Source of the DNA: Alphaproteobacteria bacterium
Lineage (GTDB): Bacteria; Pseudomonadota; Alphaproteobacteria; Micavibrionales; Micavibrionaceae
Assembly: GCA_024275825.1 (NCBI GenBank)
Contig: JAJRYK010000020.1
Location: 1-64,000 of the forward strand
Length of the DNA: 64,000 nucleotides
Reading direction: 5' to 3'
Part shown: positions 1-64,000 of the stretch, piece after piece
How positions within the stretch are numbered: position 1 is the stretch's first letter
Layout: each line of letters begins with the position of its first letter
The notes under the pieces: model-generated
The model's input: the letters and a program-made list of their open reading frames with translations, nothing else
What the model was told of the DNA's origin: nothing
Databases searched by the model: none
Made by a program: the position numbers and the translations under genes

Positions 1-98
1 CGAGATACACTAAAGCGATGCGAAGCTTCCACTTTACTACCACCAAATTCTACAAAGGAAACAACTCTTTTACGAAGGTCTATTGAATAAGTCATCAT
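1..98 (-). CDS. IS630-family transposase, N-terminal fragment cut by window edge
   Basis: Reading leftward from the ATG at 98-96 (a second in-frame ATG is at 95-93), about 32 codons run off the window. The translation begins M-T-Y-S-I-D-L-R-K-R and continues with G-G-S-K-V-E-A-S-H-R-F. This matches the N-terminal helix-turn-helix of IS630-type transposases, which binds the terminal repeats. The start lies only about 20 bases beyond the ispE stop, so an insertion sequence abuts the 3' end of ispE. Whether the transposase is complete cannot be seen. The terminal inverted repeat and TA duplication were not resolved. Confidence 0.7.
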   Translation of the reverse strand, partial: MMTYSIDLRKRVVSFVEFGGSKVEASHRFSVS

Positions 99-119
99 GC
101 AGCATAGCATGCGCAATTA

Positions 120-1040
120 TTAATTGGAATTACTATATCTTTCTGGGCGATTAAGCCAGCCTGTTTTTACCCACCATTCTGGATAATCTTCGGCAATGGT
201 GCTTGCCGTGCTTTTGGCGTGTGCTTCATCTTTAAACAGTCCAAAACAGCTCGCGCCAGAGCCGGAAAGGCGCGCCAGAGCGCAGCCCTCCTCGGTATTT
301 AGAGCGCTGAGAACGGTTTGTATCTCTGGCACATAGGCCTTTGCCGGGGGCTCTAAATCATTATGGCGCTGGGCTAGAAACGTGATTAGGCCATCAAAGT
401 CATGCAGCGTATCAGGCAGGGGGTACGGCGTTTTAAAATCACTATCAAAGTCTCTGAAAATCTCTTTTGTAGGGCAGGCTTTATTCGGGTTGATGAGCAC
501 AATGGGAATTTCAGGCATTGTGGGCACTACGTCCAGAATATCGCCGATACCCTGCATGCGGGCGGGTGTGGAGGCCAGGCATACCGGCACATCCGCGCCC
601 AAACTTGTCATGAGCGCCGGCAGATATGTAGCCTGCGTAGGAAGCTCCCACCATTTGAGCAATCCCCAAATCACCGCCGCCGCGTCAGCAGAGCCGCCGC
701 CAAGACCAGCGGCCAGCGGTATATTTTTGGTCAACGTGACGTGGATGTTAGGTGTTTTTTGCGCAGCCTGCGCGAGCGCCCAAACGGCTTGCACCACAAG
801 GTTAGAGGAATGCGGGCTGGCATCACACTCTTTTGGGCCAAAGGCGTGCGCATAGGGGCCATCGATCTGAAAGGTGAAATCATCGGCCGCCTCAATGCGG
901 ATGTGATCACCAATATCGGCAAATCCCACGAGAGAGTCTAGCGTGTGATACCCATTATCCTGCCGCCCTGTTATGTGCAGATACAGGTTGATTTTCGCCG
1001 GCGCGAAAACATTTAAGGTTTTTTTGGGTGTGGCGCTCAT
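120..1040 (-). CDS. ispE: 4-diphosphocytidyl-2-C-methyl-D-erythritol kinase
   Basis: This cytoplasmic GHMP kinase phosphorylates CDP-methylerythritol in the MEP pathway to isopentenyl diphosphate. Seen in the 306-aa product: the substrate motif P-A-K-I-N-L near residue 15 followed by G-Y-H, the glycine-rich ATP loop G-L-G-G-G-S-A-D-A-A near residue 112, and a C-terminal R-L-S-G-S-G-A motif. The length is normal for the family. It sits just downstream of the TPR gene on the same strand with a gap of about 10 bases, so the two are probably cotranscribed. The region before its ATG has only a weak Shine-Dalgarno match, which fits translational coupling. Confidence 0.95.
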   Translation of the reverse strand: MSATPKKTLNVFAPAKINLYLHITGRQDNGYHTLDSLVGFADIGDHIRIEAADDFTFQIDGPYAHAFGPKECDASPHSSNLVVQAVWALAQAAQKTPNIHVTLTKNIPLAAGLGGGSADAAAVIWGLLKWWELPTQATYLPALMTSLGADVPVCLASTPARMQGIGDILDVVPTMPEIPIVLINPNKACPTKEIFRDFDSDFKTPYPLPDTLHDFDGLITFLAQRHNDLEPPAKAYVPEIQTVLSALNTEEGCALARLSGSGASCFGLFKDEAHAKSTASTIAEDYPEWWVKTGWLNRPERYSNSN

Positions 1041-1049
1041 GGGGCAGAC

Positions 1050-2852
1050 TTACTGTTTTAGAGGATTACTCTGGCCTTCTTGTGTGTTGGCCTGCCTCAG
1101 CAGCATGAGATCCGGCGCATTGAGGCCATTTTCCAACTTATGTGTAGCGCTCTCTATAAGCTCTTCATTCTCTTGGGCATGGTTTTTCGCGCGGAGCCAC
1201 TGGAATTGCGCCTCTCTTTTTCGCCCCATACGCCAATAGGCATCGCCGAGATGATCGTTGATTACGGGGTCGTATGGCATAAGCTCTATGGCTTTTTCCA
1301 GGTGAGGCACAGCTTCTGCAAAGCGCCCCATACGATAGAGCACCCAGCCAAGTGAATCGGTGATATAGGCATCAGAGCTTTCTTGCGCGGCTGCTTTTTT
1401 GACCAGCGTTAAAGATTCCTCGAGGTTAATGCCCTGATCGGCCCAGGAGTATCCCAGATAATTCATGATGAGCGCATGGTCTGGTTGAAAGGCTAGTGCG
1501 GCTTTGAGGTCTTTTTCTGCCTTCAGCCATTGTTGATTTTGTTCGTAAGACATGCCGCGCAAATAGTAGATGTGCCAATAGTCCTTTCCGATATTGCCCA
1601 ACAGTGTTTCAGCATCATTGTAGCTATTTATTGCATTTTCAAAATCATCATTGCGGCGATAAATGTCACCAATTTGAATAAGCGAATTTACGTCCTGATA
1701 TTCTTGGTAAAGCTGGCGTAGAACACCTAAAGCTTCGTCATCGCGGCCCATATCTTCGAGTAAATTAGCGGCTAATCTAGAGGCTTCCAGGAAGTGATTA
1801 CTATTTTGAGGAATAGAGCGATAATGTGCGATGGCATCATCGACATTGTCGTTGCGCGTGGCGATGTGCCCCATCAGCATTGTGGCCTTGGTCATGTCGG
1901 GATTAAGAGCGTATGCCATATTCACAAAAACGCGGGCGCTGTCGTCGCTATATTCACGGAAGAGCAGCAGGGCCATATCATAAAGCGCCTCAGCCGCACC
2001 ATGTTCGGGCGTTGTTATGGGCGTGAAATAGTTGGTATTTGGCGCATTTGTTAGCGTTTTTACTTTATTTGATATCTCCGCGTTGCCGGCCCATTCATCA
2101 AGAATTTTTTGATAAAGCGCTGTGGCAAGATCTGGTTTGTCGATATGCGTGTAAAGGTCTGCAATATGCTGAATATCCTCGAGCGTTAGGCCTTGTGCGT
2201 TTAGAGAGCGTTGCAAGAGTGGCTCTATATTCTCCGACCTGCCTAGAAAATCAGAGATCAAAATGGTGTGATAAATATGGATCGTGTTGTGTTGTAAATC
2301 CTTGATCTCATATTCTCCAACACCGGCCTTGGCCCAGCTGAGTATGAGGGGCATCATAAATTCCGAGAGACTGCCCTCTGGCATTTGTTCTACATGGCGC
2401 AGCGCTTGTTCATAATTTTGTGTTTTCAGGCTGTTCACAGCGAGGAAAAGTGCGGCCAGAGAGTGTTGGTTATTGACGGCAGAGAGGCGCTGCGCATATT
2501 GAACAGCATCTTCAAACTGCCCTGAGCCCATAGATAAAATCATCGCGCGGCTGAGCAGCTGTATGTTTTGTTTATCAAACTTCAGGATGCGCTCAAGGTT
2601 TTTGCTGGCCTTGTCCCAATCATGGTGGCGTTGGGCAAACTGGCTGGCGAGATAGTTTCCGGCTAGGCTATTGCTATCAAACGCCTGACGAAGATGCCGC
2701 GTGAAGGGTTCATTTGTTATCTCTGGCGCGCTATCAATATAGATAAGTGCAGGATCAGATTCGAAAAGCATCTGGTTTAGATCTGGCGCATTTACTGGCG
2801 CGGGGCACAGTCCGATAAGGCAAGTCAAAAATGTGATAAGTTTCGTAAAAAT
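1050..2852 (-). CDS. Exported tetratricopeptide-repeat protein, probable ATT start
   Basis: The product is about 600 aa with many helical TPR units, clearest in the C-terminal half (for example A-L-A-F-Q-P-D-H-A and A-I-E-L-M-P-Y-D-P). It is probably a periplasmic or membrane-attached scaffold; no enzymatic domain is visible. The only conventional start is TTG at 2828, which has no Shine-Dalgarno and truncates the leader. The frame stays open to a TGA at 2870-2868. Within it an ATT at 2852-2850 lies five bases after a perfect GGAGG and adds I-F-T-K-L-I-T-F-L, completing a signal peptide. I therefore use ATT, tentatively. The gene lies between ETF-QO and ispE on the same strand. Confidence 0.75.
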   Translation of the reverse strand: MFTKLITFLTCLIGLCPAPVNAPDLNQMLFESDPALIYIDSAPEITNEPFTRHLRQAFDSNSLAGNYLASQFAQRHHDWDKASKNLERILKFDKQNIQLLSRAMILSMGSGQFEDAVQYAQRLSAVNNQHSLAALFLAVNSLKTQNYEQALRHVEQMPEGSLSEFMMPLILSWAKAGVGEYEIKDLQHNTIHIYHTILISDFLGRSENIEPLLQRSLNAQGLTLEDIQHIADLYTHIDKPDLATALYQKILDEWAGNAEISNKVKTLTNAPNTNYFTPITTPEHGAAEALYDMALLLFREYSDDSARVFVNMAYALNPDMTKATMLMGHIATRNDNVDDAIAHYRSIPQNSNHFLEASRLAANLLEDMGRDDEALGVLRQLYQEYQDVNSLIQIGDIYRRNDDFENAINSYNDAETLLGNIGKDYWHIYYLRGMSYEQNQQWLKAEKDLKAALAFQPDHALIMNYLGYSWADQGINLEESLTLVKKAAAQESSDAYITDSLGWVLYRMGRFAEAVPHLEKAIELMPYDPVINDHLGDAYWRMGRKREAQFQWLRAKNHAQENEELIESATHKLENGLNAPDLMLLRQANTQEGQSNPLKQ

Positions 2853-2890
2853 ATTAGCCTCCGGGCCTCATGGTTTTTTGCTTGTACCGT

Positions 2891-4527
2891 CTACATATTA
2901 GGATAATTCGGGCCATCGCCGCCTTGTGGGGTGGCCCAGTTAATATTTTGTGACGGATCCTTAATATCACAGGTTTTACAATGCACGCAATTTTGCGCAT
3001 TTATCTGTAATGTATAGTTTTGCGCATTATCCTTAATAATTTCATAAACTCCGGCAGGGCAGTAGTGCTGCGCAGGTTCTGCATATTCGGGCAAGTTAAC
3101 GCTTATGGGAATATTTGGATCAACGAGGCGCAGATGAACGGGCTGGTTTTCCGCGTGGCTGGTGTTGGAGAGCTGTACGGATGTTAGTTTGTCAAACGTG
3201 ATAATTCCGTCAGGCTTTGGATAGTCTATTTCTTTGCTTTCGCTGGCCTTTTGAAGCTGCGCATGGTCAGCGTGGTTTTTCAAGGTCCAGGGGGCAAGGC
3301 CCATGGTGAAAGTCTCAAAGGCGGCATTAAACAACCCGAACCATAGGCCGCGCTGGAAGCCGGGGCGGATATTGCGGACTTTCTTGAGCTCTTTCCAGAT
3401 CCATGAGGTTTTGAGATTAGCGGTGTAGCTCTCGCATTCACCGCCCCATTCTGTATGTTTGTCGAAATAAGCGACAATAGACTCTGCGGCGACCATGCCA
3501 GACTTCATCGCGGTGTGGTTGCCTTTGATTTTGGGGACGTTCAGGAAGCCCGCCGTATCGCCGATGAGCAGCCCGCCCGCGAAGGTGAGCTTGGGGAGAG
3601 ACTGAAAGCCACCCTCAACCAGCGCGCGCGCACCGTACGATACGCAACGTCCGCCCTCTAACAGGGGCTTGATTGCAGGGTGAAGCTTAAAGCGTTGCAT
3701 TTCATCGAAAGGGCTGAGATATGGATTTTGGTAGTCAAGAGCGACAACGTAGCCAATTGACACTATATTGTTTTCCAAATGATACAGCCACGATCCGCCA
3801 TAGGTCTTATTATCCATCGGCCAGCCGATGGTGTGGAGCGTCATGCCGAGATCATGCTTGGCGGGATCAATTTCCCAGAGCTCCTTGATCCCCAGCGCAT
3901 AAGTTTGCGGATCACTATCGGCGCGCAGGTCGAATTTTTTGACCAGGGTTTTGGTTAGGGAGCCGTGGCAGCCTTCGGCAAAAACCGTCTGGCGGGCATG
4001 TAACTCCATGCCAGGCTCGAAGGCTTCCGTTTTCTCGCCGGCCTCATTCAGGCCCATATCGCCTGTGGCCACGCCGATGACCGCGCCTTCGGGGCTATAG
4101 AGCACTTCAGCGGCAGCGAATCCTGGGAATATCTCGACGCCGAGACTTTCTGCTTGCTCTGCCAGCCAGCGGCCCAGATTACCAAGAGATATGATGTAAT
4201 TGCCCTTATTGTGCATCTGTGGCGGCGTGGGGAATTTATAGGCTTTGTCTTTGGTCAGGAACAGGAACTTGTCCTTCTTTACCGGTGTGTTCAGCGGCGC
4301 GCCTTTTCGGCCCAATCAGGGACCAGCTCATCAAGCGCGCGCGGTTCAAACACAGCGCCGGAGAGCAAATGCGCGCCAACCTCTGAGCCTTTTTCCAAGA
4401 TACAGACATTCAAATCGGGCGAGAGCTGTTTCAGGCGGATCGCGCAAGACAGGCCAGACGGTCCGGCGCCGACAATCACCACATCATATTCCATGCTCTC
4501 TCGATCTGAACGTATTGAATCCGGCAT
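2891..4527 (-). pseudogene. Electron-transfer flavoprotein-ubiquinone oxidoreductase, frameshifted
   Basis: ETF-QO is a membrane-associated flavoprotein that passes electrons from ETF (fatty- and amino-acid oxidation) to ubiquinone. The N-terminal part has the FAD Rossmann motif G-A-G-P-S-G. The C-terminal part has the 4Fe-4S ligands of the family (C-P-A-G-V-Y, then C-V-H-C-K-T-C-D-I-K-D-P). The two halves lie in different frames that meet near 4300 after D-W-A-E-K. One extra G there restores the family reading K-G-A-P-L-N-T-P, so a single base appears to be missing. The start at 4527 is chosen for an AGAGGA about 11 bases upstream. The repaired length of about 545 aa is typical. Real decay or a sequence error are both possible. 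Confidence 0.85.
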
Positions 4528-4579
4528 AGTTTCGTAATTCCTCTTTAAATTCATATAGGACTCATCTAGCTTAGAAACC

Positions 4580-5476
4580 ATGAGTCATCACGTAAATTCC
4601 AGCCACCATCGTAGCGCATTAGGCGCGGCTTTGGAATGGTATCTTGATCAAGAGCTTGAAGAAATGATCGGTGATGTGCCGGTGGATAGAACGAGGCTTC
4701 AGATGGCTTTGTCGCAAATGGTGCCCGCCATGAATATAGCGCAAGGGTTTTCCGAGCCACCGCAGGCGAGCCTTGCTGATGAAATAAAGGCCGCGCCGCC
4801 TGCTGGCGCGGCGAAAAGGCAGGCTTTTTTGGGCAAATCAGATGCGCGGGAAGAAGCCGTGCGGCTGGCGAAGGAGGCCAGTACGCTTGAGGATCTGCGC
4901 GCTGCGATTGAGAGCTTTGACGGCGTAGCGATCAAAAAGACAGCGACCAATATGGTATTTTGTGATGGCAATCCGCAGGCTGAGGTGATGCTGGTCGGTG
5001 AAGCCCCCGGCGCGGATGATGATCGTCAGGGTAAGCCATTTGTCGGTGTGAGCGGACAATTGCTTGATCGTATTTTGAAATGCATTGATCTGGACCGCAT
5101 GGCTGAAGACCCCAAAAAAGCGGTTTATATGTCGAACATTCTGAATTGGCGCCCGCCAGGTAACCGGACGCCGAGCCCGGCGGAGATTGAGGTCAGCTTG
5201 CCTTTCATCGAAAGACATATCGCGCTGGTGAAGCCCAAAATTTTGATTTTATGCGGCGGCGTGTCGGCAAAGGCTTTACTGGCGCGCGGCGAGAGCATTT
5301 CACGGTTGCGGAAAAGCTGGCATGATTATAAGCCGTTAACGCAAGAACTTGGCATTGACGGGCAAGAAATTCAGGCGATTGCGACCTATCACCCGACTTA
5401 TTTGCTCCGTACACCGGCGCAAAAAAAGGCGGTGTGGATGGATATGCTCAGCGTTCGTGAAAAGCTTGATTCATAG
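4580..5476 (+). CDS. Uracil-DNA glycosylase, family 4/5-like, lacking usual Fe-S ligands
   Basis: This DNA-repair enzyme excises uracil. The 298-aa product has a low-complexity N-terminal extension of about 130 residues, then the family motif G-E-A-P-G-A-D-D-D near residue 140 and Q-G-K-P-F-V-G-V-S-G. These are followed by N-W-R-P-P-G-N-R and the C-terminal H-P-T-Y-L-L-R. In classic family 4 enzymes a Cys precedes R-P-P-G-N-R and another precedes the next P-F; here these positions are Trp and Leu/Ser context, and no CxxC is found at the N-terminus of the fold. A cluster-free enzyme is therefore likely, as in some alphaproteobacterial homologues. It is divergent from ETF-QO. Confidence 0.85.
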   Translation: MSHHVNSSHHRSALGAALEWYLDQELEEMIGDVPVDRTRLQMALSQMVPAMNIAQGFSEPPQASLADEIKAAPPAGAAKRQAFLGKSDAREEAVRLAKEASTLEDLRAAIESFDGVAIKKTATNMVFCDGNPQAEVMLVGEAPGADDDRQGKPFVGVSGQLLDRILKCIDLDRMAEDPKKAVYMSNILNWRPPGNRTPSPAEIEVSLPFIERHIALVKPKILILCGGVSAKALLARGESISRLRKSWHDYKPLTQELGIDGQEIQAIATYHPTYLLRTPAQKKAVWMDMLSVREKLDS

Positions 5477-5544
5477 GCTGTGAAACTCTGACTGTTACGC
5501 ATTTCTAGACAAAACCAAATTTTTGCTGTAAGCCATTGCTTGTT

Positions 5545-7446
5545 ATGCGAAAAATTGAAATTAAAAACAGGCGGCGGTCGAGAGTTCTCGCTATGGTTGT
5601 GGTGCTGTGTGGAGCGTTATGTGCTGAGCCTGCGCGGGCTGATGTGCCTGTTCCTGCGCATAAGCCAATGCAAGAATTGAAGGATTCCGGATATTCGTTC
5701 AGAAGTATGGCGCTGTCTCTTCTGGACTTTGGCGCAGATAAAGCGCCCGTTCCCAAGCCTAAGCCGTTTATCGCTGGTGATCAGCCGCTCTCTGAGCTGG
5801 ATATTACGCGCTATAAAAATATTTTTTTGCTACAGGAGCAGGGGAAAATTCAAGAGGCTGATCGCGTGTTAAAGCGCTTGTCTAATAATCGTCTGCGCGG
5901 TCATGTTTTGTATCAGCGCTATATGCATCCGACGGCATATCGAAGCAGTTTTGAGGAGCTGCGCAGCTGGCTTACGCTCTATGCGGATTATCCGGGGGCA
6001 CGCCGGATATATGCGCTGGCAGAGCGTAAAAAGCCAAAAGGCTCTGGTGCGAAGCTGCGCCGTCCTGTGTCTGCGCGCGGCATTGCGCGGGTGGCGGACC
6101 CGACGATTTATGAGGGGCGCGAATATCAGGCGCAAATGGAGAGATCCAGGGATGATAAAGCGGCGATTAAGGCTGTACGCCGCGCTGTGCTTTCACTGGT
6201 GAATGGCGGTGAGACAGGGCAGGCTGCCGCGCTGTTACGCGATGATAAGCGTACGCGGTTAATGGATGAGACGGAGCGCGATATTCTGCGCGGCCGGATT
6301 GCGGCGGGATATTTGTATCAAGGGAAAACTGAGCAAGCTCAGAATTTGGCGGTTATGGCTGCAAAGCGCTCTGGTCAATATGCACCGCTGGCGGGCTGGA
6401 TCGCGGGTTTAAGCTTTTGGCAGGAGGGGCAGTATCGAAATGCTGCAAAATATTTTGAGGTGACAGCCCGCTCTCCCTATTCATCAGGCTGGTTCGCAGC
6501 GGGCGGTGCATATTGGGCGGCGCGCTCTCATATGCGGGCGGGCAAGGTTGTGGCGGTGAGCAAGTGGTTGAAGCAGGCCGCGGCGCATCCGCGGACTTTT
6601 TATGGGCTGATCGCGACGCGGGCATTGGGGCATGATTTTGAATTTAACTGGGACATGCCTGACTTTACGTCAGATCATCAGCAGCTTTTGGTGCAAACAA
6701 AAACTGGTATACGGGCCATGGATTTGGCCAATGTCGCGCAAATTCATCTGGCTGAGGCTGAGCTGCTGCGGATTAATCCGGGCCGGGATAAAGAGATGCA
6801 AACAGCCTTCCTGGCTTATGCCGGACACGCACGCATGCCTGCGCTGGCATTACGTTTTGGCACACATAGTCAGGCGGCGGATGGCCAGAGCCGAGATGCG
6901 GCACTCTATCCGGTGGGGGCCTGGTTACCGCAAGAGCGCTATAAAATTGACCCGGCGCTTATTCACGCGATCATTCGCCAGGAGTCCAAATTTGAAACAA
7001 TGGCGCAGAGCCATAGCGGCGCGCTTGGGCTGATGCAATTGATGCCCCGCACCGCGCGCGCAATGGCGGATATGCGCAATCCGACACTGAGCGATCCAAA
7101 GACCAATCTTGAAATAGGGCAAAAATATTTGGGGCACTTGTTGAAAAATAAAACCATTGATGGAGATTTGCCCTCGCTCCTGATCGCCTATAATGCCGGG
7201 CCGGGGAATTTGGCGCGTTGGCGCAAGCGGTGGAGCGATGTTGAAGATCCGTTATTATTCATTGAGCTGATCCCCGCGCGTGAGACGCGTAGCTATGTTG
7301 AGCGTGTGCTCTCAAATTACTGGATCTACCAAATGCGCGATGATCTGGATACACCAAGCCTTGATGCTGTGGTCGAGGGGCGCAAGGCGCGCTATGCTTA
7401 TAAAGCGCAAGACGGTGCTGCGATTAAGCTGGCGGATAAAAATTAA
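5545..7446 (+). CDS. Soluble lytic murein transglycosylase (Slt-type)
   Basis: This periplasmic enzyme cleaves peptidoglycan glycan strands, releasing 1,6-anhydro products. A signal peptide (basic start, hydrophobic core, A-R-A cleavage) occupies residues 1-32. A long alpha-helical superhelical region follows. The C-terminal SLT domain has the catalytic Glu in R-Q-E-S-K-F, then G-A-L-G-L-M-Q-L-M-P and A-Y-N-A-G-P-G-N. Total length is 633 aa from the ATG at 5545, preferred over the upstream TTG at 5536. It is transcribed in the same direction as alaS with a gap of about 50 bases. Confidence 0.93.
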   Translation: MRKIEIKNRRRSRVLAMVVVLCGALCAEPARADVPVPAHKPMQELKDSGYSFRSMALSLLDFGADKAPVPKPKPFIAGDQPLSELDITRYKNIFLLQEQGKIQEADRVLKRLSNNRLRGHVLYQRYMHPTAYRSSFEELRSWLTLYADYPGARRIYALAERKKPKGSGAKLRRPVSARGIARVADPTIYEGREYQAQMERSRDDKAAIKAVRRAVLSLVNGGETGQAAALLRDDKRTRLMDETERDILRGRIAAGYLYQGKTEQAQNLAVMAAKRSGQYAPLAGWIAGLSFWQEGQYRNAAKYFEVTARSPYSSGWFAAGGAYWAARSHMRAGKVVAVSKWLKQAAAHPRTFYGLIATRALGHDFEFNWDMPDFTSDHQQLLVQTKTGIRAMDLANVAQIHLAEAELLRINPGRDKEMQTAFLAYAGHARMPALALRFGTHSQAADGQSRDAALYPVGAWLPQERYKIDPALIHAIIRQESKFETMAQSHSGALGLMQLMPRTARAMADMRNPTLSDPKTNLEIGQKYLGHLLKNKTIDGDLPSLLIAYNAGPGNLARWRKRWSDVEDPLLFIELIPARETRSYVERVLSNYWIYQMRDDLDTPSLDAVVEGRKARYAYKAQDGAAIKLADKN

Positions 7447-7497
7447 ATCCTTTAATATTCTTCTCGTATTTTTTAGTTTTTTTAGGAGTTTTGGACC

Positions 7498-10173
7498 ATG
7501 TCCATGAAAACCGCCATGAATACTGTGAGTGATATCCGTAGTGAATTTTTAGGCTTCTTCGCTGATAAGGGTCATGAGATTGTGCCCTCTGCGCCGCTTG
7601 TGCCGCAGAATGACCCGACACTGATGTTCACCAATGCGGGGATGGTGCAGTTTAAGAATGTGTTTACCGGCGCGGAAAGCCGCGATTACACGCGCGCGAC
7701 CTCGTCCCAGAAATGCGTGCGCGCGGGCGGCAAACATAATGATCTGGAGAATGTCGGCTATACGGCGCGCCACCATACATTTTTTGAGATGCTGGGCAAT
7801 TTCTCCTTTGGTGATTATTTTAAGGAAGAGGCGATCAGCTATGCTTGGGAGCTGGTGAGCAAGAATTTCGCGCTGGATCAGGATAAATTGCTGGTTACTG
7901 TCTATGCCGAGGATGAGGAAGCGGCCAGCTTGTGGCGCAAGATTGCTGGATTTTCCGACAGCAAAATCATCCGCATTCCAACATCGGATAATTTTTGGTC
8001 AATGGGCGATACCGGCCCGTGCGGGCCGTGCTCCGAGATTTTTTATGATCAGGGCCCGGCATTGCAAGGCGGCCCGCCGGGCAGCCCGAATGAGGATGGT
8101 GATCGCTATCTGGAGTTTTGGAATCTGGTTTTCATGCAGTATGAACAATTTGAGGGCGGCGTGCGCGAGGCCTTGCCCAAGCCCTCCATCGATACCGGTA
8201 TGGGGCTGGAGCGCATGGCGGCGATCATGCAGGGCAAGCTGTCCAATTACGATGTAGATCTGATGCGCGATATTATTGAGCAGTGTGCTGATCTGACGGG
8301 CGTGAACCCGGATGGTGATCAGGCCGCTTCGCATCGCGTGATTGCAGATCACTTACGTGCGGCCAGCTTTTTGATGGCCGATGGGGTGATGCCGTCCAAT
8401 GAAGGGCGCGGTTACGTGCTGCGCCGGATCATGCGCCGCGGGATGCGTCATGCGCATTTGCTGGGCGCAAATGAGCCCGTCATGTATAAGCTCTTCCCGA
8501 CCCTGCAGAGCAAAATGGGCGCGGCCTATCCAGAGCTTAAACGCGCTGAGGCGCTGATTACTGAGACGCTGCGCGGTGAGGAAGAGCGCTTTAAGGCGAC
8601 CCTTGATAAGGGGTTGAAGCTTTTGGAAGACGAAGCAGGCAAGATTAAGAATAATGTCCTGCCCGGAGATGTGGCGTTTAAGCTCTATGACACTTTCGGC
8701 TTTCCGCTGGACCTCACGCAAGATGCCTTGAAAGCGCAAGGCGCGCAGGTGGATGTGGAGGGCTTTAACACATGCATGGAGGAGCAAAGAGCAAAGGCGC
8801 GCGCGGCGTGGTCTGGCTCGGGCGATGCCGGCACGGAAAAGCTCTGGTTCCAGCTGCTCGATGAGGTCGGGTCGACAGAGTTTTTGGGCTATGAAAGCGA
8901 AAGCGCAGAGGGCGAAGTGCGCGCGATTGTTAAGGATGGTGCGCTGGTCGATAGTCTAAGCGCGGGCGAAGATGGCATTGTAATCACTAACCAAACACCG
9001 TTTTACGGTGAGTCTGGGGGGCAGGTTGGTGATAAAGGAACGCTAACTTACGGCGATAAGGTAGCGTTAGAGGTTACAGATACGCGTAAGCAACTCGGTC
9101 AACTTCATTTGCACTATGTGAGCTGTAACAAAGGGGAGCTTAAAACCTTTGATGCGGTTGAGATGAAAGTCGATCATGAGAACCGTAGAGCCATCTGTAC
9201 CAATCACTCTGCGACGCACTTATTGCATGAGGCTTTGCGTGAGGTGCTGGGTGAACATGTTTCGCAAAAGGGCTCGCTGCAAGATGCGCAGCGCACGCGC
9301 TTTGATATTTCACATTCCAAGGGTGTGACGTCAGATGAAATTGCCCGTGTTGAGCATATTGTGAATGAGCAAATTCGTGGCAATACGCCTGTGGAAACGC
9401 GCTTAATGCCGCTCGAGGACGCGCGCGAGAGTGGTGCAATGGCGCTGTTTGGCGAGAAATATGATGACGAAGTGCGTGTGGTGACGATGGGCCGCGTGGC
9501 TGACGGCGCGAACAAGCCATTCTCGGTTGAGCTTTGTGGCGGGACGCATGTGAGCCGCACGGGCGATATTGGGCTTTTGAAAATCGTATCCGAGGGCGCG
9601 CTGTCCTCCGGTGTGCGCCGTATAGAGGCCTTAACGGGCAATAATGCGCTGGCCTATTTAAACCAGCAAGATGCTATTTTAAACGCCGCAAGGTCCGTGG
9701 TGAATGCCAGTGGGGATCAGTTCCTGGAACGGTTGGAGGCGCTGGCCAAAGACAAAAAAGCGCTGGAGAAGCAGGTTTCCGATTTGCGTAAACAGCTCGC
9801 GATGGGCGGCGGTTCTGGTGATGCTGGCGGCGGCGCTGAGAGCAAAGATATTGGCGGCGTAAACTTTATCGGCAAAATTCTGGACGGCTTCCCGCCCAAG
9901 GACCTTAAATCGATGGTTGATAAACTAAGGAAACAGCAAGGCTCCGGCGTGGTGGTTCTGGTCGCGACCAATGACGGCAAGGCCTCGATCATCGTTGGTG
10001 TGAGCGAAGACCTAACCGATAAACTAAATGCCGTAGAGCTGGTGAAAATCGGCGCAGCAGCATTAGGCGGCTCTGGCGGCGGCGGTCGCCCCGACATGGC
10101 GCAGGCCGGCGGGCCGGATGCGGCAGCAGCGAATGATGCGGTGGGGGCTATTGAGAAAGGTTTGGCCGGGTGA
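7498..10173 (+). CDS. alaS: Alanyl-tRNA synthetase
   Basis: AlaRS charges tRNA-Ala in the cytoplasm. The 891-aa product has the class II catalytic core at its N-terminus ([20 protein letters not shown]) and the editing domain zinc/hydrolytic motif H-S-A-T-H-L-L-H with C-G-G-T-H-V. It ends in a C-Ala domain with a glycine-rich tail. A TAGGAG Shine-Dalgarno lies before the ATG at 7498. Length and motifs are standard for the family. Confidence 0.98.
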
Positions 10174-10249
10174 TTATCTCTTGATAATTTCTCAGGCGCT
10201 GCTATAACCGCACCGTAATTTATAACTTTTTAATTAAAAGGAAAAAACC

Positions 10250-10672
10250 ATGGCGCTAGAGCGTACATTTTCGATTATTAAACCAGATGCCACGCGGCGT
10301 AACCTGACCGGCGCGATTAATGCGAAGCTGGAAGAGGCTGGCCTGCGGATTGTGGCGCAGAAGCGTATTCAGATGAGCCTTGCTCAAGCTGAAGGATTTT
10401 ATGAGGTGCATAGTGAGCGCCCGTTCTTTGGTGAGCTAACCGAATTTATGAGCTCTGAGCCTGTGGTCGTACAGGTTTTGGAAGGCGAAGATGCTGTGGT
10501 GAAGAACCGTGACGTGATGGGTGCAACGAACCCGGCCGAAGCAGATGCGGGCACGATCCGTAAAGAGTTCGCGATTGATATTGGTGAGAACTCTGTGCAC
10601 GGCTCTGACAGTCTCGAGAACGCGGCGATTGAGATTAAGTTCTTTTTATCTGATGATGAAATTGTTGGTTAG
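10250..10672 (+). CDS. ndk: Nucleoside diphosphate kinase
   Basis: NDK moves the gamma phosphate of ATP to other nucleoside diphosphates through a phospho-histidine. The 140-aa sequence carries the N-terminal S-I-I-K-P-D-A and the active-site histidine motif N-S-V-H-G-S-D-S near residue 118. It has an AAAAGGA Shine-Dalgarno. It follows alaS and converges on the sensor kinase gene with only 12 bases between stops. It ends in TAG, which shows that TAG acts as a genuine stop in this genome. Confidence 0.98.
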
Positions 10673-10684
10673 GCGCGCGCTCGT

Positions 10685-13600
10685 TTAACCTGCTTCGTTT
10701 AAACTATCCAGCCATTTCTGAATGGCCAGCTTGGCTCCCTGATTAATTTTAGGGAGCCTTTCTATTTCCCGCAGTGCGGGTTGTATGTCTTTGTTTTTGG
10801 CGGCTTCTTCGATGATATCAGCGCTTGTACTCATCTCACTCATGCCGAAATTACCGGCCATGCCCTTCAGCTCGTGCGCGCGGGCCATGATAGCGGTGAT
10901 ATTTTCAGCATCTTTTAAGGTCGTGAGTGCGTTAATAATTTCATCAGCTTTGTCGAAAAATCCTCGAATGAGGTCAATAAACTGCTCTTTGCCTAAGTTA
11001 TCAATGAGGCCGTTTAGCATTTGGGTATTTATAATGTCGTTTGTGTCCTCATCCTCATCACCTTGCAGGGAAATTTCGATTGTGTTGTTCTCGGGTTCCA
11101 GAATCGCGTTATTAAAGGAATCGTCTTCATCACCATCAGCAGGCGCGGTGGCGGCTTCCTGCTCTTGTTCTTGCATGTATTGCTGTATCGGCGAGAGCTC
11201 TTTTGTGCCTGGCGCAAGTGGCGCTGCGGGGTTTTGAGCGGGTGTTTTTGGTGGCGGCGCTGTCTGGCGCACTTCTTTCGGCATGTCCGGTATTGGGTTT
11301 TCGAGCTGATCGGTATGCACGGCGATGAGCATGTTTTTTACATTTTCCGGGTCAATCGGCTTTGGAATGAAGCCGTTCATGCTGTTTTTGTAACAATCCT
11401 CGATATCTTCGGGACTGACATTTCCGGTAATGGCAATGATCGGCAGGCGCGATTTTTTAGGGTCGTTTAGTCGTCTAATCTCTCTCGTTGTCTCAAACCC
11501 GTCCATCCCTTGAAGAGAAATATCCATGAACACGGCATCAAAGTCCTGTGTTTCTAGAACCGTGAGTGCCTCTTCTCCGCTGGCGCACAGGGTACTTTTT
11601 TGCTGAATGTTATTGAGGAAGCCCTCCAGAACTCTTCTATTCATTTCGTTGTCTTCAACAACGAGAATGTGCATGGGGGGCAAGGTGATGTGCTGGGCCT
11701 CAATCATATCTTGTGTGCGCTCTGAGGCCTCTTGCTCACCATGCATGAGGAGGTTAAAGGAAAACGTACTGCCGTGTCCTTCCTGGCTTTGGAGGCTGAT
11801 CCCGCTGCCCATAGATTCGATCAGGCGCTTACAGATGGCCAGCCCAAGACCCGTGCCACCATAACGGCGAGAGACGCTTTTGTCAGCTTGAGAGAAGGGG
11901 TTAAAGAGGTCTTCTTGGGCCTCTTCTGAAATGCCGATTCCTGTATCTTCTACGCCAACATATATTTCGTAATTTTCATCGATGTCTTCTGGTTTTTTCA
12001 GTAATTCAACAGCTTTCAGATGAATGGTAACGCCGCCTATTTCTGTGAATTTTATCGCGTTATTGACCAGGTTCAAAATGATCTGCCGCAAGCGCGTCGG
12101 ATCGCCGATCAATGTGTGTGGGAAGTTCTCCGGTATGTCGGCTTTTAGCGTGATGTTTTTGCCCGTTGCATGGCCTGACATCAATGTGATGACATCTTGC
12201 ACAAGCCGCGGAAAATCAAATTCTATGTCTTCAAGCTGCATATTGCCGCTTTCGATCTTTTCAAAATCGAGAATATCGTTCAGCAGCGCCATCATGGTAT
12301 CGCCGGATTGTTGGATGGCCAAAGAGTAGTCTGCCTGTTCTTTGTTTAATTGTGTATCCATGAGCAAGCGCACCATGCCGAGTATACCCGTCATCGGTGT
12401 GCGGATTTCGTGACTAACGACGGCCAGGAAGGCTGACTTTGCACGGTTGGCGGCATCGGCAACGTCTTTGGCTTGTTTCATTTCTTCGGCGCGCAGCATC
12501 TCGCGTTCGCGCAAATCGCCCATTAACTCGCGCTCACGTTCAATAACGCGCAGAAGACGGGCCTGGTCAGCAGATTCTTTGGATTGCTGAAGGCGGGCTA
12601 AAGAATGCACGGCACGTTCTTCGCGTGAGCGTTGGTAGAGCTTTTCTTGCGCAGCCAGCTCTTGTTCTTTTTTGATGCCGCTGATGAAAAAGAATGCCTG
12701 CGGGAAGAGAGAGAGCAGATAAGCATTCATCAAGATTGTGTTGCTTGGTAAAACACCAGCCGCACTTAGAGACATGATCAGGCCGCCAATAAAAACGATG
12801 AGCCAGGCCGCCGCATAATAATGTGCGGAAAGATTGCCTTTCTGTCCTTGTGAGAAAGAGAGCACAGCCATGGTGAGGAAAGCCAGCAAAGGTGGTGTTA
12901 AAATAAGGATATCATCCAGGATGCTTCTCTCATCAAAGAAAAATGCGCTAAACAGAGCTGCGAGCGCTATTATGCCACTGATTGAGGCCATTATTGTGTT
13001 TGCGGTGTAGTCTTCTACAGAGATGTCAGAAAAGATTTTTGTGATGACAATGCTTGCCGCGGCGCTCAGCATATAAAGAACGGCATTCACTTCCCCGATG
13101 ACGGAGAATGATGCGAAAAAGCTGTTATCGATAACCCAGAATAAACAGGCATTGATCAAATAATAGCCGCAGAAAATAAGATATTTAACGTTTTTGTTCA
13201 AAAGGCTAATGGCAATGAATGTGCCGATGGCGCTGATGAAAAATAAGTTAAGCAGGATGTGCCAGAAATCACCAAAGCGTAGGTTGTTGATATATGATTT
13301 TTCGCTCATCAATTTTGGCTTGAATGTATTGGGTAAGCCGCCTTCCGCTTCCATGTAGATGACAAAAAGATCTGTTTGTTTGGGTCTTATTTTTATGGCA
13401 ACGGCCGGCCCTTGTAAGTTTTCGCCAAAAGCGTTTGGTGTGTCTTTTTGCCTAAGGGCTTGTACGAAGGTTTCGCCTGTAGCGTTATTTCGCACCAGTA
13501 GTTTTCTGGCGAGCCCGAACCGTCCGTCTGTCGCATCGCCAAAATGCAGGACCCATGACTCGTTGTCTGTATTGTTTGTGACGGAAAGTACCATCCAGGT

Positions 13601-13912
13601 GGGTGGGGTCTTCAGGCCAAAATTAATAAGGCTATTGTTTTGGCGTGTGCCGCGCAAATTGTTTTGGTGGCGTGTAATGATGGTGCGATAGTCTATATTT
13701 TCTTCGGGATCCTGAGTTGTGTAAAGATATGGTCCGATATAGGCGGGTTTATTGATGTCGTTGAGCTCAATATGCGCAGTTTTCGTGATTTGAGCGTGCG
13801 ACGTTCCGGGTATCAAGAAAGTCAAGGCGAAGAAAGTCATCGCAAACGCTATGGTAAAGCGTACGGATTTCTTTGCTAATGCTTTGATATTTAGTGCTTT
13901 ATTGGATTTCAT
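10685..13912 (-). CDS. Hybrid sensor histidine kinase with 7TMR-DISM sensor, receiver and HPt
   Basis: This is a 1075-aa membrane phosphorelay protein. Order seen: signal peptide (1-40), extracytoplasmic 7TMR-DISMED2-like beta domain (about 45-195), about seven transmembrane helices (210-410), coiled coil (410-490), HisKA with the phospho-acceptor His near 501 (S-H-E-I-R-T-P-M), HATPase (about 600-725), receiver with the phosphorylated Asp near 797 and conserved Lys near 851, an acidic/proline linker, and a C-terminal HPt (A-H-E-L-K-G-M-A-G). The domain set predicts a full His-Asp-His relay whose output regulator is elsewhere. Carbohydrate-like ligands are typical for DISMED2 domains, but the ligand here is unknown. 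Confidence 0.9.
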   Translation of the reverse strand: MKSNKALNIKALAKKSVRFTIAFAMTFFALTFLIPGTSHAQITKTAHIELNDINKPAYIGPYLYTTQDPEENIDYRTIITRHQNNLRGTRQNNSLINFGLKTPPTWMVLSVTNNTDNESWVLHFGDATDGRFGLARKLLVRNNATGETFVQALRQKDTPNAFGENLQGPAVAIKIRPKQTDLFVIYMEAEGGLPNTFKPKLMSEKSYINNLRFGDFWHILLNLFFISAIGTFIAISLLNKNVKYLIFCGYYLINACLFWVIDNSFFASFSVIGEVNAVLYMLSAAASIVITKIFSDISVEDYTANTIMASISGIIALAALFSAFFFDERSILDDILILTPPLLAFLTMAVLSFSQGQKGNLSAHYYAAAWLIVFIGGLIMSLSAAGVLPSNTILMNAYLLSLFPQAFFFISGIKKEQELAAQEKLYQRSREERAVHSLARLQQSKESADQARLLRVIERERELMGDLREREMLRAEEMKQAKDVADAANRAKSAFLAVVSHEIRTPMTGILGMVRLLMDTQLNKEQADYSLAIQQSGDTMMALLNDILDFEKIESGNMQLEDIEFDFPRLVQDVITLMSGHATGKNITLKADIPENFPHTLIGDPTRLRQIILNLVNNAIKFTEIGGVTIHLKAVELLKKPEDIDENYEIYVGVEDTGIGISEEAQEDLFNPFSQADKSVSRRYGGTGLGLAICKRLIESMGSGISLQSQEGHGSTFSFNLLMHGEQEASERTQDMIEAQHITLPPMHILVVEDNEMNRRVLEGFLNNIQQKSTLCASGEEALTVLETQDFDAVFMDISLQGMDGFETTREIRRLNDPKKSRLPIIAITGNVSPEDIEDCYKNSMNGFIPKPIDPENVKNMLIAVHTDQLENPIPDMPKEVRQTAPPPKTPAQNPAAPLAPGTKELSPIQQYMQEQEQEAATAPADGDEDDSFNNAILEPENNTIEISLQGDEDEDTNDIINTQMLNGLIDNLGKEQFIDLIRGFFDKADEIINALTTLKDAENITAIMARAHELKGMAGNFGMSEMSTSADIIEEAAKNKDIQPALREIERLPKINQGAKLAIQKWLDSLNEAG

Positions 13913-13990
13913 TGAGATTACCGAAAAGACCTGTCCCTATTGCCTAGTATAGGTCAGTTTGCCCGGAAAATCTTAAGTTTTATTGAATTT

Positions 13991-14140
13991 TTACCAATTA
14001 ACGAAGGCAGCGGCCAAAATAGCTAAAGTCACAACCGATACGATAATGGTAAGCTTGCTGATTTTAATGAAGCCGGCCCATAATTCATGGGCGTGTTCAA
14101 TTTGTTGTGGGTCTATTTCGACGGGTGTGTGGTCGGCCAT
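13991..14140 (-). CDS. aa3-type cytochrome c oxidase subunit IV, small form
   Basis: This 49-codon gene encodes M-A-D-H-T-P-V-E-I-D followed by A-H-E-L-W-A-G-F-I-K and one hydrophobic helix ending F-V-N-W. This is the layout of the short alphaproteobacterial aa3 oxidase subunit IV family (a polar head, a W/F-x-G-F-x-K segment, then a single transmembrane span). The family helps assemble or stabilise the terminal oxidase of the inner membrane. A GAGGAAC Shine-Dalgarno sits about six bases before the ATG. It stands alone between the sensor kinase and purN; no other oxidase gene is in the window. Confidence 0.75.
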   Translation of the reverse strand: MADHTPVEIDPQQIEHAHELWAGFIKISKLTIIVSVVTLAILAAAFVNW

Positions 14141-14207
14141 GAATGTTCCTCATCTCTTATTTAAGGTTTTCTTCTCTTGAATACTACACGCGAAATAGAC
14201 GGGTTTT

Positions 14208-14816
14208 TCAAGAGGCGGGCGGTAATAATTTTTGCGCGATCATGCGCACAGCGTCCGGATAGGCGATATGTTCTTGTTCTAAAACGCGGCCGGCAAGGGT
14301 GTCTGGCGTGTCGTCCTTAGCAATAGGGCAGCGTCTTTGCATAATGATCTCGCCGCTATCCATATCCGGCACAACGTAATGAACGGTGCAGCCGGTTTCG
14401 GTTTTACCGTCGGCTAGGGCACGCTCATGTGTGTTAAGGCCTTTATAGTCTGGCAAGAGTGAGGGGTGGATATTGATCATTCGTCCAGCCCACGGGGTGA
14501 TGAAATGTGAGGAGAGCAGGCGCATGAATCCTGCGAGGCATATGAGGTCAATGTCGTATGTCTTGAGCGCAGTCAGTACCGCATTTTCAAAGTGCTCGCG
14601 GTTGTCATAGGCTTTGTGATCAATGATTTCGGTTTGTATGCCGGCTTTCTGCGCAGCCTCCAGCCCTTTTGCGTCAGGACGGTTGGAGAGTACGAGCTCT
14701 ATGCGTGCGGGAAAGCTGGAGTCTTTACAGGCCTCTATAAGCGCGCTCATATTGCTGCCACGGCCAGAGATGAAAATGGCAAGATTTATTTTGTCTGGTG
14801 TTGTCTCTGTGGGCAT
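14208..14816 (-). CDS. purN: Phosphoribosylglycinamide formyltransferase 1
   Basis: PurN transfers a formyl group from 10-formyl-THF to GAR, the third step of purine synthesis. The 202-aa product has the phosphate loop I-S-G-R-G-S-N-M near residue 15, the catalytic N-I-H-P-S-L-L-P motif and the D-x-G-x-I motif D-M-D-S-G-E-I. It lies immediately downstream of purM on the same strand with a gap of 3 bases, so purM-purN form an operon. Confidence 0.97.
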   Translation of the reverse strand: MPTETTPDKINLAIFISGRGSNMSALIEACKDSSFPARIELVLSNRPDAKGLEAAQKAGIQTEIIDHKAYDNREHFENAVLTALKTYDIDLICLAGFMRLLSSHFITPWAGRMINIHPSLLPDYKGLNTHERALADGKTETGCTVHYVVPDMDSGEIIMQRRCPIAKDDTPDTLAGRVLEQEHIAYPDAVRMIAQKLLPPAS

Positions 14817-14819
14817 TTT

Positions 14820-15902
14820 TTAGCGCCAGGAGGTTTCTAAATGCTCGATAATTATATTTTCATCCGATGCGTTTCGTTTTTTAATTGCGCCAATTGTATA
14901 AACGCTCTCACCTTGATCTTTTAGAGTGCCAGTAATTTGCTCGACATGCTCCGCCGCACAGATCACAGCCATGCCGATCCCGCAATTGAGCGTTGTGGCC
15001 ATATCCTTGTGATCGACTTTTCCAATCTCGGATAACCAGCGGAATATGGCGGGTAATTCCCAGTTTTTTGCATCGAGGACAGCTTGGCAATCGTCTGGTA
15101 AAACACGCGGAATATTTTCGTACAGCCCGCCGCCGGTGATATGGGCCATGCCTTTGATTAAGGCTTGGTCTTGCTCATCCTTCAGTTTGAGCGTTTCAAG
15201 CAAAGAGCGCACATAAATGCGTGTGGGCATCAGGGCCAGCTCGCCCAGAGACATGGAGGGTTCAAACTCCATTTTACTGTCGTAATCATAACCCTCAGTG
15301 GATTTAATTAACTGGCGCACCAGCGAAAAACCATTTGAATGCAGGCCGTTAGAGGCCAGCCCCAATATCACATCACCGGGCGCGATGTGCTCGCCTGTGA
15401 TCATCTGATCACGCTCGACCGCACCGACGCTAAAGCCTGCGATATCGTAGTCGCCGGGGGTGTACATGCCGGGCATTTCTGCTGTTTCGCCGCCGATGAG
15501 GGCGCAGCCCGCCTGCGCGCAGCCTTCTGCGATTCCCGCAATCACCTGCTCTGCCACGTCATTCACCAGTTTTCCAGTGGCGAAATAATCCAGAAAGAAC
15601 AGCGGCTCTGCGCCCTGCACAATAATATCATTGACGCACATCGCCACCGCATCAATGCCGATTGTATCATGGCGGTCCATCTCGATCGCGATTTTAAGTT
15701 TTGTGCCCACGCCGTCGGTGCCGGAGACTAAAATCGGGTCTTTATAGCCGGTTTGCATCAGGTCAAACATTGCGCCAAAGCCGCCAATGCCGCTCATGAC
15801 GCCGCTGCGGTTTGTCTTTTTGATGTGGGGTTTGATCCGCTCTACCAGATTGGCGGCTTCTTCGATATCAACTCCAGCTTTTTTATAAGCGCTTTCTTTC
15901 AT
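14820..15902 (-). CDS. purM: Phosphoribosylformylglycinamidine cyclo-ligase
   Basis: PurM (AIR synthetase) closes the imidazole ring of the purine precursor using ATP. The 360-aa product shows the family motifs G-T-D-G-V-G-T-K, M-C-V-N-D-I and G-G-E-T-A-E-M-P-G-M. It is the first gene of the purM-purN pair and is divergent from the DUF2066 gene at 15953, with a 50-base shared promoter region. Confidence 0.97.
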   Translation of the reverse strand: MKESAYKKAGVDIEEAANLVERIKPHIKKTNRSGVMSGIGGFGAMFDLMQTGYKDPILVSGTDGVGTKLKIAIEMDRHDTIGIDAVAMCVNDIIVQGAEPLFFLDYFATGKLVNDVAEQVIAGIAEGCAQAGCALIGGETAEMPGMYTPGDYDIAGFSVGAVERDQMITGEHIAPGDVILGLASNGLHSNGFSLVRQLIKSTEGYDYDSKMEFEPSMSLGELALMPTRIYVRSLLETLKLKDEQDQALIKGMAHITGGGLYENIPRVLPDDCQAVLDAKNWELPAIFRWLSEIGKVDHKDMATTLNCGIGMAVICAAEHVEQITGTLKDQGESVYTIGAIKKRNASDENIIIEHLETSWR

Positions 15903-15952
15903 TTTGCATCTTCACTCTAGCAAGGGTATAACAATTCAATTCGTACAAGTTT

Positions 15953-17158
15953 ATGAAACAAACGATGAGCATTTATTCCATGGCCCTATTCTATAAGCCT
16001 TTTGAAGTGTTTCGCATAGCCCTTTTGAGCTGTTTTTTGTTTGTGGTGCTCGCTGCGAGCGCGCAGGCACAAATAGGCAATGCGGTCTTCACCGTTGAGG
16101 ATATTAAAGTTGATGTGACTGCCAGTAACGCGATTGAGGCGCGCAAACAGGCTTTTGAGCGCGCGCAGCAAGAGGCCTTTAAGGCGCTGTCGGCGCGCAT
16201 GTTGGACGCGGGAAGCGTTGCGGCGCTTGAGCCTTTGCCGGTCTCCACAATCTCGATGCTGATTCAGGATTACGAGGTGACGAAGGAGCAGCTCTCCTCC
16301 GTACGCTATATTGGCACCTATACTTTCCGCTTCCGCGAGCGGGCGGTGAAGCAATATTTCGCGAATATCGGCCAGAGCTATACGGATGTGTCCAGCCGTC
16401 CGGTGCTGATCTTGCCATATTTTGAGCAAGATGGGGCTGCGTCTTTATGGTCGCCCTATAATCGTTGGATGGAAACCTGGATGAATGCGAGCGACCTGGG
16501 CGGGCTTGTGCCGGTTGCTGTGCCGCTTGGGGATCTGCAAGATGTGCGCGATATTGGAGAGGGTGATTCCTTGGCCTATAAGGCACGAAACTTACGTGCG
16601 ATGCTGGAGCGCTATGGCGCGCGCGAGGCGGTCATTGCCATGGCGGCGGCTGACGAAAATGTGGGTACGTTAACCATTAATCTCTACCGCACCGACCGCG
16701 CGCAGCCGGAATATGTGACCCAGATTATTCAGCCCGCACAAGACGGGCAAAAATTTGATGAGCTTTATGACCTTGCGCTGGTGCGCGTTCATACATTTTT
16801 GCAGCAGGATTGGAAGGCCAAGACGATTGTGAGTGCGCAGAACAGTAACCACTTGTCCGTGCGTGTCCCGTTTAAATCTCTGGGTGAATGGACACAAACG
16901 CGCCGCGCATTACAACGTGTGCAAGGCATAAGCGATATCGACGTGAAATCCCTCAGCCCGACTGCGGCAAAAATTGATCTAGCCTTTCAGGGGACGGAGC
17001 AGCGCTTGCGCCTGGCGCTGGATCAGGCCGGTATCACGCTGTCGCATCCTCGCTTTAGCACGATTGGACTAAACCCCGAATATGGACAGCAAACAGGCGC
17101 GCCGGGCGTGTATGAATTATATCTCGACCGGTATGCGCCGGGTCGTCCCAGCTATTAA
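15953..17158 (+). CDS. DUF2066-family exported protein
   Basis: The 401-aa product has a signal peptide (hydrophobic core near residues 20-38, cleavage after A-Q-A-Q). The mature part begins with F-T-V-E-D-I-K-V-D-V-T and an A-x-x-A-R-x-x-A-F-x-x-A-Q helix, as in DUF2066 proteins. The function of the family is unknown. The position before perM and hdaA is a recurrent alphaproteobacterial arrangement, and the 14-base gap to perM suggests one operon. An alternative ATG lies at 15965. Confidence 0.75.
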   Translation: MKQTMSIYSMALFYKPFEVFRIALLSCFLFVVLAASAQAQIGNAVFTVEDIKVDVTASNAIEARKQAFERAQQEAFKALSARMLDAGSVAALEPLPVSTISMLIQDYEVTKEQLSSVRYIGTYTFRFRERAVKQYFANIGQSYTDVSSRPVLILPYFEQDGAASLWSPYNRWMETWMNASDLGGLVPVAVPLGDLQDVRDIGEGDSLAYKARNLRAMLERYGAREAVIAMAAADENVGTLTINLYRTDRAQPEYVTQIIQPAQDGQKFDELYDLALVRVHTFLQQDWKAKTIVSAQNSNHLSVRVPFKSLGEWTQTRRALQRVQGISDIDVKSLSPTAAKIDLAFQGTEQRLRLALDQAGITLSHPRFSTIGLNPEYGQQTGAPGVYELYLDRYAPGRPSY

Positions 17159-17172
17159 TTTTAAGGATATTA

Positions 17173-18309
17173 ATGATGACCACACAAAACCATATTCTGT
17201 TTTGGAGCTTTGTTTCTTTGGCCTTTCTCGGGTTTGTCTTTGTGTTTAAGGTGATGTTGCTGCCTTTTGTCCTTGGTGCGGCGGTTGCGTATTTGCTTAA
17301 TCCTTTGGTGGAAAAATTGGGGCGGCTTAAGATTGGGCGTGGCCTCGCGGCGCTACTTATTCTGGCGAGTTTTATCATTGTGGTGGTGGGTTTTTTCGCC
17401 GCAACCGTGCCGGTGCTTTATAGTGAATTGGTTGATTTCTCGGAAGACTTACCGGGTTATATGGAGCATATATGGGCTTTGATTGAGCCTTTTTCCCACC
17501 AGCTTCAAAACCTGATGGGCCTTCAAAATGGTGAGGATTTAAAGGCGCTGCTGGGCGAACATGCGGGCACGGGGCTGAATGTTGCAAAGCAGTTAGCGGG
17601 TAGCTTAGCCGCCGGCGGGCAGGCAGCAATGGATATGCTTTCGGTGATTGTGTTTACGCCGGTGGTGGCGTATTTCATGATGAAAGAATGGACTCATATG
17701 GCTGCGTGGATGGAGGGGTTAATGCCGGAGCATAGTCAATCAACGATCAAGATTTTGCTGCGCGATATTGATGCGAAGCTCTCAGGTTTTGTGCGTGGAC
17801 AGATCAGCGTGGCGGTTGTGCTCGGCATTGCCTATGCGGCGGCGCTGAGTATCGCCGGGCTAAAATATGGCGCATTGATTGGGTTTAGCGCCGGGCTGCT
17901 TTCGATCATTCCGATGGTCGGCTCAACGCTTGGGCTGTTGGTGAGTGTTGCGGTAGCGTGGTTTCAGGCCGGGGAATGGAGCTTCGTTGCGATCATTGCC
18001 GGAATATTTTTGGTGGGACAGTTTATCGAAGGCAATGTTTTAACCCCGAAGCTTGTTGGCGGTTCTGTCGGGCTGCACCCGTTATGGGTGTTTTTTGCAC
18101 TGCTGGCGGGCGGTAGCCTGTTCGGTATTGTTGGCATGTTGTTGGCGGTGCCGGTGGCGGCTGTTATAGGCGTGTTGCTGGGCTTTGGGCTGGCGCGCTA
18201 TAAAGCCAGCGCGTATTTCAAAGGTAAATCAAAAGCCGCACCAAAAAAGACAGTGACTAAAAAGGCTGTAAAGAAAGCTCCGAAAAAGGCTTCCAAAAAT
18301 GAAGGCTAA
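17173..18309 (+). CDS. AI-2E family transporter (PerM-like)
   Basis: This polytopic inner-membrane protein of 378 aa has about seven to eight hydrophobic spans. The family signature region is G-L-H-P-L-W-V-F-F-A-L-L-A-G-G, with an upstream G-N-V-L-T-P-K-L segment. Members export diverse small molecules or ions; the substrate here is unknown. The C-terminal tail of about 30 residues is very rich in Lys and Ala. AAGGAT precedes the ATG. The gene overlaps hdaA by 11 bases. Confidence 0.88.
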   Translation: MMTTQNHILFWSFVSLAFLGFVFVFKVMLLPFVLGAAVAYLLNPLVEKLGRLKIGRGLAALLILASFIIVVVGFFAATVPVLYSELVDFSEDLPGYMEHIWALIEPFSHQLQNLMGLQNGEDLKALLGEHAGTGLNVAKQLAGSLAAGGQAAMDMLSVIVFTPVVAYFMMKEWTHMAAWMEGLMPEHSQSTIKILLRDIDAKLSGFVRGQISVAVVLGIAYAAALSIAGLKYGALIGFSAGLLSIIPMVGSTLGLLVSVAVAWFQAGEWSFVAIIAGIFLVGQFIEGNVLTPKLVGGSVGLHPLWVFFALLAGGSLFGIVGMLLAVPVAAVIGVLLGFGLARYKASAYFKGKSKAAPKKTVTKKAVKKAPKKASKNEG

Positions 18310-18991
18310 AGCCGAACAAATACCGCTCGATTTCGAAGGCCGTAGCGCGCTGGGGCGTGAGGATTATTTAATCGGGCCGAGCAATCAGGACGCGGTGGGG
18401 TGGATTGATCGCTGGCCGGACTGGCCCGGCCCTGTTCTTGTGCTCAATGGCCCGGCGGCGAGCGGTAAGACGCATCTGGCTGCTGTGTGGCGCGATAAGA
18501 CGGGCGCAGAAATCATCAAGCCAGAGATGCTGCTCTCTAAAACTGCTGATCAGATCGCCGGTGCGGGCGAGACTCTTATTCTTGACGGTATTGATCCGTG
18601 GCTCAGTGACCGCGAGGCGGAGACAACTTTGTTTCACCTCTATAATATCTTCAAGGAAGAACAGCGTACATTTCTGGTGACGATGCGTATGGCGCCGTCA
18701 CATGCGGATTTCGTGATTGCTGACCTCGCCTCTCGCATGCGCGCTGCCCCGGTGGCCAGCATTCACGCGCCAGATGATATTCTGCTGGCTTCCGTCCTGA
18801 TTAAGCTATTCAGTGATCGTCAGCTTAGCGTGGGTAATGAGGTGATTAAATATATCCTGCCGCGCATGGAGCGCTCCTTCGCCGCGGCGCGTGATATCGT
18901 CAGCCGCGCTGATAAGGTGGCGCTGTCACAGAAGCGCGGTATTTCCGTGCCGCTGCTGCGTCAGGTTATGGCGCAGATGCAGGAGTATTAA
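18299..18991 (+). CDS. hdaA: DnaA-related regulatory protein HdaA
   Basis: Hda/HdaA-type AAA+ proteins bind the clamp and stimulate hydrolysis of DnaA-ATP, limiting re-initiation. The 230-aa product begins with a short clamp-binding-like segment (Q-I-P-L-D-F), then a Walker A (G-P-A-A-S-G-K-T-H) and a DnaA-like lid region, but has no DnaA DNA-binding domain IV. It overlaps perM, so the genes are translationally coupled. Its stop overlaps that of the convergent phosphatase gene. Confidence 0.85.
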   Translation: MKAKAEQIPLDFEGRSALGREDYLIGPSNQDAVGWIDRWPDWPGPVLVLNGPAASGKTHLAAVWRDKTGAEIIKPEMLLSKTADQIAGAGETLILDGIDPWLSDREAETTLFHLYNIFKEEQRTFLVTMRMAPSHADFVIADLASRMRAAPVASIHAPDDILLASVLIKLFSDRQLSVGNEVIKYILPRMERSFAAARDIVSRADKVALSQKRGISVPLLRQVMAQMQEY

Positions 18992-19488
18992 GTCGGCTTC
19001 ATAAGGTCTTTAAGCGCATTCTCACCGGGCATCAAATGGGCCCAATTCTGAATATTGCATTCAAGAACGCTCAGTGTCGCCGGAGCGTAGCCGCTCATGA
19101 GATCGGCGTAATGCTGCGATGGCTCTTCTTGTGCGAGCATGGCGGCCAGGCTGTGGATGCCGGGATTATGCGCGACGATCATGACGGTTTTGGCGCTGCT
19201 CGGTGTTTGATCAAGGATGGCCCGCAAATCATTGCGCCCGGCATTATAGAGGCTACGCGGTGATTGCGTCGTGCAGGGACGCAGGAATTTGAAAAGATTC
19301 TCCAGCGTTTGATGGGTGCGCAAAGCCGGTGAGCAATAGATAAAGTCCGGCTGATAGTCCTTGGTCTTCATTAATTTGCCAAGTGTCGTGGCCTTGATCA
19401 CCCCGGCGGGCGAAAGCGGGCGATCAAAATCGTTCATCGCATGATCGCCAGTGGCGTGGGCGTGACGGAGGAGGAGGAGCTTTTTCAT
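18988..19488 (-). CDS. SixA-like histidine phosphatase
   Basis: This is a short histidine-phosphatase superfamily protein (166 aa from the ATG at 19488). The catalytic R-H motif is L-L-R-H-A-H-A near residue 7, and the second histidine lies in V-A-H-N-P-G-I. SixA enzymes remove phosphate from phosphohistidine, often on HPt domains. Two HPt-bearing hybrid kinases are in this window, but any link is only inference. The gene is convergent with hdaA and directly downstream of rnd. Confidence 0.85.
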   Translation of the reverse strand: MKKLLLLRHAHATGDHAMNDFDRPLSPAGVIKATTLGKLMKTKDYQPDFIYCSPALRTHQTLENLFKFLRPCTTQSPRSLYNAGRNDLRAILDQTPSSAKTVMIVAHNPGIHSLAAMLAQEEPSQHYADLMSGYAPATLSVLECNIQNWAHLMPGENALKDLMKPT

Positions 19489-19497
19489 CGTCAAAAC

Positions 19498-20676
19498 TTA
19501 CTCATATTGTTCGGAAGCATCCGAGATTCTATATTTCGTAATAATAGAACCTTTCAGCCCAATCGCCAACTGTCCGCGTTTTAGTGCCAGTGCATCTTCG
19601 CCGAACACCTCATAGCGCCAGCCCTTCATCACCGGGCTACCCTCGTGGTTTTTCATCGCGATGGCTTCCAAATCTTGCACAGAGGCAATCAGCTTCGCCG
19701 CAACCTCGTGCTCATTGGCTTGAATTTTTAGCAGCATTTTGAGGATATCAACCTTGGATGATATTTCAGGCGGCATGCCCTTTTTCTTCTTCACCTCGGG
19801 CCATGCTTTCGGATCGCTATCCTCTCCGCGTTTGACGGCCTCTAAAATCGCAGCTCCGATATGTCCATTGGCGAGATCCGCAGACAGGCCGCGCATCTTA
19901 CTCAGCTGCTTTTTATCCTTCGGCGCTTGCCCAGCGATGTTGGCCAGCACGTCATCCTTCATCACCCAGGGGCGCGGGAGGTCTTTGTCTTGCGCACGGA
20001 TCTCGCGCCATGCCGCCAGCTCACGCAAAATAGCCAGCGTCTTGGGTTTGGGTGAGCGGATTTTGATACGCTTCCACGTGTTTTCAGGAACAATTTGGTA
20101 GGTCGCGGGATCAGTGAGCGTTTCTTCTTCCTCAAAAACCCAGGCCGTGCGTCCGCGCTTTTCCAGCTGCGCTGAGAGTTTATGATATATATCGACCAAA
20201 TGCGTGACATCGCCCAGCGCGTAATGCAGCTGTTTATCGCTTAAGGGCCGGCGTGACCAGTCGGTGAATTGAGAGCTTTTATCCACCTGCGCCCCCGTGA
20301 TCGTGCGCACTAAATTATCATAGCCCACCGAATCGCCAAAGCCGCAGACCATCGCGGCGATCTGCGTATCAAAGAACGGCGCAACCACCTTGCCGGTCAG
20401 GTTAAAGAAAATCTCCAAATCCTGCCGCCCGGCATGGAAAATCTTGAGGATATCGGGATCAAACAGCAGGTCATAGAGCGGGCTCAGATCGAGATCCGCA
20501 TTCTCAACCGGATCAATCGCCCCCGCCTTCGTCGTGTCCGCTCCGCACACCTGCACAAGGCAAAGCTTAGGATAATAGGTCTTCTCCCGCAGGAATTCTG
20601 TATCTACGGTGATAAACTCTTCGCCCTTAAGGGCTGCGCAAAATTCTTCGAGGGTGTTTTGATCTGTGATAAGCAT
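19498..20676 (-). CDS. rnd: Ribonuclease D
   Basis: RNase D is a 3'-5' exoribonuclease acting on tRNA and small RNA 3' ends. The 392-aa product carries the DEDD exonuclease motifs (V-D-T-E-F-L near residue 23, H-A-G-R-Q-D-L near 80, and a Y-A-L-G-D-V motif) and an HRDC region. It is divergent from aspS and lies upstream of the phosphatase gene on the same strand. Confidence 0.95.
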   Translation of the reverse strand: MLITDQNTLEEFCAALKGEEFITVDTEFLREKTYYPKLCLVQVCGADTTKAGAIDPVENADLDLSPLYDLLFDPDILKIFHAGRQDLEIFFNLTGKVVAPFFDTQIAAMVCGFGDSVGYDNLVRTITGAQVDKSSQFTDWSRRPLSDKQLHYALGDVTHLVDIYHKLSAQLEKRGRTAWVFEEEETLTDPATYQIVPENTWKRIKIRSPKPKTLAILRELAAWREIRAQDKDLPRPWVMKDDVLANIAGQAPKDKKQLSKMRGLSADLANGHIGAAILEAVKRGEDSDPKAWPEVKKKKGMPPEISSKVDILKMLLKIQANEHEVAAKLIASVQDLEAIAMKNHEGSPVMKGWRYEVFGEDALALKRGQLAIGLKGSIITKYRISDASEQYE

Positions 20677-20705
20677 TGAAGTGTTTTAGCGCGCTCAAGG
20701 CCCTC

Positions 20706-20729
20706 TGTCTACCAAAGCTTTAGTAGACA
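20706..20729. promoter_or_regulatory. Perfect 7-bp inverted repeat between rnd and aspS
   Basis: TGTCTAC and its complement GTAGACA are separated by 10 bases in the 105-base gap between the divergent rnd and aspS genes. The spacing suits a dimeric regulator site, or it could be a small hairpin in the aspS leader. No regulator is known to me for this motif. Confidence 0.3.
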
Positions 20730-20781
20730 AATCGGTTCTATATCGCTAAAAAAGCAGTCTAACGTAAAGGATTAAAGAACA

Positions 20782-22626
20782 ATGCATCAATATCGCTCAC
20801 ATAAATGTCATGAACTTCGCAAGGATAATGTGGGGAAGACGGTACGGCTTTCGGGCTGGATTGATCGGGTGCGGGATCATGGCGGGGTTTTGTTTATTGA
20901 TTTGCGCGATACTTATGGCCTAACGCAATGTGTGGTGGATGAGGGATCGCCGCTGCTTGAGATGGTGAGTAAGCTGCGCGTTGAGAGCGTGATCACTGTG
21001 ACCGGCGCGGTTGAGGCGCGTACAAGCGAGACGGTAAATAACAAGATGGAAACCGGCGAGATTGAGCTGCGGATTGCCCAAATTGATGTGCAATCCGCCG
21101 CCGATGTTATCCCGTTTCAGGTGGCTGAGGATGATGGTGCAGGCGAGGATATTCGCCTGAAATACCGCTATCTGGATCTGCGCCGCGAAAAGATGCAGAA
21201 AAATATCCGCCTGCGCAATAATGTGATCCGCTCTATGCGCGACCGCATGCACGGTCAGGATTTTCAGGAATTTCAAACCCCGATTCTAACGGCCAGCAGC
21301 CCCGAAGGCGCGCGCGATTACCTTGTGCCGTCACGTTTGCATCCCGGGAAATTCTATGCTCTGCCGCAAGCGCCGCAGCAATTTAAACAGCTGCTCATGA
21401 TGTCGGGCTTTGATAAATATTTCCAGATCGCGCCGTGCTTCCGGGATGAGGATGGCCGCGCCGATCGCCTGGCAGAATTTTACCAGCTCGATGTAGAGAT
21501 GAGCTTTGTCACGCAGGAAGAGATATTCGGCACGATCCAGCCCGTTATTCAGGGCATTTTTGAGGAATTCGCTGACTTTACCGGGCAGAAGCGCCGCGTC
21601 GAATGGCTGCCGCATTTGCGCTATGAAGACGCGATGATGAAATATGGATCGGACAAGCCGGATCTGCGCAATCCTTTGGAAATCGTTGATGTAACCGAAG
21701 TGTTTGCGCGTGATGATGTTGAGTTTAATGCGTTTAAGAACGTGATTAAAAAGGGCGGCGTCGTACGCGCTATCCGTGCCCCGTCTGTGGGTGATCAACC
21801 GCGCAGCTTTTTCGACAAGCTCAATAGCTGGGCGCAAAGCGAAGGCGCGCCGGGGCTTGGGTATGTGCTGTTCGAAGGAGCAGCAGATGCGCCAGAGGGT
21901 AAAGGCCCAATCGCCAAGTTCATCCCTTCTGCCGCTCAGATTGAGTTATGTAAAATTTGTGGATGTGAGGCAGGTGATGCTCTATTCTTTATCTGTAATC
22001 AGGAAAAGGACGCGGCCAAGTTTGCCGGTAAGGCGCGTGATGCGATTTGTGATTCATTAAGCGCGATTGAGGGCGGGCATGATTTTGCGCGCGAGAGCGG
22101 CGTTTACAAATTCTGCTGGATTGTGGATTTCCCCATGTATGAATTTGATGAAGCGGCGCAAAAAATTGATTTCTCACATAACCCATTTTCAATGCCCCAG
22201 GGCGGGCTTGATGCGCTGGAGAATAAAGATCCGCTGGAGATCAATGCAGATTTATATGATTGCGTGTGTAACGGGTTTGAGCTGGCCTCGGGCGCGATCC
22301 GTAATCACAGGCCGGAGATCATGGAAAAGGCTTTCGCAATTGCCGGGTATGGCAAGGATGTGCTGGAAAAGGAGTTTGGCGGGATGCTAAACGCGATGCG
22401 CTACGGCGCGCCGCCCCATGGCGGGCTGGCCTTTGGTGTTGATCGCATTATCATGCTGCTGGCCGATGAGCCGAATTTGCGCGAGATTTATGCCTTTGTG
22501 ATGAACGGTCAATATGAGGATCACATGATGTCTGCGCCTTCGATGATTAAAGAAGATCAGTTAAAGGATTTGCATTTAAAGCTCAACCTGCCAAAGCAAA
22601 AAGTTGAAAGCGAAGAGGCGGCTTGA
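20782..22626 (+). CDS. aspS: Aspartyl-tRNA synthetase
   Basis: This class II synthetase has an N-terminal OB anticodon domain ([15 protein letters not shown]), the motif 2 region [10 protein letters not shown], the bacterial GAD insertion, and motif 3 in G-L-A-F-G-V-D-R-I. At 614 aa it is full length. Alphaproteobacterial AspRS enzymes are often non-discriminating (also charging tRNA-Asn), but this was not tested here. It is divergent from rnd. Confidence 0.97.
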
Positions 22627-22684
22627 TTTTTTTAGTGTACCCCTTATTCTATGAGGGGCATTATAGAGAAACAGGAGCATGGAT

Positions 22685-23059
22685 ATGAGCGATCAAGACA
22701 CAGCAGTAAATCAGGAAACAAAAGGCCTGACTGAGGGCAGCACTGATACCGCGCAGCTGATTTACATTCTTTATCTGGCCGCAGTGGTTTTGGGCGTGAC
22801 ATCGTTGATTGGTGTTGTTTGGGCCTATGTCAGCCGAAAAGAAGCACCGGAATGGCTGCAAACGCACTATACATTCATGATCCATACTTTCTGGAAGGCC
22901 GGGCTGTATTTTGTTGTGAGTCTGCTTTTGACGGTTGTTTTGATTGGCTTCTTGGGCATGCTGTTCACAGCCATCTGGTGGATTGTGCGCTGTATTAAAG
23001 GTTTGCAAGCGCTGAACAGAAAAGAGCCCATTGCTGATCCGACGGGCTGGTTGTTTTAG
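22685..23059 (+). CDS. DUF4870-family small membrane protein
   Basis: This product of about 124 aa has a polar N-terminus, a first hydrophobic helix (Y-I-L-Y-L-A-A-V-V-L-G), the family motif A-P-E-W-L-Q-T-H-Y, and two more helices. It ends with C-I-K-G-L. The ATG at 22685 is chosen because the AGGAG lies seven bases upstream of it but only one base from the ATG at 22679. The function is unknown. It lies just after aspS and ends tail-to-tail with the next gene, overlapping by 4 bases. Confidence 0.8.
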   Translation: MSDQDTAVNQETKGLTEGSTDTAQLIYILYLAAVVLGVTSLIGVVWAYVSRKEAPEWLQTHYTFMIHTFWKAGLYFVVSLLLTVVLIGFLGMLFTAIWWIVRCIKGLQALNRKEPIADPTGWLF

Positions 23060-23811
23060 GCTGGGCCGTCCTCGTATGTGTCGTAGTGCGCAGCGTTAGT
23101 AGAATCGCTGCTATTTCCTCTTTCACGTCGCCTATGTCTGAATCCTAGTTTTTGTCCTGCGGCTTTTATGCCTGTGGCGCCTGCATGCGCGGCGTGACTG
23201 GTTGCTTTGAACGCGCCACTTGTACCGTTTTTAACAGCATCAAATGCTGTACCTAATGTTTTAAAACGTTTCTTTGCCCATTCAATTTTGTTATTGATGG
23301 CCTCAAGTGTCTTCATGTTGCCTGGATGTGAATTATTCAGCGCATCCTCATATTCAGGAAGTTCATCCATGAGGTTTTGTAGAGCATTGCGATCATTATT
23401 GGCCTTTTGACGGGCTAAAGGATCTTTTATGCGTGGGATTTGCCGATCAAGATCTCGCAATGCTTGTGGCAATGCTTTTTTCAGGGCGTTTATGTTTTCA
23501 TGTGTTTTGTGCCATAGCTGTTTATGCATCTTGGCCATTTCTTCTAAAAGCCATGCAAAATAACGGCGCTTTTCTTCCGCTTTTTTCTCACTATCACGGG
23601 GCAGTTTTTCTGGTGAGATCATTCTACGGATGCGGCCGTTTTCAAGTGGGGCCCAATTCATACGCTCCATTTCCAAGTCAACGCGGTGGCCTAAAGCGCG
23701 GGGTAGGCTATCAATGTCCAGAAACAGAGGTTTTGTGCCCCAGGGCGCATCCTCACCTGTTAGCACAGGAACAGTTTGATTTGGAGCATCTAAAATAGCG
23801 GTATCTTGCAT
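23056..23811 (-). CDS. Hypothetical charged helical protein
   Basis: I do not recognise this protein of about 251 aa. It is soluble and highly charged. A Pro-containing N-terminus is followed by a long helical, probably coiled-coil region (about residues 75-190, rich in K, E, R and A). An Ala/Gly segment and a basic R-H-R-R-R-E-R tail follow. The ATG at 23811 is preferred over the TTG at 23829. There is no signal peptide or membrane segment. It is convergent with the DUF4870 gene. Confidence 0.6.
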   Translation of the reverse strand: MQDTAILDAPNQTVPVLTGEDAPWGTKPLFLDIDSLPRALGHRVDLEMERMNWAPLENGRIRRMISPEKLPRDSEKKAEEKRRYFAWLLEEMAKMHKQLWHKTHENINALKKALPQALRDLDRQIPRIKDPLARQKANNDRNALQNLMDELPEYEDALNNSHPGNMKTLEAINNKIEWAKKRFKTLGTAFDAVKNGTSGAFKATSHAAHAGATGIKAAGQKLGFRHRRRERGNSSDSTNAAHYDTYEDGPA

Positions 23812-23879
23812 GAACCGAATGTAGCACAAACTAAGGTGCGCGTCAATATTTGGACATAATCCCGCGGCACTTTCAAGGA

Positions 23880-23918
23880 AAAGCCCGGTTCAAGATTAGG
23901 GGGCTTGAACCGGGCTTT
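23880..23918 (-). terminator. Strong rho-independent terminator
   Basis: This is a 15-bp perfect stem (arms 23880-23894 and 23904-23918, core G-C-C-C-G-G-T-T-C) with a 9-base loop. On the minus strand it is followed by TTTTCC. Its direction fits termination of the small minus-strand gene at 23999-24199. Confidence 0.75.
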
Positions 23919-23998
23919 GGGGTTTGCCTGCCTTAGGGTTTGGGTTCACGGTTGGGGAGGGGCGGCAGGCTATGGGTCTCTATATGTTCTTTTACGGT

Positions 23999-24199
23999 CT
24001 ATATAATATCCTCTTTTTCTTTGTGGGCGCGGGCGAGAAGGTCGAAGATGTCGATCTGTCCGTCGACGAAGGGATCATTGCGGCTGAGTTCCAGCCCTTT
24101 TTCCGATCGTGGATGCGGCGGGCCGTATTTGACGTGCCGCGCCGGTGTTTCTAGCCGTATCATACCCTTAAGTCCCATTTTGTTTGAAAAGCTGTTCAT
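23999..24199 (-). CDS. Small hypothetical protein, 66 aa or shorter
   Basis: I do not recognise the product. The frame is supported by GC-rich third positions unlike the AT-rich surroundings, and by a strong terminator about 80 bases downstream in the right orientation. Seen: E-T-P-A-R-H-V-K-Y-G-P-P-H-P-R and an acidic D-G-Q-I-D-I-F-D-L-L motif before a charged end. The start is uncertain: ATG at 24199 has no Shine-Dalgarno, and later ATGs (M-G-L-K-G, M-I-R-L) are possible. The overlapping plus-strand frame lacks these supports. Confidence 0.5.
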   Translation of the reverse strand: MNSFSNKMGLKGMIRLETPARHVKYGPPHPRSEKGLELSRNDPFVDGQIDIFDLLARAHKEKEDII

Positions 24200-24446
24200 G
24201 TATATTACATATGCGAATGTTATGCCAATTTTTGAAGTTTAAAATATGTTGCAAAACAATGGGTTATGTTTACTGTTTAACGTGCGCGCTGGGCAAAATA
24301 TGCTGTTGGGCTTTTGGGCGGTCAAAATTACCTAGTATGTGGGCGTTTTGTGCCCGGCTTTGTAATTCATGCGAGCGAGGTTGCGCTTTGTCTTGGTCGG
24401 GCTTTCGGGTATGGTTTATAGATCTGGAAATGAGGGAAGAGTAATC

Positions 24447-25346
24447 GTGCATAGCGTTCAAAGACTTGTAAAATCGACCTTGATGGCTCTCGTGGTTACT
24501 GTTGTGTGCTGCTCTATCTTCAATGTCCGCGCCGTGTGGGCGATCAGCGCGATCGATCCTGCGACGCAAGCGGGTTTCGCGGCGCATAAGGCGCTTTATG
24601 ATATTAAGCTGTCGGGCACGAAAAGCGGTTCTCAGATCGTCAATATCACAGGACAAATGTTCTATGAGTGGCAGCCATCTTGTGATGCGTGGATTTCCAA
24701 TCATCGGTTTAATTTGAATTACGAATATGCCGATACACCGGCGATGCGCATCACCAGCGACTTTTCGATTTATGAGCCGTTTGATGGGCGGAATATGAGC
24801 TTTAATTCGCAGCGTAAACGCAATGGCTATGTGTTTGAGGAGCTGCGCGGGCAGGCTTCCGCTGCGCAAGAGGTGAGCGAGATTGGTGAGGCGCTATTCA
24901 CCAAGCCGGTCGATTTACGCTACGATTTACCGTCGGGTGGTGTGTTCCCTATGGCCCACTCACTTGGTCTTTTAGAGCATATTCGTGCGAATAAGAAATT
25001 TTATAATACTGTGATTTTTGATGGCAGTGATAAGGACGGCCCGGTGGATGTAAATGCTTTTATTGGTCGCGCGCTCGATCCTAAGCTGCATTTGGTGTTT
25101 GCGCCGGGTGTGGATGCGGGGCTTATGGGCTCTCCGGCACATAATGTGCGCCTGGCATTTTTTCCCGTTGCGGATCAATCGCCCACGGCAGACTATGAAA
25201 TGTCGCTGGTTTTTCATGAGAACGGTATTATTAGTGATATGGAGATTGAGTATGATAATTTCTCCGTGACCCAGAAACTGGTCGCTCTGGAGCCTTTGAG
25301 TTCGTCTTGTGAGGGGGGTAGCGCGCCGGAAGAGCAGGAAAATTAA
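24447..25346 (+). CDS. EipB/DUF1849 family periplasmic envelope-integrity protein
   Basis: The 299-aa product starts at a GTG (24447) preceded by GAGGGA nine bases upstream. A signal peptide ends near A-V-W-A. The mature part starts A-x-x-A-G-F-A-A-H-K-A-L-Y-D-I-K-L and contains the W-Q-P-S-C-D-A-W segment plus a late Cys (S-S-S-C-E-G-G). These would form the disulfide known in this beta-barrel-like periplasmic family. EipB supports cell-envelope stress resistance in Brucella; the role here is inferred. It lies upstream of divK, about 150 bases apart. Confidence 0.85.
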   Translation: MHSVQRLVKSTLMALVVTVVCCSIFNVRAVWAISAIDPATQAGFAAHKALYDIKLSGTKSGSQIVNITGQMFYEWQPSCDAWISNHRFNLNYEYADTPAMRITSDFSIYEPFDGRNMSFNSQRKRNGYVFEELRGQASAAQEVSEIGEALFTKPVDLRYDLPSGGVFPMAHSLGLLEHIRANKKFYNTVIFDGSDKDGPVDVNAFIGRALDPKLHLVFAPGVDAGLMGSPAHNVRLAFFPVADQSPTADYEMSLVFHENGIISDMEIEYDNFSVTQKLVALEPLSSSCEGGSAPEEQEN

Positions 25347-25497
25347 TCAAGGCTTCTCATGAATAGAAAAAAACGGTAATATTTTAAGGATTTAGCAATA
25401 AAATCATGGGTATGCTAAAAGCTGCAAAACGGGGTAAAGTTCTTTTACGTTTTTAATTTAATGCCATTCCAGAGTTCACACTAAAATAACGGATCAC

Positions 25498-25905
25498 ATG
25501 AGTAAAAAAGTTCTAATTGTTGAAGATAACGCGCTGAATATGAAGCTGTTCCATGATTTGTTGGAGGCGCATGATATTGATGCGATCGGCACCAGTGATG
25601 GTCACACGGTTCTTGATCTGGCGCGGGAGCATAAGCCGGACCTTATTTTGATGGATATTCAACTGCCGGAGGTTTCTGGTCTGGATGTGACCAAATGGCT
25701 GAAGGCGGATGAAGAGCTTAAATCTATCCCGGTGGTGGCGATTACCGCCTTTGCGATGAAGGGTGATTAGCAGAAAATACGCGCAGGCGGGTGTGAGGAT
25801 TATATCTCCAAGCCGATCTCTGTGTCGCATTTTCTGGAGGTGGTGAATACCTACCTCAACCCTGGGGATAACAAGGAAAACTCAAAACAAGAGGAAGACG
25901 CCTAG
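25498..25905 (+). pseudogene. divK: DivK-type single-domain response regulator interrupted by in-frame TAG
   Basis: DivK relays PleC/DivJ signals to control CtrA in alphaproteobacteria. The frame shows a standard receiver: V-E-D-N near residue 9, phosphorylated Asp 53 in L-M-D-I-Q-L-P-E, and T-A-F-A-M-K-G-D. Codon 91 (25768-25770) is then TAG where homologues have Glu (GAG). The same frame continues with [11 protein letters not shown] and the family C-terminus to a TAG at 25903. Truncation removes the conserved Lys and the last helices. The downstream half remains well conserved, so the lesion is recent, is read through, or is a sequence error. Confidence 0.88.
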
Positions 25906-25930
25906 ACTTTAGGCGAGGGGAAAAGGACAT

Positions 25931-27358
25931 ATGTCTGCACGGGTTTTGGTTGTTGATGATATTTTGCCGAATGTGAAGCTGCTGGAGGCCAAGCTCGCCA
26001 GTGAGTATTACGAGGTTTTAACTGCGATGAGCGGCGCAGAAGCGCTTGAGAAAGTGGAGAAAGAAGCGCCCGATATCGTGCTGCTGGATGTCATGATGCC
26101 CGGCATGGACGGGTTTGAGGTTTGTACGCGGATTAAGGATAATCCAGCTACGGCGCATATCCCCGTTGTCATGGTTACGGCGTTGACCGATTCGGAAGAT
26201 AAGGTGCGCGGGCTAGAGGCCGGGGCGGATGATTTTCTTTCCAAACCCATTAATGATATTGCGCTGATGGCGCGTGTGCGCTCTTTGGTGCGCCTAAAAA
26301 TGGTGACTGATGAATGGCGCGTGCGCGAAACGGCGGCCAATCAGCTCGGCGTGATTGATGAATCCTCCAGCGCGATGGATGAGGCCACAGACAAGGCCAA
26401 AATTTTGGTCATTGAGGATAAAGATTTCGAATGTCAGAAAATCAATGAAACGCTTGGCCAGGACCATGATTTAATCACGATCGCCTCAAGCGGCGTTGAG
26501 GCGTTAGAGCATATTACAAAAACCGATTACGATGTGCTGATCGTCAGTCTTAATCTCGAAGATGAAGACGGTCTGCGGCTTTGCTCACATTTAAAATCCA
26601 ACGAGCGCAGCCGCGCTGTGCCCATTGTGATGATTGGGGATGAGGAAGATATGCCCAAGATCGCGCGCGGGATGGAGCTTGGCGCGCATGATTATATTCT
26701 GCGCCCGGTGGACCGGAACGAGCTGCTGGCGCGTGTGCGCACGCAAATTCGCCGCAAGCGTTTTCAAGAGCGCCTGCTCGCAACCTATGAGATTAGCCTG
26801 TCTATGGCCCTGACTGACAGCCTGACGGGGCTGTATAACCGTCGCTATCTGGAGGTTCATCTTGAAAAACTGCTGCTGAAAAATCAGGAAAACCGCAAGT
26901 CACTTGCTGTTTTGATGATCGATATTGATCACTTTAAACTGGTCAATGATACCCATGGCCATGCGGTGGGGGATGAGATTCTCAAAGTTTTTGCCCATCG
27001 TTTGATGGACAAGCTCAGAAGTTTTGATCTTGTGGCGCGTATGGGCGGTGAAGAATTTGAGGCCATCTTGCCTGACGTGACGACCGAGCGTGCGCATATG
27101 GTAGCAGAACGCTTGCGCCGTGCGATCGCTGAGGAATCCTTTGTGTGCGGCGCGGAAGGCGGCAGTCTCGATATCACCACCTCGATTGGCGGCGCGATTA
27201 TTGATCATGAGGATCACACAATCGAAGAAATTCTCGATCGTGCGGATAAGGCGCTCTACGAAGCCAAAAATGGTGGGCGTAATTGTAGTGTCTTTGAGGA
27301 CGTAGGGAAGCTGGATCCCGAAGCGTTTAAAAGCCTCGAGCGTCAGAAGATTGAATAA
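25931..27358 (+). CDS. pleD: Diguanylate cyclase response regulator PleD
   Basis: The 475-aa product has an N-terminal receiver with phospho-Asp 53 (L-L-D-V-M-M-P-G), and a second receiver that lacks the Asp (I-V-S-L-N-L) as in PleD adaptor domains. Its C-terminal cyclase has G-G-E-E-F. An R-S-F-D inhibitory site lies five residues before it, so product inhibition is expected. It makes c-di-GMP, controlling pole development and the switch between motility and attachment. The gene follows divK by 25 bases, the conserved divK-pleD operon. Confidence 0.95.
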   Translation: MSARVLVVDDILPNVKLLEAKLASEYYEVLTAMSGAEALEKVEKEAPDIVLLDVMMPGMDGFEVCTRIKDNPATAHIPVVMVTALTDSEDKVRGLEAGADDFLSKPINDIALMARVRSLVRLKMVTDEWRVRETAANQLGVIDESSSAMDEATDKAKILVIEDKDFECQKINETLGQDHDLITIASSGVEALEHITKTDYDVLIVSLNLEDEDGLRLCSHLKSNERSRAVPIVMIGDEEDMPKIARGMELGAHDYILRPVDRNELLARVRTQIRRKRFQERLLATYEISLSMALTDSLTGLYNRRYLEVHLEKLLLKNQENRKSLAVLMIDIDHFKLVNDTHGHAVGDEILKVFAHRLMDKLRSFDLVARMGGEEFEAILPDVTTERAHMVAERLRRAIAEESFVCGAEGGSLDITTSIGGAIIDHEDHTIEEILDRADKALYEAKNGGRNCSVFEDVGKLDPEAFKSLERQKIE

Positions 27359-27389
27359 GTCTCAATAGCTGTAAGTGCGAACAATAAAA

Positions 27390-27414
27390 AAAAAGCGCCC
27401 GAAAGGCGCTTTTT
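27390..27414. terminator. Bidirectional rho-independent terminator between pleD and rpmG
   Basis: A perfect 10-bp stem (AAAAAGCGCC with GGCGCTTTTT) encloses a 5-base loop. It is flanked by A- and T-runs on both sides, so it can end transcription from pleD (plus) and rpmG (minus). Confidence 0.85.
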
Positions 27415-27436
27415 GCGTATAGAGCTGTAAGGCGCT

Positions 27437-27640
27437 CTAATTCTTCTTATGCGGTGGCATTTTCTTTTCGACGAACATCACGTGCATGCCTTTTTTGCCG
27501 GTCTCTGGATTTACGGCCCATGGGTCATATTTCTTCTTTTGAAGCTTGTATTCCGCGCGTGTTGGGCGGTCTGCATAATAGCGATAGCCGGTTCCGGCAT
27601 CGCTTTCTAATCGAACTTTTACTGTTGAGCCTTTGGCCAT
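27437..27640 (-). CDS. rpmG: 50S ribosomal protein L33
   Basis: This 67-aa basic protein begins M-A-K-G-S-T-V-K-V-R-L and contains the L33 landmark K-K-Y-D-P. It has no zinc Cys pairs, as in Cys-free L33 forms. It is about ten residues longer than the usual alphaproteobacterial L33, with a central P-E-T-G-K-K-G insert and a K/H-rich end. The ATG at 27640 has GGAG eight bases upstream, so longer upstream starts are rejected. It is last in the minus-strand block after rnr. Confidence 0.88.
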   Translation of the reverse strand: MAKGSTVKVRLESDAGTGYRYYADRPTRAEYKLQKKKYDPWAVNPETGKKGMHVMFVEKKMPPHKKN

Positions 27641-27721
27641 TTTTCTTACTCCTGTTAATTCTGTGCGCGATTTATGCAGGGTTTGCGCATAAATGTCAAG
27701 CATTGCAGCGCGTGGTTTTGA

Positions 27722-30022
27722 TCAATTCTTAGGTTTCTTCGCCTTTTTCTTATGCTTTGGTGTCGTTTTTTTCTTTTTATAGGCTTTGTTCGCGCGGTTT
27801 CCGTCCTTTTTATCGCCAGCGTTCGGGTGTCTGCTAAAGCTGCCCTTACCCCTGTTTTTACCGCCACGTTTGTTTTGGGGCGAGGTTTTCAGTTCCATGC
27901 CGGGAATATCCGCCCCGCGCTCATGACCGACTAGCTCTAAAACTGTGCTGCCGGTCAGGCCATCGGCCTCTTTCAGGCGTACGGTCACGCTCGCGCCCAG
28001 ACGGAAAACTGCGCCGGTGCGCCGGCCAATCAGGGCGTGAGCCTTCTCATCATGCACATAAAAATCATTGGACAGCGATTTCATCGGCACGAGGCCGTCT
28101 GCGCCGCTCTCATTTAGCTCCACAAACAGGCCAAAGCGCGTCACCCCGGTAATGCGTCCGGCAAATTCTGCGCCGATTTGTTCGGACAGAAAAGCGGCGG
28201 TGAAGCGATCAATCGCGCTGCGCTCGGCGACCATCGATGTGCGCTCAGTCGTGGAAATATGCTCGCAAATCTCATCAAGGCGCGCTTCTTCGCCCTCATC
28301 CAGCCCGCCGGGGCCGAGGCCGTAGGCGCGCACCATAGAGCGATGCACCAGCAAATCGGCATAACGCCGAATGGGGGATGTGAAATGACCATAGCGCTTG
28401 AGTGCCAGCCCGAAATGCCCAATATTTTGTGGGCTATAAACCGCTTGGGATTGTGTGCGCAGGATGACGATTGAGATCAGGTGAGAATAGGGGAGAGATT
28501 TCGCCTTTTGCAGAATGTAATTAATCTGCTTGGGCTGCGTCACTTGCCCCTTGGGCAGGGAAAGATTAAAGCTCTCCAGAAATTCCCGCGCGCTGTCTAG
28601 CTTTTCGGCGCTGGGGCGGTCATGGATTCGATACACGCAGGGCGCGTTCTTTTTCTCTAGCGTCTTGGCCGCCGCGACATTGGCCAGCACCATGAATTCC
28701 TCGATTAATTTATGCGCGTCCAGTCGCTCACGCACTTTAACGCCGGTCATATTGCCTTTATCATCGATGATGACTTGTTTCTCCGGCAGATCCAAATCAA
28801 GCGCGCCGCGTGTCTGCCGGGCTTTATCCAGAACGGCGAAGGCTTCATAGAGCGGTTTGATCAGCGATAGCTGTTCGTGCGAATTTGTGTCAAAGCCATG
28901 CTGCACCTCTTCATAGGTCAGGCGCGCCTCAGAGCGCATCAGTCCGCGTACGATCTTGTGACGCTGCAGGCCGCCGCCCGCATCAATCCACATATGCATG
29001 GCCATACAGGCGCGGTCTTCGCGCGGGCGCAGGGAGCATAAATCATTCGATAGCGCTTCGGGCAGCATTGGCACAACGCGATCGGGGAAATAGGTGGAGT
29101 TCCCGCGCTTTTGCGCTTCGCGGTCAAGCGCCGAGCCGGGGCGGACGTAATAGGCCACATCAGCAATCGCAACGATGAGGTGAAAGCCGCCATCATCAGT
29201 TTTTTCCGCCCAGACCGCATCATCAAAATCGCGCGCATCCGCGCCGTCGATAGTGACCAGCGGGATCCCGCGCAGATCTTCACGGTTTTTTGTGGTGGGC
29301 ACGTGCAGCCCCTCACACTCTTTGAGCACCTCATCGGGAAAGCGCTCCTCTATGCCGGCCTCGTTCAGGCTGATCAAGCTAATCGCTTTGGGGTCATCGC
29401 GCTTGCCTATCACTTGGATAATGCGCGCTTTTTTACGCTTTAAATTGGGCGAGGGCTGGACCTCGCCCACCACCAGATCGCCATCCTTGGCTTCGCCCAG
29501 ATCGTTTGGCGAGACTTCAAATTCATTGCGGTTCTTTTTATCGGCGGGCTGGATATATCCGCCGCCGCCCTTGGTAATGCGCAGCAGGCCCATGACGCGC
29601 CCTTCGGCGCTGTCCAGCGCCTTAATCACTGCGCCTTCATAGAGGGTTTCATCAATGCGTTTTAGCCGCACTAGCGCGCGGTCTTTGGGCTTAAGCGTTG
29701 TATGTCCCTTTTTTCCCGGCATAATCTCAATGCGCGGCGGCTCCCCTTGCGCTTCATTATCCCACTCCACAGGGCGGGCGAATACATCGCCGTCAATGTC
29801 GATATCGCTGACCTCGATCACACATACGCCGGGCAGGCCATCAGGCATCGTGTATGCTCCGCCCAGCTTGCTCACCAGCCCTTCATGCTCCAGCTCGCGC
29901 AAAATATGTTTAAGCGCAATCCGCACCCCGCTGCCCTTAATGCCAAAGGCAAGCCCAATATCCCGCTTGCTGAGCGGATCGGGGGAGGAGCGGATGAGGT
30001 CTAGTATGTCTGATTTATTCAT
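27722..30022 (-). CDS. rnr: Ribonuclease R
   Basis: This processive 3'-5' exoribonuclease degrades structured RNA. Domains in order: an N-terminal winged helix (D-I-L-D-L-I-R-S-S), cold-shock-like RNA-binding region, the RNB catalytic core with D-G-A-D-A-R-D-F-D-D-A near residue 275, and S1. A tail of about 55 residues is extremely rich in Lys and Gly. The ATG at 30022 is chosen; the longer frame would translate a repeat-like sequence just upstream. It lies between topA and rpmG, as in many alphaproteobacteria. Confidence 0.94.
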   Translation of the reverse strand: MNKSDILDLIRSSPDPLSKRDIGLAFGIKGSGVRIALKHILRELEHEGLVSKLGGAYTMPDGLPGVCVIEVSDIDIDGDVFARPVEWDNEAQGEPPRIEIMPGKKGHTTLKPKDRALVRLKRIDETLYEGAVIKALDSAEGRVMGLLRITKGGGGYIQPADKKNRNEFEVSPNDLGEAKDGDLVVGEVQPSPNLKRKKARIIQVIGKRDDPKAISLISLNEAGIEERFPDEVLKECEGLHVPTTKNREDLRGIPLVTIDGADARDFDDAVWAEKTDDGGFHLIVAIADVAYYVRPGSALDREAQKRGNSTYFPDRVVPMLPEALSNDLCSLRPREDRACMAMHMWIDAGGGLQRHKIVRGLMRSEARLTYEEVQHGFDTNSHEQLSLIKPLYEAFAVLDKARQTRGALDLDLPEKQVIIDDKGNMTGVKVRERLDAHKLIEEFMVLANVAAAKTLEKKNAPCVYRIHDRPSAEKLDSAREFLESFNLSLPKGQVTQPKQINYILQKAKSLPYSHLISIVILRTQSQAVYSPQNIGHFGLALKRYGHFTSPIRRYADLLVHRSMVRAYGLGPGGLDEGEEARLDEICEHISTTERTSMVAERSAIDRFTAAFLSEQIGAEFAGRITGVTRFGLFVELNESGADGLVPMKSLSNDFYVHDEKAHALIGRRTGAVFRLGASVTVRLKEADGLTGSTVLELVGHERGADIPGMELKTSPQNKRGGKNRGKGSFSRHPNAGDKKDGNRANKAYKKKKTTPKHKKKAKKPKN

Positions 30023-30035
30023 AAGAATGGTTTTA

Positions 30036-30064
30036 CCACGAAGAGCACGAAGATACACGAAGGT
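30036..30064. repeat. Solitary degenerate tandem motif (CACGAAGA type)
   Basis: Just upstream of the rnr start lies ACCACGAAGAGCACGAAGAT followed by ACACGAAGG. It is made of imperfect 8-10-base units and resembles the arms of the element at 52853-53332. No matching inverted copy is seen in the 160 bases that follow. Confidence 0.5.
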
Positions 30065-30211
30065 ATAATTGAGAATAAGAAAATGACTTATGTTTAAATG
30101 TAGTGATTTTAAATATTAACCCTTTATAAACTCTATACTTGTATCATTGTTACCGACATTGACGGAGCTACAGGAATTCATTAAAATCAAAAAATATCGA
30201 TGATTTAAGAA

Positions 30212-30240
30212 AGAGCGGCTATTCTCAGCCGCTCTTTTTT
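30212..30240 (-). terminator. topA terminator overlapping the stop codon
   Basis: The stem pairs AGAGCGGCT (from 30212) with AGCCGCTCT (to about 30235), with a loop of about 6 bases. The topA TGA lies in the loop region at 30225-30227, so the last codons form half of the stem. On the minus strand it is followed by TTTCTT. Confidence 0.75.
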
Positions 30241-32804
30241 TTGGCCGATGCTTTTTTCTTCTTTTTCGCAGCGGGCTTTTTCTTTTTAGCGCCTCCGGCG
30301 GCTGCCTTTGCGGCTTTGGCTTCTTCGCGGGCGGCGCGTTTTATGGCGCCTTCGGCTAGGACATCTACGGCGCGGTTCATGCCGACGCTCATGACGTCAT
30401 CGTCTTTAGGCAGTGATGTGAAGACATTGTCGTGTTTTAGGAACGGGCCGAAGCGGCCAATGCCGGCGGTGATCATCTTGCCGGTTTCCGGGTGCTCGCC
30501 CACATCGCGGGGCAGGGCGAGCAGGCCAGTGGCCATGTCCAGCGTGACATCTTCGACCATTACGCCCTTGGGCAGGCCCTGGCGTTTTGGTTTGGGCTGG
30601 GCCGGTTTCTTTGGCTTTTTCGGCATTTTTTCACCGGCGGCTCTTGCGACTTTCTTGGCTTCGTTCCAATCCTTGATCGCCTGATCATAGGGGGCCATAT
30701 CCACCACCTCGTTTGGCAGCGGATCAATTTGAACATAGGGGCCATAGGGGCCGCGGCGCAGCGTGATCATGCGGCCAGTGCCGGTATCCTCGCCAAGCTC
30801 TTTGGGCTGGTTTGCCAGAGCGGCAAACTCCGCGCTCTCACCGTCTTCGCCTTCGACCGGGACAACCAGTTGACGCGTATATTTGCAATCGGGATAGTTC
30901 GAGCAGCCGATAAAGGCACCGAACTTGCCCAGCTTCAGGCCAATGCGGCCCGGATTTTCACCCTCGCCGCAGGCCGGACATTTGCGGACATCCTTGCCCT
31001 CTTCCGGCGGCATGAAATGCGGACCTAATTCGGCGTCGAGATAGTCAATTACTTCGGTAATGGTTAGGTCTTTGGTGCCATCAACGGCGACTTTAAAGTC
31101 TACCCAGAACATGCGCATGGCTTCTTTCCACGCGACGTGGCCGGATGCAATCGCATCGAGCTCTTCTTCCAGATTGGCGGTGAAATCGTAGTCTACATAT
31201 TTGGTGAAAAATTTCGCGAGGAAGGTCGTGACGATCCGTCCGCGATCCTGCGGCGTGAAGCGGCGTTTATCCATGGTCACATAATTACGCTCGCGCAGAA
31301 CTTGCAGGATTGAGGCATAGGTAGACGGGCGGCCAATGCCCAGCTCTTCCATTTTCTTCACCAATGTTGCTTCGCTATAGCGCGGGGGCGGCTGGGTGAA
31401 ATGTTGGTTTGGTGTGGTGTCGACCAGCTTGGTTTTGCCGCCCTCTTTCATTGGTGGCAGGCGGCGATCTTTGTCGTCTTTTTTCTCGCCTTCATCGTCG
31501 TCATCTTCATCCTCTATATAAAGTGTGAGGAAACCGTCAAAGGCGATGACGGAGCCAGTAGCGCGTAAGATGACATCATCTGTGCCGTCGGAAATATCAA
31601 CGCTCATCTGGTCTAGCACCGCATTTTCCATTTGAGACGCAACGGTGCGTTTCCAAACCAATTCATAGAGGCGCAATTGTTCATCATCGAGTTTTCCGCG
31701 CAGCGATTCCGGTGTGCGGGCAAGGCTTGTCGGGCGGATCGCCTCGTGTGCCTCCTGTGCATTTTTGGCTTTGGATTTATATAGCCGCGGCGCATCGGGC
31801 AGATATTTCCCGCCGTACTCTTTCGTGATCATATCGCGACACTGGCTTACCGCATCTTCGGATAGTGTCGTGCCATCGGTTCTCATATAGGTGATCAGGC
31901 CAGTGGTCTCACCATCAATTTCGATTCCCTCATAAAGGCGCTGCGCGAGGCGCATTGTGTGCGCGGCTGTAAAACGCAATTTACGCGAGGATTCCATTTG
32001 CAGGGACGATGTAATAAATGGCGGGGCCGGGTTGCGGCGCTGTTGTTTCTTCTGGATCTTTTGGATCGACAGGTTCTTATGTTTGATCCGCTCAACTGCG
32101 CCAGTGGCAGCAGCCTCGGACGGGATATCGAATTTCCCGAGTTTGTTGCTGGCCAAATGCGTTAAGCGCGCCATGAACGGTGCGCCATCGGGCGTGTGGA
32201 GTTTGGTTTCAATGGACCAATATTCCTGCGGGCGGAAAAGCTCAATCTCCGTCTCACGCTCACAAATCAGGCGCAGCGCCACTGATTGCACGCGTCCGGC
32301 TGAACGTGATCCGGGCAGTTTACGCCAAAGCACCGGCGAGATATTAAATCCCACCAGATAATCCAGCGCGCGGCGCGCCAAGTAAGCTTCGATTAAGCGT
32401 GTATCAAGCTCGCGTGTATTTTCGAACGCCGCTTGCACGGCTTTTTTTGTGATCTCGTTAAAGGTCACGCGGCGGACAGTTTTGCCCTCCAGCAAGCCAG
32501 CTTCTTGTAAAATTTCTTGTACATGCCAGGCAATGGCTTCGCCTTCGCGATCGGGATCGGGGGCGAGGAAGATGGTTTTTGCGGCTTTCGCGGCGGTCTT
32601 AATCGCATTAACATTTTTCTCAGCGCGATCGCCCAGCTCCCACTTCATCGCGAAATCTTCGTCGGGCAGAACCGATCCGTCTTTATTCACCAAATCACGC
32701 ACATGCCCAAAAGAGGCCAGCACATAAAAATCTTTGCCAAGATATTTATTAATAGTCTTGGCCTTGGCCGGGGATTCTACAATAACCAGATTATCAGCGC
32801 TCAA
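30225..32804 (-). CDS. topA: DNA topoisomerase I
   Basis: This type IA topoisomerase relaxes negative supercoils. The 859-aa product has an N-terminal TOPRIM domain (V-E-S-P-A-K-A, D-P-D-R-E-G-E-A), the active-site Tyr in L-I-T-Y-M-R-T-D-G-T near residue 305, and one C4 zinc motif (C-P-A-C ... C-S-N-Y-P-D-C) near 620. Repeated topo-C motifs (G-P-Y-G-P-Y-V, G-R-F-G-P-F-L) follow, then a Lys/Ala-rich tail. It is downstream of dprA by 17 bases. Confidence 0.97.
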   Translation of the reverse strand: MSADNLVIVESPAKAKTINKYLGKDFYVLASFGHVRDLVNKDGSVLPDEDFAMKWELGDRAEKNVNAIKTAAKAAKTIFLAPDPDREGEAIAWHVQEILQEAGLLEGKTVRRVTFNEITKKAVQAAFENTRELDTRLIEAYLARRALDYLVGFNISPVLWRKLPGSRSAGRVQSVALRLICERETEIELFRPQEYWSIETKLHTPDGAPFMARLTHLASNKLGKFDIPSEAAATGAVERIKHKNLSIQKIQKKQQRRNPAPPFITSSLQMESSRKLRFTAAHTMRLAQRLYEGIEIDGETTGLITYMRTDGTTLSEDAVSQCRDMITKEYGGKYLPDAPRLYKSKAKNAQEAHEAIRPTSLARTPESLRGKLDDEQLRLYELVWKRTVASQMENAVLDQMSVDISDGTDDVILRATGSVIAFDGFLTLYIEDEDDDDEGEKKDDKDRRLPPMKEGGKTKLVDTTPNQHFTQPPPRYSEATLVKKMEELGIGRPSTYASILQVLRERNYVTMDKRRFTPQDRGRIVTTFLAKFFTKYVDYDFTANLEEELDAIASGHVAWKEAMRMFWVDFKVAVDGTKDLTITEVIDYLDAELGPHFMPPEEGKDVRKCPACGEGENPGRIGLKLGKFGAFIGCSNYPDCKYTRQLVVPVEGEDGESAEFAALANQPKELGEDTGTGRMITLRRGPYGPYVQIDPLPNEVVDMAPYDQAIKDWNEAKKVARAAGEKMPKKPKKPAQPKPKRQGLPKGVMVEDVTLDMATGLLALPRDVGEHPETGKMITAGIGRFGPFLKHDNVFTSLPKDDDVMSVGMNRAVDVLAEGAIKRAAREEAKAAKAAAGGAKKKKPAAKKKKKASAKKKSG

Positions 32805-32821
32805 CGTTTTTCGTCCTTAAT

Positions 32822-33976
32822 TTATGCCTCATCAACAAGGCTTATTCTATTGCCAGCGCTACGCTTTATGCGGCCCGCCAGTTCCAGTTCCAGCAGGATT
32901 GTCTGCAAAACCGGAATACTCACATGACATGCCCGGATCAATTCGTCAAGCGCTAGCGGTGTGTATGATAAATGAGAGAGGATGGTTTCTTGTGCATTTT
33001 CGGGGATTTCATCATCTGTTAAATCATTTGCAAAATTGGCGGGCTCGAAATGATCTTGTGTATAATGATGGTCGCGAAGAGCCTTACCAGAGAAGTCGTT
33101 TAAGACCTCTAAAACATCTTGTGCATTTCTAATGAGTGTTGCACCTTCGCGGATTAAATGGTTTGGCCCTTGCGCGCGCGGATCGAGCGGATGGCCCGGA
33201 ACAGCGTAGACATCGCGCCCTTGTTCACCGGCTAAACGCGCGGTGATCAGGGAGCCGGAACGCATTGTTGCTTCCACCACAACCACCCCGGTTGATAGGC
33301 CTGAGACAATGCGGTTGCGGCGCGGAAAGCTGGCGGCGAAGGGTTTTTGTCTTAGCGTGCTTTCGGCAATCACGAGTCCTTGTTCTTTTATTTGCTCATA
33401 CAGGCCTAAATTTTCCTCTGGGTACACCACATCAATCCCGCCCGCGACGACTGTGATGGTGCCGGTATTCAGCGCGCCCTTATGCGCCGCAGTATCAATC
33501 CCGCGCGCTAGCCCAGAGACCACGACTTGCCCGCAAGCGCCAAGCTCACGCGCCAGTTTTTCTGCAAACTTGCGACCATTGATCGAGGCATTGCGCGCGC
33601 CAACCATGGCGATGCAGGGACGCTGCAGCAGCTCGATATTGCCGATCACGCTGATCACCGGCGGGGCATCTTCATTGGCGGAAAGGGCGAGAGGGTAAGT
33701 GTCTTCGCCCGCCGTAATTATCTCGCCACCCAGTTTTTTTAGCCGCGAATATTCGTCTTCGATGCGTGATTGTGAAGGCGCGATCAATGGCTTCTTCCGC
33801 CCGCCGCGCTTGGAGAGTTCCGGCAGTGCTTCGAGTGCATTGCTTGCGGATCCATAGCGCTCAATCAACCGATAAAACGTAATTGGACCAACATTCTCTG
33901 TGCGGCTCAGGCGTAGCCAGTTGAGTTTTTCCTGCGGGCTGTGTTGTGCCGTGTTTTGTGTTTCCGCGCGCATCAT
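32822..33976 (-). CDS. dprA: DNA-processing protein DprA
   Basis: DprA loads RecA on incoming single-stranded DNA during natural transformation. The 384-aa product has an N-terminal helical SAM-like domain, a Rossmann-like core (V-G-A-R-N-A-S, V-S-G-L-A-R-G-I-D-T-A-A-H) and a C-terminal winged helix. Its ATG overlaps the plsY stop. The presence of a pilus-like cluster in the same window makes DNA uptake conceivable, but many non-competent alphaproteobacteria also keep dprA. Confidence 0.95.
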   Translation of the reverse strand: MMRAETQNTAQHSPQEKLNWLRLSRTENVGPITFYRLIERYGSASNALEALPELSKRGGRKKPLIAPSQSRIEDEYSRLKKLGGEIITAGEDTYPLALSANEDAPPVISVIGNIELLQRPCIAMVGARNASINGRKFAEKLARELGACGQVVVSGLARGIDTAAHKGALNTGTITVVAGGIDVVYPEENLGLYEQIKEQGLVIAESTLRQKPFAASFPRRNRIVSGLSTGVVVVEATMRSGSLITARLAGEQGRDVYAVPGHPLDPRAQGPNHLIREGATLIRNAQDVLEVLNDFSGKALRDHHYTQDHFEPANFANDLTDDEIPENAQETILSHLSYTPLALDELIRACHVSIPVLQTILLELELAGRIKRSAGNRISLVDEA

Positions 33977-34578
33977 TCAGCCTGCTCTTTCTTTTTCCCA
34001 AGACGCGGCTCTTCGCCTTTCAGCAGGCGCTGGATATTTTCTTTATGTTTCCAAAAAACGAGCATGGCGATAATAAAGGTGAGAACCGCAAGGTTTTCAT
34101 CGCCGATCCATATATAAGAGAGGAGCGGCGCAAGCGCGAAGGCCGTCAGCGCGGCCAGAGAAGAAATGCGCAACGTAAATGCCATCACAATCCAGATCCC
34201 AATCATTGCTAGAAATAGTAAAGGCATAACGGCGAGCAGGGTGCCAAGTGCGGTGGCAACGCCTTTTCCACCTTTGAATTTGAGCCAAACCGGATACATA
34301 TGTCCTAAAACAGCACATAGTGCGGTGGTTGAAATAATGAGCATGTCTGCCGATATAAAGGCGAGCCATACGGGTAGGGCGCCTTTTAATACATCGAGGA
34401 GAAGCGTTAGCGCTGCAAGCTTTTTGTTCCCTGTGCGCAGCACATTCGTTGCGCCGATATTGCCAGAGCCAATTGTGCGAATATCGCCATACCCAAAAAC
34501 CTTAGATAGCAGCAGGCCAAAAGGCACAGAGCCCGATAAATACCCAATAAGAGGAAAGAGTAAAAACCAATATTGCAT
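33973..34578 (-). CDS. plsY: Glycerol-3-phosphate acyltransferase PlsY
   Basis: PlsY acylates glycerol-3-phosphate with acyl-phosphate, the first step of phospholipid synthesis. The 201-aa integral membrane protein has about five spans and the family motifs G-Y-L-S-G-S-V-P-F-G, G-S-G-N-I-G-A-T-N and K-G-G-K-G-V-A-T. It lies between pyrB and dprA; pyrC, often found here in related genomes, is absent. Confidence 0.95.
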   Translation of the reverse strand: MQYWFLLFPLIGYLSGSVPFGLLLSKVFGYGDIRTIGSGNIGATNVLRTGNKKLAALTLLLDVLKGALPVWLAFISADMLIISTTALCAVLGHMYPVWLKFKGGKGVATALGTLLAVMPLLFLAMIGIWIVMAFTLRISSLAALTAFALAPLLSYIWIGDENLAVLTFIIAMLVFWKHKENIQRLLKGEEPRLGKKKEQAE

Positions 34579-34665
34579 CTTATATAACCCGGCACTGTGA
34601 GATGAGTAATGGGAGGTCGGGGCGAGAAGGTGGAGTGATGAAGGGGTGGGGTGTCTGTCGCATCT

Positions 34666-35577
34666 TTATGCTTTCCCATTAATCAACATATCCAGCACCG
34701 CCATGCGGGTGGGGATGCCGTTGGCGACTTGGGTGTCGTAGACGAAGCGCCCTTTGTCATCAGCTAAATCTTCGGCGATTTGGACGTTACGTAGGAACGG
34801 GCCGGGGTCCATGACGATTGCGTCTTTGCTTGCCCATTCGAGCTTGTCGTATGTAAGTCCATAATCGCGGAAATAGGCCGTATCATCGATCAGCACATGA
34901 TCCATGCGTTCCTTTTGCGGACGGATGGTCATGACGACATTGGCATCTTTCAGGCCAGCTTCGAGGTCGCTGAATTTCTCCACGCCCTGCGCCGGCATTT
35001 TTTCAGGCATGAGCATATCGGGCGCGATCACGCGAACATTGGCGCCCATTTTTGTGAGAAGCACAATATTAGAAGCCGCGACGCGGCTATGGGCGATATC
35101 GCCAATGATCGAAACGTTAAGCCCCTTCAGTGCGCCAAATGTTTGGCGCATGGCTAGCGCATCGAGCAGCGCCTGCGTTGGGTGTTCGCGCCAGCTATCG
35201 CCGCCATTAATCACCGGGCAATTCACTCGGCCCGCGACAAATTTCGGCGCGCCATATTCGCTGTGACGGATGATGATCGCATCGGGCTCCATCGCATTAA
35301 AGGTGCGGATCGTGTCCATGAAGCTCTCGCCCTTGCTCAGCGAGCTGGTCTCCGGGTTCCAATTCACGACATGTGCGCCCAGGCGTTTTGCGGCGAAATC
35401 GAACGAGGTCAGTGTGCGGGTGGAGGGCTCAAAAAACAAAATAAGTACAATTTTTCCGACCAAGGTTTTGCGATCCCAGCTTTCATCCGCAAGCCCATCA
35501 GCGTAGAATTGTGCGCGATCTAAATAGCGCTCAATATCCGCTGCCGAGAGTTCGTCAATGCCAAGAAGGTGTTTCAT
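34666..35577 (-). CDS. pyrB: Aspartate carbamoyltransferase catalytic subunit
   Basis: ATCase makes carbamoyl-aspartate in pyrimidine synthesis. The 303-aa product shows the carbamoyl-phosphate motif F-E-P-S-T-R-T, H-P-T-Q-A-L-L-D and the late M-D-P-G-P region. Its ATG overlaps the TAA of the CoA-transferase gene by one base, so the two are coupled. Confidence 0.96.
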   Translation of the reverse strand: MKHLLGIDELSAADIERYLDRAQFYADGLADESWDRKTLVGKIVLILFFEPSTRTLTSFDFAAKRLGAHVVNWNPETSSLSKGESFMDTIRTFNAMEPDAIIIRHSEYGAPKFVAGRVNCPVINGGDSWREHPTQALLDALAMRQTFGALKGLNVSIIGDIAHSRVAASNIVLLTKMGANVRVIAPDMLMPEKMPAQGVEKFSDLEAGLKDANVVMTIRPQKERMDHVLIDDTAYFRDYGLTYDKLEWASKDAIVMDPGPFLRNVQIAEDLADDKGRFVYDTQVANGIPTRMAVLDMLINGKA

Positions 35578-36812
35578 TATGCCCCTATAATGCCTTGTTC
35601 TTTGAGTTTTTCAATCTCATCTGCGCTCAAACCCAGATGATTTGCAAGTATTTCTTGCGTGTGCTGGCCCAATGTCGGCGGTGGATGTTGATAGGTGGGC
35701 GGCGTTTCCGAGAGCTTTAGCGGGCTGCCGACCAAATGCACGGGCGCGCTGGCGTTTGTGTGCTGCATTTCGATTTCCATCTCGCGCGCCTGAACTTGCT
35801 CCATTTTAAACACTTGATCCATCGTGTTGACCGGGCCGCCGGGCACATCGATATCGCGCAGGGCCTTGACCCAATACTCAACGCTTTGTTGTGCCATTAC
35901 ATTGGCGATCATGGGGACAAGGCGATCGCGATGCTTCACGCGCGCGGCGTTGGTGGAAAAGCGCTAATCCTGCGCCCATTCAGTTTTGCCAACGAAATCG
36001 CAGAAGCGCTTGAACTGCCGGTCATTGCCCACCGCCAGAATAACGTGGCCGTCACGCGCTTCGAACGTATTATAGGGGACGATGGTCGCATGCGCATTGC
36101 CGATGCGCGGCGCGGGGCTGCCGGATGTCAGGTAATATTGTGCAATATTGGTCAGCGAAGCGAGCGTGCAGTCAATCAATGAGACATCGACCATTTGGCC
36201 CTTGCCCGTTTCCCCCCGGTTATGCAGCGCCGCCAGAATGCCGACCGCAGCGTTTAGACCCGTTATGATATCGCTCAGCGCCACGCCGGCCTTTGTCGGC
36301 GGTTGATCTGCGCCGCCGGTGCAGGCCATCAGGCCCGCCAGCCCTTGCGCCATGAAATCATAGCCCGGCTCACTCGCCATTGGTCCGGTTTGTCCAAAGC
36401 CGGAGATTGCGCAATATATAATGTGGGGGTGGCGCTTTTTGATCTGTTCGTAATCCAGTCCATATTTTGTAAGGCCGCCGGGCTTAAAATTTTCGATGAA
36501 AATGTCGGATTTTTCGAGTAATTGATGGATCAGCGTTTGCCCATCTGCGCTCGCAATATCAATGGCGACGGATTTCTTGTTGCGGTTGCAGGACAGGTAA
36601 TAGGCGCTTTCGCTCGTGTCGTTGCCCTCATCATCTTTCAGGAATGGCGGGCCCCATTGCCGCGTATCATCGCCGCCTGGTTGGTTGGCTGTGGCAGGTT
36701 TTTCTACCTTAATAATCTCCGCGCCCAAATCGCCGAGCATTTGCGTGCAATACGGCCCGGCAAGCACGCGAGAAAGATCCAGAACTTTTAGGCCATCAAG
36801 GGATTTTGTCAT
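35577..36812 (-). pseudogene. CaiB/BaiF (formyl-CoA transferase-like) CoA-transferase interrupted by in-frame TAG
   Basis: Family III CoA-transferases move CoA between carboxylic acids. The frame encodes V-L-D-L-S-R-V-L-A-G-P-Y, K-P-G-G-L-T-K-Y-G-L-D-Y and Y-D-F-M-A-Q-G-L-A-G, whose Asp is the expected catalytic residue. It then reads W-A-Q-D and TAG (35966-35964, codon 283). The same frame continues R-F-S-T-N-A-A-R-V-K-H-R-D, the normal family sequence, to TAA at 35577. Repaired it is about 411 codons, normal length. The substrate is unknown. Its ATG overlaps the prepilin peptidase stop by 4 bases. Confidence 0.88.
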
Positions 36813-37321
36813 GAAAAAACCATAGCGGGAAATGCTCTAAAAACATAGAGCGCGGTGAGAAAAATGCCGATGGCAAAGCCGGGGCCGGCGGGCAGGGAGA
36901 GCCGCGTTAGATTAAAGGGAGTTTTGTGCTTAAGCGTTTTATAAAGCGCCAGCCCCAGCCCGTGAACAATCCCGGCCAGCGCGCCGATGATCAGCGCGGT
37001 GAGAATGTAATAGGGTCCAAGCCACACGCCCGCCGCGCCCATAAGCTTTACATCGCCAAGGCCCAGCGCGTCCTCTTGATAGAATTTCTCAGCGGCAAAG
37101 CGGATAAAATAGAGCAGGCCCGCGCCAACAGCAGCGCCAATTGCCATGTCTATTATATTGAGAAAGGCAAAGCCTGTGCTCCAATGAAAAAGAAGGCCCA
37201 TGATGAAAAGCCCAAGCACATATTCATTGGGCAAGAGCCAGGTTTTTAAATCAATGATGGAAAGAATAAGGAGCAGCGCGCTTCCGGCAATCAGTGATAA
37301 AATGGCGAGCATCATAAGCAT
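36809..37321 (-). CDS. Prepilin peptidase (A24, short form)
   Basis: This inner-membrane aspartic peptidase cleaves prepilin leaders. About 170 aa and six hydrophobic spans are seen. The two catalytic Asp sites are I-I-D-L-K-T-W-L-L-P-N and G-L-G-D-V-K-L-M (the GxGD motif). The N-terminal methyltransferase domain with its Cys pairs is missing, as in CpaA/TadV-type short enzymes. ATG at 37321 is used, although a TTG at 37357 is possible. It is divergent from the pilus-like cluster and is the likely processor of its atypical prepilins. Confidence 0.85.
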   Translation of the reverse strand: MLMMLAILSLIAGSALLLILSIIDLKTWLLPNEYVLGLFIMGLLFHWSTGFAFLNIIDMAIGAAVGAGLLYFIRFAAEKFYQEDALGLGDVKLMGAAGVWLGPYYILTALIIGALAGIVHGLGLALYKTLKHKTPFNLTRLSLPAGPGFAIGIFLTALYVFRAFPAMVFS

Positions 37322-37489
37322 GGCGCTTAGCCTAAGAATAAAATCACGTTCAGGCAAGCGCTGTGTGCATAAAGTGAATAAGCGCCATATTACAGGGTGT
37401 TGAATTTTATGTTTTTAGTCTAGTATAGTAATAGTGACCCGTAATTCTATGGGCGCTCTTTTATGGATGAACCCTGTCTCAAGGCCCGT

Positions 37490-37867
37490 ATGACAGAAAA
37501 AGCAAAAATTTTAGTGGTTGAGGATAATGACTTTGTGCGCATGCAAATTGTAAAGTTCCTTCAAGATGCTGACTTTGATGTCGTTGAGGCCTCTGATGGG
37601 CAGCAAGCGATGGATGCGATCAGTAATGAGATCGATCTGGCAATCGTTGATGTGCGGATGGAGCCTGTGGGCGGGTTTGAGTTTATCAAAAATATTCGTG
37701 GGCGCGAAATTGAGACGCCTGTTGTGCTTGTCACTGGCGATCAAAATCCCGGCTTGCTCAATGATGCTTCGGCCTGGGGGGTTACGGCTGTGCTGATGAA
37801 GCCTGTTGAGAAAGATCGGTTGGTGAAAACCGTTGAGCGGACGCTGCAGGCAGGGAGGCGCAGATGA
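37490..37867 (+). CDS. Single-domain response regulator at head of pilus cluster
   Basis: The 125-aa product is a CheY-like receiver with V-V-E-D-N near the start, the phospho-Asp in A-I-V-D-V-R-M, a Thr in V-T-G-D and the Lys in L-M-K-P-V-E-K. It has no output domain. ATG 37490 has AAGG about six bases upstream; the ATG at 37463 has none. It overlaps the secretin gene by 4 bases (ATGA), so it belongs to the pilus operon and may control assembly by protein contact. Confidence 0.85.
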   Translation: MTEKAKILVVEDNDFVRMQIVKFLQDADFDVVEASDGQQAMDAISNEIDLAIVDVRMEPVGGFEFIKNIRGREIETPVVLVTGDQNPGLLNDASAWGVTAVLMKPVEKDRLVKTVERTLQAGRRR

Positions 37868-39363
37868 GGCATAAATTTACATCTTTGCTGTCCGTGTTTT
37901 GTGCGTCGCTGATGCTTTTATCTTGCGCCCCGGCGAATGTGCCTGGTGCGCGCGGGCTTGATGTCCCTTCGCCGTCTTTGGCGGATAAGCGCCCTGAGGC
38001 TGTGAATGAAAAGCCGGATAGTGTGCTGTACTTGCCGCTGGGCAGTGATGTTTTGGTGCCGGAGGCGGCGAGTGGTTCGTCCTTGCCGAGTGAGGAAATT
38101 GGGCCGTTTGAGCTGCGCGGGGAAACATTGGCTGGTGCTTTGCAATTAATTTTGGCAGATTATGAAATTCCGCTGGCTTTTGAGACGGATGAGGGGCTTA
38201 CCCGCACGATCACAGTAGCGAATTTACGTGGCCCACTTAATCGTATCGTTGATCGTGTTTGTGGTCTTGCAGATTTATATTGCTCGTATGAGGAGGGGTT
38301 GCTGCTTGTAAAGGATACGCAGACCTTTATTGTGACTATCCCCCCGGTGGGCGGTAACACGGATGTTTTAGCTGCGATGGCAACAGGTATTGCGGCGATT
38401 ACAGGCTCAGCACCAATTACAGAATCCGGAACGCGCACAATCATATATGAGGCCACAAACCGAACGTCGAAACTGGCAGAGCGCTATTTTCAGAAGCTGC
38501 GCTCGAACACTGCTCTGATTGTCTTTGAGGTTTATATTTGGGAGGTTGGGCTTAACGCTGAAAATAATCTAGGGATAGACTGGACTGAGCTTGGTAAAAT
38601 TGGCGGTGCCAATATTAGTATCCCCGGAGCAATTGGAACAACAGCGGCCACGCCGGTGAGTATTGGTCTTCCGACATTTGGTAATCAATACACTTTTAAT
38701 ACGGACAATGTGTTGCAATTTATCTCGACCTACGGTGCGGTGAAGACGATTTCACAGCCGCAAATTACGGTATTGTCGGGGGCGGAGGCAACGCTGCGCG
38801 CAGCTGATACACAAAACTATGTCTCTTCCCTTAGTCGCTCCGTTGATAATGGCCAGGTGACGGTGTCGACGGAAACAGATACTGTTGATACGGGCTTTAC
38901 GCTGACGATTTCCAGCGCGTGGGATAATGCAACCATTTACGGCAATATTGATATCGAGCTTCAAGAATTCCAAGGCTTTGATAATTTTGATGCAGATGGT
39001 ACAACGTTGAGATTGCCCAGAACAACAGAGCGAGAGCTCTCGACGCAAATTCGTATTCGCCCTGGTGATTCTTTGCTTATTGCCGGGCTGGTTCGTGAGA
39101 CGGATGAGTTTGATACGTCCGGTCCGGGGTTCCAGTCGCCGCTTTTCCCATCATCTCGCTCGACTGATATTTCAAACACTGAGCTTGTCTTTTTATTGAA
39201 GCCTCGCGTTATCGTCTATACGGGCGATGCGGAAAAGCTCAGTAAAGTTGGTTTTAATATGTCCGTTCCTCAGGCTGGCGCTGCCGATGCAATGCCGCTA
39301 AAGCGTGAGGAAGGCTTCCCCAGTGGAACGCTCTCAGTTGACCTTTTGAACCCCAGTCTTTAG
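37864..39363 (+). CDS. Secretin lipoprotein (PilN/BfpB-like, type IVb pilus)
   Basis: This 499-aa outer-membrane channel protein has a lipoprotein signal peptide with lipobox L-M-L-L-S-C near residue 20. An N0/STN-like domain (about 80-155) is followed by a secretin domain (about 210-470), including A-V-K-T-I-S-Q-P-Q-I-T-V-L-S-G and I-R-P-G-D-S-L-L-I-A-G-L. It has a single extended N domain rather than the many KH-like N1-N3 copies of GspD, which favours the type IVb pilus class. It is translationally coupled to the response regulator. Confidence 0.87.
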   Translation: MRHKFTSLLSVFCASLMLLSCAPANVPGARGLDVPSPSLADKRPEAVNEKPDSVLYLPLGSDVLVPEAASGSSLPSEEIGPFELRGETLAGALQLILADYEIPLAFETDEGLTRTITVANLRGPLNRIVDRVCGLADLYCSYEEGLLLVKDTQTFIVTIPPVGGNTDVLAAMATGIAAITGSAPITESGTRTIIYEATNRTSKLAERYFQKLRSNTALIVFEVYIWEVGLNAENNLGIDWTELGKIGGANISIPGAIGTTAATPVSIGLPTFGNQYTFNTDNVLQFISTYGAVKTISQPQITVLSGAEATLRAADTQNYVSSLSRSVDNGQVTVSTETDTVDTGFTLTISSAWDNATIYGNIDIELQEFQGFDNFDADGTTLRLPRTTERELSTQIRIRPGDSLLIAGLVRETDEFDTSGPGFQSPLFPSSRSTDISNTELVFLLKPRVIVYTGDAEKLSKVGFNMSVPQAGAADAMPLKREEGFPSGTLSVDLLNPSL

Positions 39364-39384
39364 GTGTTTGTTTAGGGACTCCTG

Positions 39385-39399
39385 TTAACGTCCTATTAA
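39385..39399. promoter_or_regulatory. Putative CtrA-binding site TTAA-N7-TTAA
   Basis: TTAACGTCCTATTAA has two TTAA half-sites with exactly seven bases between them, the full CtrA site of Caulobacter relatives. It lies 119 bases upstream of the Ig-repeat gene ATG in a real intergenic gap. Confidence 0.5.
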
Positions 39400-39463
39400 C
39401 GCTTAATATTTTTTTTCCTAAATGGCGCTTTTAATTTCGCGCGATTCATAATTTGTGATATAC

Positions 39464-39472
39464 TTATCCACA
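39464..39472 (+). promoter_or_regulatory. Consensus DnaA box TTATCCACA
   Basis: A perfect 9-mer DnaA box lies 46 bases upstream of the ATG at 39518 and about 65 bases after the CtrA-type site. A single box supports DnaA-linked promoter control rather than an origin. Confidence 0.45.
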
Positions 39473-39517
39473 GGTACGTCGTTTTGACGCACTTTTTTCT
39501 GTTAGTAAATCACAATT

Positions 39518-41125
39518 ATGACTGCTCATTTTTTGAAAAACATAGCCTTTGCGGCCGTTCTTGGATTCACGTTGGTGTGCGCATCGGCGGCGTTTGCGCA
39601 ATATCCTGGCTTTGGTGATCCCGGTTCGCGCTCTTCTGGCGGCGGTGATTCTGGCGGGCTTGCGCCTGTGATGCCGAAAGTTGATGGCGGAAAGGTGCCG
39701 GTTGGCGCGACGGCGCAAGTGGTTGTGCGTTTTCGTAATGAGGGCTCGCAGCCTGTTGAAACCGGTCTTATTCGTCTTTATCCATCTTCAACTGTTTCTG
39801 GTGAGGTGGCGCTTAATCAATGTCAGGAAGGGGCTTTGCCTCCCGGCGCAGAATGCGCGATTGCGATTTCGGTGAAGGCGCTGCAGGCAGGCGCGTGGCG
39901 TATGGAAATGCTGATGTCTCATAGTGGTCGCAGTCGTTTGGTAACGGCGACGCTTGCGGGCTTGATTGAATCGGGCAGCAAGGGCGCGAAAATGATAAGC
40001 CGCGATATTGAGACCGTTCCCAGCGAACTTAATTTTGGTAGCCTGGAAGACACACAAACGTTGATTGAGCCCGTTATTTTGCGGAATATAACCTCTAAGC
40101 CCATTAGTGTTACGGATATCTATATAGATACAAGTGAGCAGGCCGGTTATACGCTCAAAACAGAGTGTGATGTTTTGGAGGCCGGGCAGGCTTGTATGGC
40201 TGTTGTGACCTGGTCGCCGAAGTTGGCTGGGCGCTCTTCCGGGGTTTTGGTGGTTAATCACTCCGGCCCATCGGCGCTGGCTAGTGTGCCACTTAAGGGT
40301 ATTTATGAGCCGCAAGATGTTGAAGAAGCAGAGATTTTCCCAAAAGCTGTGCCGGGGCGCGGGCTTTTGGTGTCATCGCAATCCGAACTTGATTTTGGCG
40401 GCGATGTTGAAACCGCTTCAACCATTACGGTGTCGCTGGTCAATGCTGGTGATGTTGATTTGAATATTGAGAATATCAGCATTGCAGGCACGGATAACGG
40501 GCTGAGCTTTAAAGAAGAGGGCTGCGCCGTTGGTACGGTTCTGGCACCGATTGAGGCGTGTCCGTTGACATTGACATGGTCGCCATCGCGTATTGGCGCA
40601 TTGTTTGATGATATACAAATTCAGCATGATGGTGCGCGCGGCGTTTTGGTTCTGCCGGTGCGCGGGCAGTCTCTTTCAGCGGTTAGCCAAGATCAAAGAG
40701 CGATTGTGCTCTCTGGCGGTAATGCGATTATTTCATCATCGCAGGGCGCGGCGGAGGCTTTGCTGTCTTCAGGGTATGACGGGAATTCAAGTATAGAGTC
40801 TCAACAACAAGAGGCAGAGCAGCGTAATGTGCAGGCTGTGTCATCGAATGCTTATCGCGGGGTTTCTAACCCTGCCGGGGTTTTGGACGGCTATAAAATC
40901 ACATCATTTTCGCCAACGCGCGCGATTATCAATGGACCGGGCGGCAGCCGCCTTGTGTTTGATAATGAAGAAATTGTGCTGGGCGGCGTGCCGTGGTTTG
41001 TGCTGATCCAGAAAAGCGGGATAGAGTTTTTACATCATGGTCAGCGCGTGTTGTTGCTTTTCGATCGCTCTTTATCCTCGATAAACCGTGTTTCTTCTGC
41101 ATCTGGCGCTGGCACAGCGGGCTAA
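39518..41125 (+). CDS. Exported Ig-like repeat protein of the pilus-like cluster
   Basis: The 535-aa product has a signal peptide (cleavage near F-A-Q) and a Gly/Ser-rich start. Three ASPM/choice-of-anchor-D-like beta domains lie at about 50-140, 160-265 and 285-390, each with an F-G-S/F-G-G-D motif, a paired Cys and T-W-S-P. A C-terminal module (about 445-520) has I-N-G-P-G-G-S-R-L-V and W-F-V-L-I-Q-K-S-G. It is probably a periplasmic partner of the secretin or of the platform. The cluster position is the main clue to its role. Confidence 0.7.
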   Translation: MTAHFLKNIAFAAVLGFTLVCASAAFAQYPGFGDPGSRSSGGGDSGGLAPVMPKVDGGKVPVGATAQVVVRFRNEGSQPVETGLIRLYPSSTVSGEVALNQCQEGALPPGAECAIAISVKALQAGAWRMEMLMSHSGRSRLVTATLAGLIESGSKGAKMISRDIETVPSELNFGSLEDTQTLIEPVILRNITSKPISVTDIYIDTSEQAGYTLKTECDVLEAGQACMAVVTWSPKLAGRSSGVLVVNHSGPSALASVPLKGIYEPQDVEEAEIFPKAVPGRGLLVSSQSELDFGGDVETASTITVSLVNAGDVDLNIENISIAGTDNGLSFKEEGCAVGTVLAPIEACPLTLTWSPSRIGALFDDIQIQHDGARGVLVLPVRGQSLSAVSQDQRAIVLSGGNAIISSSQGAAEALLSSGYDGNSSIESQQQEAEQRNVQAVSSNAYRGVSNPAGVLDGYKITSFSPTRAIINGPGGSRLVFDNEEIVLGGVPWFVLIQKSGIEFLHHGQRVLLLFDRSLSSINRVSSASGAGTAG

Positions 41126-41177
41126 AAACGCATATAGTTAAGCGTTACAGTTTAAACGCAACGTTTAAGATAAAGTT

Positions 41178-42962
41178 ATGGCCGACGACACTTTACCCCC
41201 TCAATCAAATAGCGATGATCCTCGTCAGGCGGCGGAGGCTGAATTGCCCGGCGCGTTAGAGCGCAGGCAATCAGAGCCGCGCAAAAAAATGCGCTCAACC
41301 GAGGGGCGGGAGCGTTATCTGGATATGGTGCAGCGTGAGCGCGCGCTTATGCTTGAAGAAGGCGTTGCGCGCTCGACGGAACAATTGCTGGATATGGCGG
41401 GCGCTGTTGCACCGTCCGAGTTTGAAGATGAGGGCATTAAAGATAGCGCCACGGGGGATCAGCTGCGCGCGATTTTGCCGGTGCAATCCTGGTTGCCGCT
41501 CAGTATTCATTTGATCGGGCTTCGTGATTCTATTTTGCGGGTTGCGCCGCTGCATGATATGAACGAGCGTCAGCTGAATTCTTTGATGTCGACAGCTAAT
41601 CGTAGCGGCTTTCGCGTCGACCGGGTTGAGGTTGAGGTTTGGGACCGTAAGGAGTTAATCGATACGCTACGGTCCGTTCATGATTTATCGGCGGACCGTT
41701 GCGAAAAGACCCTGTCACAATGGCTTGGCGATACGGATAACGGCTTGCTGCTCAATCAGTTTCAGCGCGACTTGATGGCCGAGGCACTGCAAATGCGCGC
41801 CTCTGATATTCATTTGATTCAGGATAATAACACCGATACGCCGAACTGGATTCAATACCGGATTGATGGTGATTTGATTCCGATGCATTTATTGCCCGGC
41901 GAGGCGATGGCGCGTTTGACCACGTTGCTTAAACGCGAAGCTGGTCTAAACTTTGGTGACAGAACCACGCCAAAGGATGGTCGTTTCGGTTTTACCTGGC
42001 AGGGGCGCGGGATTGATGTTCGTGTGGCTGCCGGGCCGCATGCCCAAGACGGCGAAAAGCTGACATTGCGTTTGCTTGATCGCGCCGCGCTGAAGGGGTT
42101 TGACGAGCTGTTCCGCCGCCATGAGGAGGTTGGGGATTATCTCGCTAAATTGCTCTCTCCCGATATTAAGGGTGGCGGGGGGATGATCTTGCTCTCTGGT
42201 CCGACGGGTTCTGGTAAAACCACAACGCTCTATGCGTGCGTGCAGCAGATTGATCGCCGCCGCCGCCATGTCTTAACCATCGAAGACCCGATTGAGTATG
42301 AGCTGCGCTACGCCACGCAATGGCAGGTGCGTCCCGGCATGCCGGGCGGCAGCTTTGCGGAGCTGATCCGCGCTTCTATGCGTCATGATCCTGATTATAT
42401 TGTGATTGGAGAGATGCGTGATGCGGACACGGTTGAAACTTCGCTTAAGGCCGCGGAGTCCGGTCACACGGTGATTTCCACTATTCACGCCGATACGGCG
42501 CTGCAAACCTTTGAACGTTTGCGCTCACTGATGCCGCATGAGCGGGAGCGCTCCTCGACCTATACGCTGGCGCAGCAGGTGCGCTGTATTTTAAATCAGC
42601 GCCTGGTGCGTACGCTCTGTCAGGGCTGCGCGCATAAGGGTAAGGCTGAGGATGCACTAAGTGCGGATGAGCTAAAAGAGATTGGGATAGAGCCGAACAT
42701 TCCGGTGCATCGCCATAATAGCAGCGGCTGTGATTTGTGTAACCGCACGGGCATCTCCGGGCGGACGCTGTTGCTTGATGCGCTGCTCGTGACGCTCGGC
42801 CCGGCACAGCGGAATGATATCTATGAGGCGCTCATCGGCAATGTGAATGATGTAATTAATGAAGAGGGCGTCGTGATCTATACACGGCGCGAAGGTCTGG
42901 TTGATCTTGTGGTGAGCGGTTTGGTGGACCCCAAGGCCGCGATTTCTTATCTGGAGCAGTAA
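41178..42962 (+). CDS. GspE/PilB-type secretion ATPase
   Basis: This 594-aa cytoplasmic motor has an N-terminal region of about 170 residues, then N2E and C-terminal ATPase domains. Walker A is G-P-T-G-S-G-K-T-T-T near residue 345, followed by the Asp box and Walker B I-V-I-G-E-M-R-D-A-D and the His box. The zinc-binding C-Q-G-C ... C-D-L-C tetracysteine near 475-518 marks assembly ATPases (GspE/PilB) rather than the retraction motor PilT. No retraction ATPase is present in the window. Confidence 0.93.
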   Translation: MADDTLPPQSNSDDPRQAAEAELPGALERRQSEPRKKMRSTEGRERYLDMVQRERALMLEEGVARSTEQLLDMAGAVAPSEFEDEGIKDSATGDQLRAILPVQSWLPLSIHLIGLRDSILRVAPLHDMNERQLNSLMSTANRSGFRVDRVEVEVWDRKELIDTLRSVHDLSADRCEKTLSQWLGDTDNGLLLNQFQRDLMAEALQMRASDIHLIQDNNTDTPNWIQYRIDGDLIPMHLLPGEAMARLTTLLKREAGLNFGDRTTPKDGRFGFTWQGRGIDVRVAAGPHAQDGEKLTLRLLDRAALKGFDELFRRHEEVGDYLAKLLSPDIKGGGGMILLSGPTGSGKTTTLYACVQQIDRRRRHVLTIEDPIEYELRYATQWQVRPGMPGGSFAELIRASMRHDPDYIVIGEMRDADTVETSLKAAESGHTVISTIHADTALQTFERLRSLMPHERERSSTYTLAQQVRCILNQRLVRTLCQGCAHKGKAEDALSADELKEIGIEPNIPVHRHNSSGCDLCNRTGISGRTLLLDALLVTLGPAQRNDIYEALIGNVNDVINEEGVVIYTRREGLVDLVVSGLVDPKAAISYLEQ

Positions 42963-42993
42963 CGCCGCAATGGCGTGAAATGGAAATGACGAG

Positions 42994-44214
42994 ATGCAGC
43001 AATGGATTGCAGAAATCGCATATGAAACGACCTCTGGACCTAAAAAGGTGACGGAGACATTTTTTCTGCCCTCTGTCGATGATGTACGAGACGCTGTCAC
43101 TAAAAAAGGCGGTTATCCTTTGTTTATTCGGGAGCATAAGCGCTCTTCCATAGAGCGCTTGCTGGCGCGTTCTACCTGGTGGCAGGTACAGCTTTTGCGC
43201 GGGATTCAGTTCCGTTCGACCTCAACCTCGCCCGGCGTGGCGCTGTGGAAAATTATTCAGGCGGAGGATAATCCGCGCCGTCAAAATATTCTGGCCCCCG
43301 CGCGGGAGGCCTTGGCGCGCGGCCTTGGCGTGATTGATGCGCTCAAGGCGCTCAATGTTTTTGATCACGGCACATTGGCGATTTTGGCGGGGAGCGAGCG
43401 GGCAAACCGGCTGGTTGAAGGTATTCCGCACGCTATTCATTCGATCACCCAGAAAAAGAAAAATTCACGCGCGATTATGGGGACGCTCAGCTGGCTTGCC
43501 TTTGATGTGTTTTCGATCGTGTCTTCTCTGTGGGCTGGTAAGGATATGGTTTTGGGATATTTTCGTGATAATCCGCCGACCGAGCCCGATGCGTTGGAAA
43601 AATTTGAACGGGTTGTTGGTAATCTTGAGCTGACCTGGGATACTCTGATTTTTACATCAGTGGCCAGCGGTGTGTTTATGGCGTGGTGTATGTTTTCATA
43701 CTTCATGAATCGCGGGAAAAAGGATTGGCCAACGGCGCGTGTTGTTCGGAAAATCCCACTCATTGGCGGGTATTTACGAGATCTGGCCTTTGCCGATTCG
43801 ATGTTTGCCGCTGCGCGGATGCTGCACGGCCTTGTGCCGATTAATGATACGCTTGAGCAATCAGCCGAAGCTTCATCCGCGCCGGATGTGGCGCAATATT
43901 GGCTGATATCCAAAAAGGATCTGGAGCGCGGGGTTAATCTCGGCGCGGCTTTGGACCGGGAGCCGCTGCGGCGAAATGAACGCTTGGAACTTGCCTCCTT
44001 GTCTGATCTTGATCAAGTTGCTACTGTTATGGAGTCTATCGCTGAGATGCGGGAGCACGCGGCAAAAACCAAGCACAAACTGATTGTCTGGATTGCGTTT
44101 GCGTTAACCGGTGTGTTTCTTGTCTTGGCGTTCGGTAGCGCTATTTACGCCCTGACGGTCATGAATATGAGCATGGATTCAGTGATGGGCGGTCTCATGG
44201 AAGGAGCCATATAA
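42994..44214 (+). CDS. GspF/PilC-like inner-membrane platform protein
   Basis: The 406-aa product has an N-terminal soluble part, one GspF-type four-helix domain near 60-165, and a membrane segment near 165-185. A second pair of spans is separated by a helical domain (about 265-365, D-S-M-F-A-A-A-R-M-L-H-G-L-V), and a C-terminal span ends near 395. The divergent sequence and the short gap before the next gene (2 bases) fit a platform protein coupled to the ATPase. Confidence 0.75.
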   Translation: MQQWIAEIAYETTSGPKKVTETFFLPSVDDVRDAVTKKGGYPLFIREHKRSSIERLLARSTWWQVQLLRGIQFRSTSTSPGVALWKIIQAEDNPRRQNILAPAREALARGLGVIDALKALNVFDHGTLAILAGSERANRLVEGIPHAIHSITQKKKNSRAIMGTLSWLAFDVFSIVSSLWAGKDMVLGYFRDNPPTEPDALEKFERVVGNLELTWDTLIFTSVASGVFMAWCMFSYFMNRGKKDWPTARVVRKIPLIGGYLRDLAFADSMFAAARMLHGLVPINDTLEQSAEASSAPDVAQYWLISKKDLERGVNLGAALDREPLRRNERLELASLSDLDQVATVMESIAEMREHAAKTKHKLIVWIAFALTGVFLVLAFGSAIYALTVMNMSMDSVMGGLMEGAI

Positions 44215-44216
44215 TC

Positions 44217-45191
44217 GTGGCGATTACAGATGAAAATAACGAAATGGCTGCGGTTGATACGCTGGCCGCAGGTAAGCCGAAAAGCGGCACTGCTGGTGCG
44301 CGCCCAAAGCCCGGCGTTGCAGATTATCTAGCAGGTGAACAAAAAGCGTTCATTGATGATTTAAAGCCATACCTGCCGCAGGATGTGGTGGGCGGTATGC
44401 TGCCCCACATTCCCGGCATGGAGGATGAGGCTGTCTGGAACGCCGCGTCGCAGGCTTGCAGTACGGAAAGGGTGCATTATTGTTATTCCGTTGATGAAGG
44501 CAAGGTTTGGTATTTGGCGTGCCCATCGGCCAACATGGCCTCTAACCCTGATTCGTGGTGCCCTCTTGCGGCGGCGTTGCCGGGCAATAGTGAGTATTGG
44601 GATCGCGAAACGGTTTATCTTTATGAGCAAGAGGGTGTGGCTTCGGCGCTGCGGTGGGACCCTGAGACGGGCCGTATGCAGGTGTTTCTTGGCGCATCGA
44701 GAACGATTTTGCCACGTATTCAGAGCATGGATGCGAACTTTGTGACGATTAATCCTGAGGTTGCCGATATGGTGCCGTGGCGTAGCCGGACATTGCGGCG
44801 TGAAAAGCTAGCCAGAGCGACAGCGCGGATGCTTGTCTTTTCCGGGTTTTTGGTCTGCGTGCTTGCGTCTTTTGTTCTTGTCTATAATTACGCTTCAATC
44901 GGTGGTGTTGAGCGTAATCTTCAAAAGGTGAAGCTGGAAACCGATGACGCGGCGATGAATTTGATGCTCAAGGCCGCCAATGTGATGCAGAGTGATACGA
45001 TCAAGCATATGGTGCGCATTCAAGAGCTTTTGGACAGCCTGGCTGTTGTTGACGGCACGCTTGTGCGTTATGAGGTTAAAAAGGGTAAGGTTGAGTGGGA
45101 GGCATTGATTCCTCAGGCTTTTGCCGCTGATTTCGGGAAGTCGCAAGGGCTAGAGGCTGATGGACGGGTTCGCGTTAAAAACACGCGTTGA
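44217..45191 (+). CDS. Bitopic membrane protein, PilO2-like by context
   Basis: I do not recognise this 324-aa protein by motif. A cytoplasmic N-terminal part of about 200 residues contains several Cys (C-S-T-E-R-V-H-Y-C, C-P-S-A, W-C-P-L). One transmembrane helix lies near 205-227 (F-S-G-F-L-V-C-V-L-A-S). A coiled-coil and a small extracytoplasmic end follow. This topology matches inner-membrane alignment proteins (PilO2/GspL-like) of pilus machines. Gene order (platform, this, small bitopic protein, prepilins) supports that reading. The start is GTG. Confidence 0.6.
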   Translation: MAITDENNEMAAVDTLAAGKPKSGTAGARPKPGVADYLAGEQKAFIDDLKPYLPQDVVGGMLPHIPGMEDEAVWNAASQACSTERVHYCYSVDEGKVWYLACPSANMASNPDSWCPLAAALPGNSEYWDRETVYLYEQEGVASALRWDPETGRMQVFLGASRTILPRIQSMDANFVTINPEVADMVPWRSRTLRREKLARATARMLVFSGFLVCVLASFVLVYNYASIGGVERNLQKVKLETDDAAMNLMLKAANVMQSDTIKHMVRIQELLDSLAVVDGTLVRYEVKKGKVEWEALIPQAFAADFGKSQGLEADGRVRVKNTR

Positions 45192-45218
45192 CTTCAATCG
45201 TATTTGTTTGTTTTAAAA

Positions 45219-45251
45219 GCATAAAAAAGGTTCTCTCTGGCTTTTTTATGC
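45219..45251. other. 11-bp perfect stem-loop in intergenic gap
   Basis: GCATAAAAAAG and CTTTTTTATGC pair around an 11-base loop. The stem is AT-rich, so it may be a weak terminator or a processing site within the pilus operon. Confidence 0.4.
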
Positions 45252-45253
45252 GG

Positions 45254-45259
45254 TATAAT
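45254..45259 (+). promoter_or_regulatory. Possible -10 box for the distal pilus genes
   Basis: TATAAT is a perfect -10 hexamer 59 bases before the TTG start at 45318. The matching -35 region (TTCTCT, 17 bases upstream) is poor, so the promoter is only tentative. It would let the prepilin genes be expressed apart from the machine genes. Confidence 0.35.
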
Positions 45260-45317
45260 AATAGATAGCGTATTTACGTTTTATGTTCTTATTTCTCGCT
45301 ATATTCTAGGATCAGTT

Positions 45318-45860
45318 TTGTTTGATATTAACGCATTAAAGTCTTTTGATTGGCGCTCGCTGAAGAAATTTACCAGCGCGCAGTCGGCTGAGGATTTGAA
45401 CGCTTTTCTTGAAAGTTTACCCGAGACGGTTGGGCAAACCATGCTGATTATCGCGGGTGTGACGTGGGCGGCGGCAGGGGCGCTTGGTCTTTTTACAACG
45501 ATTCAGGTGCAAAAATTGACTGAGCTTCGTGCTGAGTTTGAGGAGGCTGAGGCGCTCAAGCCTCTTGTGCCCTCTATTCAGGATGTCGCTGTGAATAAAA
45601 ATGAGGTTGCGCAGTTTGTGGATAAAATGGCAAAGGTTTATGATGGGATCTCGGTCAAGGGGAGTGGAGCGTCAATTTTAATTTCTGCCAGCTCTACCGC
45701 GCAATTCGGGCGTTTTCGTGAAGCTGTTGGGCATGTGCAAAATGGTGGATCGGGGTGGCGCGTGAATATTGATCGGTTGTGCGTGGGGCGCGAATGTGGA
45801 AAAAACCCCTTGGAAGCAACTTTAAAAATTAATAAGGTTTCAGTGAAGAGGCCGGGATGA
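45318..45860 (+). CDS. Bitopic membrane protein, PilP-like by context
   Basis: The 180-aa product starts at TTG with AGGA seven bases upstream. A short cytoplasmic head, a membrane span near 39-60 (T-M-L-I-I-A-G-V-T-W-A-A) and a coiled-coil segment are followed by a small alpha/beta periplasmic domain containing one Cys (D-R-L-C-V-G-R-E-C, two Cys in all). There is no family match that I can name. Size, topology and position suggest an alignment-complex protein like PilN/PilP. Confidence 0.6.
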   Translation: MFDINALKSFDWRSLKKFTSAQSAEDLNAFLESLPETVGQTMLIIAGVTWAAAGALGLFTTIQVQKLTELRAEFEEAEALKPLVPSIQDVAVNKNEVAQFVDKMAKVYDGISVKGSGASILISASSTAQFGRFREAVGHVQNGGSGWRVNIDRLCVGRECGKNPLEATLKINKVSVKRPG

Positions 45861-45893
45861 TACACTATTTTTTGGAACAAATTGGAGATTAAA

Positions 45894-46616
45894 ATGAATT
45901 ACATAGATAACAAGATGGCGCGTCACGGGGAAAAGGGGAATGTCCTGTTTCTTATTCTGATTGCGGTGGCGCTTTTCGCGGCCCTTTCATATGCGGTGAC
46001 TCAGTCGACGCGAACAGGCGGCGGCGATACGGCCGGTGAAACAACCTTGATCAGTTCGGCGCAACTTACGCAATACCCAGCATCGGTTAGAACGGCTGTT
46101 GTCCGTATGATTCTTAAGGGTAAGGACGTAACAGACCTTGAATTTAATCCTGCTTCTGCATTTTCCAGCTGTACTGCTAGTAATAGCTTCTGTGTGTTTC
46201 ACCCGTCAGGCGGTGGGGCGACCTTCGCTACAGCCCCGACGGGTATGATGGCATCAACTGGCGGCAATACGACCGGGGAGTGGGTGTATAACATGGAGAA
46301 TGAGATTGAGCTTTTGGGGACGACGAATAATGGTACGACTGTCTCCGTAGCAACGGCTGATCTCATTGCCTTCTTGCCAGGCATCACTCAAACCTTGTGT
46401 AACAAGGTGAATTCAGAGCTTGGTATAGCAGGTGTGACGGCCCCCACTGAAACGGGTCTCGATATCTCCACATATATGGACAATACTTATACAGCAGGGA
46501 CTAACGGTAGTGTGATTGATGCTGCCGGCTCATCTGATGCGCTTGTGGGGCAGCCCTTTGGATGCTTTGTTGATACAGGCGTTTATACCTATTTCCACGT
46601 GCTGGTTGAACGCTAG
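45894..46616 (+). CDS. Prepilin-like protein 1, lacking Glu5
   Basis: The 240-aa product starts at ATG 45894 (GGAG six bases upstream). Its N-terminus is basic, then E-K-G-N-V-L-F-L-I-L-I-A-V-A-L-F-A-A-L, a class III-like cleavage context followed by a long hydrophobic helix. If cut after Gly, position 5 is Leu, not the Glu needed for N-methylation pairing in classic pilins. The extracellular part has four Cys. It is probably a pilin or pseudopilin of the cluster. Confidence 0.65.
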   Translation: MNYIDNKMARHGEKGNVLFLILIAVALFAALSYAVTQSTRTGGGDTAGETTLISSAQLTQYPASVRTAVVRMILKGKDVTDLEFNPASAFSSCTASNSFCVFHPSGGGATFATAPTGMMASTGGNTTGEWVYNMENEIELLGTTNNGTTVSVATADLIAFLPGITQTLCNKVNSELGIAGVTAPTETGLDISTYMDNTYTAGTNGSVIDAAGSSDALVGQPFGCFVDTGVYTYFHVLVER

Positions 46617-46651
46617 GGCCCTTGGCTTATAGGTAAGAGGTTTTTATCAGT

Positions 46652-47434
46652 ATGCTTAAAAATATCTCACAGGGGCGCGCGCGGGAATCGGGCAGCGCCC
46701 TTGTTTATATTCTGATTGCGATTGCGCTTCTTGCCGCGCTGACCTTTACGTTTATGGAGCCGTCGAGCCAGCAGACCTCATCCCAAAACACATTTAAATC
46801 GGCCAGCGCGCTCGAAAGCCAGATCGACCTTGTTCGCTCTGCCATACAAGAGTGTGTTTTGTCTTACCCGAAAGGGGATAAATGCATTAATAATGATGCT
46901 GCGGCCTATTGCACAACCGCAGCCACCACGGACTCTGGCGCGCGTGAGAATTATCCGATTAACCCCGATTCGTTGCACTATACAAATGCAACGCCTGGCC
47001 GCTCTGGCGATCGTTTAGTCAAAAATTTGCGGTGTCCGGGTAATAATCCCGGCGATACGGCGGATCACGATGACCACAATCCTGTCTTTGGTGGGTCCTC
47101 TGGTAAATTTATGCCTCCGGCGCCGGATCTCTTTAATGATTGGCAATATTATAACGGCTTGGATGGTGTGTTTTTCTGGATTGAAACTGACAAGACGGAT
47201 GCTTTCATCGCCACAGCGCTTGAAAAAATGGATAGCCGATTTTCTGAGTGTGAGGCCGATGTCATTGATACGTCTGATGCGCCAGCTGGGGCAAAAGATC
47301 TGGATGGTGCGGGCACTCTGGAATGTCCTGCTAATAATGTATGTTTCCGCGTTTGGATGATCGCCAACTCATCATCGAATGTGTATTACGGTGATGCTGA
47401 CGGGGACGAGGCGGCCTGTTCACCGAATGACTAA
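46652..47434 (+). CDS. Prepilin-like protein 2, lacking Glu5
   Basis: The 260-aa product has the leader R-A-R-E-S-G followed by S-A-L-V-Y-I-L-I-A-I-A-L-L-A-A-L. This is the same architecture as the preceding protein, with Tyr at position 5 after the predicted cut. A Cys-rich, Asp/Asn-rich C-terminal domain follows, ending Y-Y-G-D-A-D-G-D-E, which looks like a calcium-binding acidic loop. It is larger than its neighbour and possibly a minor tip or major subunit. Confidence 0.65.
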   Translation: MLKNISQGRARESGSALVYILIAIALLAALTFTFMEPSSQQTSSQNTFKSASALESQIDLVRSAIQECVLSYPKGDKCINNDAAAYCTTAATTDSGARENYPINPDSLHYTNATPGRSGDRLVKNLRCPGNNPGDTADHDDHNPVFGGSSGKFMPPAPDLFNDWQYYNGLDGVFFWIETDKTDAFIATALEKMDSRFSECEADVIDTSDAPAGAKDLDGAGTLECPANNVCFRVWMIANSSSNVYYGDADGDEAACSPND

Positions 47435-47447
47435 TGACTGATTATGC

Positions 47448-49424
47448 CTAGTCTGGTTTAAGCGCTTTGATTTCCATTTTAACCCGCTCGAATTCCCGTC
47501 CAATATCATCAACCAATGCCTGTGACGGAATGCTTTTCTCTGCATCATCCTGAAGGCGTTCAGCTAAATGTCCTAAAGTTATGCATGACGCAGAATAGGC
47601 CGCGCCTTTCAGGCTGTGGCCGGCCTCCATTAAATCGTAATATTGCTCATCGGCCTGTGCCTGCTGCGCCTTTTTAATCAGCGGCGTAGTCATGTCGATG
47701 AACATGCCCATCATCTCAACCGTGCCTTCGTCTAATGCGCCCATTTGCGTCCTGAGCGCGTCCAGATCGATCGCGGGAGAGGCGTTGCCACTTTCTCCAG
47801 CGTTTTTCGTTTCTGTCTGGCCAGTTTGTGCGGGCGTCTCTTTGATATCTGATTCTTCCATCAACCCCCAGCGCATCAGCAGACGTTTAAACTGCCCTAG
47901 CGATACAGGCTTTAACAGGCATTCATCAAAGCCATGAGAAAGGTAAGCCTCGCGCTGGGCCATTTGCACGTCCGCGGTCAGGACGATGATGGGGAAATGG
48001 CCTTCTGCGGCGCTATCTTCTGCATCGCGCAGCGCTTTCACAACGCCGTAGCCATCAATTTCTGGCATGTGTAAATCGGTGATGAGCAGGCCGTAATTAC
48101 CGCGCTCCATCATCTCAAGCGCCTGCGCTCCATCATGGGCAAAATCGTAATCAACACCAATTTTTTCAAGCTGGCGACCCAGCACTTCGCGCACGCCCTC
48201 CGTATCTTCGGCGACCAGCAAGCGTTTTGATCCATCAACGCTGATGCGCGCAGCCTTGCTGGCAGCATTTTTCACCGCCTCGCCCAGCCCGGCGCGGCTG
48301 GCGGGCTTGGCCAGATATGTCACGCCCAGCGATTGCAGCGTGTGCTGCATCCCCACATCATCGCGCACCGTATACATGAGCAGCCCGGTGAAGGGGCGCA
48401 GCTCCATAATCTCCCGGATCAGATCCAGCCCCAGCCCGTCGGGCAGGCCTTGATCAATCACGCCCACATCAAACGGACGACGCTTGATGAGCTCCAGCCC
48501 TTCCGCATAGGTCGGGCATAGCTCTACGCTCGCGCCCATAGAGCGCAGAGAGTTCACAATTTCCTTCCCGCCAAAGGGATGATCTTCAACGGCGATGACT
48601 GAGATTCCATCAAGATGCGGCAGCTCGACCGTGTTTGTATCGGTAGAAACTTCCTCGGTCGGAATTTCAAACCAGAAGGTGGAGCCCTTGCCCGGCGCGC
48701 TGATCACGCCGATCTGCCCGCCCATTAGCTCAACCAGCTTTTTGCTGATTGATAGGCCCAGCCCTGTGCCGCCATATTTGCGGCTGGTGGAGCTGTCGGC
48801 TTGTGTGAATGAACCAAACAGCTTGTCGCAGACCTCCTGGCTCATACCGATGCCGGTGTCGATAATTTCAAAGCGCAGGCCGATTTTGCCGTCCGGCACG
48901 TCAATATTTTGCACGGCAGTTGTGACATGCGCGGTGATGGAGCCTTTTTCCGTGAATTTCACAGCATTGCCCAGCAAGTTCATAATGATCTGGCGCAGTC
49001 GTTTCGGATCGCCAATTACCACAAAGGGGACGTTTTCTTCAATATCATCGCCCAGCCCGATATGGATGTTTTGTACCTTCACCGCCATGGCCTCCAATAT
49101 GCCGCGCACGAGCAGGCGCACGGGCACCTCGAACACATCCAGCTCCATTTTATCAGCGTCCATTTTGGCGATATCCAGCACGTCATCGAGAATCTCAAGC
49201 AGGCCGCTGGATGCGGTTTTGGCGATCTCTACCATGCTCATAATATTAGCATCAGGCTTTTCTTCACCAATCAGCTCGAGCAAGCCATAGATGGTCTGCA
49301 TGGGCGTGCGTATTTCGTGGCTCATCGTGGCTAGAAAGTTAGACTTCATCTCCGCCAGTGCGTCGGCCTCTTCGACGGCGCGCTTTAGCTCTTCTATGGT
49401 TGGTGTGTCATTTTTGGAGGTCAT
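47448..49424 (-). CDS. Soluble hybrid histidine kinase with two receivers and HPt
   Basis: The 658-aa product has no transmembrane segment and no sensory domain. HisKA starts at once with phospho-His near 36 (S-H-E-I-R-T-P-M), then HATPase (about 150-262), receiver 1 (Asp in V-I-D-Q-G-L-P-D), receiver 2 (Asp in L-I-T-D-L-H-M-P) and HPt (G-H-S-L-K-G-A-A). It must be switched by a partner protein or by receiver input. It is convergent with the pilus cluster, 13 bases from its last gene. The single-domain regulator at 37490 is a plausible but unproven target. Confidence 0.9.
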   Translation of the reverse strand: MTSKNDTPTIEELKRAVEEADALAEMKSNFLATMSHEIRTPMQTIYGLLELIGEEKPDANIMSMVEIAKTASSGLLEILDDVLDIAKMDADKMELDVFEVPVRLLVRGILEAMAVKVQNIHIGLGDDIEENVPFVVIGDPKRLRQIIMNLLGNAVKFTEKGSITAHVTTAVQNIDVPDGKIGLRFEIIDTGIGMSQEVCDKLFGSFTQADSSTSRKYGGTGLGLSISKKLVELMGGQIGVISAPGKGSTFWFEIPTEEVSTDTNTVELPHLDGISVIAVEDHPFGGKEIVNSLRSMGASVELCPTYAEGLELIKRRPFDVGVIDQGLPDGLGLDLIREIMELRPFTGLLMYTVRDDVGMQHTLQSLGVTYLAKPASRAGLGEAVKNAASKAARISVDGSKRLLVAEDTEGVREVLGRQLEKIGVDYDFAHDGAQALEMMERGNYGLLITDLHMPEIDGYGVVKALRDAEDSAAEGHFPIIVLTADVQMAQREAYLSHGFDECLLKPVSLGQFKRLLMRWGLMEESDIKETPAQTGQTETKNAGESGNASPAIDLDALRTQMGALDEGTVEMMGMFIDMTTPLIKKAQQAQADEQYYDLMEAGHSLKGAAYSASCITLGHLAERLQDDAEKSIPSQALVDDIGREFERVKMEIKALKPD

Positions 49425-49477
49425 AGTATTTGTTCTTTCTTGCGGTCTTTAGCGTATCATAGATGGTTGACATTTTT

Positions 49478-49637
49478 AACCGCAGATAAACGCTGATTAC
49501 GCGGATAAAGCTTTTCCAATACTGTCATCCCGAGCGAAGCCGAGGGATTTGCCCCGGGCAAAACCTTGATCAGATCCCTCGGCTTCGCTCGGGATGACAA
49601 CAAAAATAATCTGCGTAATCTGCGTTCATCTGCGGTT
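49478..49637. repeat. Nested inverted-repeat element (CGCAGAT arms, REP-like core)
   Basis: Outer arms of about 31 bases start AACCGCAGAT at 49478 and end in its complement at 49637. They match except at about four positions and are themselves built of degenerate GCAGAT/GCTGAT units. Inside lie perfect 26-base arms (49523-49548 and 49574-49599, starting TGTCATCCCGAGC), and at the centre a smaller palindrome around CCCCGGG. No ORF fits. The element lies between the hybrid kinase and asd. Confidence 0.85.
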
Positions 49638-49716
49638 TTTATATTTCTATGCGTTGCATAAAACGGCCCATCTATGTATGGTCTTAAGCTTTACTGCATA
49701 TCATAAGGATAAAATC

Positions 49717-50730
49717 ATGGGCTATAAAGTTGCCGTTGTGGGCGCGACCGGAAATGTGGGCGCGGAGATACTTAAAATTCTGGATGAGCGCAATTTTCCC
49801 GCCGATGATGTTGTGGCGCTGGCCTCTGCGCGTTCGGTAGGGCAGGAGGTTTCGTATGGTGATCAGGATCTAAAGGTTCTGGATCTGGCCACCTATGATT
49901 TCGCTGGCACGGATATCGTGCTGTCTTCGCCCGGCGGTAAGGTTTCAGCAAAATATTCGCCAAAGGCCGCGGCGGCGGGCGCGATCGTGATTGATAATAC
50001 CAGCCATTTTCGCATGGACCCCGACGTGCCCCTGATCGTGCCAGAGGTTAACCCGCACGCGATTAACGACATCAAGCGCGGCATCATCGCCAACCCAAAT
50101 TGCTCCACCATTCAAATGGTTGTGGCGCTAAAGCCTATTCATGAGGCTGCGGGCATCAAGCGCGTGGTCGTGTCCACCTATCAATCCGTCTCCGGCTCCG
50201 GCAAGGGCGCGATGGACGAGCTGTTTAATCAGACCAAGGGCGTGTATATGAACAAGGCCGCTAACCCGGTTGAATACCCAAAGCAAATCGCCTTTAACGT
50301 GATCCCGCAAATTGATGTGTTCATGGATGATGGCATGACAAAAGAAGAGTGGAAAATGGTCGCCGAAACGAAAAAGATTTTGGACCCAGCCATTAAAGTC
50401 TGCGCCAATTGCGTGCGCGTCCCCGTCTTTGTCGGCCATAGCGAGATGATCAATATAGAGCTGGAGCGTGAATTAAGCGCCGCCGATGCCAAACAGCTCT
50501 GGCGTGATTTTGAAGGCATTACGGTTGTGGATCTAGAGCACGAAGACCTCGAATACGTCACCCCAATGGAAGTGCAGGGCGAGGACGATGTCTATATCTC
50601 CCGCATCCGCGAAGACATCACGGTCGAAAACGGCCTGAATTTCTGGTGCGTCTCGGATAACCTACGCAAAGGCGCAGCGCTCAACACTGTGCAGATTGCG
50701 GAGCTGTTGGTTGAAAAGAAGTTGAAGTAG
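49717..50730 (+). CDS. asd: Aspartate-semialdehyde dehydrogenase
   Basis: Asd reduces aspartyl phosphate to the semialdehyde, the branch point to Lys/DAP, Thr and Met. The 337-aa product has the NADP-binding G-A-T-G-N-V-G, the catalytic Cys in N-P-N-C-S-T-I, and S-V-S-G-S-G-K-G. The start at 49717 has AAGGA eight bases upstream; the longer open frame runs into the repeat and is rejected. Confidence 0.97.
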   Translation: MGYKVAVVGATGNVGAEILKILDERNFPADDVVALASARSVGQEVSYGDQDLKVLDLATYDFAGTDIVLSSPGGKVSAKYSPKAAAAGAIVIDNTSHFRMDPDVPLIVPEVNPHAINDIKRGIIANPNCSTIQMVVALKPIHEAAGIKRVVVSTYQSVSGSGKGAMDELFNQTKGVYMNKAANPVEYPKQIAFNVIPQIDVFMDDGMTKEEWKMVAETKKILDPAIKVCANCVRVPVFVGHSEMINIELERELSAADAKQLWRDFEGITVVDLEHEDLEYVTPMEVQGEDDVYISRIREDITVENGLNFWCVSDNLRKGAALNTVQIAELLVEKKLK

Positions 50731-50748
50731 CCTCATCATATCGTCATT

Positions 50749-50826
50749 GCGAGGAGCAAAGCGACGCGGCAATCCATACGATAGAGCACAAGAATCTGGA
50801 TTGCTTCGCATGCGCTCGCAATGACG
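50749..50826. repeat. Palindromic REP-like element (GTCATTGCGAG type)
   Basis: CGTCATTGCGAGGAGCAAAG opens the element and a sequence ending C-T-C-G-C-A-A-T-G-A-C-G closes it, with matching inner parts (GGCAATCCA with TGGATTGC). This is a well-known type of dispersed palindrome in many bacterial genomes. It resembles the core, but not the arms, of the element at 49478-49637. It sits downstream of asd and may act as an RNA hairpin. Confidence 0.75.
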
Positions 50827-50847
50827 AAAAGATAGGGCCAGTTCTAA

Positions 50848-51139
50848 TTAAGGCTGAGAAGTGATTGGGCTATCGTTAGTTTTTGCCAGTTCCATTTCAA
50901 TATTAGACAACGCTGTTCTGTTAGCACTTTTAAGGCTAGATGCTTTTATAGCAAAGAGAGCTGTTAGTATAGAGCTTGCACCAGCCATCCCTGAAAATAT
51001 TGGCCTGTCTGACATGATGCCAATTACAGTGGCTCCTCCAAAGATTGCGGAGCTGACTACGTGCAATACATTTTCTATATTATAATTTAAGATTTCTCTT
51101 TTTATTTTCTTTTTTTAGTGCATTAAGATTTTTTGTCAT
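50848..51139 (-). pseudogene. Small membrane protein with homopolymer frameshift
   Basis: ATG at 51139 has AAAGGG seven bases upstream and encodes M-T-K-N-L-N-A-L-K-K, but the frame stops soon after. Removing one A from the A7 run near 51113 joins it to a long frame: K-R-E-I-L-N-Y-N-I-E-N-V-L-H-V-V, two hydrophobic helices with G-G-A-T-V-I-G-I-M, and a charged tail ending at 50848. The function is unknown. Without the join only a TTG start at 51066 is available. Confidence 0.5.
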
Positions 51140-51263
51140 TTTATTTGCCCTTTCTAATTTTTTTACACTCTATAGAAAAATAAAACTTATGTCAATATTT
51201 ATTTTTTTGTAACCAATTCGCACCTAAACATGTTGAAATTGCTGCGCCTTTTATAGAAAGCGC

Positions 51264-51292
51264 TTGATTTTCCCGCAAGGGTTTGTTATACA
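51264..51292 (+). promoter_or_regulatory. Sigma70-type promoter
   Basis: TTGATT (51264-51269) and TATACA (51287-51292) are separated by 17 bases. The predicted start near 51299 gives a leader of about 25 bases to the ATG at 51324. Confidence 0.6.
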
Positions 51293-51323
51293 TAAGGCCC
51301 ATTCTTTACATGAGGAGGTTATT

Positions 51324-51893
51324 ATGGTTGTTAATTCTATTAAAGCACATAAGGCATTTAAGCGCTCGGTTGTGCCTGTTCTAACCGTTGTAGCAGTTGG
51401 TTCTGTCATTTGGGGTGTCTTTAATTTGAAATCGGCAGAAAACAGCGCCGATTTGCGGCGGGCTGAAACGGCGCAAGGTATTAATTTAAAAATAAAAATG
51501 AGATCAGATTTTGAAAGTGTTCTTTTGCCTTTGACTAAGGCTATTACATTTGGAAGTGTAAATTATCCAGAGGGCATCGTCGATAATCGCTTTCCTGAAG
51601 AGGGTGCATTTTTGGTTTATGACGTGAGCAATAAAGAAGAATTTGGTTCAACAATAACGAACCCAGTATATGAAAGCTTCTTGGATTGGGTTGAGGATGT
51701 GGGCTATGATACGGAAGGGCAGCTTCCAGAAGCTGTGTTTTTGATCGAAAAAGATGGAATGAAATTTAAAGTCACAGAAGTTGCGGATATTGCCCAAATT
51801 AAGTCCAAGTATTTAAAGGCGCTTGTCGAGGATACTGCGTGGGTTGAAAACAAGCCAGAAGAAGATGTTGCACCTTCGTTGAATTCACCCTAA
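51324..51893 (+). CDS. Membrane-anchored hypothetical protein
   Basis: The 189-aa product starts at ATG 51324 after a strong GAGGAGG. A short basic head and one hydrophobic helix (about residues 15-33, V-V-P-V-L-T-V-V-A-V-G) are followed by a periplasmic domain rich in Glu and Asp with no Cys. I do not recognise the family. It has its own promoter and lies upstream of sdhC; an upstream sequence is shared with the sdhC promoter. Confidence 0.6.
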   Translation: MVVNSIKAHKAFKRSVVPVLTVVAVGSVIWGVFNLKSAENSADLRRAETAQGINLKIKMRSDFESVLLPLTKAITFGSVNYPEGIVDNRFPEEGAFLVYDVSNKEEFGSTITNPVYESFLDWVEDVGYDTEGQLPEAVFLIEKDGMKFKVTEVADIAQIKSKYLKALVEDTAWVENKPEEDVAPSLNSP

Positions 51894-51957
51894 AGGTAAA
51901 GTCACTCTCCTGTAATGGTGTTAAAGTTTTTTCGCGAACTACTCGCAACTAAACGCC

Positions 51958-51985
51958 TTGAAATTGCTGTGCTTTCTCTTATGAT
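51958..51985 (+). promoter_or_regulatory. Promoter of the sdh operon
   Basis: TTGAAA (51958-51963) and TATGAT (51980-51985) are 16 bases apart, giving a start near 51992 and a 30-base leader to sdhC. The -35 half lies in a motif also found at about 51218-51248. Confidence 0.6.
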
Positions 51986-52021
51986 GGATGGAGGATAACT
52001 TTCACCGTAAAGGCTGCATTC

Positions 52022-52429
52022 ATGAGCGCTTCTCCTGAACTAAAATCTAAACGCCCTCTCTCCCCGCATCTTCAGGTTTATAAGCCGCAGATGACGTCTC
52101 TAACGTCGGTTTTGCACCGCGTTACCGGGGTGGCTTTGGCGTATGGGTTGTTTGTTTTTACATGGTGGCTGGTGGCGGCCGCTATTGGTCCTGAGGCCTA
52201 TGGTATGTTTACCGATTTTGCAGGCTCCGGCATTGGCAAGCTGTTGATGTTTGGCTGGAGTCTGGCTTTTTACTATCATTTCGCCAACGGCATCCGTCAT
52301 CTTATTTGGGATTACGGTAAGATGTTGACGATTAAGGATGCTTACGCTTCTGGTTTCTTTATTCTGCTTGTGACGGCCTTTATGACGGGCGTGACATGGT
52401 ATTGTCTTTTAACATTTGCGGGGGTGTAG
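52022..52429 (+). CDS. sdhC: Succinate dehydrogenase cytochrome b556 subunit
   Basis: This 135-aa membrane anchor of complex II has three transmembrane spans. The N-terminal R-P-L-S-P-H-L-Q-V-Y and S-V-L-H-R-V-T-G motifs, and Y-H-F-A-N-G-I-R-H-L carrying the haem ligand histidine, are diagnostic. AAGG lies about nine bases before the ATG. sdhD follows within 4 bases. Confidence 0.95.
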   Translation: MSASPELKSKRPLSPHLQVYKPQMTSLTSVLHRVTGVALAYGLFVFTWWLVAAAIGPEAYGMFTDFAGSGIGKLLMFGWSLAFYYHFANGIRHLIWDYGKMLTIKDAYASGFFILLVTAFMTGVTWYCLLTFAGV

Positions 52430-52433
52430 GCGT

Positions 52434-52841
52434 ATGCATATGAAATGGGATGATCACGGGATGAAAACACCGCTGGCGCGGGCCAAGGGGCTTGGCGCAG
52501 CGCGTGGCTGCGTTGAAAACTGGATAAAATTGCGTGTAACGGCGATTGGTAATGCTATTCTCGCGATTTGGTTTTTCTGGTTTTTGAGCGGGGTTATCGG
52601 CGCGAGCCATGCAGATTTCACAGCTGCGCTGGCCGATCCGCGTAATGCAATTCCTATGATCTTGCTGATTATTTCTATGCTTATTCATGCGATGCTCGGC
52701 GTGCGTGAGATTGTTGAAGATTATTTCCACAATGAATTCTTCAAAATATCAAAGCTGGTCGGCATGTATTTATGTTTCTTTGCCCTTGGCGTGGCCAGCG
52801 TGTTTAGTGTTTTGAAAATAGCGTTTACAGGCGGGTTATAG
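52434..52841 (+). CDS. sdhD: Succinate dehydrogenase membrane anchor subunit
   Basis: The 135-aa product with three spans contains R-V-T-A-I-G-N-A (quinone side) and the haem/anchor region H-A-M-L-G-V-R-E-I-V-E-D-Y. The start at 52434 gives a short cytoplasmic head; the ATG at 52461 (M-K-T-P-L-A-R-A) is an alternative. sdhA should follow directly, but a repeat-bounded cassette lies between. Confidence 0.92.
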   Translation: MHMKWDDHGMKTPLARAKGLGAARGCVENWIKLRVTAIGNAILAIWFFWFLSGVIGASHADFTAALADPRNAIPMILLIISMLIHAMLGVREIVEDYFHNEFFKISKLVGMYLCFFALGVASVFSVLKIAFTGGL

Positions 52842-52845
52842 GCGC

Positions 52846-53289
52846 ATGGGTATTTCACCACAAAGACTCAAAGATCACAAAGAATCACAAAGAAAGTTTT
52901 CGAATGTATCGTCTTTGGAGCGTGAAAATCCTGTCTCTAAGGTGATTGTAGATTGTGCTTTTAAGGTTCATACAACATTGGGTCCGGGCTTGTTGGAGAG
53001 CGCTTATGAAGAGTGCATGGAAAAGGAATTTATAAAAAGAGGCATTCATTATAAACGTCAGTATGAAATGCCCATTTATTATGATGGGGAGCGTTTAAAG
53101 ACCCCGTACCGTGTTGATTTTCTGGTTCAGGATTTGGTGATTGTTGAATTGAAGGCCGTAGAAAGGCTTGTGCCAATTCATGAGGCCCAGACGTTAACAT
53201 ATCTAAAACTTTCTAATTATCATTTAGCACTTTTAATTAATTTTAGTGCGCCATTGATTAAGAATGGCATTAAACGTTTTGTAATATAA
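52846..53289 (+). CDS. GxxExxY-family PD-(D/E)XK nuclease-like protein
   Basis: The 147-aa product carries the family signature G-P-G-L-L-E-S-A-Y and the nuclease-fold core Y-R-V-D-F ... V-I-V-E-L-K-A (D, then E-x-K). The biological role of the family is unknown. The frame from ATG 52846 translates the left repeat arm; the family-like part starts at about the TTG at 52915 (L-E-R-E-N-P-V). The gene is AT-rich compared with sdhD and sdhA and is bounded by inverted repeats, which suggests that it moved in as a unit. Confidence 0.8.
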   Translation: MGISPQRLKDHKESQRKFSNVSSLERENPVSKVIVDCAFKVHTTLGPGLLESAYEECMEKEFIKRGIHYKRQYEMPIYYDGERLKTPYRVDFLVQDLVIVELKAVERLVPIHEAQTLTYLKLSNYHLALLINFSAPLIKNGIKRFVI

Positions 53290-53332
53290 AAACTTCGAGA
53301 ACCTTTGTGTTCTTTGAGTCTTTGTGGTGAAA
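52853..53332. mobile_element. Cassette bounded by 30-bp inverted repeats, carrying the GxxExxY gene
   Basis: The left arm (52853-52882) starts TTTCACCACAAAGACTC and the right arm (53303-53332) is its inverse complement with 29 of 30 bases matching. Both arms consist of degenerate CAAAGA units. The 480-bp unit fills the sdhD-sdhA gap exactly, ending 14 bases before the sdhA ATG. No target duplication was clearly seen, so mobility is inferred. Confidence 0.6.
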
Positions 53333-53346
53333 AAAAAGGATAAAAA

Positions 53347-55152
53347 ATGACCCAGTCTTACGACATTATTGATCACGAATTCGACGTTCTCGTCGTTGGC
53401 GCTGGCGGCGCGGGTTTGCGCGCCGGGTTTGGGTGCGCTGAAAAGGGGCTGCATACCGCATTTTTGTCCAAGGTCTTCCCAACGCGCTCGCATACCGTTG
53501 CGGCGCAGGGCGGGATATCGGCCTCGCTTGGCAATATGGGGGAGGATGATTGGCGCTTCCACATGTATGACACGGTGAAGGGCTCGGACTGGCTGGGCGA
53601 TCAGGACGCAATTGAATATATGTGCCGGGAGGCCGTTCCGGCGATTATTGAGCTGGAGCATTACGGCGTACCGTTTAGCCGCACCGCGGCGGGCAAGATT
53701 TACCAGCGCGCCTTTGGCGGCATGACCACCCATTACGGCAAGGGCACGGCGCAGCGTACATGCGCCGCGGCTGACCGTACGGGCCATGCGATTTTGCATA
53801 CGCTTTACACGCAGGCGCTGCGGCACAAGGCGGAGTTTTTCATTGAATATATCGCGCTCGATTTGATCATGAGCGATGACGGGCAGTGCCTTGGCGTGAT
53901 GGCGTGGGATATGGATAGCGGCACGCTGCACCGTTTCCGCGCGCATCAAACGATTTTGGCAACCGGCGGGTATGGCCGGGCATATTTCTCCTGCACCAGC
54001 GCCCATACTTGCACGGGTGATGGAAACGCGATGGTATTGCGCGCGGGCATTCCGCTGCAGGATATGGAGTTCACGCAGTTCCACCCGACGGGCATTTATG
54101 GCGCGGGCTGTTTGATTACCGAAGGCGTGCGCGGGGAGGGCGGGTATCTGACCAATAGCGAGGGCGAGCGCTTTATGGAGCGCTATGCGCCCAGCGCAAA
54201 GGATCTGGCCAGCCGCGATGTTGTCTCTCGATCCATGACCGTTGAAATTAATGAGGGACGCGGCGTTGGCGCGAATGCCGACCACATTCACCTCAATCTT
54301 ATGCATCTCGATCCCGATATTATTCATGAGCGCTTGCCCGGCATTGCCGAGAGCGCGCGCATTTTCGCCGGCGTTGATGTAACGAAGCAGCCTATCCCGG
54401 TTCTGCCGACCGTGCATTATAATATGGGCGGCATTCAGACCAATTATAAAACCGAAGTCATTAACCCGACAGCAAAAGACCCAAACGCCATCGTGCCGGG
54501 CTTAATGGCGATTGGGGAGGCCGCATGCGTGTCCGTGCATGGGGCGAACCGTCTTGGCTCTAACTCGCTGCTTGATCTGGTGGTGTTTGGCCGCGCGGCG
54601 GCTATTCGCGCTGCGGAAACCGTAACCCCCGGCGCGAAGCACAGGCCGTTTGGCAAGGATGACGGCTCTAAAGCCATTGCGCGCTTTGACCATTACCGTA
54701 ATGTGAAGGGCGACACCTCCACGGCTGAGCTGCGCGGGTCGATGCAGCGCACGATGCAGGATCACGCTGCCGTGTTCCGCACCGGTGACGTGCTTAATGA
54801 GGGCGTTGTGAAGATTGATAAATGCTTTGCCAGCAAGGGCAATCTAGGCATTACCGACCGTTCCTTGATATTTAATACGGACTTGGTCGAAACGCTGGAG
54901 CTGGATAATCTGCTCTCGCAAGCCGTGGTATCAATGCATTCCGCCGCCGCTCGCGAAGAATCCCGCGGTGCGCACGCCCGCGAAGATTTCCCCGACCGCG
55001 ACGACAAAAAATGGATGCACCACACCGTTAGCTGGATTACCGACTCCTTAGATGGCAAAGGGGGCAAAGTCAAACTCGGCGCTCGCCCGGTGATCATGAA
55101 AACGCTTACTGATGAAGTTGAGGTGTTTCCGCCAAAGGCGCGGGTTTATTAG
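53347..55152 (+). CDS. sdhA: Succinate dehydrogenase flavoprotein subunit
   Basis: The 601-aa FAD subunit oxidises succinate. Seen: the dinucleotide motif V-V-G-A-G-G-A-G-L near residue 15, S-H-T-V-A-A-Q-G-G (covalent FAD His region), the substrate loop H-P-T-G-I-Y-G, and R-G-E-G-G-Y-L. The long minus-strand frame across it is an antisense shadow. The last 4 bases overlap the convergent hypothetical gene; sdhB is not adjacent. Confidence 0.98.
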
Positions 55153-55805
55153 GGAGAAGGCTCATCCCAGTTACGAACATTTGTAGAGGCTATAATATCT
55201 TTATATGTATCTCTTCTACGTTCAAGCTCTTCTGAATATTCTTCAAAGTCGAAGTGCCCATCTGAAATGAAGCGAGCTAAGGTTTCTATAACAAACACCA
55301 TGTCTTCGCTTAATAATTCCTTAATTTTTTCACACACTGATATGGTTGTCCCGTCAGGTTGGCTGATATCGGCCACGGAATGTTCTTGAGAAATGGATTC
55401 TTCTAGGTGTAAATTAATCTCTGTAAAATGTCCTTCAGCTATCTCCGTTAGAGTTTCTGTTATCATATAGACTTCTTCTTTATTGAGAAGCTGGGGCGGG
55501 ACGGGTTCTCCTTGCTGTACTAAGCCGCGTCTTTTTTTATTCTTTTGTGACGTTTGCAATGCAAGAGCCGCACCTGCAAAAGCAAGCCCTCCCGTAAGGA
55601 AAGAGAGAATTGTGCCTTGCAAAACAAGTGCTTGGGGCGTTTTTGGGCTGGCATTTACCATCATAAAAGCAAGGGTAAGTGAGAGCGCTGCTGCGCTGCC
55701 GCTTATCAACGCCCATGGAAGGGGCGATGGTAAGGGGGTGCCGAAATAGTCTTTTGTATCCTGTGTGTTGCTATAATTTTCAATATTCTGCGCTTCGTGT
55801 TTCAT
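55149..55805 (-). CDS. Hypothetical two-span membrane protein in the split sdh locus
   Basis: I do not recognise this 218-aa protein. Two hydrophobic helices near residues 28-50 and 62-84 form a hairpin with a small outside loop. A cytoplasmic domain of about 130 acidic residues follows ([22 protein letters not shown]), where two similar G-H-F segments suggest a duplicated helical unit. It is convergent with sdhA. Confidence 0.6.
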
Positions 55806-56006
55806 TCTTCATTCTCCATTTTTAGAGATATTTATATCAAGCGATGCTATATGTCAACAAAATTCCCATAAAAATTTACCTAAATCCGAAACGATATAGC
55901 TCGACTTGCGTTATGTATAATTGATATACTTAAGATGTGGGAAAATAATAAGTAAAAATAATGACACAAACGCGGCAGTAAAAGCGGCATAAGAAAAGAA
56001 AATCAA

Positions 56007-56798
56007 ATGGATGTGGTGGAAAGTGCGGTGTTGCGTATGTTTATGCGGGGCGCGGCTGAACTTGATAATTTAACGGATAGCGATATTGCGCGTCTCTCGG
56101 CGGTGGTTGGGCAGGCGGATGACCCGCGCGCGGTGATTGATGCAATCACATATTTGCTCGAACGCGGGCGGGATATGGAGCGCTTGCTGCTGACTGATAT
56201 GCTGACGGGGCTTAAAAACCGCACCGGGTTTATGCAGGATCTGGTTAACCGCGTGGCCTATACAAAACGTCATACAGACAGCAGCACCGCGGTGGTGTTT
56301 GTTGATCTTGATGGGTTTAAGCAAATTAACGATGAATGTGGCCATGAAATTGGTGATCGGGCGCTTAAGGATATCGGCGAGCGCCTTTCTCAAAATTTTC
56401 GTAGAACCGACACAATTGCGCGCATTGGCGGGGATGAGCTTGCGCTCCTCCTTTTGCCTGCGCGTGATGGCCGCGATAACGGGCCAAAGGATGGCGCGCC
56501 CAAAGATAGCGACTGGGTCCGCCGCCGTGTCCGCGCCTGTACGCGCGATATGGTCTATTGGGATAAAAGCGGTAACGCCTATCCGCTGGGCGCGAGCATC
56601 GGTGTGGTGATGCTCGATGTATGTCAAATTGGTATGCTTGGCAGCATCGACACGGAGGATCTGGCCGGAAAAGTCCTTAAAATGGCGGATGAGGATATGT
56701 ATGAAGACAAAAGAACCGGCAAAAATGATCGCCTAGCCGCCGCCCATTTTGAGGCCCAAATGATGCATTTTCCCTGTGGCGCGGAAGGGTGGGGATAG
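56007..56798 (+). CDS. GGDEF-domain protein with GGDEL signature
   Basis: The 263-aa product has a short helical N-terminus (about 60 residues) and a GGDEF domain: T-D-M-L-T-G-L-K-N-R, V-F-V-D-L-D-G-F-K and R-I-G-G-D-E-L. The final Phe of the signature is Leu. An R-x-x-D inhibitory site is present (R-R-T-D, five residues before). Cyclase activity is possible but uncertain. It has no membrane or receiver domain and lies inside the sdhA-sdhB gap. Confidence 0.85.
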   Translation: MDVVESAVLRMFMRGAAELDNLTDSDIARLSAVVGQADDPRAVIDAITYLLERGRDMERLLLTDMLTGLKNRTGFMQDLVNRVAYTKRHTDSSTAVVFVDLDGFKQINDECGHEIGDRALKDIGERLSQNFRRTDTIARIGGDELALLLLPARDGRDNGPKDGAPKDSDWVRRRVRACTRDMVYWDKSGNAYPLGASIGVVMLDVCQIGMLGSIDTEDLAGKVLKMADEDMYEDKRTGKNDRLAAAHFEAQMMHFPCGAEGWG

Positions 56799-56820
56799 AA
56801 GGATCTTTATTCTCTTTCTT

Positions 56821-58185
56821 TTATTTCAAATCAACCCCAAGAACATCCAGAACGCTATCTTCTAAGACAAAGACAATATTTGTATCGGTATGTTGATCAT
56901 GAAGCATAATTTTTGTGTTATCAGAGGATAATCTGTTGTACATAATTTGCAGCGCAGAGAGGCGCCCTGCCGTTGTTGGCTGGGCTTCTACGGGCGCTGG
57001 CTGATTCTCCTCTAACCCTGCGCTAAGGACATCTAGTGTCGTGTCTTGTTCTTCAGGATTTTCCTTGAGCACTTTAAGAGTGAAATCTTTAGAAAGCGTA
57101 ATCGTCTGTTCTTTAGATTCTCCAGACATAACGGCGATAAAGGCTCTGGCAATATCAGTTTTCTTTTCTTCAAAGGCAGGGAGCGTTTCTCTCTGTCTTT
57201 TTATGGGGCGAGCGGGCGGCGCTATTGCGCCATTTCCTGTATGTGCTGTTGCCATATTGGGGAATTTTTTCTCCAGTTTTGTTAAAGAAAGGGCGAGGCG
57301 CTCTTTCATCTCGGGGGTGAAACTTACGGGGACATGCCCTCCATCAACCAATGCCATCATTGTTGCCAGGGAAGCATATGCTATATCGCGATCTTTATCT
57401 TTTTTATTGAAGAAAGTTGCTACCCTAACAAATTTAGGGTTAGTGCTTTCATGGTAGCAATAGTCCCTGTACCCTTGGTGGAGTTTTTTTAGGGCTACGC
57501 TTACGGCTCTTGTGCTAAGCGCTCTTGTTGCTTTACTGGTGGCTCCGTTTAGAAGTGTCTTTGGTATAAAAAAGCCTGTGACAGATACGTTTGTACCCTT
57601 ACCAAAAGTTATCGGAATGATTTCATTTTCTCCAAGGCTTCGGTTTGCAAGTGTCGCCCTCGCCTCCAGATGTGCTTTAATATCTTTTATACCGACAATG
57701 ATGCTGCTATTTGAAGGCGTTTTTGGCTTTGGTGGTTCAGAGCTGAAGGGCGTTTCTGTTAGTGATTGATACCCGTTTCTAATTATTTCTATAGTTTCAG
57801 GGCCAGCGTTTTGGAAAGACCCGGCATTCAAAAGATCAGTTGCAGTTTTAAGTGAGAGGTAAATGAATAAATCTTTTTGTGTGTAGCCATAGCCTCCTGT
57901 TACAATACATCCAAAATTCTGTGTAGCGAATGTTCTTGATGCGGGCGTTGCCATTTTCCACTTTTTTATAAACCAGCTTTCCATTTCAAGCGGGGCAGCG
58001 CCGTTTTCAACAGTGCTCTCAGCCATGCCAAGCACAATATTGACATCGCTCACATGCTTCATATCAATAACAACGCCAACAGGGCGGTTGAAGCTGGTAA
58101 TAATAACGGGCAGCTTTATGCCCTCTTCAGATTTAAAGCGATTTATAAATGTTCCAGTTGACATTGGAGTGCCTGATTTCTTCAT
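56821..58185 (-). CDS. Hypothetical cytoplasmic protein
   Basis: I do not recognise this 454-aa protein. There is no signal peptide or clear membrane span. A mixed alpha/beta N-terminal part (I-I-T-S-F-N-R-P-V-G-V-V-I-D-M-K) and a Gly-rich G-C-I-V-T-G-G-Y-G-Y are followed by a proline-rich linker near 150-165, a Ser/Ala region and a basic/acidic C-terminal third. Codon use is AT-leaning relative to sdhA, which suggests accessory origin. Confidence 0.6.
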   Translation of the reverse strand: MKKSGTPMSTGTFINRFKSEEGIKLPVIITSFNRPVGVVIDMKHVSDVNIVLGMAESTVENGAAPLEMESWFIKKWKMATPASRTFATQNFGCIVTGGYGYTQKDLFIYLSLKTATDLLNAGSFQNAGPETIEIIRNGYQSLTETPFSSEPPKPKTPSNSSIIVGIKDIKAHLEARATLANRSLGENEIIPITFGKGTNVSVTGFFIPKTLLNGATSKATRALSTRAVSVALKKLHQGYRDYCYHESTNPKFVRVATFFNKKDKDRDIAYASLATMMALVDGGHVPVSFTPEMKERLALSLTKLEKKFPNMATAHTGNGAIAPPARPIKRQRETLPAFEEKKTDIARAFIAVMSGESKEQTITLSKDFTLKVLKENPEEQDTTLDVLSAGLEENQPAPVEAQPTTAGRLSALQIMYNRLSSDNTKIMLHDQHTDTNIVFVLEDSVLDVLGVDLK

Positions 58186-58455
58186 GATTGATTACCTTTT
58201 TAAGTACCTTTTATATTTAAATTATGCGGCATGTATACATATTGTTTTGGTGTATGTCAAATTTAATTTATATGGGCGTGGTCAATTCCCAAATTCGGCA
58301 AAGCGTGATAGACTGTGCGCAGATGTGTTTTTGCAGAAGGAATACTTAAAAAATCGAGTTAGAATAAGGGGATAGACCCCCGTCCCTCTGAATTCGTCAA
58401 ACAAAATGAGTAGCGCGATTTAACCTTTAAAAACAAACGATTAAGCGAAATAATT

Positions 58456-59247
58456 ATGGCAGAATTTACACTTCCTAAAAATTCAAAAGTTAAAAAAGGC
58501 AATAAGATCGACGTGGCGAATGGCGCTGCGCGCTCTAGGACGTTTAAGGCCTATCGCTGGGACCCGGATGACGAGGATAATCCGCGTCTTGATGAATATA
58601 CGATTGATCTGGATGAATGCGGGCCGATGGTTCTGGATGCGCTGATTTATATTAAGGATAAAGTTGATAGTACGCTGACCTTTCGCCGGTCTTGCCGGGA
58701 GGGGATTTGCGGGTCCTGCGCGATGAATATTGACGGCACGAACACGCTGGCATGCACGAAGGCGATTGAGGATTGTTCGGGCGATGTAAAAATTACGCCG
58801 CTGCCGCACATGCCGGTGGTGAAGGATTTAGTGCCGGATCTTAATCACGTTTATGCGCAATATGCCTCGATCGAGCCATGGCTAAAAACCGAAAGCGCGC
58901 CGCCAAATCGTGAAAGGTTACAGAGCGAGGAAGATGCGACAATTCTGAACGGCGCGGATGGGCACGGCCCGGCGGGCTGTATTTTATGTTTTTGCTGCTC
59001 AACGTCCTGCCCGTCATATTGGTGGAATGGTGATCGTTTCCTTGGGCCAGCAATCTTGCTGCAGGCCTATCGCTGGATTGCCGATAGCAGGGATGAGTTT
59101 ACCGGAGAGCGCCTTGACGCGCTGGAAGATCCGTTCAAGCTCTATCGTTGTCACACGATTATGAATTGCACGAATACATGTCCAAAGGGTTTAAACCCCG
59201 CCAAGGCGATTGCAGAGATTAAAAAATTAATGGTCGCGCGCAGATAG
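58456..59247 (+). CDS. sdhB: Succinate dehydrogenase iron-sulfur subunit
   Basis: The 263-aa electron-transfer subunit has the 2Fe-2S motif C-R-E-G-I-C-G-S-C, the 4Fe-4S motif [12 protein letters not shown] and the 3Fe-4S motif [14 protein letters not shown]. It is expected directly after sdhA but is 3.3 kb away behind genes on both strands, so it must have its own promoter in the 270-base gap upstream. Confidence 0.97.
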
Positions 59248-59270
59248 ACATAAGATATTTTTATCGTAAT

Positions 59271-59825
59271 TTAGAATCCGGAAAAGCTGATCGTTGTTGT
59301 GCACGTGGCGTTATATATCTGGATGATGCCTTTTTTCAGCGTTAGAATTTGTGTGCAAGACGATTCGCCGTCGATCGGAATATCAATTGAGCCTTGGCCT
59401 TCAGCGCCGTTTACAGGCATTGTGCCGCTTTCTGTACTGGTCGTAAAAACTGTCGCCTTCATTTTGTCTGTTGAGAATTTGATGTCTTGAATTTCGATGT
59501 TGGTTTCATAGTCACTTAGCGCATTTGCACCTTGCTGAAGGCTTTCTATGTACTCTTTTTTGCCAAGACTCATTGAGGAATTCTTTGACGGAAATCCAGG
59601 AATGTTATAACGCATCGTGCTTTTAAAGCGTACTTTTTTATGCAGATGCGCTTGTAGATAGGCGGTGATTTCGCTTTGTGATAGATCGGAATTTTGCCCT
59701 GAACTGATCTCGGTTGTGCGCTGGATGAAGTCTGTGATATTATCTTCGGTCAAATGATCATGGCGTTCTTGCGCGATCGCAGGAAGAGCGAACAGACAAA
59801 TCATGGAAAAAAGAAAATAACGCAT
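59271..59825 (-). CDS. Exported hypothetical protein
   Basis: The 184-aa product has a signal peptide (cleavage after A-I-A) and a mature domain with no recognised motif. It has an N-terminal helical half and a C-terminal beta-rich half that carries two Cys (S-S-C-T-Q-I, N-A-T-C-T-T-T), probably a disulfide. It is possibly periplasmic and is convergent with sdhB. Confidence 0.6.
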   Translation of the reverse strand: MRYFLFSMICLFALPAIAQERHDHLTEDNITDFIQRTTEISSGQNSDLSQSEITAYLQAHLHKKVRFKSTMRYNIPGFPSKNSSMSLGKKEYIESLQQGANALSDYETNIEIQDIKFSTDKMKATVFTTSTESGTMPVNGAEGQGSIDIPIDGESSCTQILTLKKGIIQIYNATCTTTISFSGF

Positions 59826-59891
59826 CTATAGTTTTTACGGCGTAAAGGTGCGTATTTCAATTACTTTGTCGGTTGCTTGTGTTTCGGCGTA

Positions 59892-60734
59892 TTACTGTGT
59901 GTCGATATCCAAACCGATATCCAGCGCTTGAGCGCTATGTGTCAGCGCACCAATCGAGATATAATCAACGTCAGTTTCCGCAATTGCTTTGACGGTTTCT
60001 AGCGTAATTCCACCAGACGCTTCAGTGGTGATCTTTCCCTTAGCCATATCGATGGCCTTTTGCAGGGTCTCGAGATCCATATTATCGAGCATCACGATGT
60101 CCGCTGCGCCGTGATCCAGAACCTCTTCGAGTTGTGCAAGCGTATCAACTTCGATCGAAATTTTATGCATGTGGCTGGCGAAGCTGCGTGCTTGTGTAAG
60201 GGCCTTGTCTATGCTGCCGGCGATTGCTATATGGTTGTCTTTGATCAGGATCGCATCATCAAGTCCAAAGCGATGATTGTGTCCGCCGCCGCAAATAACG
60301 GCGTATTTTTGAAATTTTCGTAAGGTCGGAAGCGTTTTTCGTGTGTCGCAAATTCTTGCATCTGTGTCTTTAGCGAGCGCGACATATTTTGCGGTCAGGG
60401 AAGCAATGCCGGAAAGATGCGACGTGAAATTCAGGGCGACGCGTTCAGCCATCAGCAGCGAACGTGCGGAGCCTTCGATTTCAGCAATCATTTGACCAGC
60501 TTCAATATTTTGGCCATCTTCGGCATGAACGGTGATCTCAAAATCATCTGTGTAGGAAAAGGCAGACAAACCAACGATTAGCCCGGCGAGGCGTCCATTT
60601 TCGCGGGCGCGCATTGTGGCGGTGGCGGTAATATTGGGCGCGATGATGCTCTGTGAGGTGACATCAAAGCCGTGGCCAATATCTTCTTGCAATGCGGCTT
60701 TTACAGCCTGTTCGATGTGGAGTTGTGAGAGCAT
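59892..60734 (-). CDS. nadC: Nicotinate-nucleotide pyrophosphorylase (carboxylating)
   Basis: NadC (QPRTase) turns quinolinate and PRPP into nicotinate mononucleotide. The 280-aa product has L-x-E-D-x-G near its start, R-x-T-x-P (D-T-R-K-T-L-P-T-L-R), G-G-G-H-N-H-R and D-N-H-I. The start at 60734 (M-L-S-Q-L-H-I) is chosen over upstream codons. It lies near nadA on the same strand, with a repeat element between. Confidence 0.95.
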   Translation of the reverse strand: MLSQLHIEQAVKAALQEDIGHGFDVTSQSIIAPNITATATMRARENGRLAGLIVGLSAFSYTDDFEITVHAEDGQNIEAGQMIAEIEGSARSLLMAERVALNFTSHLSGIASLTAKYVALAKDTDARICDTRKTLPTLRKFQKYAVICGGGHNHRFGLDDAILIKDNHIAIAGSIDKALTQARSFASHMHKISIEVDTLAQLEEVLDHGAADIVMLDNMDLETLQKAIDMAKGKITTEASGGITLETVKAIAETDVDYISIGALTHSAQALDIGLDIDTQ

Positions 60735-60785
60735 AAGGGTATTTATAAACGCAAAATTTGTAAAGTCACGCAGAAGTTTTTTATG

Positions 60786-60951
60786 AACCACTAAGGGCAC
60801 TAAGCGTTTTGTACTTAACTGTCATTCCGAGCATATGCGAGGAACCTTAGCGAGTTTCACTAGGGAAAGATCTCTCGTCGCGCAGCCTGCCCCCGTGAAG
60901 GCGGGGGCTCTGCCGAGATGACGGGTAGAACGCTTAGTGCCCTTAGTGGTT
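60786..60951. repeat. Inverted-repeat element (CACTAAG arms, hairpin core)
   Basis: Perfect 21-base arms start AACCACTAAGGGCACTAAG at 60786 and end with the complement at 60951; the match extends about 4 bases inward with one mismatch. The core begins CTGTCATTCCGAGC, holds a GC-rich hairpin (CCCCCG ... CGGGGG at about 60889-60907) and ends with G-A-T-G-A-C. No gene fits. It sits between nadC and nadA. Confidence 0.8.
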
Positions 60952-60960
60952 AAAGCCTTT

Positions 60961-62025
60961 TCAGCTCAGCTCTAACATACGTTCAATCGGCAATTTTGCG
61001 CGTGCGGCGATCTCTGGATCGATGATGATCTCTGGTTCTTCTGTCTGTAGCGCTTTGAGGATTTTGGGCAAGCTTATGCGCTTCATATGCGGACACATCT
61101 GGCAGGTGCCTATCATTTCTACATTTGGGTTGGCGGCGGCGATGTTATCGCTCATGGAACATTCGGTCATCAGCACGGCTTTTTTGGGCTGGCGCTGTTT
61201 AATATACTCATCCATTTGCGCGGTGGAGCCGGCATAATCGGCTTCGGCCATGACCTCTGGCGGGCATTCGGGGTGGGCGAGCACGACAACGCCATCATCA
61301 TTAGCCGCGCGGATATCGCGTATATCTTGCGGGGTAAAGCGTTCGTGCACCATGCATGTTCCTTCCCAGAAGATGATATTCACATCGGTTTGTGCGGCGA
61401 TATTCTGGGCAAGGAATTTATCGGGTGTCATGATGACTGTGTCGTGACCTTCCGCGCCTAGCGCATTGACGATCTTTAGCGCGTTGGAGGAGGTGCAGCA
61501 CACATCGCTCTCGGCCTTCACATCGGCGGAGGTGTTCACGTAAGTCACAACAGGAATGCCAGGGTGTTTTTCCTTGAGCGCGCGGACATCTGCGCCAGTG
61601 ATGGATTCGGAGAGAGAGCAGCCTGCGCGCATATCAGGGATGAGCACTTTTTTGTCGGGGCAGAGAATTTTAGAGGTCTCCGCCATGAAATGTACACCGC
61701 ATTGGATGATGATATTGGCGTCCGTCTCGGCAGCAACGCGCGCGAGCTTGAGGGAATCGCCAACAATATCACCAACACCGTAGAAAATATCCGGCGTCAT
61801 GTAATTATGAGCGAGGATAACGGCGTTTTTTTCAGCCTTCAGACGGTTGATCTCATGGATATAGGGCGCAAGCGTTTCCCAGTGATCACGCTTATAAAAG
61901 CGATCCAGACGTTCGTAAATTTGCGCCGTTTCTTTGGCGATTTCATCTGTGTACTTGAGTTGCGCAGCCTGCATGACTATGTTCTTAATATGTTCGCGGT
62001 TATTTATTAATGACGTATCTTTCAT
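60961..62025 (-). CDS. nadA: Quinolinate synthase
   Basis: NadA condenses iminoaspartate with DHAP to quinolinate using a 4Fe-4S cluster. The 354-aa product has the three expected Cys in I-I-Q-C-G-V-H, D-V-C-C-T-S-S-N-A and C-Q-M-C-P-H-M, and the N-terminal region with H-N-Y. The start at 62025 (M-K-D-T-S) is used; longer frames overlap rarA and are rejected. nadB is not in the window. Confidence 0.95.
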   Translation of the reverse strand: MKDTSLINNREHIKNIVMQAAQLKYTDEIAKETAQIYERLDRFYKRDHWETLAPYIHEINRLKAEKNAVILAHNYMTPDIFYGVGDIVGDSLKLARVAAETDANIIIQCGVHFMAETSKILCPDKKVLIPDMRAGCSLSESITGADVRALKEKHPGIPVVTYVNTSADVKAESDVCCTSSNALKIVNALGAEGHDTVIMTPDKFLAQNIAAQTDVNIIFWEGTCMVHERFTPQDIRDIRAANDDGVVVLAHPECPPEVMAEADYAGSTAQMDEYIKQRQPKKAVLMTECSMSDNIAAANPNVEMIGTCQMCPHMKRISLPKILKALQTEEPEIIIDPEIAARAKLPIERMLELS

Positions 62026-62072
62026 ACTCGAACAGTCAAGGTCAACCCTAGAAAGCTTGAGAAGGTTTGTAA

Positions 62073-63374
62073 ATGGCAGATTTATTTGTTGCAGAGCAAA
62101 CAGCGCAAGAGCCAGCCAATCGTCCATTGGCGGATCGGCTGCGGCCGAAGGCGCTGGATGAGATTGTCGGGCAGGATCACCTGGTCGGCGAGGATGCACC
62201 ATTGATGCGCATGCTGGCGGGCGGACATTTATCCTCGCTGATTCTCTGGGGTCCGCCGGGATGTGGCAAGACGACGATGGCGCGCATTCTGGCCAATCAT
62301 ACGGATCTGCATTTTGAGCAGCTATCGGCGATTTTTTCGGGAGAGAAAGAGCTGCGCAGCGTTTTTGATGCAGCGAAGATCAGGCGGCAAAACGGGCAAG
62401 GGACGCTGCTGTTTGTGGATGAGATTCATCGCTTTAATAAATCGCAGCAAGATGCGTTCCTGCCGGTGGTTGAGGATGGCACGATTATCTTGATCGGTGC
62501 CACGACGGAAAATCCGTCTTTTGAGCTGAATGCGGCGCTGCTCTCGCGGGCGCAAGTTTATGTGCTTAAGCGATTGGATGATGCGGCGCTGGAGAAATTA
62601 TTGGTGCGGGCGGAAGGTGACACGGGCAAGACTCTGCCGCTGGATGACCATGCACGCATGACGCTCAAGGCGATGGCCGATGGTGACGGGCGCTATGTTT
62701 TGAGCATGGCGGAACAGCTTTTCGCGCAAGGCTCATCAGGGGAAATATTAGATACGGAAGCGCTGCTGGCACTCGTGCAGCGCCGCGCGCCGCTCTATGA
62801 TAAGGGCAATGAGGCGCATTATAATTTGATCAGCGCGTTTCATAAGGCGCTGCGGGCATCGGACGCGGATGGTGCGCTTTACTGGATGGCGCGCATGCTT
62901 GCGGGCGGTGAAGACCCGGATTATATATTGCGGCGCATGACGTGCGTGGCCTCGGAGGATATATCAAATGCTGATCCGCATGCGCTGCCGCTGGTGATGG
63001 CGGCGTGGCAGGCTTATGAGCGCTTGGGTCTGCCGGAAGGCGAGCTGGCGATGGCCCAGGCCTGCACGTATCTGGCTTGCGCGCCGAAATCAAATGCGAG
63101 CTATATGGCGCTGAAAGCTGCGAAGCAGGCGGCGCAGGATACAGGATCATTAATGCCGCCAAAACACGCAATGAACGCACCGACGAAATTGATGAAGCAA
63201 GAGGGGCATTCTCTGGGCTATCAGTACGACCATGACACGCCGGAGGGATTTTCCGGGCAGAGCTATTTCCCGGAGAGTTTGCCACGGCAGGTATTCTACC
63301 AGCCGGTTGAGCGCGGTTTTGAACGGGAAATTAAGAAGAGGTTGGAGTATTGGGCGAAGCGTCGGAAGGGGTAG
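62073..63374 (+). CDS. rarA: Replication-associated recombination protein A
   Basis: RarA/MgsA is an AAA+ ATPase related to clamp loaders that acts at stalled forks. The 433-aa product has Walker [10 protein letters not shown], Walker B V-D-E-I-H-R-F, the sensor region and the family C-terminal tetramer domain with [11 protein letters not shown]. It is divergent from nadA. The 3' end overlaps the EamA gene by about 44 bases tail-to-tail. Confidence 0.95.
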
Positions 63375-63999
63375 CGTGCTCACTTCTAATCAAATAAATA
63401 CCGCTCGCAATAATGATGGCGGCGCCAGTGAGCATCCACAGATCGGGAAGATCATCAAAAAGCAGTGCCCCTAGAATCACGCCCCAGATCATTTGCGTAT
63501 ATTGAACCGGCGCAACAAGGGAGGCATCAGCCATGTGATAGGCGCGCGATACTGTGATGAAGCCAATGACAATCGCAACGGCTGAAATCACCAAGGGGAT
63601 AATGTGCGCCGGAGCAAACGGGACGTAGTCCCCAATCGTAAATGTTAGCACTGTCATGGGTAAAACGGCGATGGCTAACGGATAAAAACCGGTCGCGATG
63701 TCGCTAGGGTTTTTCATGGTGCGCATCATGCTGTGCATAACGGAAAAGCACAGCGGGGCGCCGAGCAACATAAGAAATGTCAGAATGCTGATATCGCTTT
63801 CCCATGGTCGAAAGGCGATGAGGACGCCGGTGAAGCCAGCGGCCATTGCGATCCATCTGTTCCAGCTTACGTGTTCCTTAAACATAGGAATGGCGATCAG
63901 GGTCATCATAAAGGGAGAGAGGAAGATCACTGTATAGACGCTGGTCAGCGGCATGATGGAGAAAAAATAAACAATCAGCATGCTGCCAAGGAAATTCAT
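63331..63999 (-). CDS. EamA/DMT-family transporter, truncated by window edge
   Basis: About 222 residues and roughly seven to eight spans of a drug/metabolite transporter are visible, with the second EamA repeat and its P-V-x-Y-T-Q-M motif. The frame is open at the right edge and the ATG at the last bases is probably internal, since about two N-terminal spans are missing. The substrate is unknown. Confidence 0.75.
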   Translation of the reverse strand: MNFLGSMLIVYFFSIMPLTSVYTVIFLSPFMMTLIAIPMFKEHVSWNRWIAMAAGFTGVLIAFRPWESDISILTFLMLLGAPLCFSVMHSMMRTMKNPSDIATGFYPLAIAVLPMTVLTFTIGDYVPFAPAHIIPLVISAVAIVIGFITVSRAYHMADASLVAPVQYTQMIWGVILGALLFDDLPDLWMLTGAAIIIASGIYLIRSEHATPSDASPNTPTSS

Positions 64000-64000
64000 A

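Follow-up and report, generated by a model that had tools for sequence, protein, structure and literature searches.

Between sdhD and sdhA of an alphaproteobacterial genome lies a small gene enclosed by long inverted repeats, which raises the question of whether gene and repeats form one element and, if so, of what kind. We analysed the locus within a window of 64,000 nt (the whole stretch of DNA studied here), where the gene's neighbours are sdhC, sdhD and sdhA. A sequence-only reading had described near-perfect 30-bp inverted repeats, built of CAAAGA units, around a PD-(D/E)XK-like GxxExxY gene at this position, and had proposed a small mobile element made of a nuclease gene and its own arms. 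Family matches of the two flanking genes confirmed the position (Table 1). The protein scores 148 bits against TIGR04256 (GxxExxY; curated cut-off 35) and 144 bits against PF13366 PDDEXK_3 (cut-off 22), the latter being the only domain encoded in the element, and its structure model also matches nuclease folds. The inverted repeats were likewise upheld: positions 52853-52882 pair with 53303-53332, 30 bp each, at 29 of 30 positions, with a score of 27 against a best chance score of 14 in 200 Markov sequences of 1000 nt.

The repeat unit itself is better written as the 7-nt word CNCNAAG, with C1, C3, A5, A6 and G7 fixed. Each arm has four such units, and linkers of 1, 2 and 3 nt place them at spacings of 8, 9 and 10. 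Counting the fourth unit, the arms extend to 52892 and 53293 and pair at 35 of 40 positions. The GxxExxY ATG at 52846 is 5 nt past the sdhD stop at 52841; the reading frame thus begins just outside the left arm and reads through it. No Rfam match was found near the element. Elsewhere in the window, only two long inverted repeats follow this grammar, and both are gene-less hairpins. The first lies directly upstream of asd, and the listed asd frame (49594-50730) begins inside the hairpin, so the first ~40 residues of that frame are probably not real.

Table 1. Features of the sdh-locus element, its neighbours and the gene-less hairpins of the window.
Feature	Position	Strand	Description
sdhD, upstream neighbour	52437..52841	+	TIGR02968
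GxxExxY gene, 147-aa frame	52846..53289	+	TIGR04256/PF13366 match
Nuclease domain of GxxExxY gene	52936-53283	+	
Left arm	52853..52892	+	TTTCAC, then 4 units; linkers 1, 2, 3 nt
Left-arm units	52859-52865, 52867-52873, 52876-52882, 52886-52892		CACAAAG, CTCAAAG, CACAAAG, CACAAAG, respectively
Right arm, inverted	53293..53332	-	4 units; linkers 1, 2, 3 nt
Right-arm units	53320-53326, 53312-53318, 53303-53309, 53293-53299		CACAAAG, CTCAAAG, CACAAAG, CTCGAAG, respectively
sdhA, downstream neighbour	53347..55152	+	TIGR01816
Gene-less hairpin	49478..49637		CGCAGAT flavour; TGTCATCCCGAG palindrome nested in loop
Gene-less hairpin	60786..60951		CACTAAG flavour; 23/23 arms; nested TGTCATTCCGAG-type palindrome

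The conserved residues of the GxxExxY protein are G26xxE29xxY32, D69, E79xK81 and Q93xxxY97. A structure model of the window protein (mean pLDDT 96.4) has Cas4 SSO0001 as its closest solved fold (Z 9.1), followed by lambda-type exonucleases and other PD-(D/E)XK nucleases. Searching by sequence, we found no solved homologue; Pfam Cas4 matches were weak (43 of 82 members, best 1.3e-4), and phage endonuclease I matched in 2. The domain is minimal, at 125 aa, and no cysteine that could serve an Fe-S cluster is invariant or nearly invariant among the members. By this model the protein resembles a minimal QxxxY nuclease of Cas4/RecB-like type. One CRISPR Cas4 is reported to cleave both branched DNA and plasmids in cruciform form (PMC12538437), so a hairpin or cruciform would plausibly serve GxxExxY as a substrate too. 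We rejected assignment to an anti-phage system (no PADLOC match) and to a phage gene (no PHROGs match, with homologues on only 5 viral contigs of 2.9 million). Among the viral-contig homologues, L182, L183 and L185 have long inverted repeats of other repeated words, for example ACTTAAAATTT.

Where relatives have both genes readable, the sdhD-sdhA junction is mostly empty, measuring -10 to 44 nt, including that of the one congener; the gene is therefore not a constant, armless resident of this site. Junctions that are not short are occupied by an armed gene in decay (L021), a remnant with an internal deletion (L036) or unrelated genes. At the site in genome G042 (L043:1948-2313), a gene for a RusA-like Holliday-junction resolvase lies between CGCAAAG-type arm remnants. 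We considered RusA as a second regular cargo and rejected it as incidental, since 4 of 61 genomes have it and this site is the only one where it lies between arm remnants. A member of another genus (G004) carries the same CACAAAG 1-2-3 element directly upstream of sdhA (L056); its protein is 73% identical to that of the window, with dN 0.17 and saturated dS. The copy at sdh is therefore an old one, with purifying selection acting on its protein. Three related GxxExxY homologues at the sdhD-sdhA site (L028 in G045, L047 in G021 and L075 in G014) lack arms and no longer have the ExK residues. These cases suggest that arms are retained only alongside an active nuclease, and the three copies are possibly domesticated, catalytically dead forms.

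The genome that carries the window (G000, 1.92 Mb) has five GxxExxY genes, all inside arms of this grammar, and no two of them share a flavour: CACAGAG (linkers 2,4), CACAAAG (1,2,3), CACTAAG (1,3), CGCAAAG and CGCAGAT (3,3). Identity among the five proteins is only 29-53%. The CACAAAG 1-2-3 arm pattern has 31 matches in this genome and the reversed control pattern has none; 464 kb of it contain 22 strong inverted repeats, of which about half, if not more, follow this grammar, against none in Markov sequence. Even rare spacings seen at the resident genes (1,2,3; 1,3; 2,4) recur in gene-less copies. When folded, these copies form stems of 30-40 bp with A/T-rich loops of ~20 nt, and these loops are mostly not internal deletions of a GxxExxY gene. 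Several loops enclose a nested palindrome of CATTCCGAG or CGTC type, or another array hairpin. Array-hairpin loops at L246, L248, L249 and L250 and in C13 and C16 of G000 repeatedly contain either CGTC-type REP palindromes or a further array hairpin, as though loops served as sites of insertion. Covariation across 13 hairpins gave 22 changed cells against 13.6 in shuffles, with inner linkers often unpaired, and selection for a perfect hairpin as the sole driver was rejected because the inner linkers pair so poorly.

These hairpins bring to mind a form of homing, in which GxxExxY would cut empty hairpins of its own flavour and the gene would be copied into their loops by arm recombination, the hairpins themselves having arisen otherwise. 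The gene does occupy the place that a short loop takes in other copies, and loops often hold other palindromes or, at the sdh site of G042, the RusA-like gene. However, the genes within one genome are too different and too rare for recent loop-to-loop copying, and their flavours differ from gene to gene. We regard homing as very unlikely.

The same arm type was next sought at GxxExxY genes in general, using 113 loci with enough flank that came from the 80 best matches in 84,980 species genomes (a cross-phylum set of loci that is not a random sample), 5 viral loci and the family loci; many of the genomes are drafts. An ungapped detector with a reach of 250 nt found arms scoring at least 13 at 87 of the 113 loci, against 0 of 87 when the control flanks were displaced by 1 kb. 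Mismatched flanks scored as arms at 10 of 113 loci, as expected if the arm grammar is common to the loci. About 23% of the surveyed genes have no arms at this threshold, some of them being armed further out (L048, L051). Gene and arms are thus linked in hosts that include Planctomycetota, Verrucomicrobiota, Bacteroidota, Cyanobacteriota, Acidobacteriota, Chloroflexota and the archaeal Methanosarcinales. The elements end in (A/C)ACCRC with arrays of 7-nt units, their spacing codes include 1,1; 2,2; 2,3; 3,3 and 1,2,3, and the catalytic residues are kept in nearly all armed copies.

Arms and protein also change together. Left and right linkers are identical in 135 of 141 comparisons (96 parsed arms), and unit flavour is matched too; since this spacing is the same in arms 400 bp apart and is kept as both change, something must be reading it. 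On the GxxExxY protein tree, which has few columns and many unresolved forks, the first linker requires 10 changes against 35.7 +/- 2.3 with shuffled labels (0 of 300 shuffles), and in the cross-phylum set alone 7 changes against 18.5. Host phylum fits the same tree poorly (30 changes against 37). Arms and gene have therefore stayed together over long periods and in passing between phyla, although linkage alone could give such congruence.

Might the arms instead act as RNA? They could be stem-loops in polycistronic messages, serving RNase III processing or the tuning of expression as in intervening sequences (IVS) of 23S rRNA, with the gene as a passenger or a processor of RNA ends. Nearly all CACAAAG copies of G000 are intergenic, and most of them, including nearly all of the clear gene-less ones, lie between co-directional genes with short gaps; GxxExxY genes with co-directional neighbours are co-oriented with them in 57 cases and opposed in 4. 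The hairpins are strong and show some covariation, and the size and layout of the element resemble those of the Coxiella IVS (PMC4990558). What is conserved, however, is unit words and spacing, while linker pairing is often broken; the Cas4/RecB-like fold is typical of DNA nucleases, Rfam gave no match, and a role in RNA would leave both the dispersal and the matching of flavour to protein unexplained. We consider an RNA function unlikely.

Arms and gene also go together from genome to genome. In a phylum-wide sample of 199 genomes, with arm-rich defined as three or more arm matches, the gene is present in 24 of 34 arm-rich genomes against 6 of 165 others (Fisher p 1e-17), so that arms do not occur independently of GxxExxY genes. 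The richest family alone gives 22 of 31 against 0 of 8 (p 4e-4), and a reversed control arm pattern has 0 or 1 matches per genome almost everywhere. In G073, the left arm of the sole GxxExxY gene (L267) has linkers 2,3, as do 17 of the 18 listed arm matches, that arm included. In ten of the 34 arm-rich genomes the gene is not detectable, which would be expected if gene-less copies persist longer than the gene; an example is G051, which lacks the gene and shares the CACGAAT flavour with its gene-bearing sister G022. Genome G198 has 139 arm matches, many in tandem gene-less hairpins, and no detectable GxxExxY gene.

The sister genomes G022 and G051 also differ in which sites are occupied. An armed gene lies between leuC and leuD (named by reading of the flanks) in G022, and the same site in G051, ~88% identical, is a 40-nt intergenic region. 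Conversely, a gene-less CACGAAT element of G051 corresponds to a cleanly empty site in G022 (L248/L259), and another site is common to both (L251/L261). The elements are thus polymorphic for insertion. No target-site duplication was evident in the clean empty/occupied pair L259/L248, and the flanks of L217/L064 are too diverged to show one. Within 200 kb around sdh in G022 and G051 we found no elements, and G077 and G085, when compared, share one gene element and showed no site that is cleanly polymorphic.

This pattern bears on whether the arms are operators, bound by GxxExxY or a partner that controls its own and other genes, with the gene-less copies as the regulon. The units do resemble protein-binding sites at fixed spacing, and copies lie upstream of operon genes. 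Yet the sites are not conserved between relatives and their presence or absence is clean, long inverted arms flanking a gene would be unusual for operators, and catalytic residues would hardly be so well kept in armed copies. We consider an operator function very unlikely.

Mobilisation by a different enzyme is a further alternative, in which a RAYT/TIRYT or IS transposase would move the arms in trans and GxxExxY would be cargo. Prokaryotes have REPs of CGTC and GTAG type as well as tyrosine transposases flanked by TIRs (PMC3733652), and a Y1 transposase is present in 20 of the 25 genomes tested. Against this, Y1 is absent from G022, G051, G002, G046 and G192, all of which have armed genes or many arm matches, and on this ground RAYT was rejected as the mobiliser. 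The inverted repeats found at genes of the class examined, Y1, are of other types, and a cargo role would not account for one nuclease family in matching arms across phyla. We judge mobilisation by another transposase to be quite unlikely.

The explanation we favour, and consider probable, is that the sdh copy is one gene-bearing member of a dispersed family of array-armed palindromes whose hairpins are spread by an arm-reading nuclease. The plan of such an element is two inverted arms of 2-4 units C-R-C-N-N-A-G/T at fixed spacing, with an outer end that is T-rich and then (A/C)ACC; most copies are gene-less hairpins and a few enclose one GxxExxY gene. We infer that GxxExxY would recognise the array of units in its own arms and would cut at or near the junction of arm and loop; the form recognised would probably be an extruded hairpin, a cruciform or DNA that is single-stranded while being replicated. 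Once released or primed, the hairpin would be repaired or copied, and this would put arms, usually gene-free, at new A/T-rich intergenic sites. The nuclease would work in trans on every hairpin of its own flavour, and its gene would remain single-copy, transcribed from a host operon and inherited vertically or by gene transfer, as RAYTs are for REPINs. Several observations weigh against this explanation: some surveyed genes have no arms, some arm-rich genomes have no detectable gene, gene-less loops are mostly not deletion derivatives of the gene, no clear target-site duplication was seen, and the protein tree is poorly resolved. Arms and gene could also have co-evolved through linkage alone, and the poor pairing of inner linkers means that the hairpin may matter less than the units. 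The small mobile element first proposed fits all findings in its outline, but the sdh copy is not a fresh insertion, as L056 in another genus attests, and the bulk of what looks mobile is gene-less; arm recognition and cutting would be the work of the putative nuclease.

Because some arm-rich genomes have no GxxExxY gene, we also examined the 23S IVP family (PF05635). Inverted arrays flank 10 of 16 full-length genes for these four-helix bundles, against 1 of 15 in a control, and their words, such as GTGAGAT, GTTAGCA, GTTGGAAT and GAGTAGG, differ from GxxExxY units. The array-flanked genes (loci L325-L350 in G056, G183, G168, G201, G046, G036 and others) are free-standing, and a parallel element type built on this family may exist. 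More broadly, we see about an even chance that these elements form a transposon-like system of its own class, in which palindromes are spread in bacteria and archaea by a minimal, Cas4-like nuclease reading a spacing code in inverted 7-nt unit arrays, with the unrelated 23S IVP family building the same architecture from arrays of different words.

GxxExxY genes occur widely among bacteria and archaea without an assigned role; the literature searched gave nothing on their function. That search, on repeat words, GxxExxY, PDDEXK_3 and array-like palindromes, with bioRxiv and subscription papers outside its scope, also returned no description of the association between gene and arms. Array-armed GxxExxY elements look like an undescribed kind of small mobile DNA, and the arms supply the family with a directly testable candidate substrate. 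If the favoured explanation is true, a large class of dispersed palindromes, seen until now as unexplained repeats, would be accounted for, and a selfish element would have a Cas4-like enzyme as its partner, a point relevant to the origin of Cas4 in mobile elements. In its agreement between arms and its fit to the protein tree, the spacing code offers an unusual natural record of how protein and DNA have co-evolved.

The elements share features with several known systems. Like MITEs and IS elements, they have terminal inverted repeats, gene-less copies and insertion polymorphism; they differ in that the element encodes no known transposase domain, no target duplication was evident in the clean pair, and the arms are internally repeated with element-specific spacing. 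The IVS of 23S rRNA with an S23 (IVP) gene is similar in having ~450 nt with one small ORF between stem-forming arms (~28 bp) in transcribed DNA, the Coxiella IVS having a length of 428-444 nt and a 28-bp stem that encloses a single small ORF (PMC4990558), whereas the element described here lies between sdhD and sdhA rather than in rRNA, encodes another protein fold and has arms that are arrays of units. Solo-Cas4 and MGE-Cas4 proteins resemble GxxExxY in the QxxxY motif, and the solved fold closest to the GxxExxY model is that of Cas4 SSO0001, but they differ from its minimal domain lacking invariant Fe-S cysteines, and GxxExxY (PF13366) is not named in the parts of the Cas4 phylogenomics study consulted (PMC5704561). 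The REPIN/RAYT system comes nearest. There, every RAYT occurs as one copy and is linked to a palindrome flavour of its own (PMC3116915), and both systems have dispersed intergenic palindromes, several flavours per genome, a distinct single-copy nuclease gene for each, and gene-less copies that outnumber the gene (PMC3116915). The likeness is one of working and not of membership: the enzyme here is PD-(D/E)XK and Cas4-like, not HUH/Y1, with Y1 absent from the five genomes named above; the repeats are inverted arrays of 7-nt units and not GTAG-tagged REP hairpins arranged as inverted doublets; and the gene is enclosed by the palindrome and undergoes wide transfer among phyla. Because the mobile-looking bulk is gene-less and the gene occurs in single, distinct copies, REPIN/RAYT and not a self-copying transposon is the closest working analogy.
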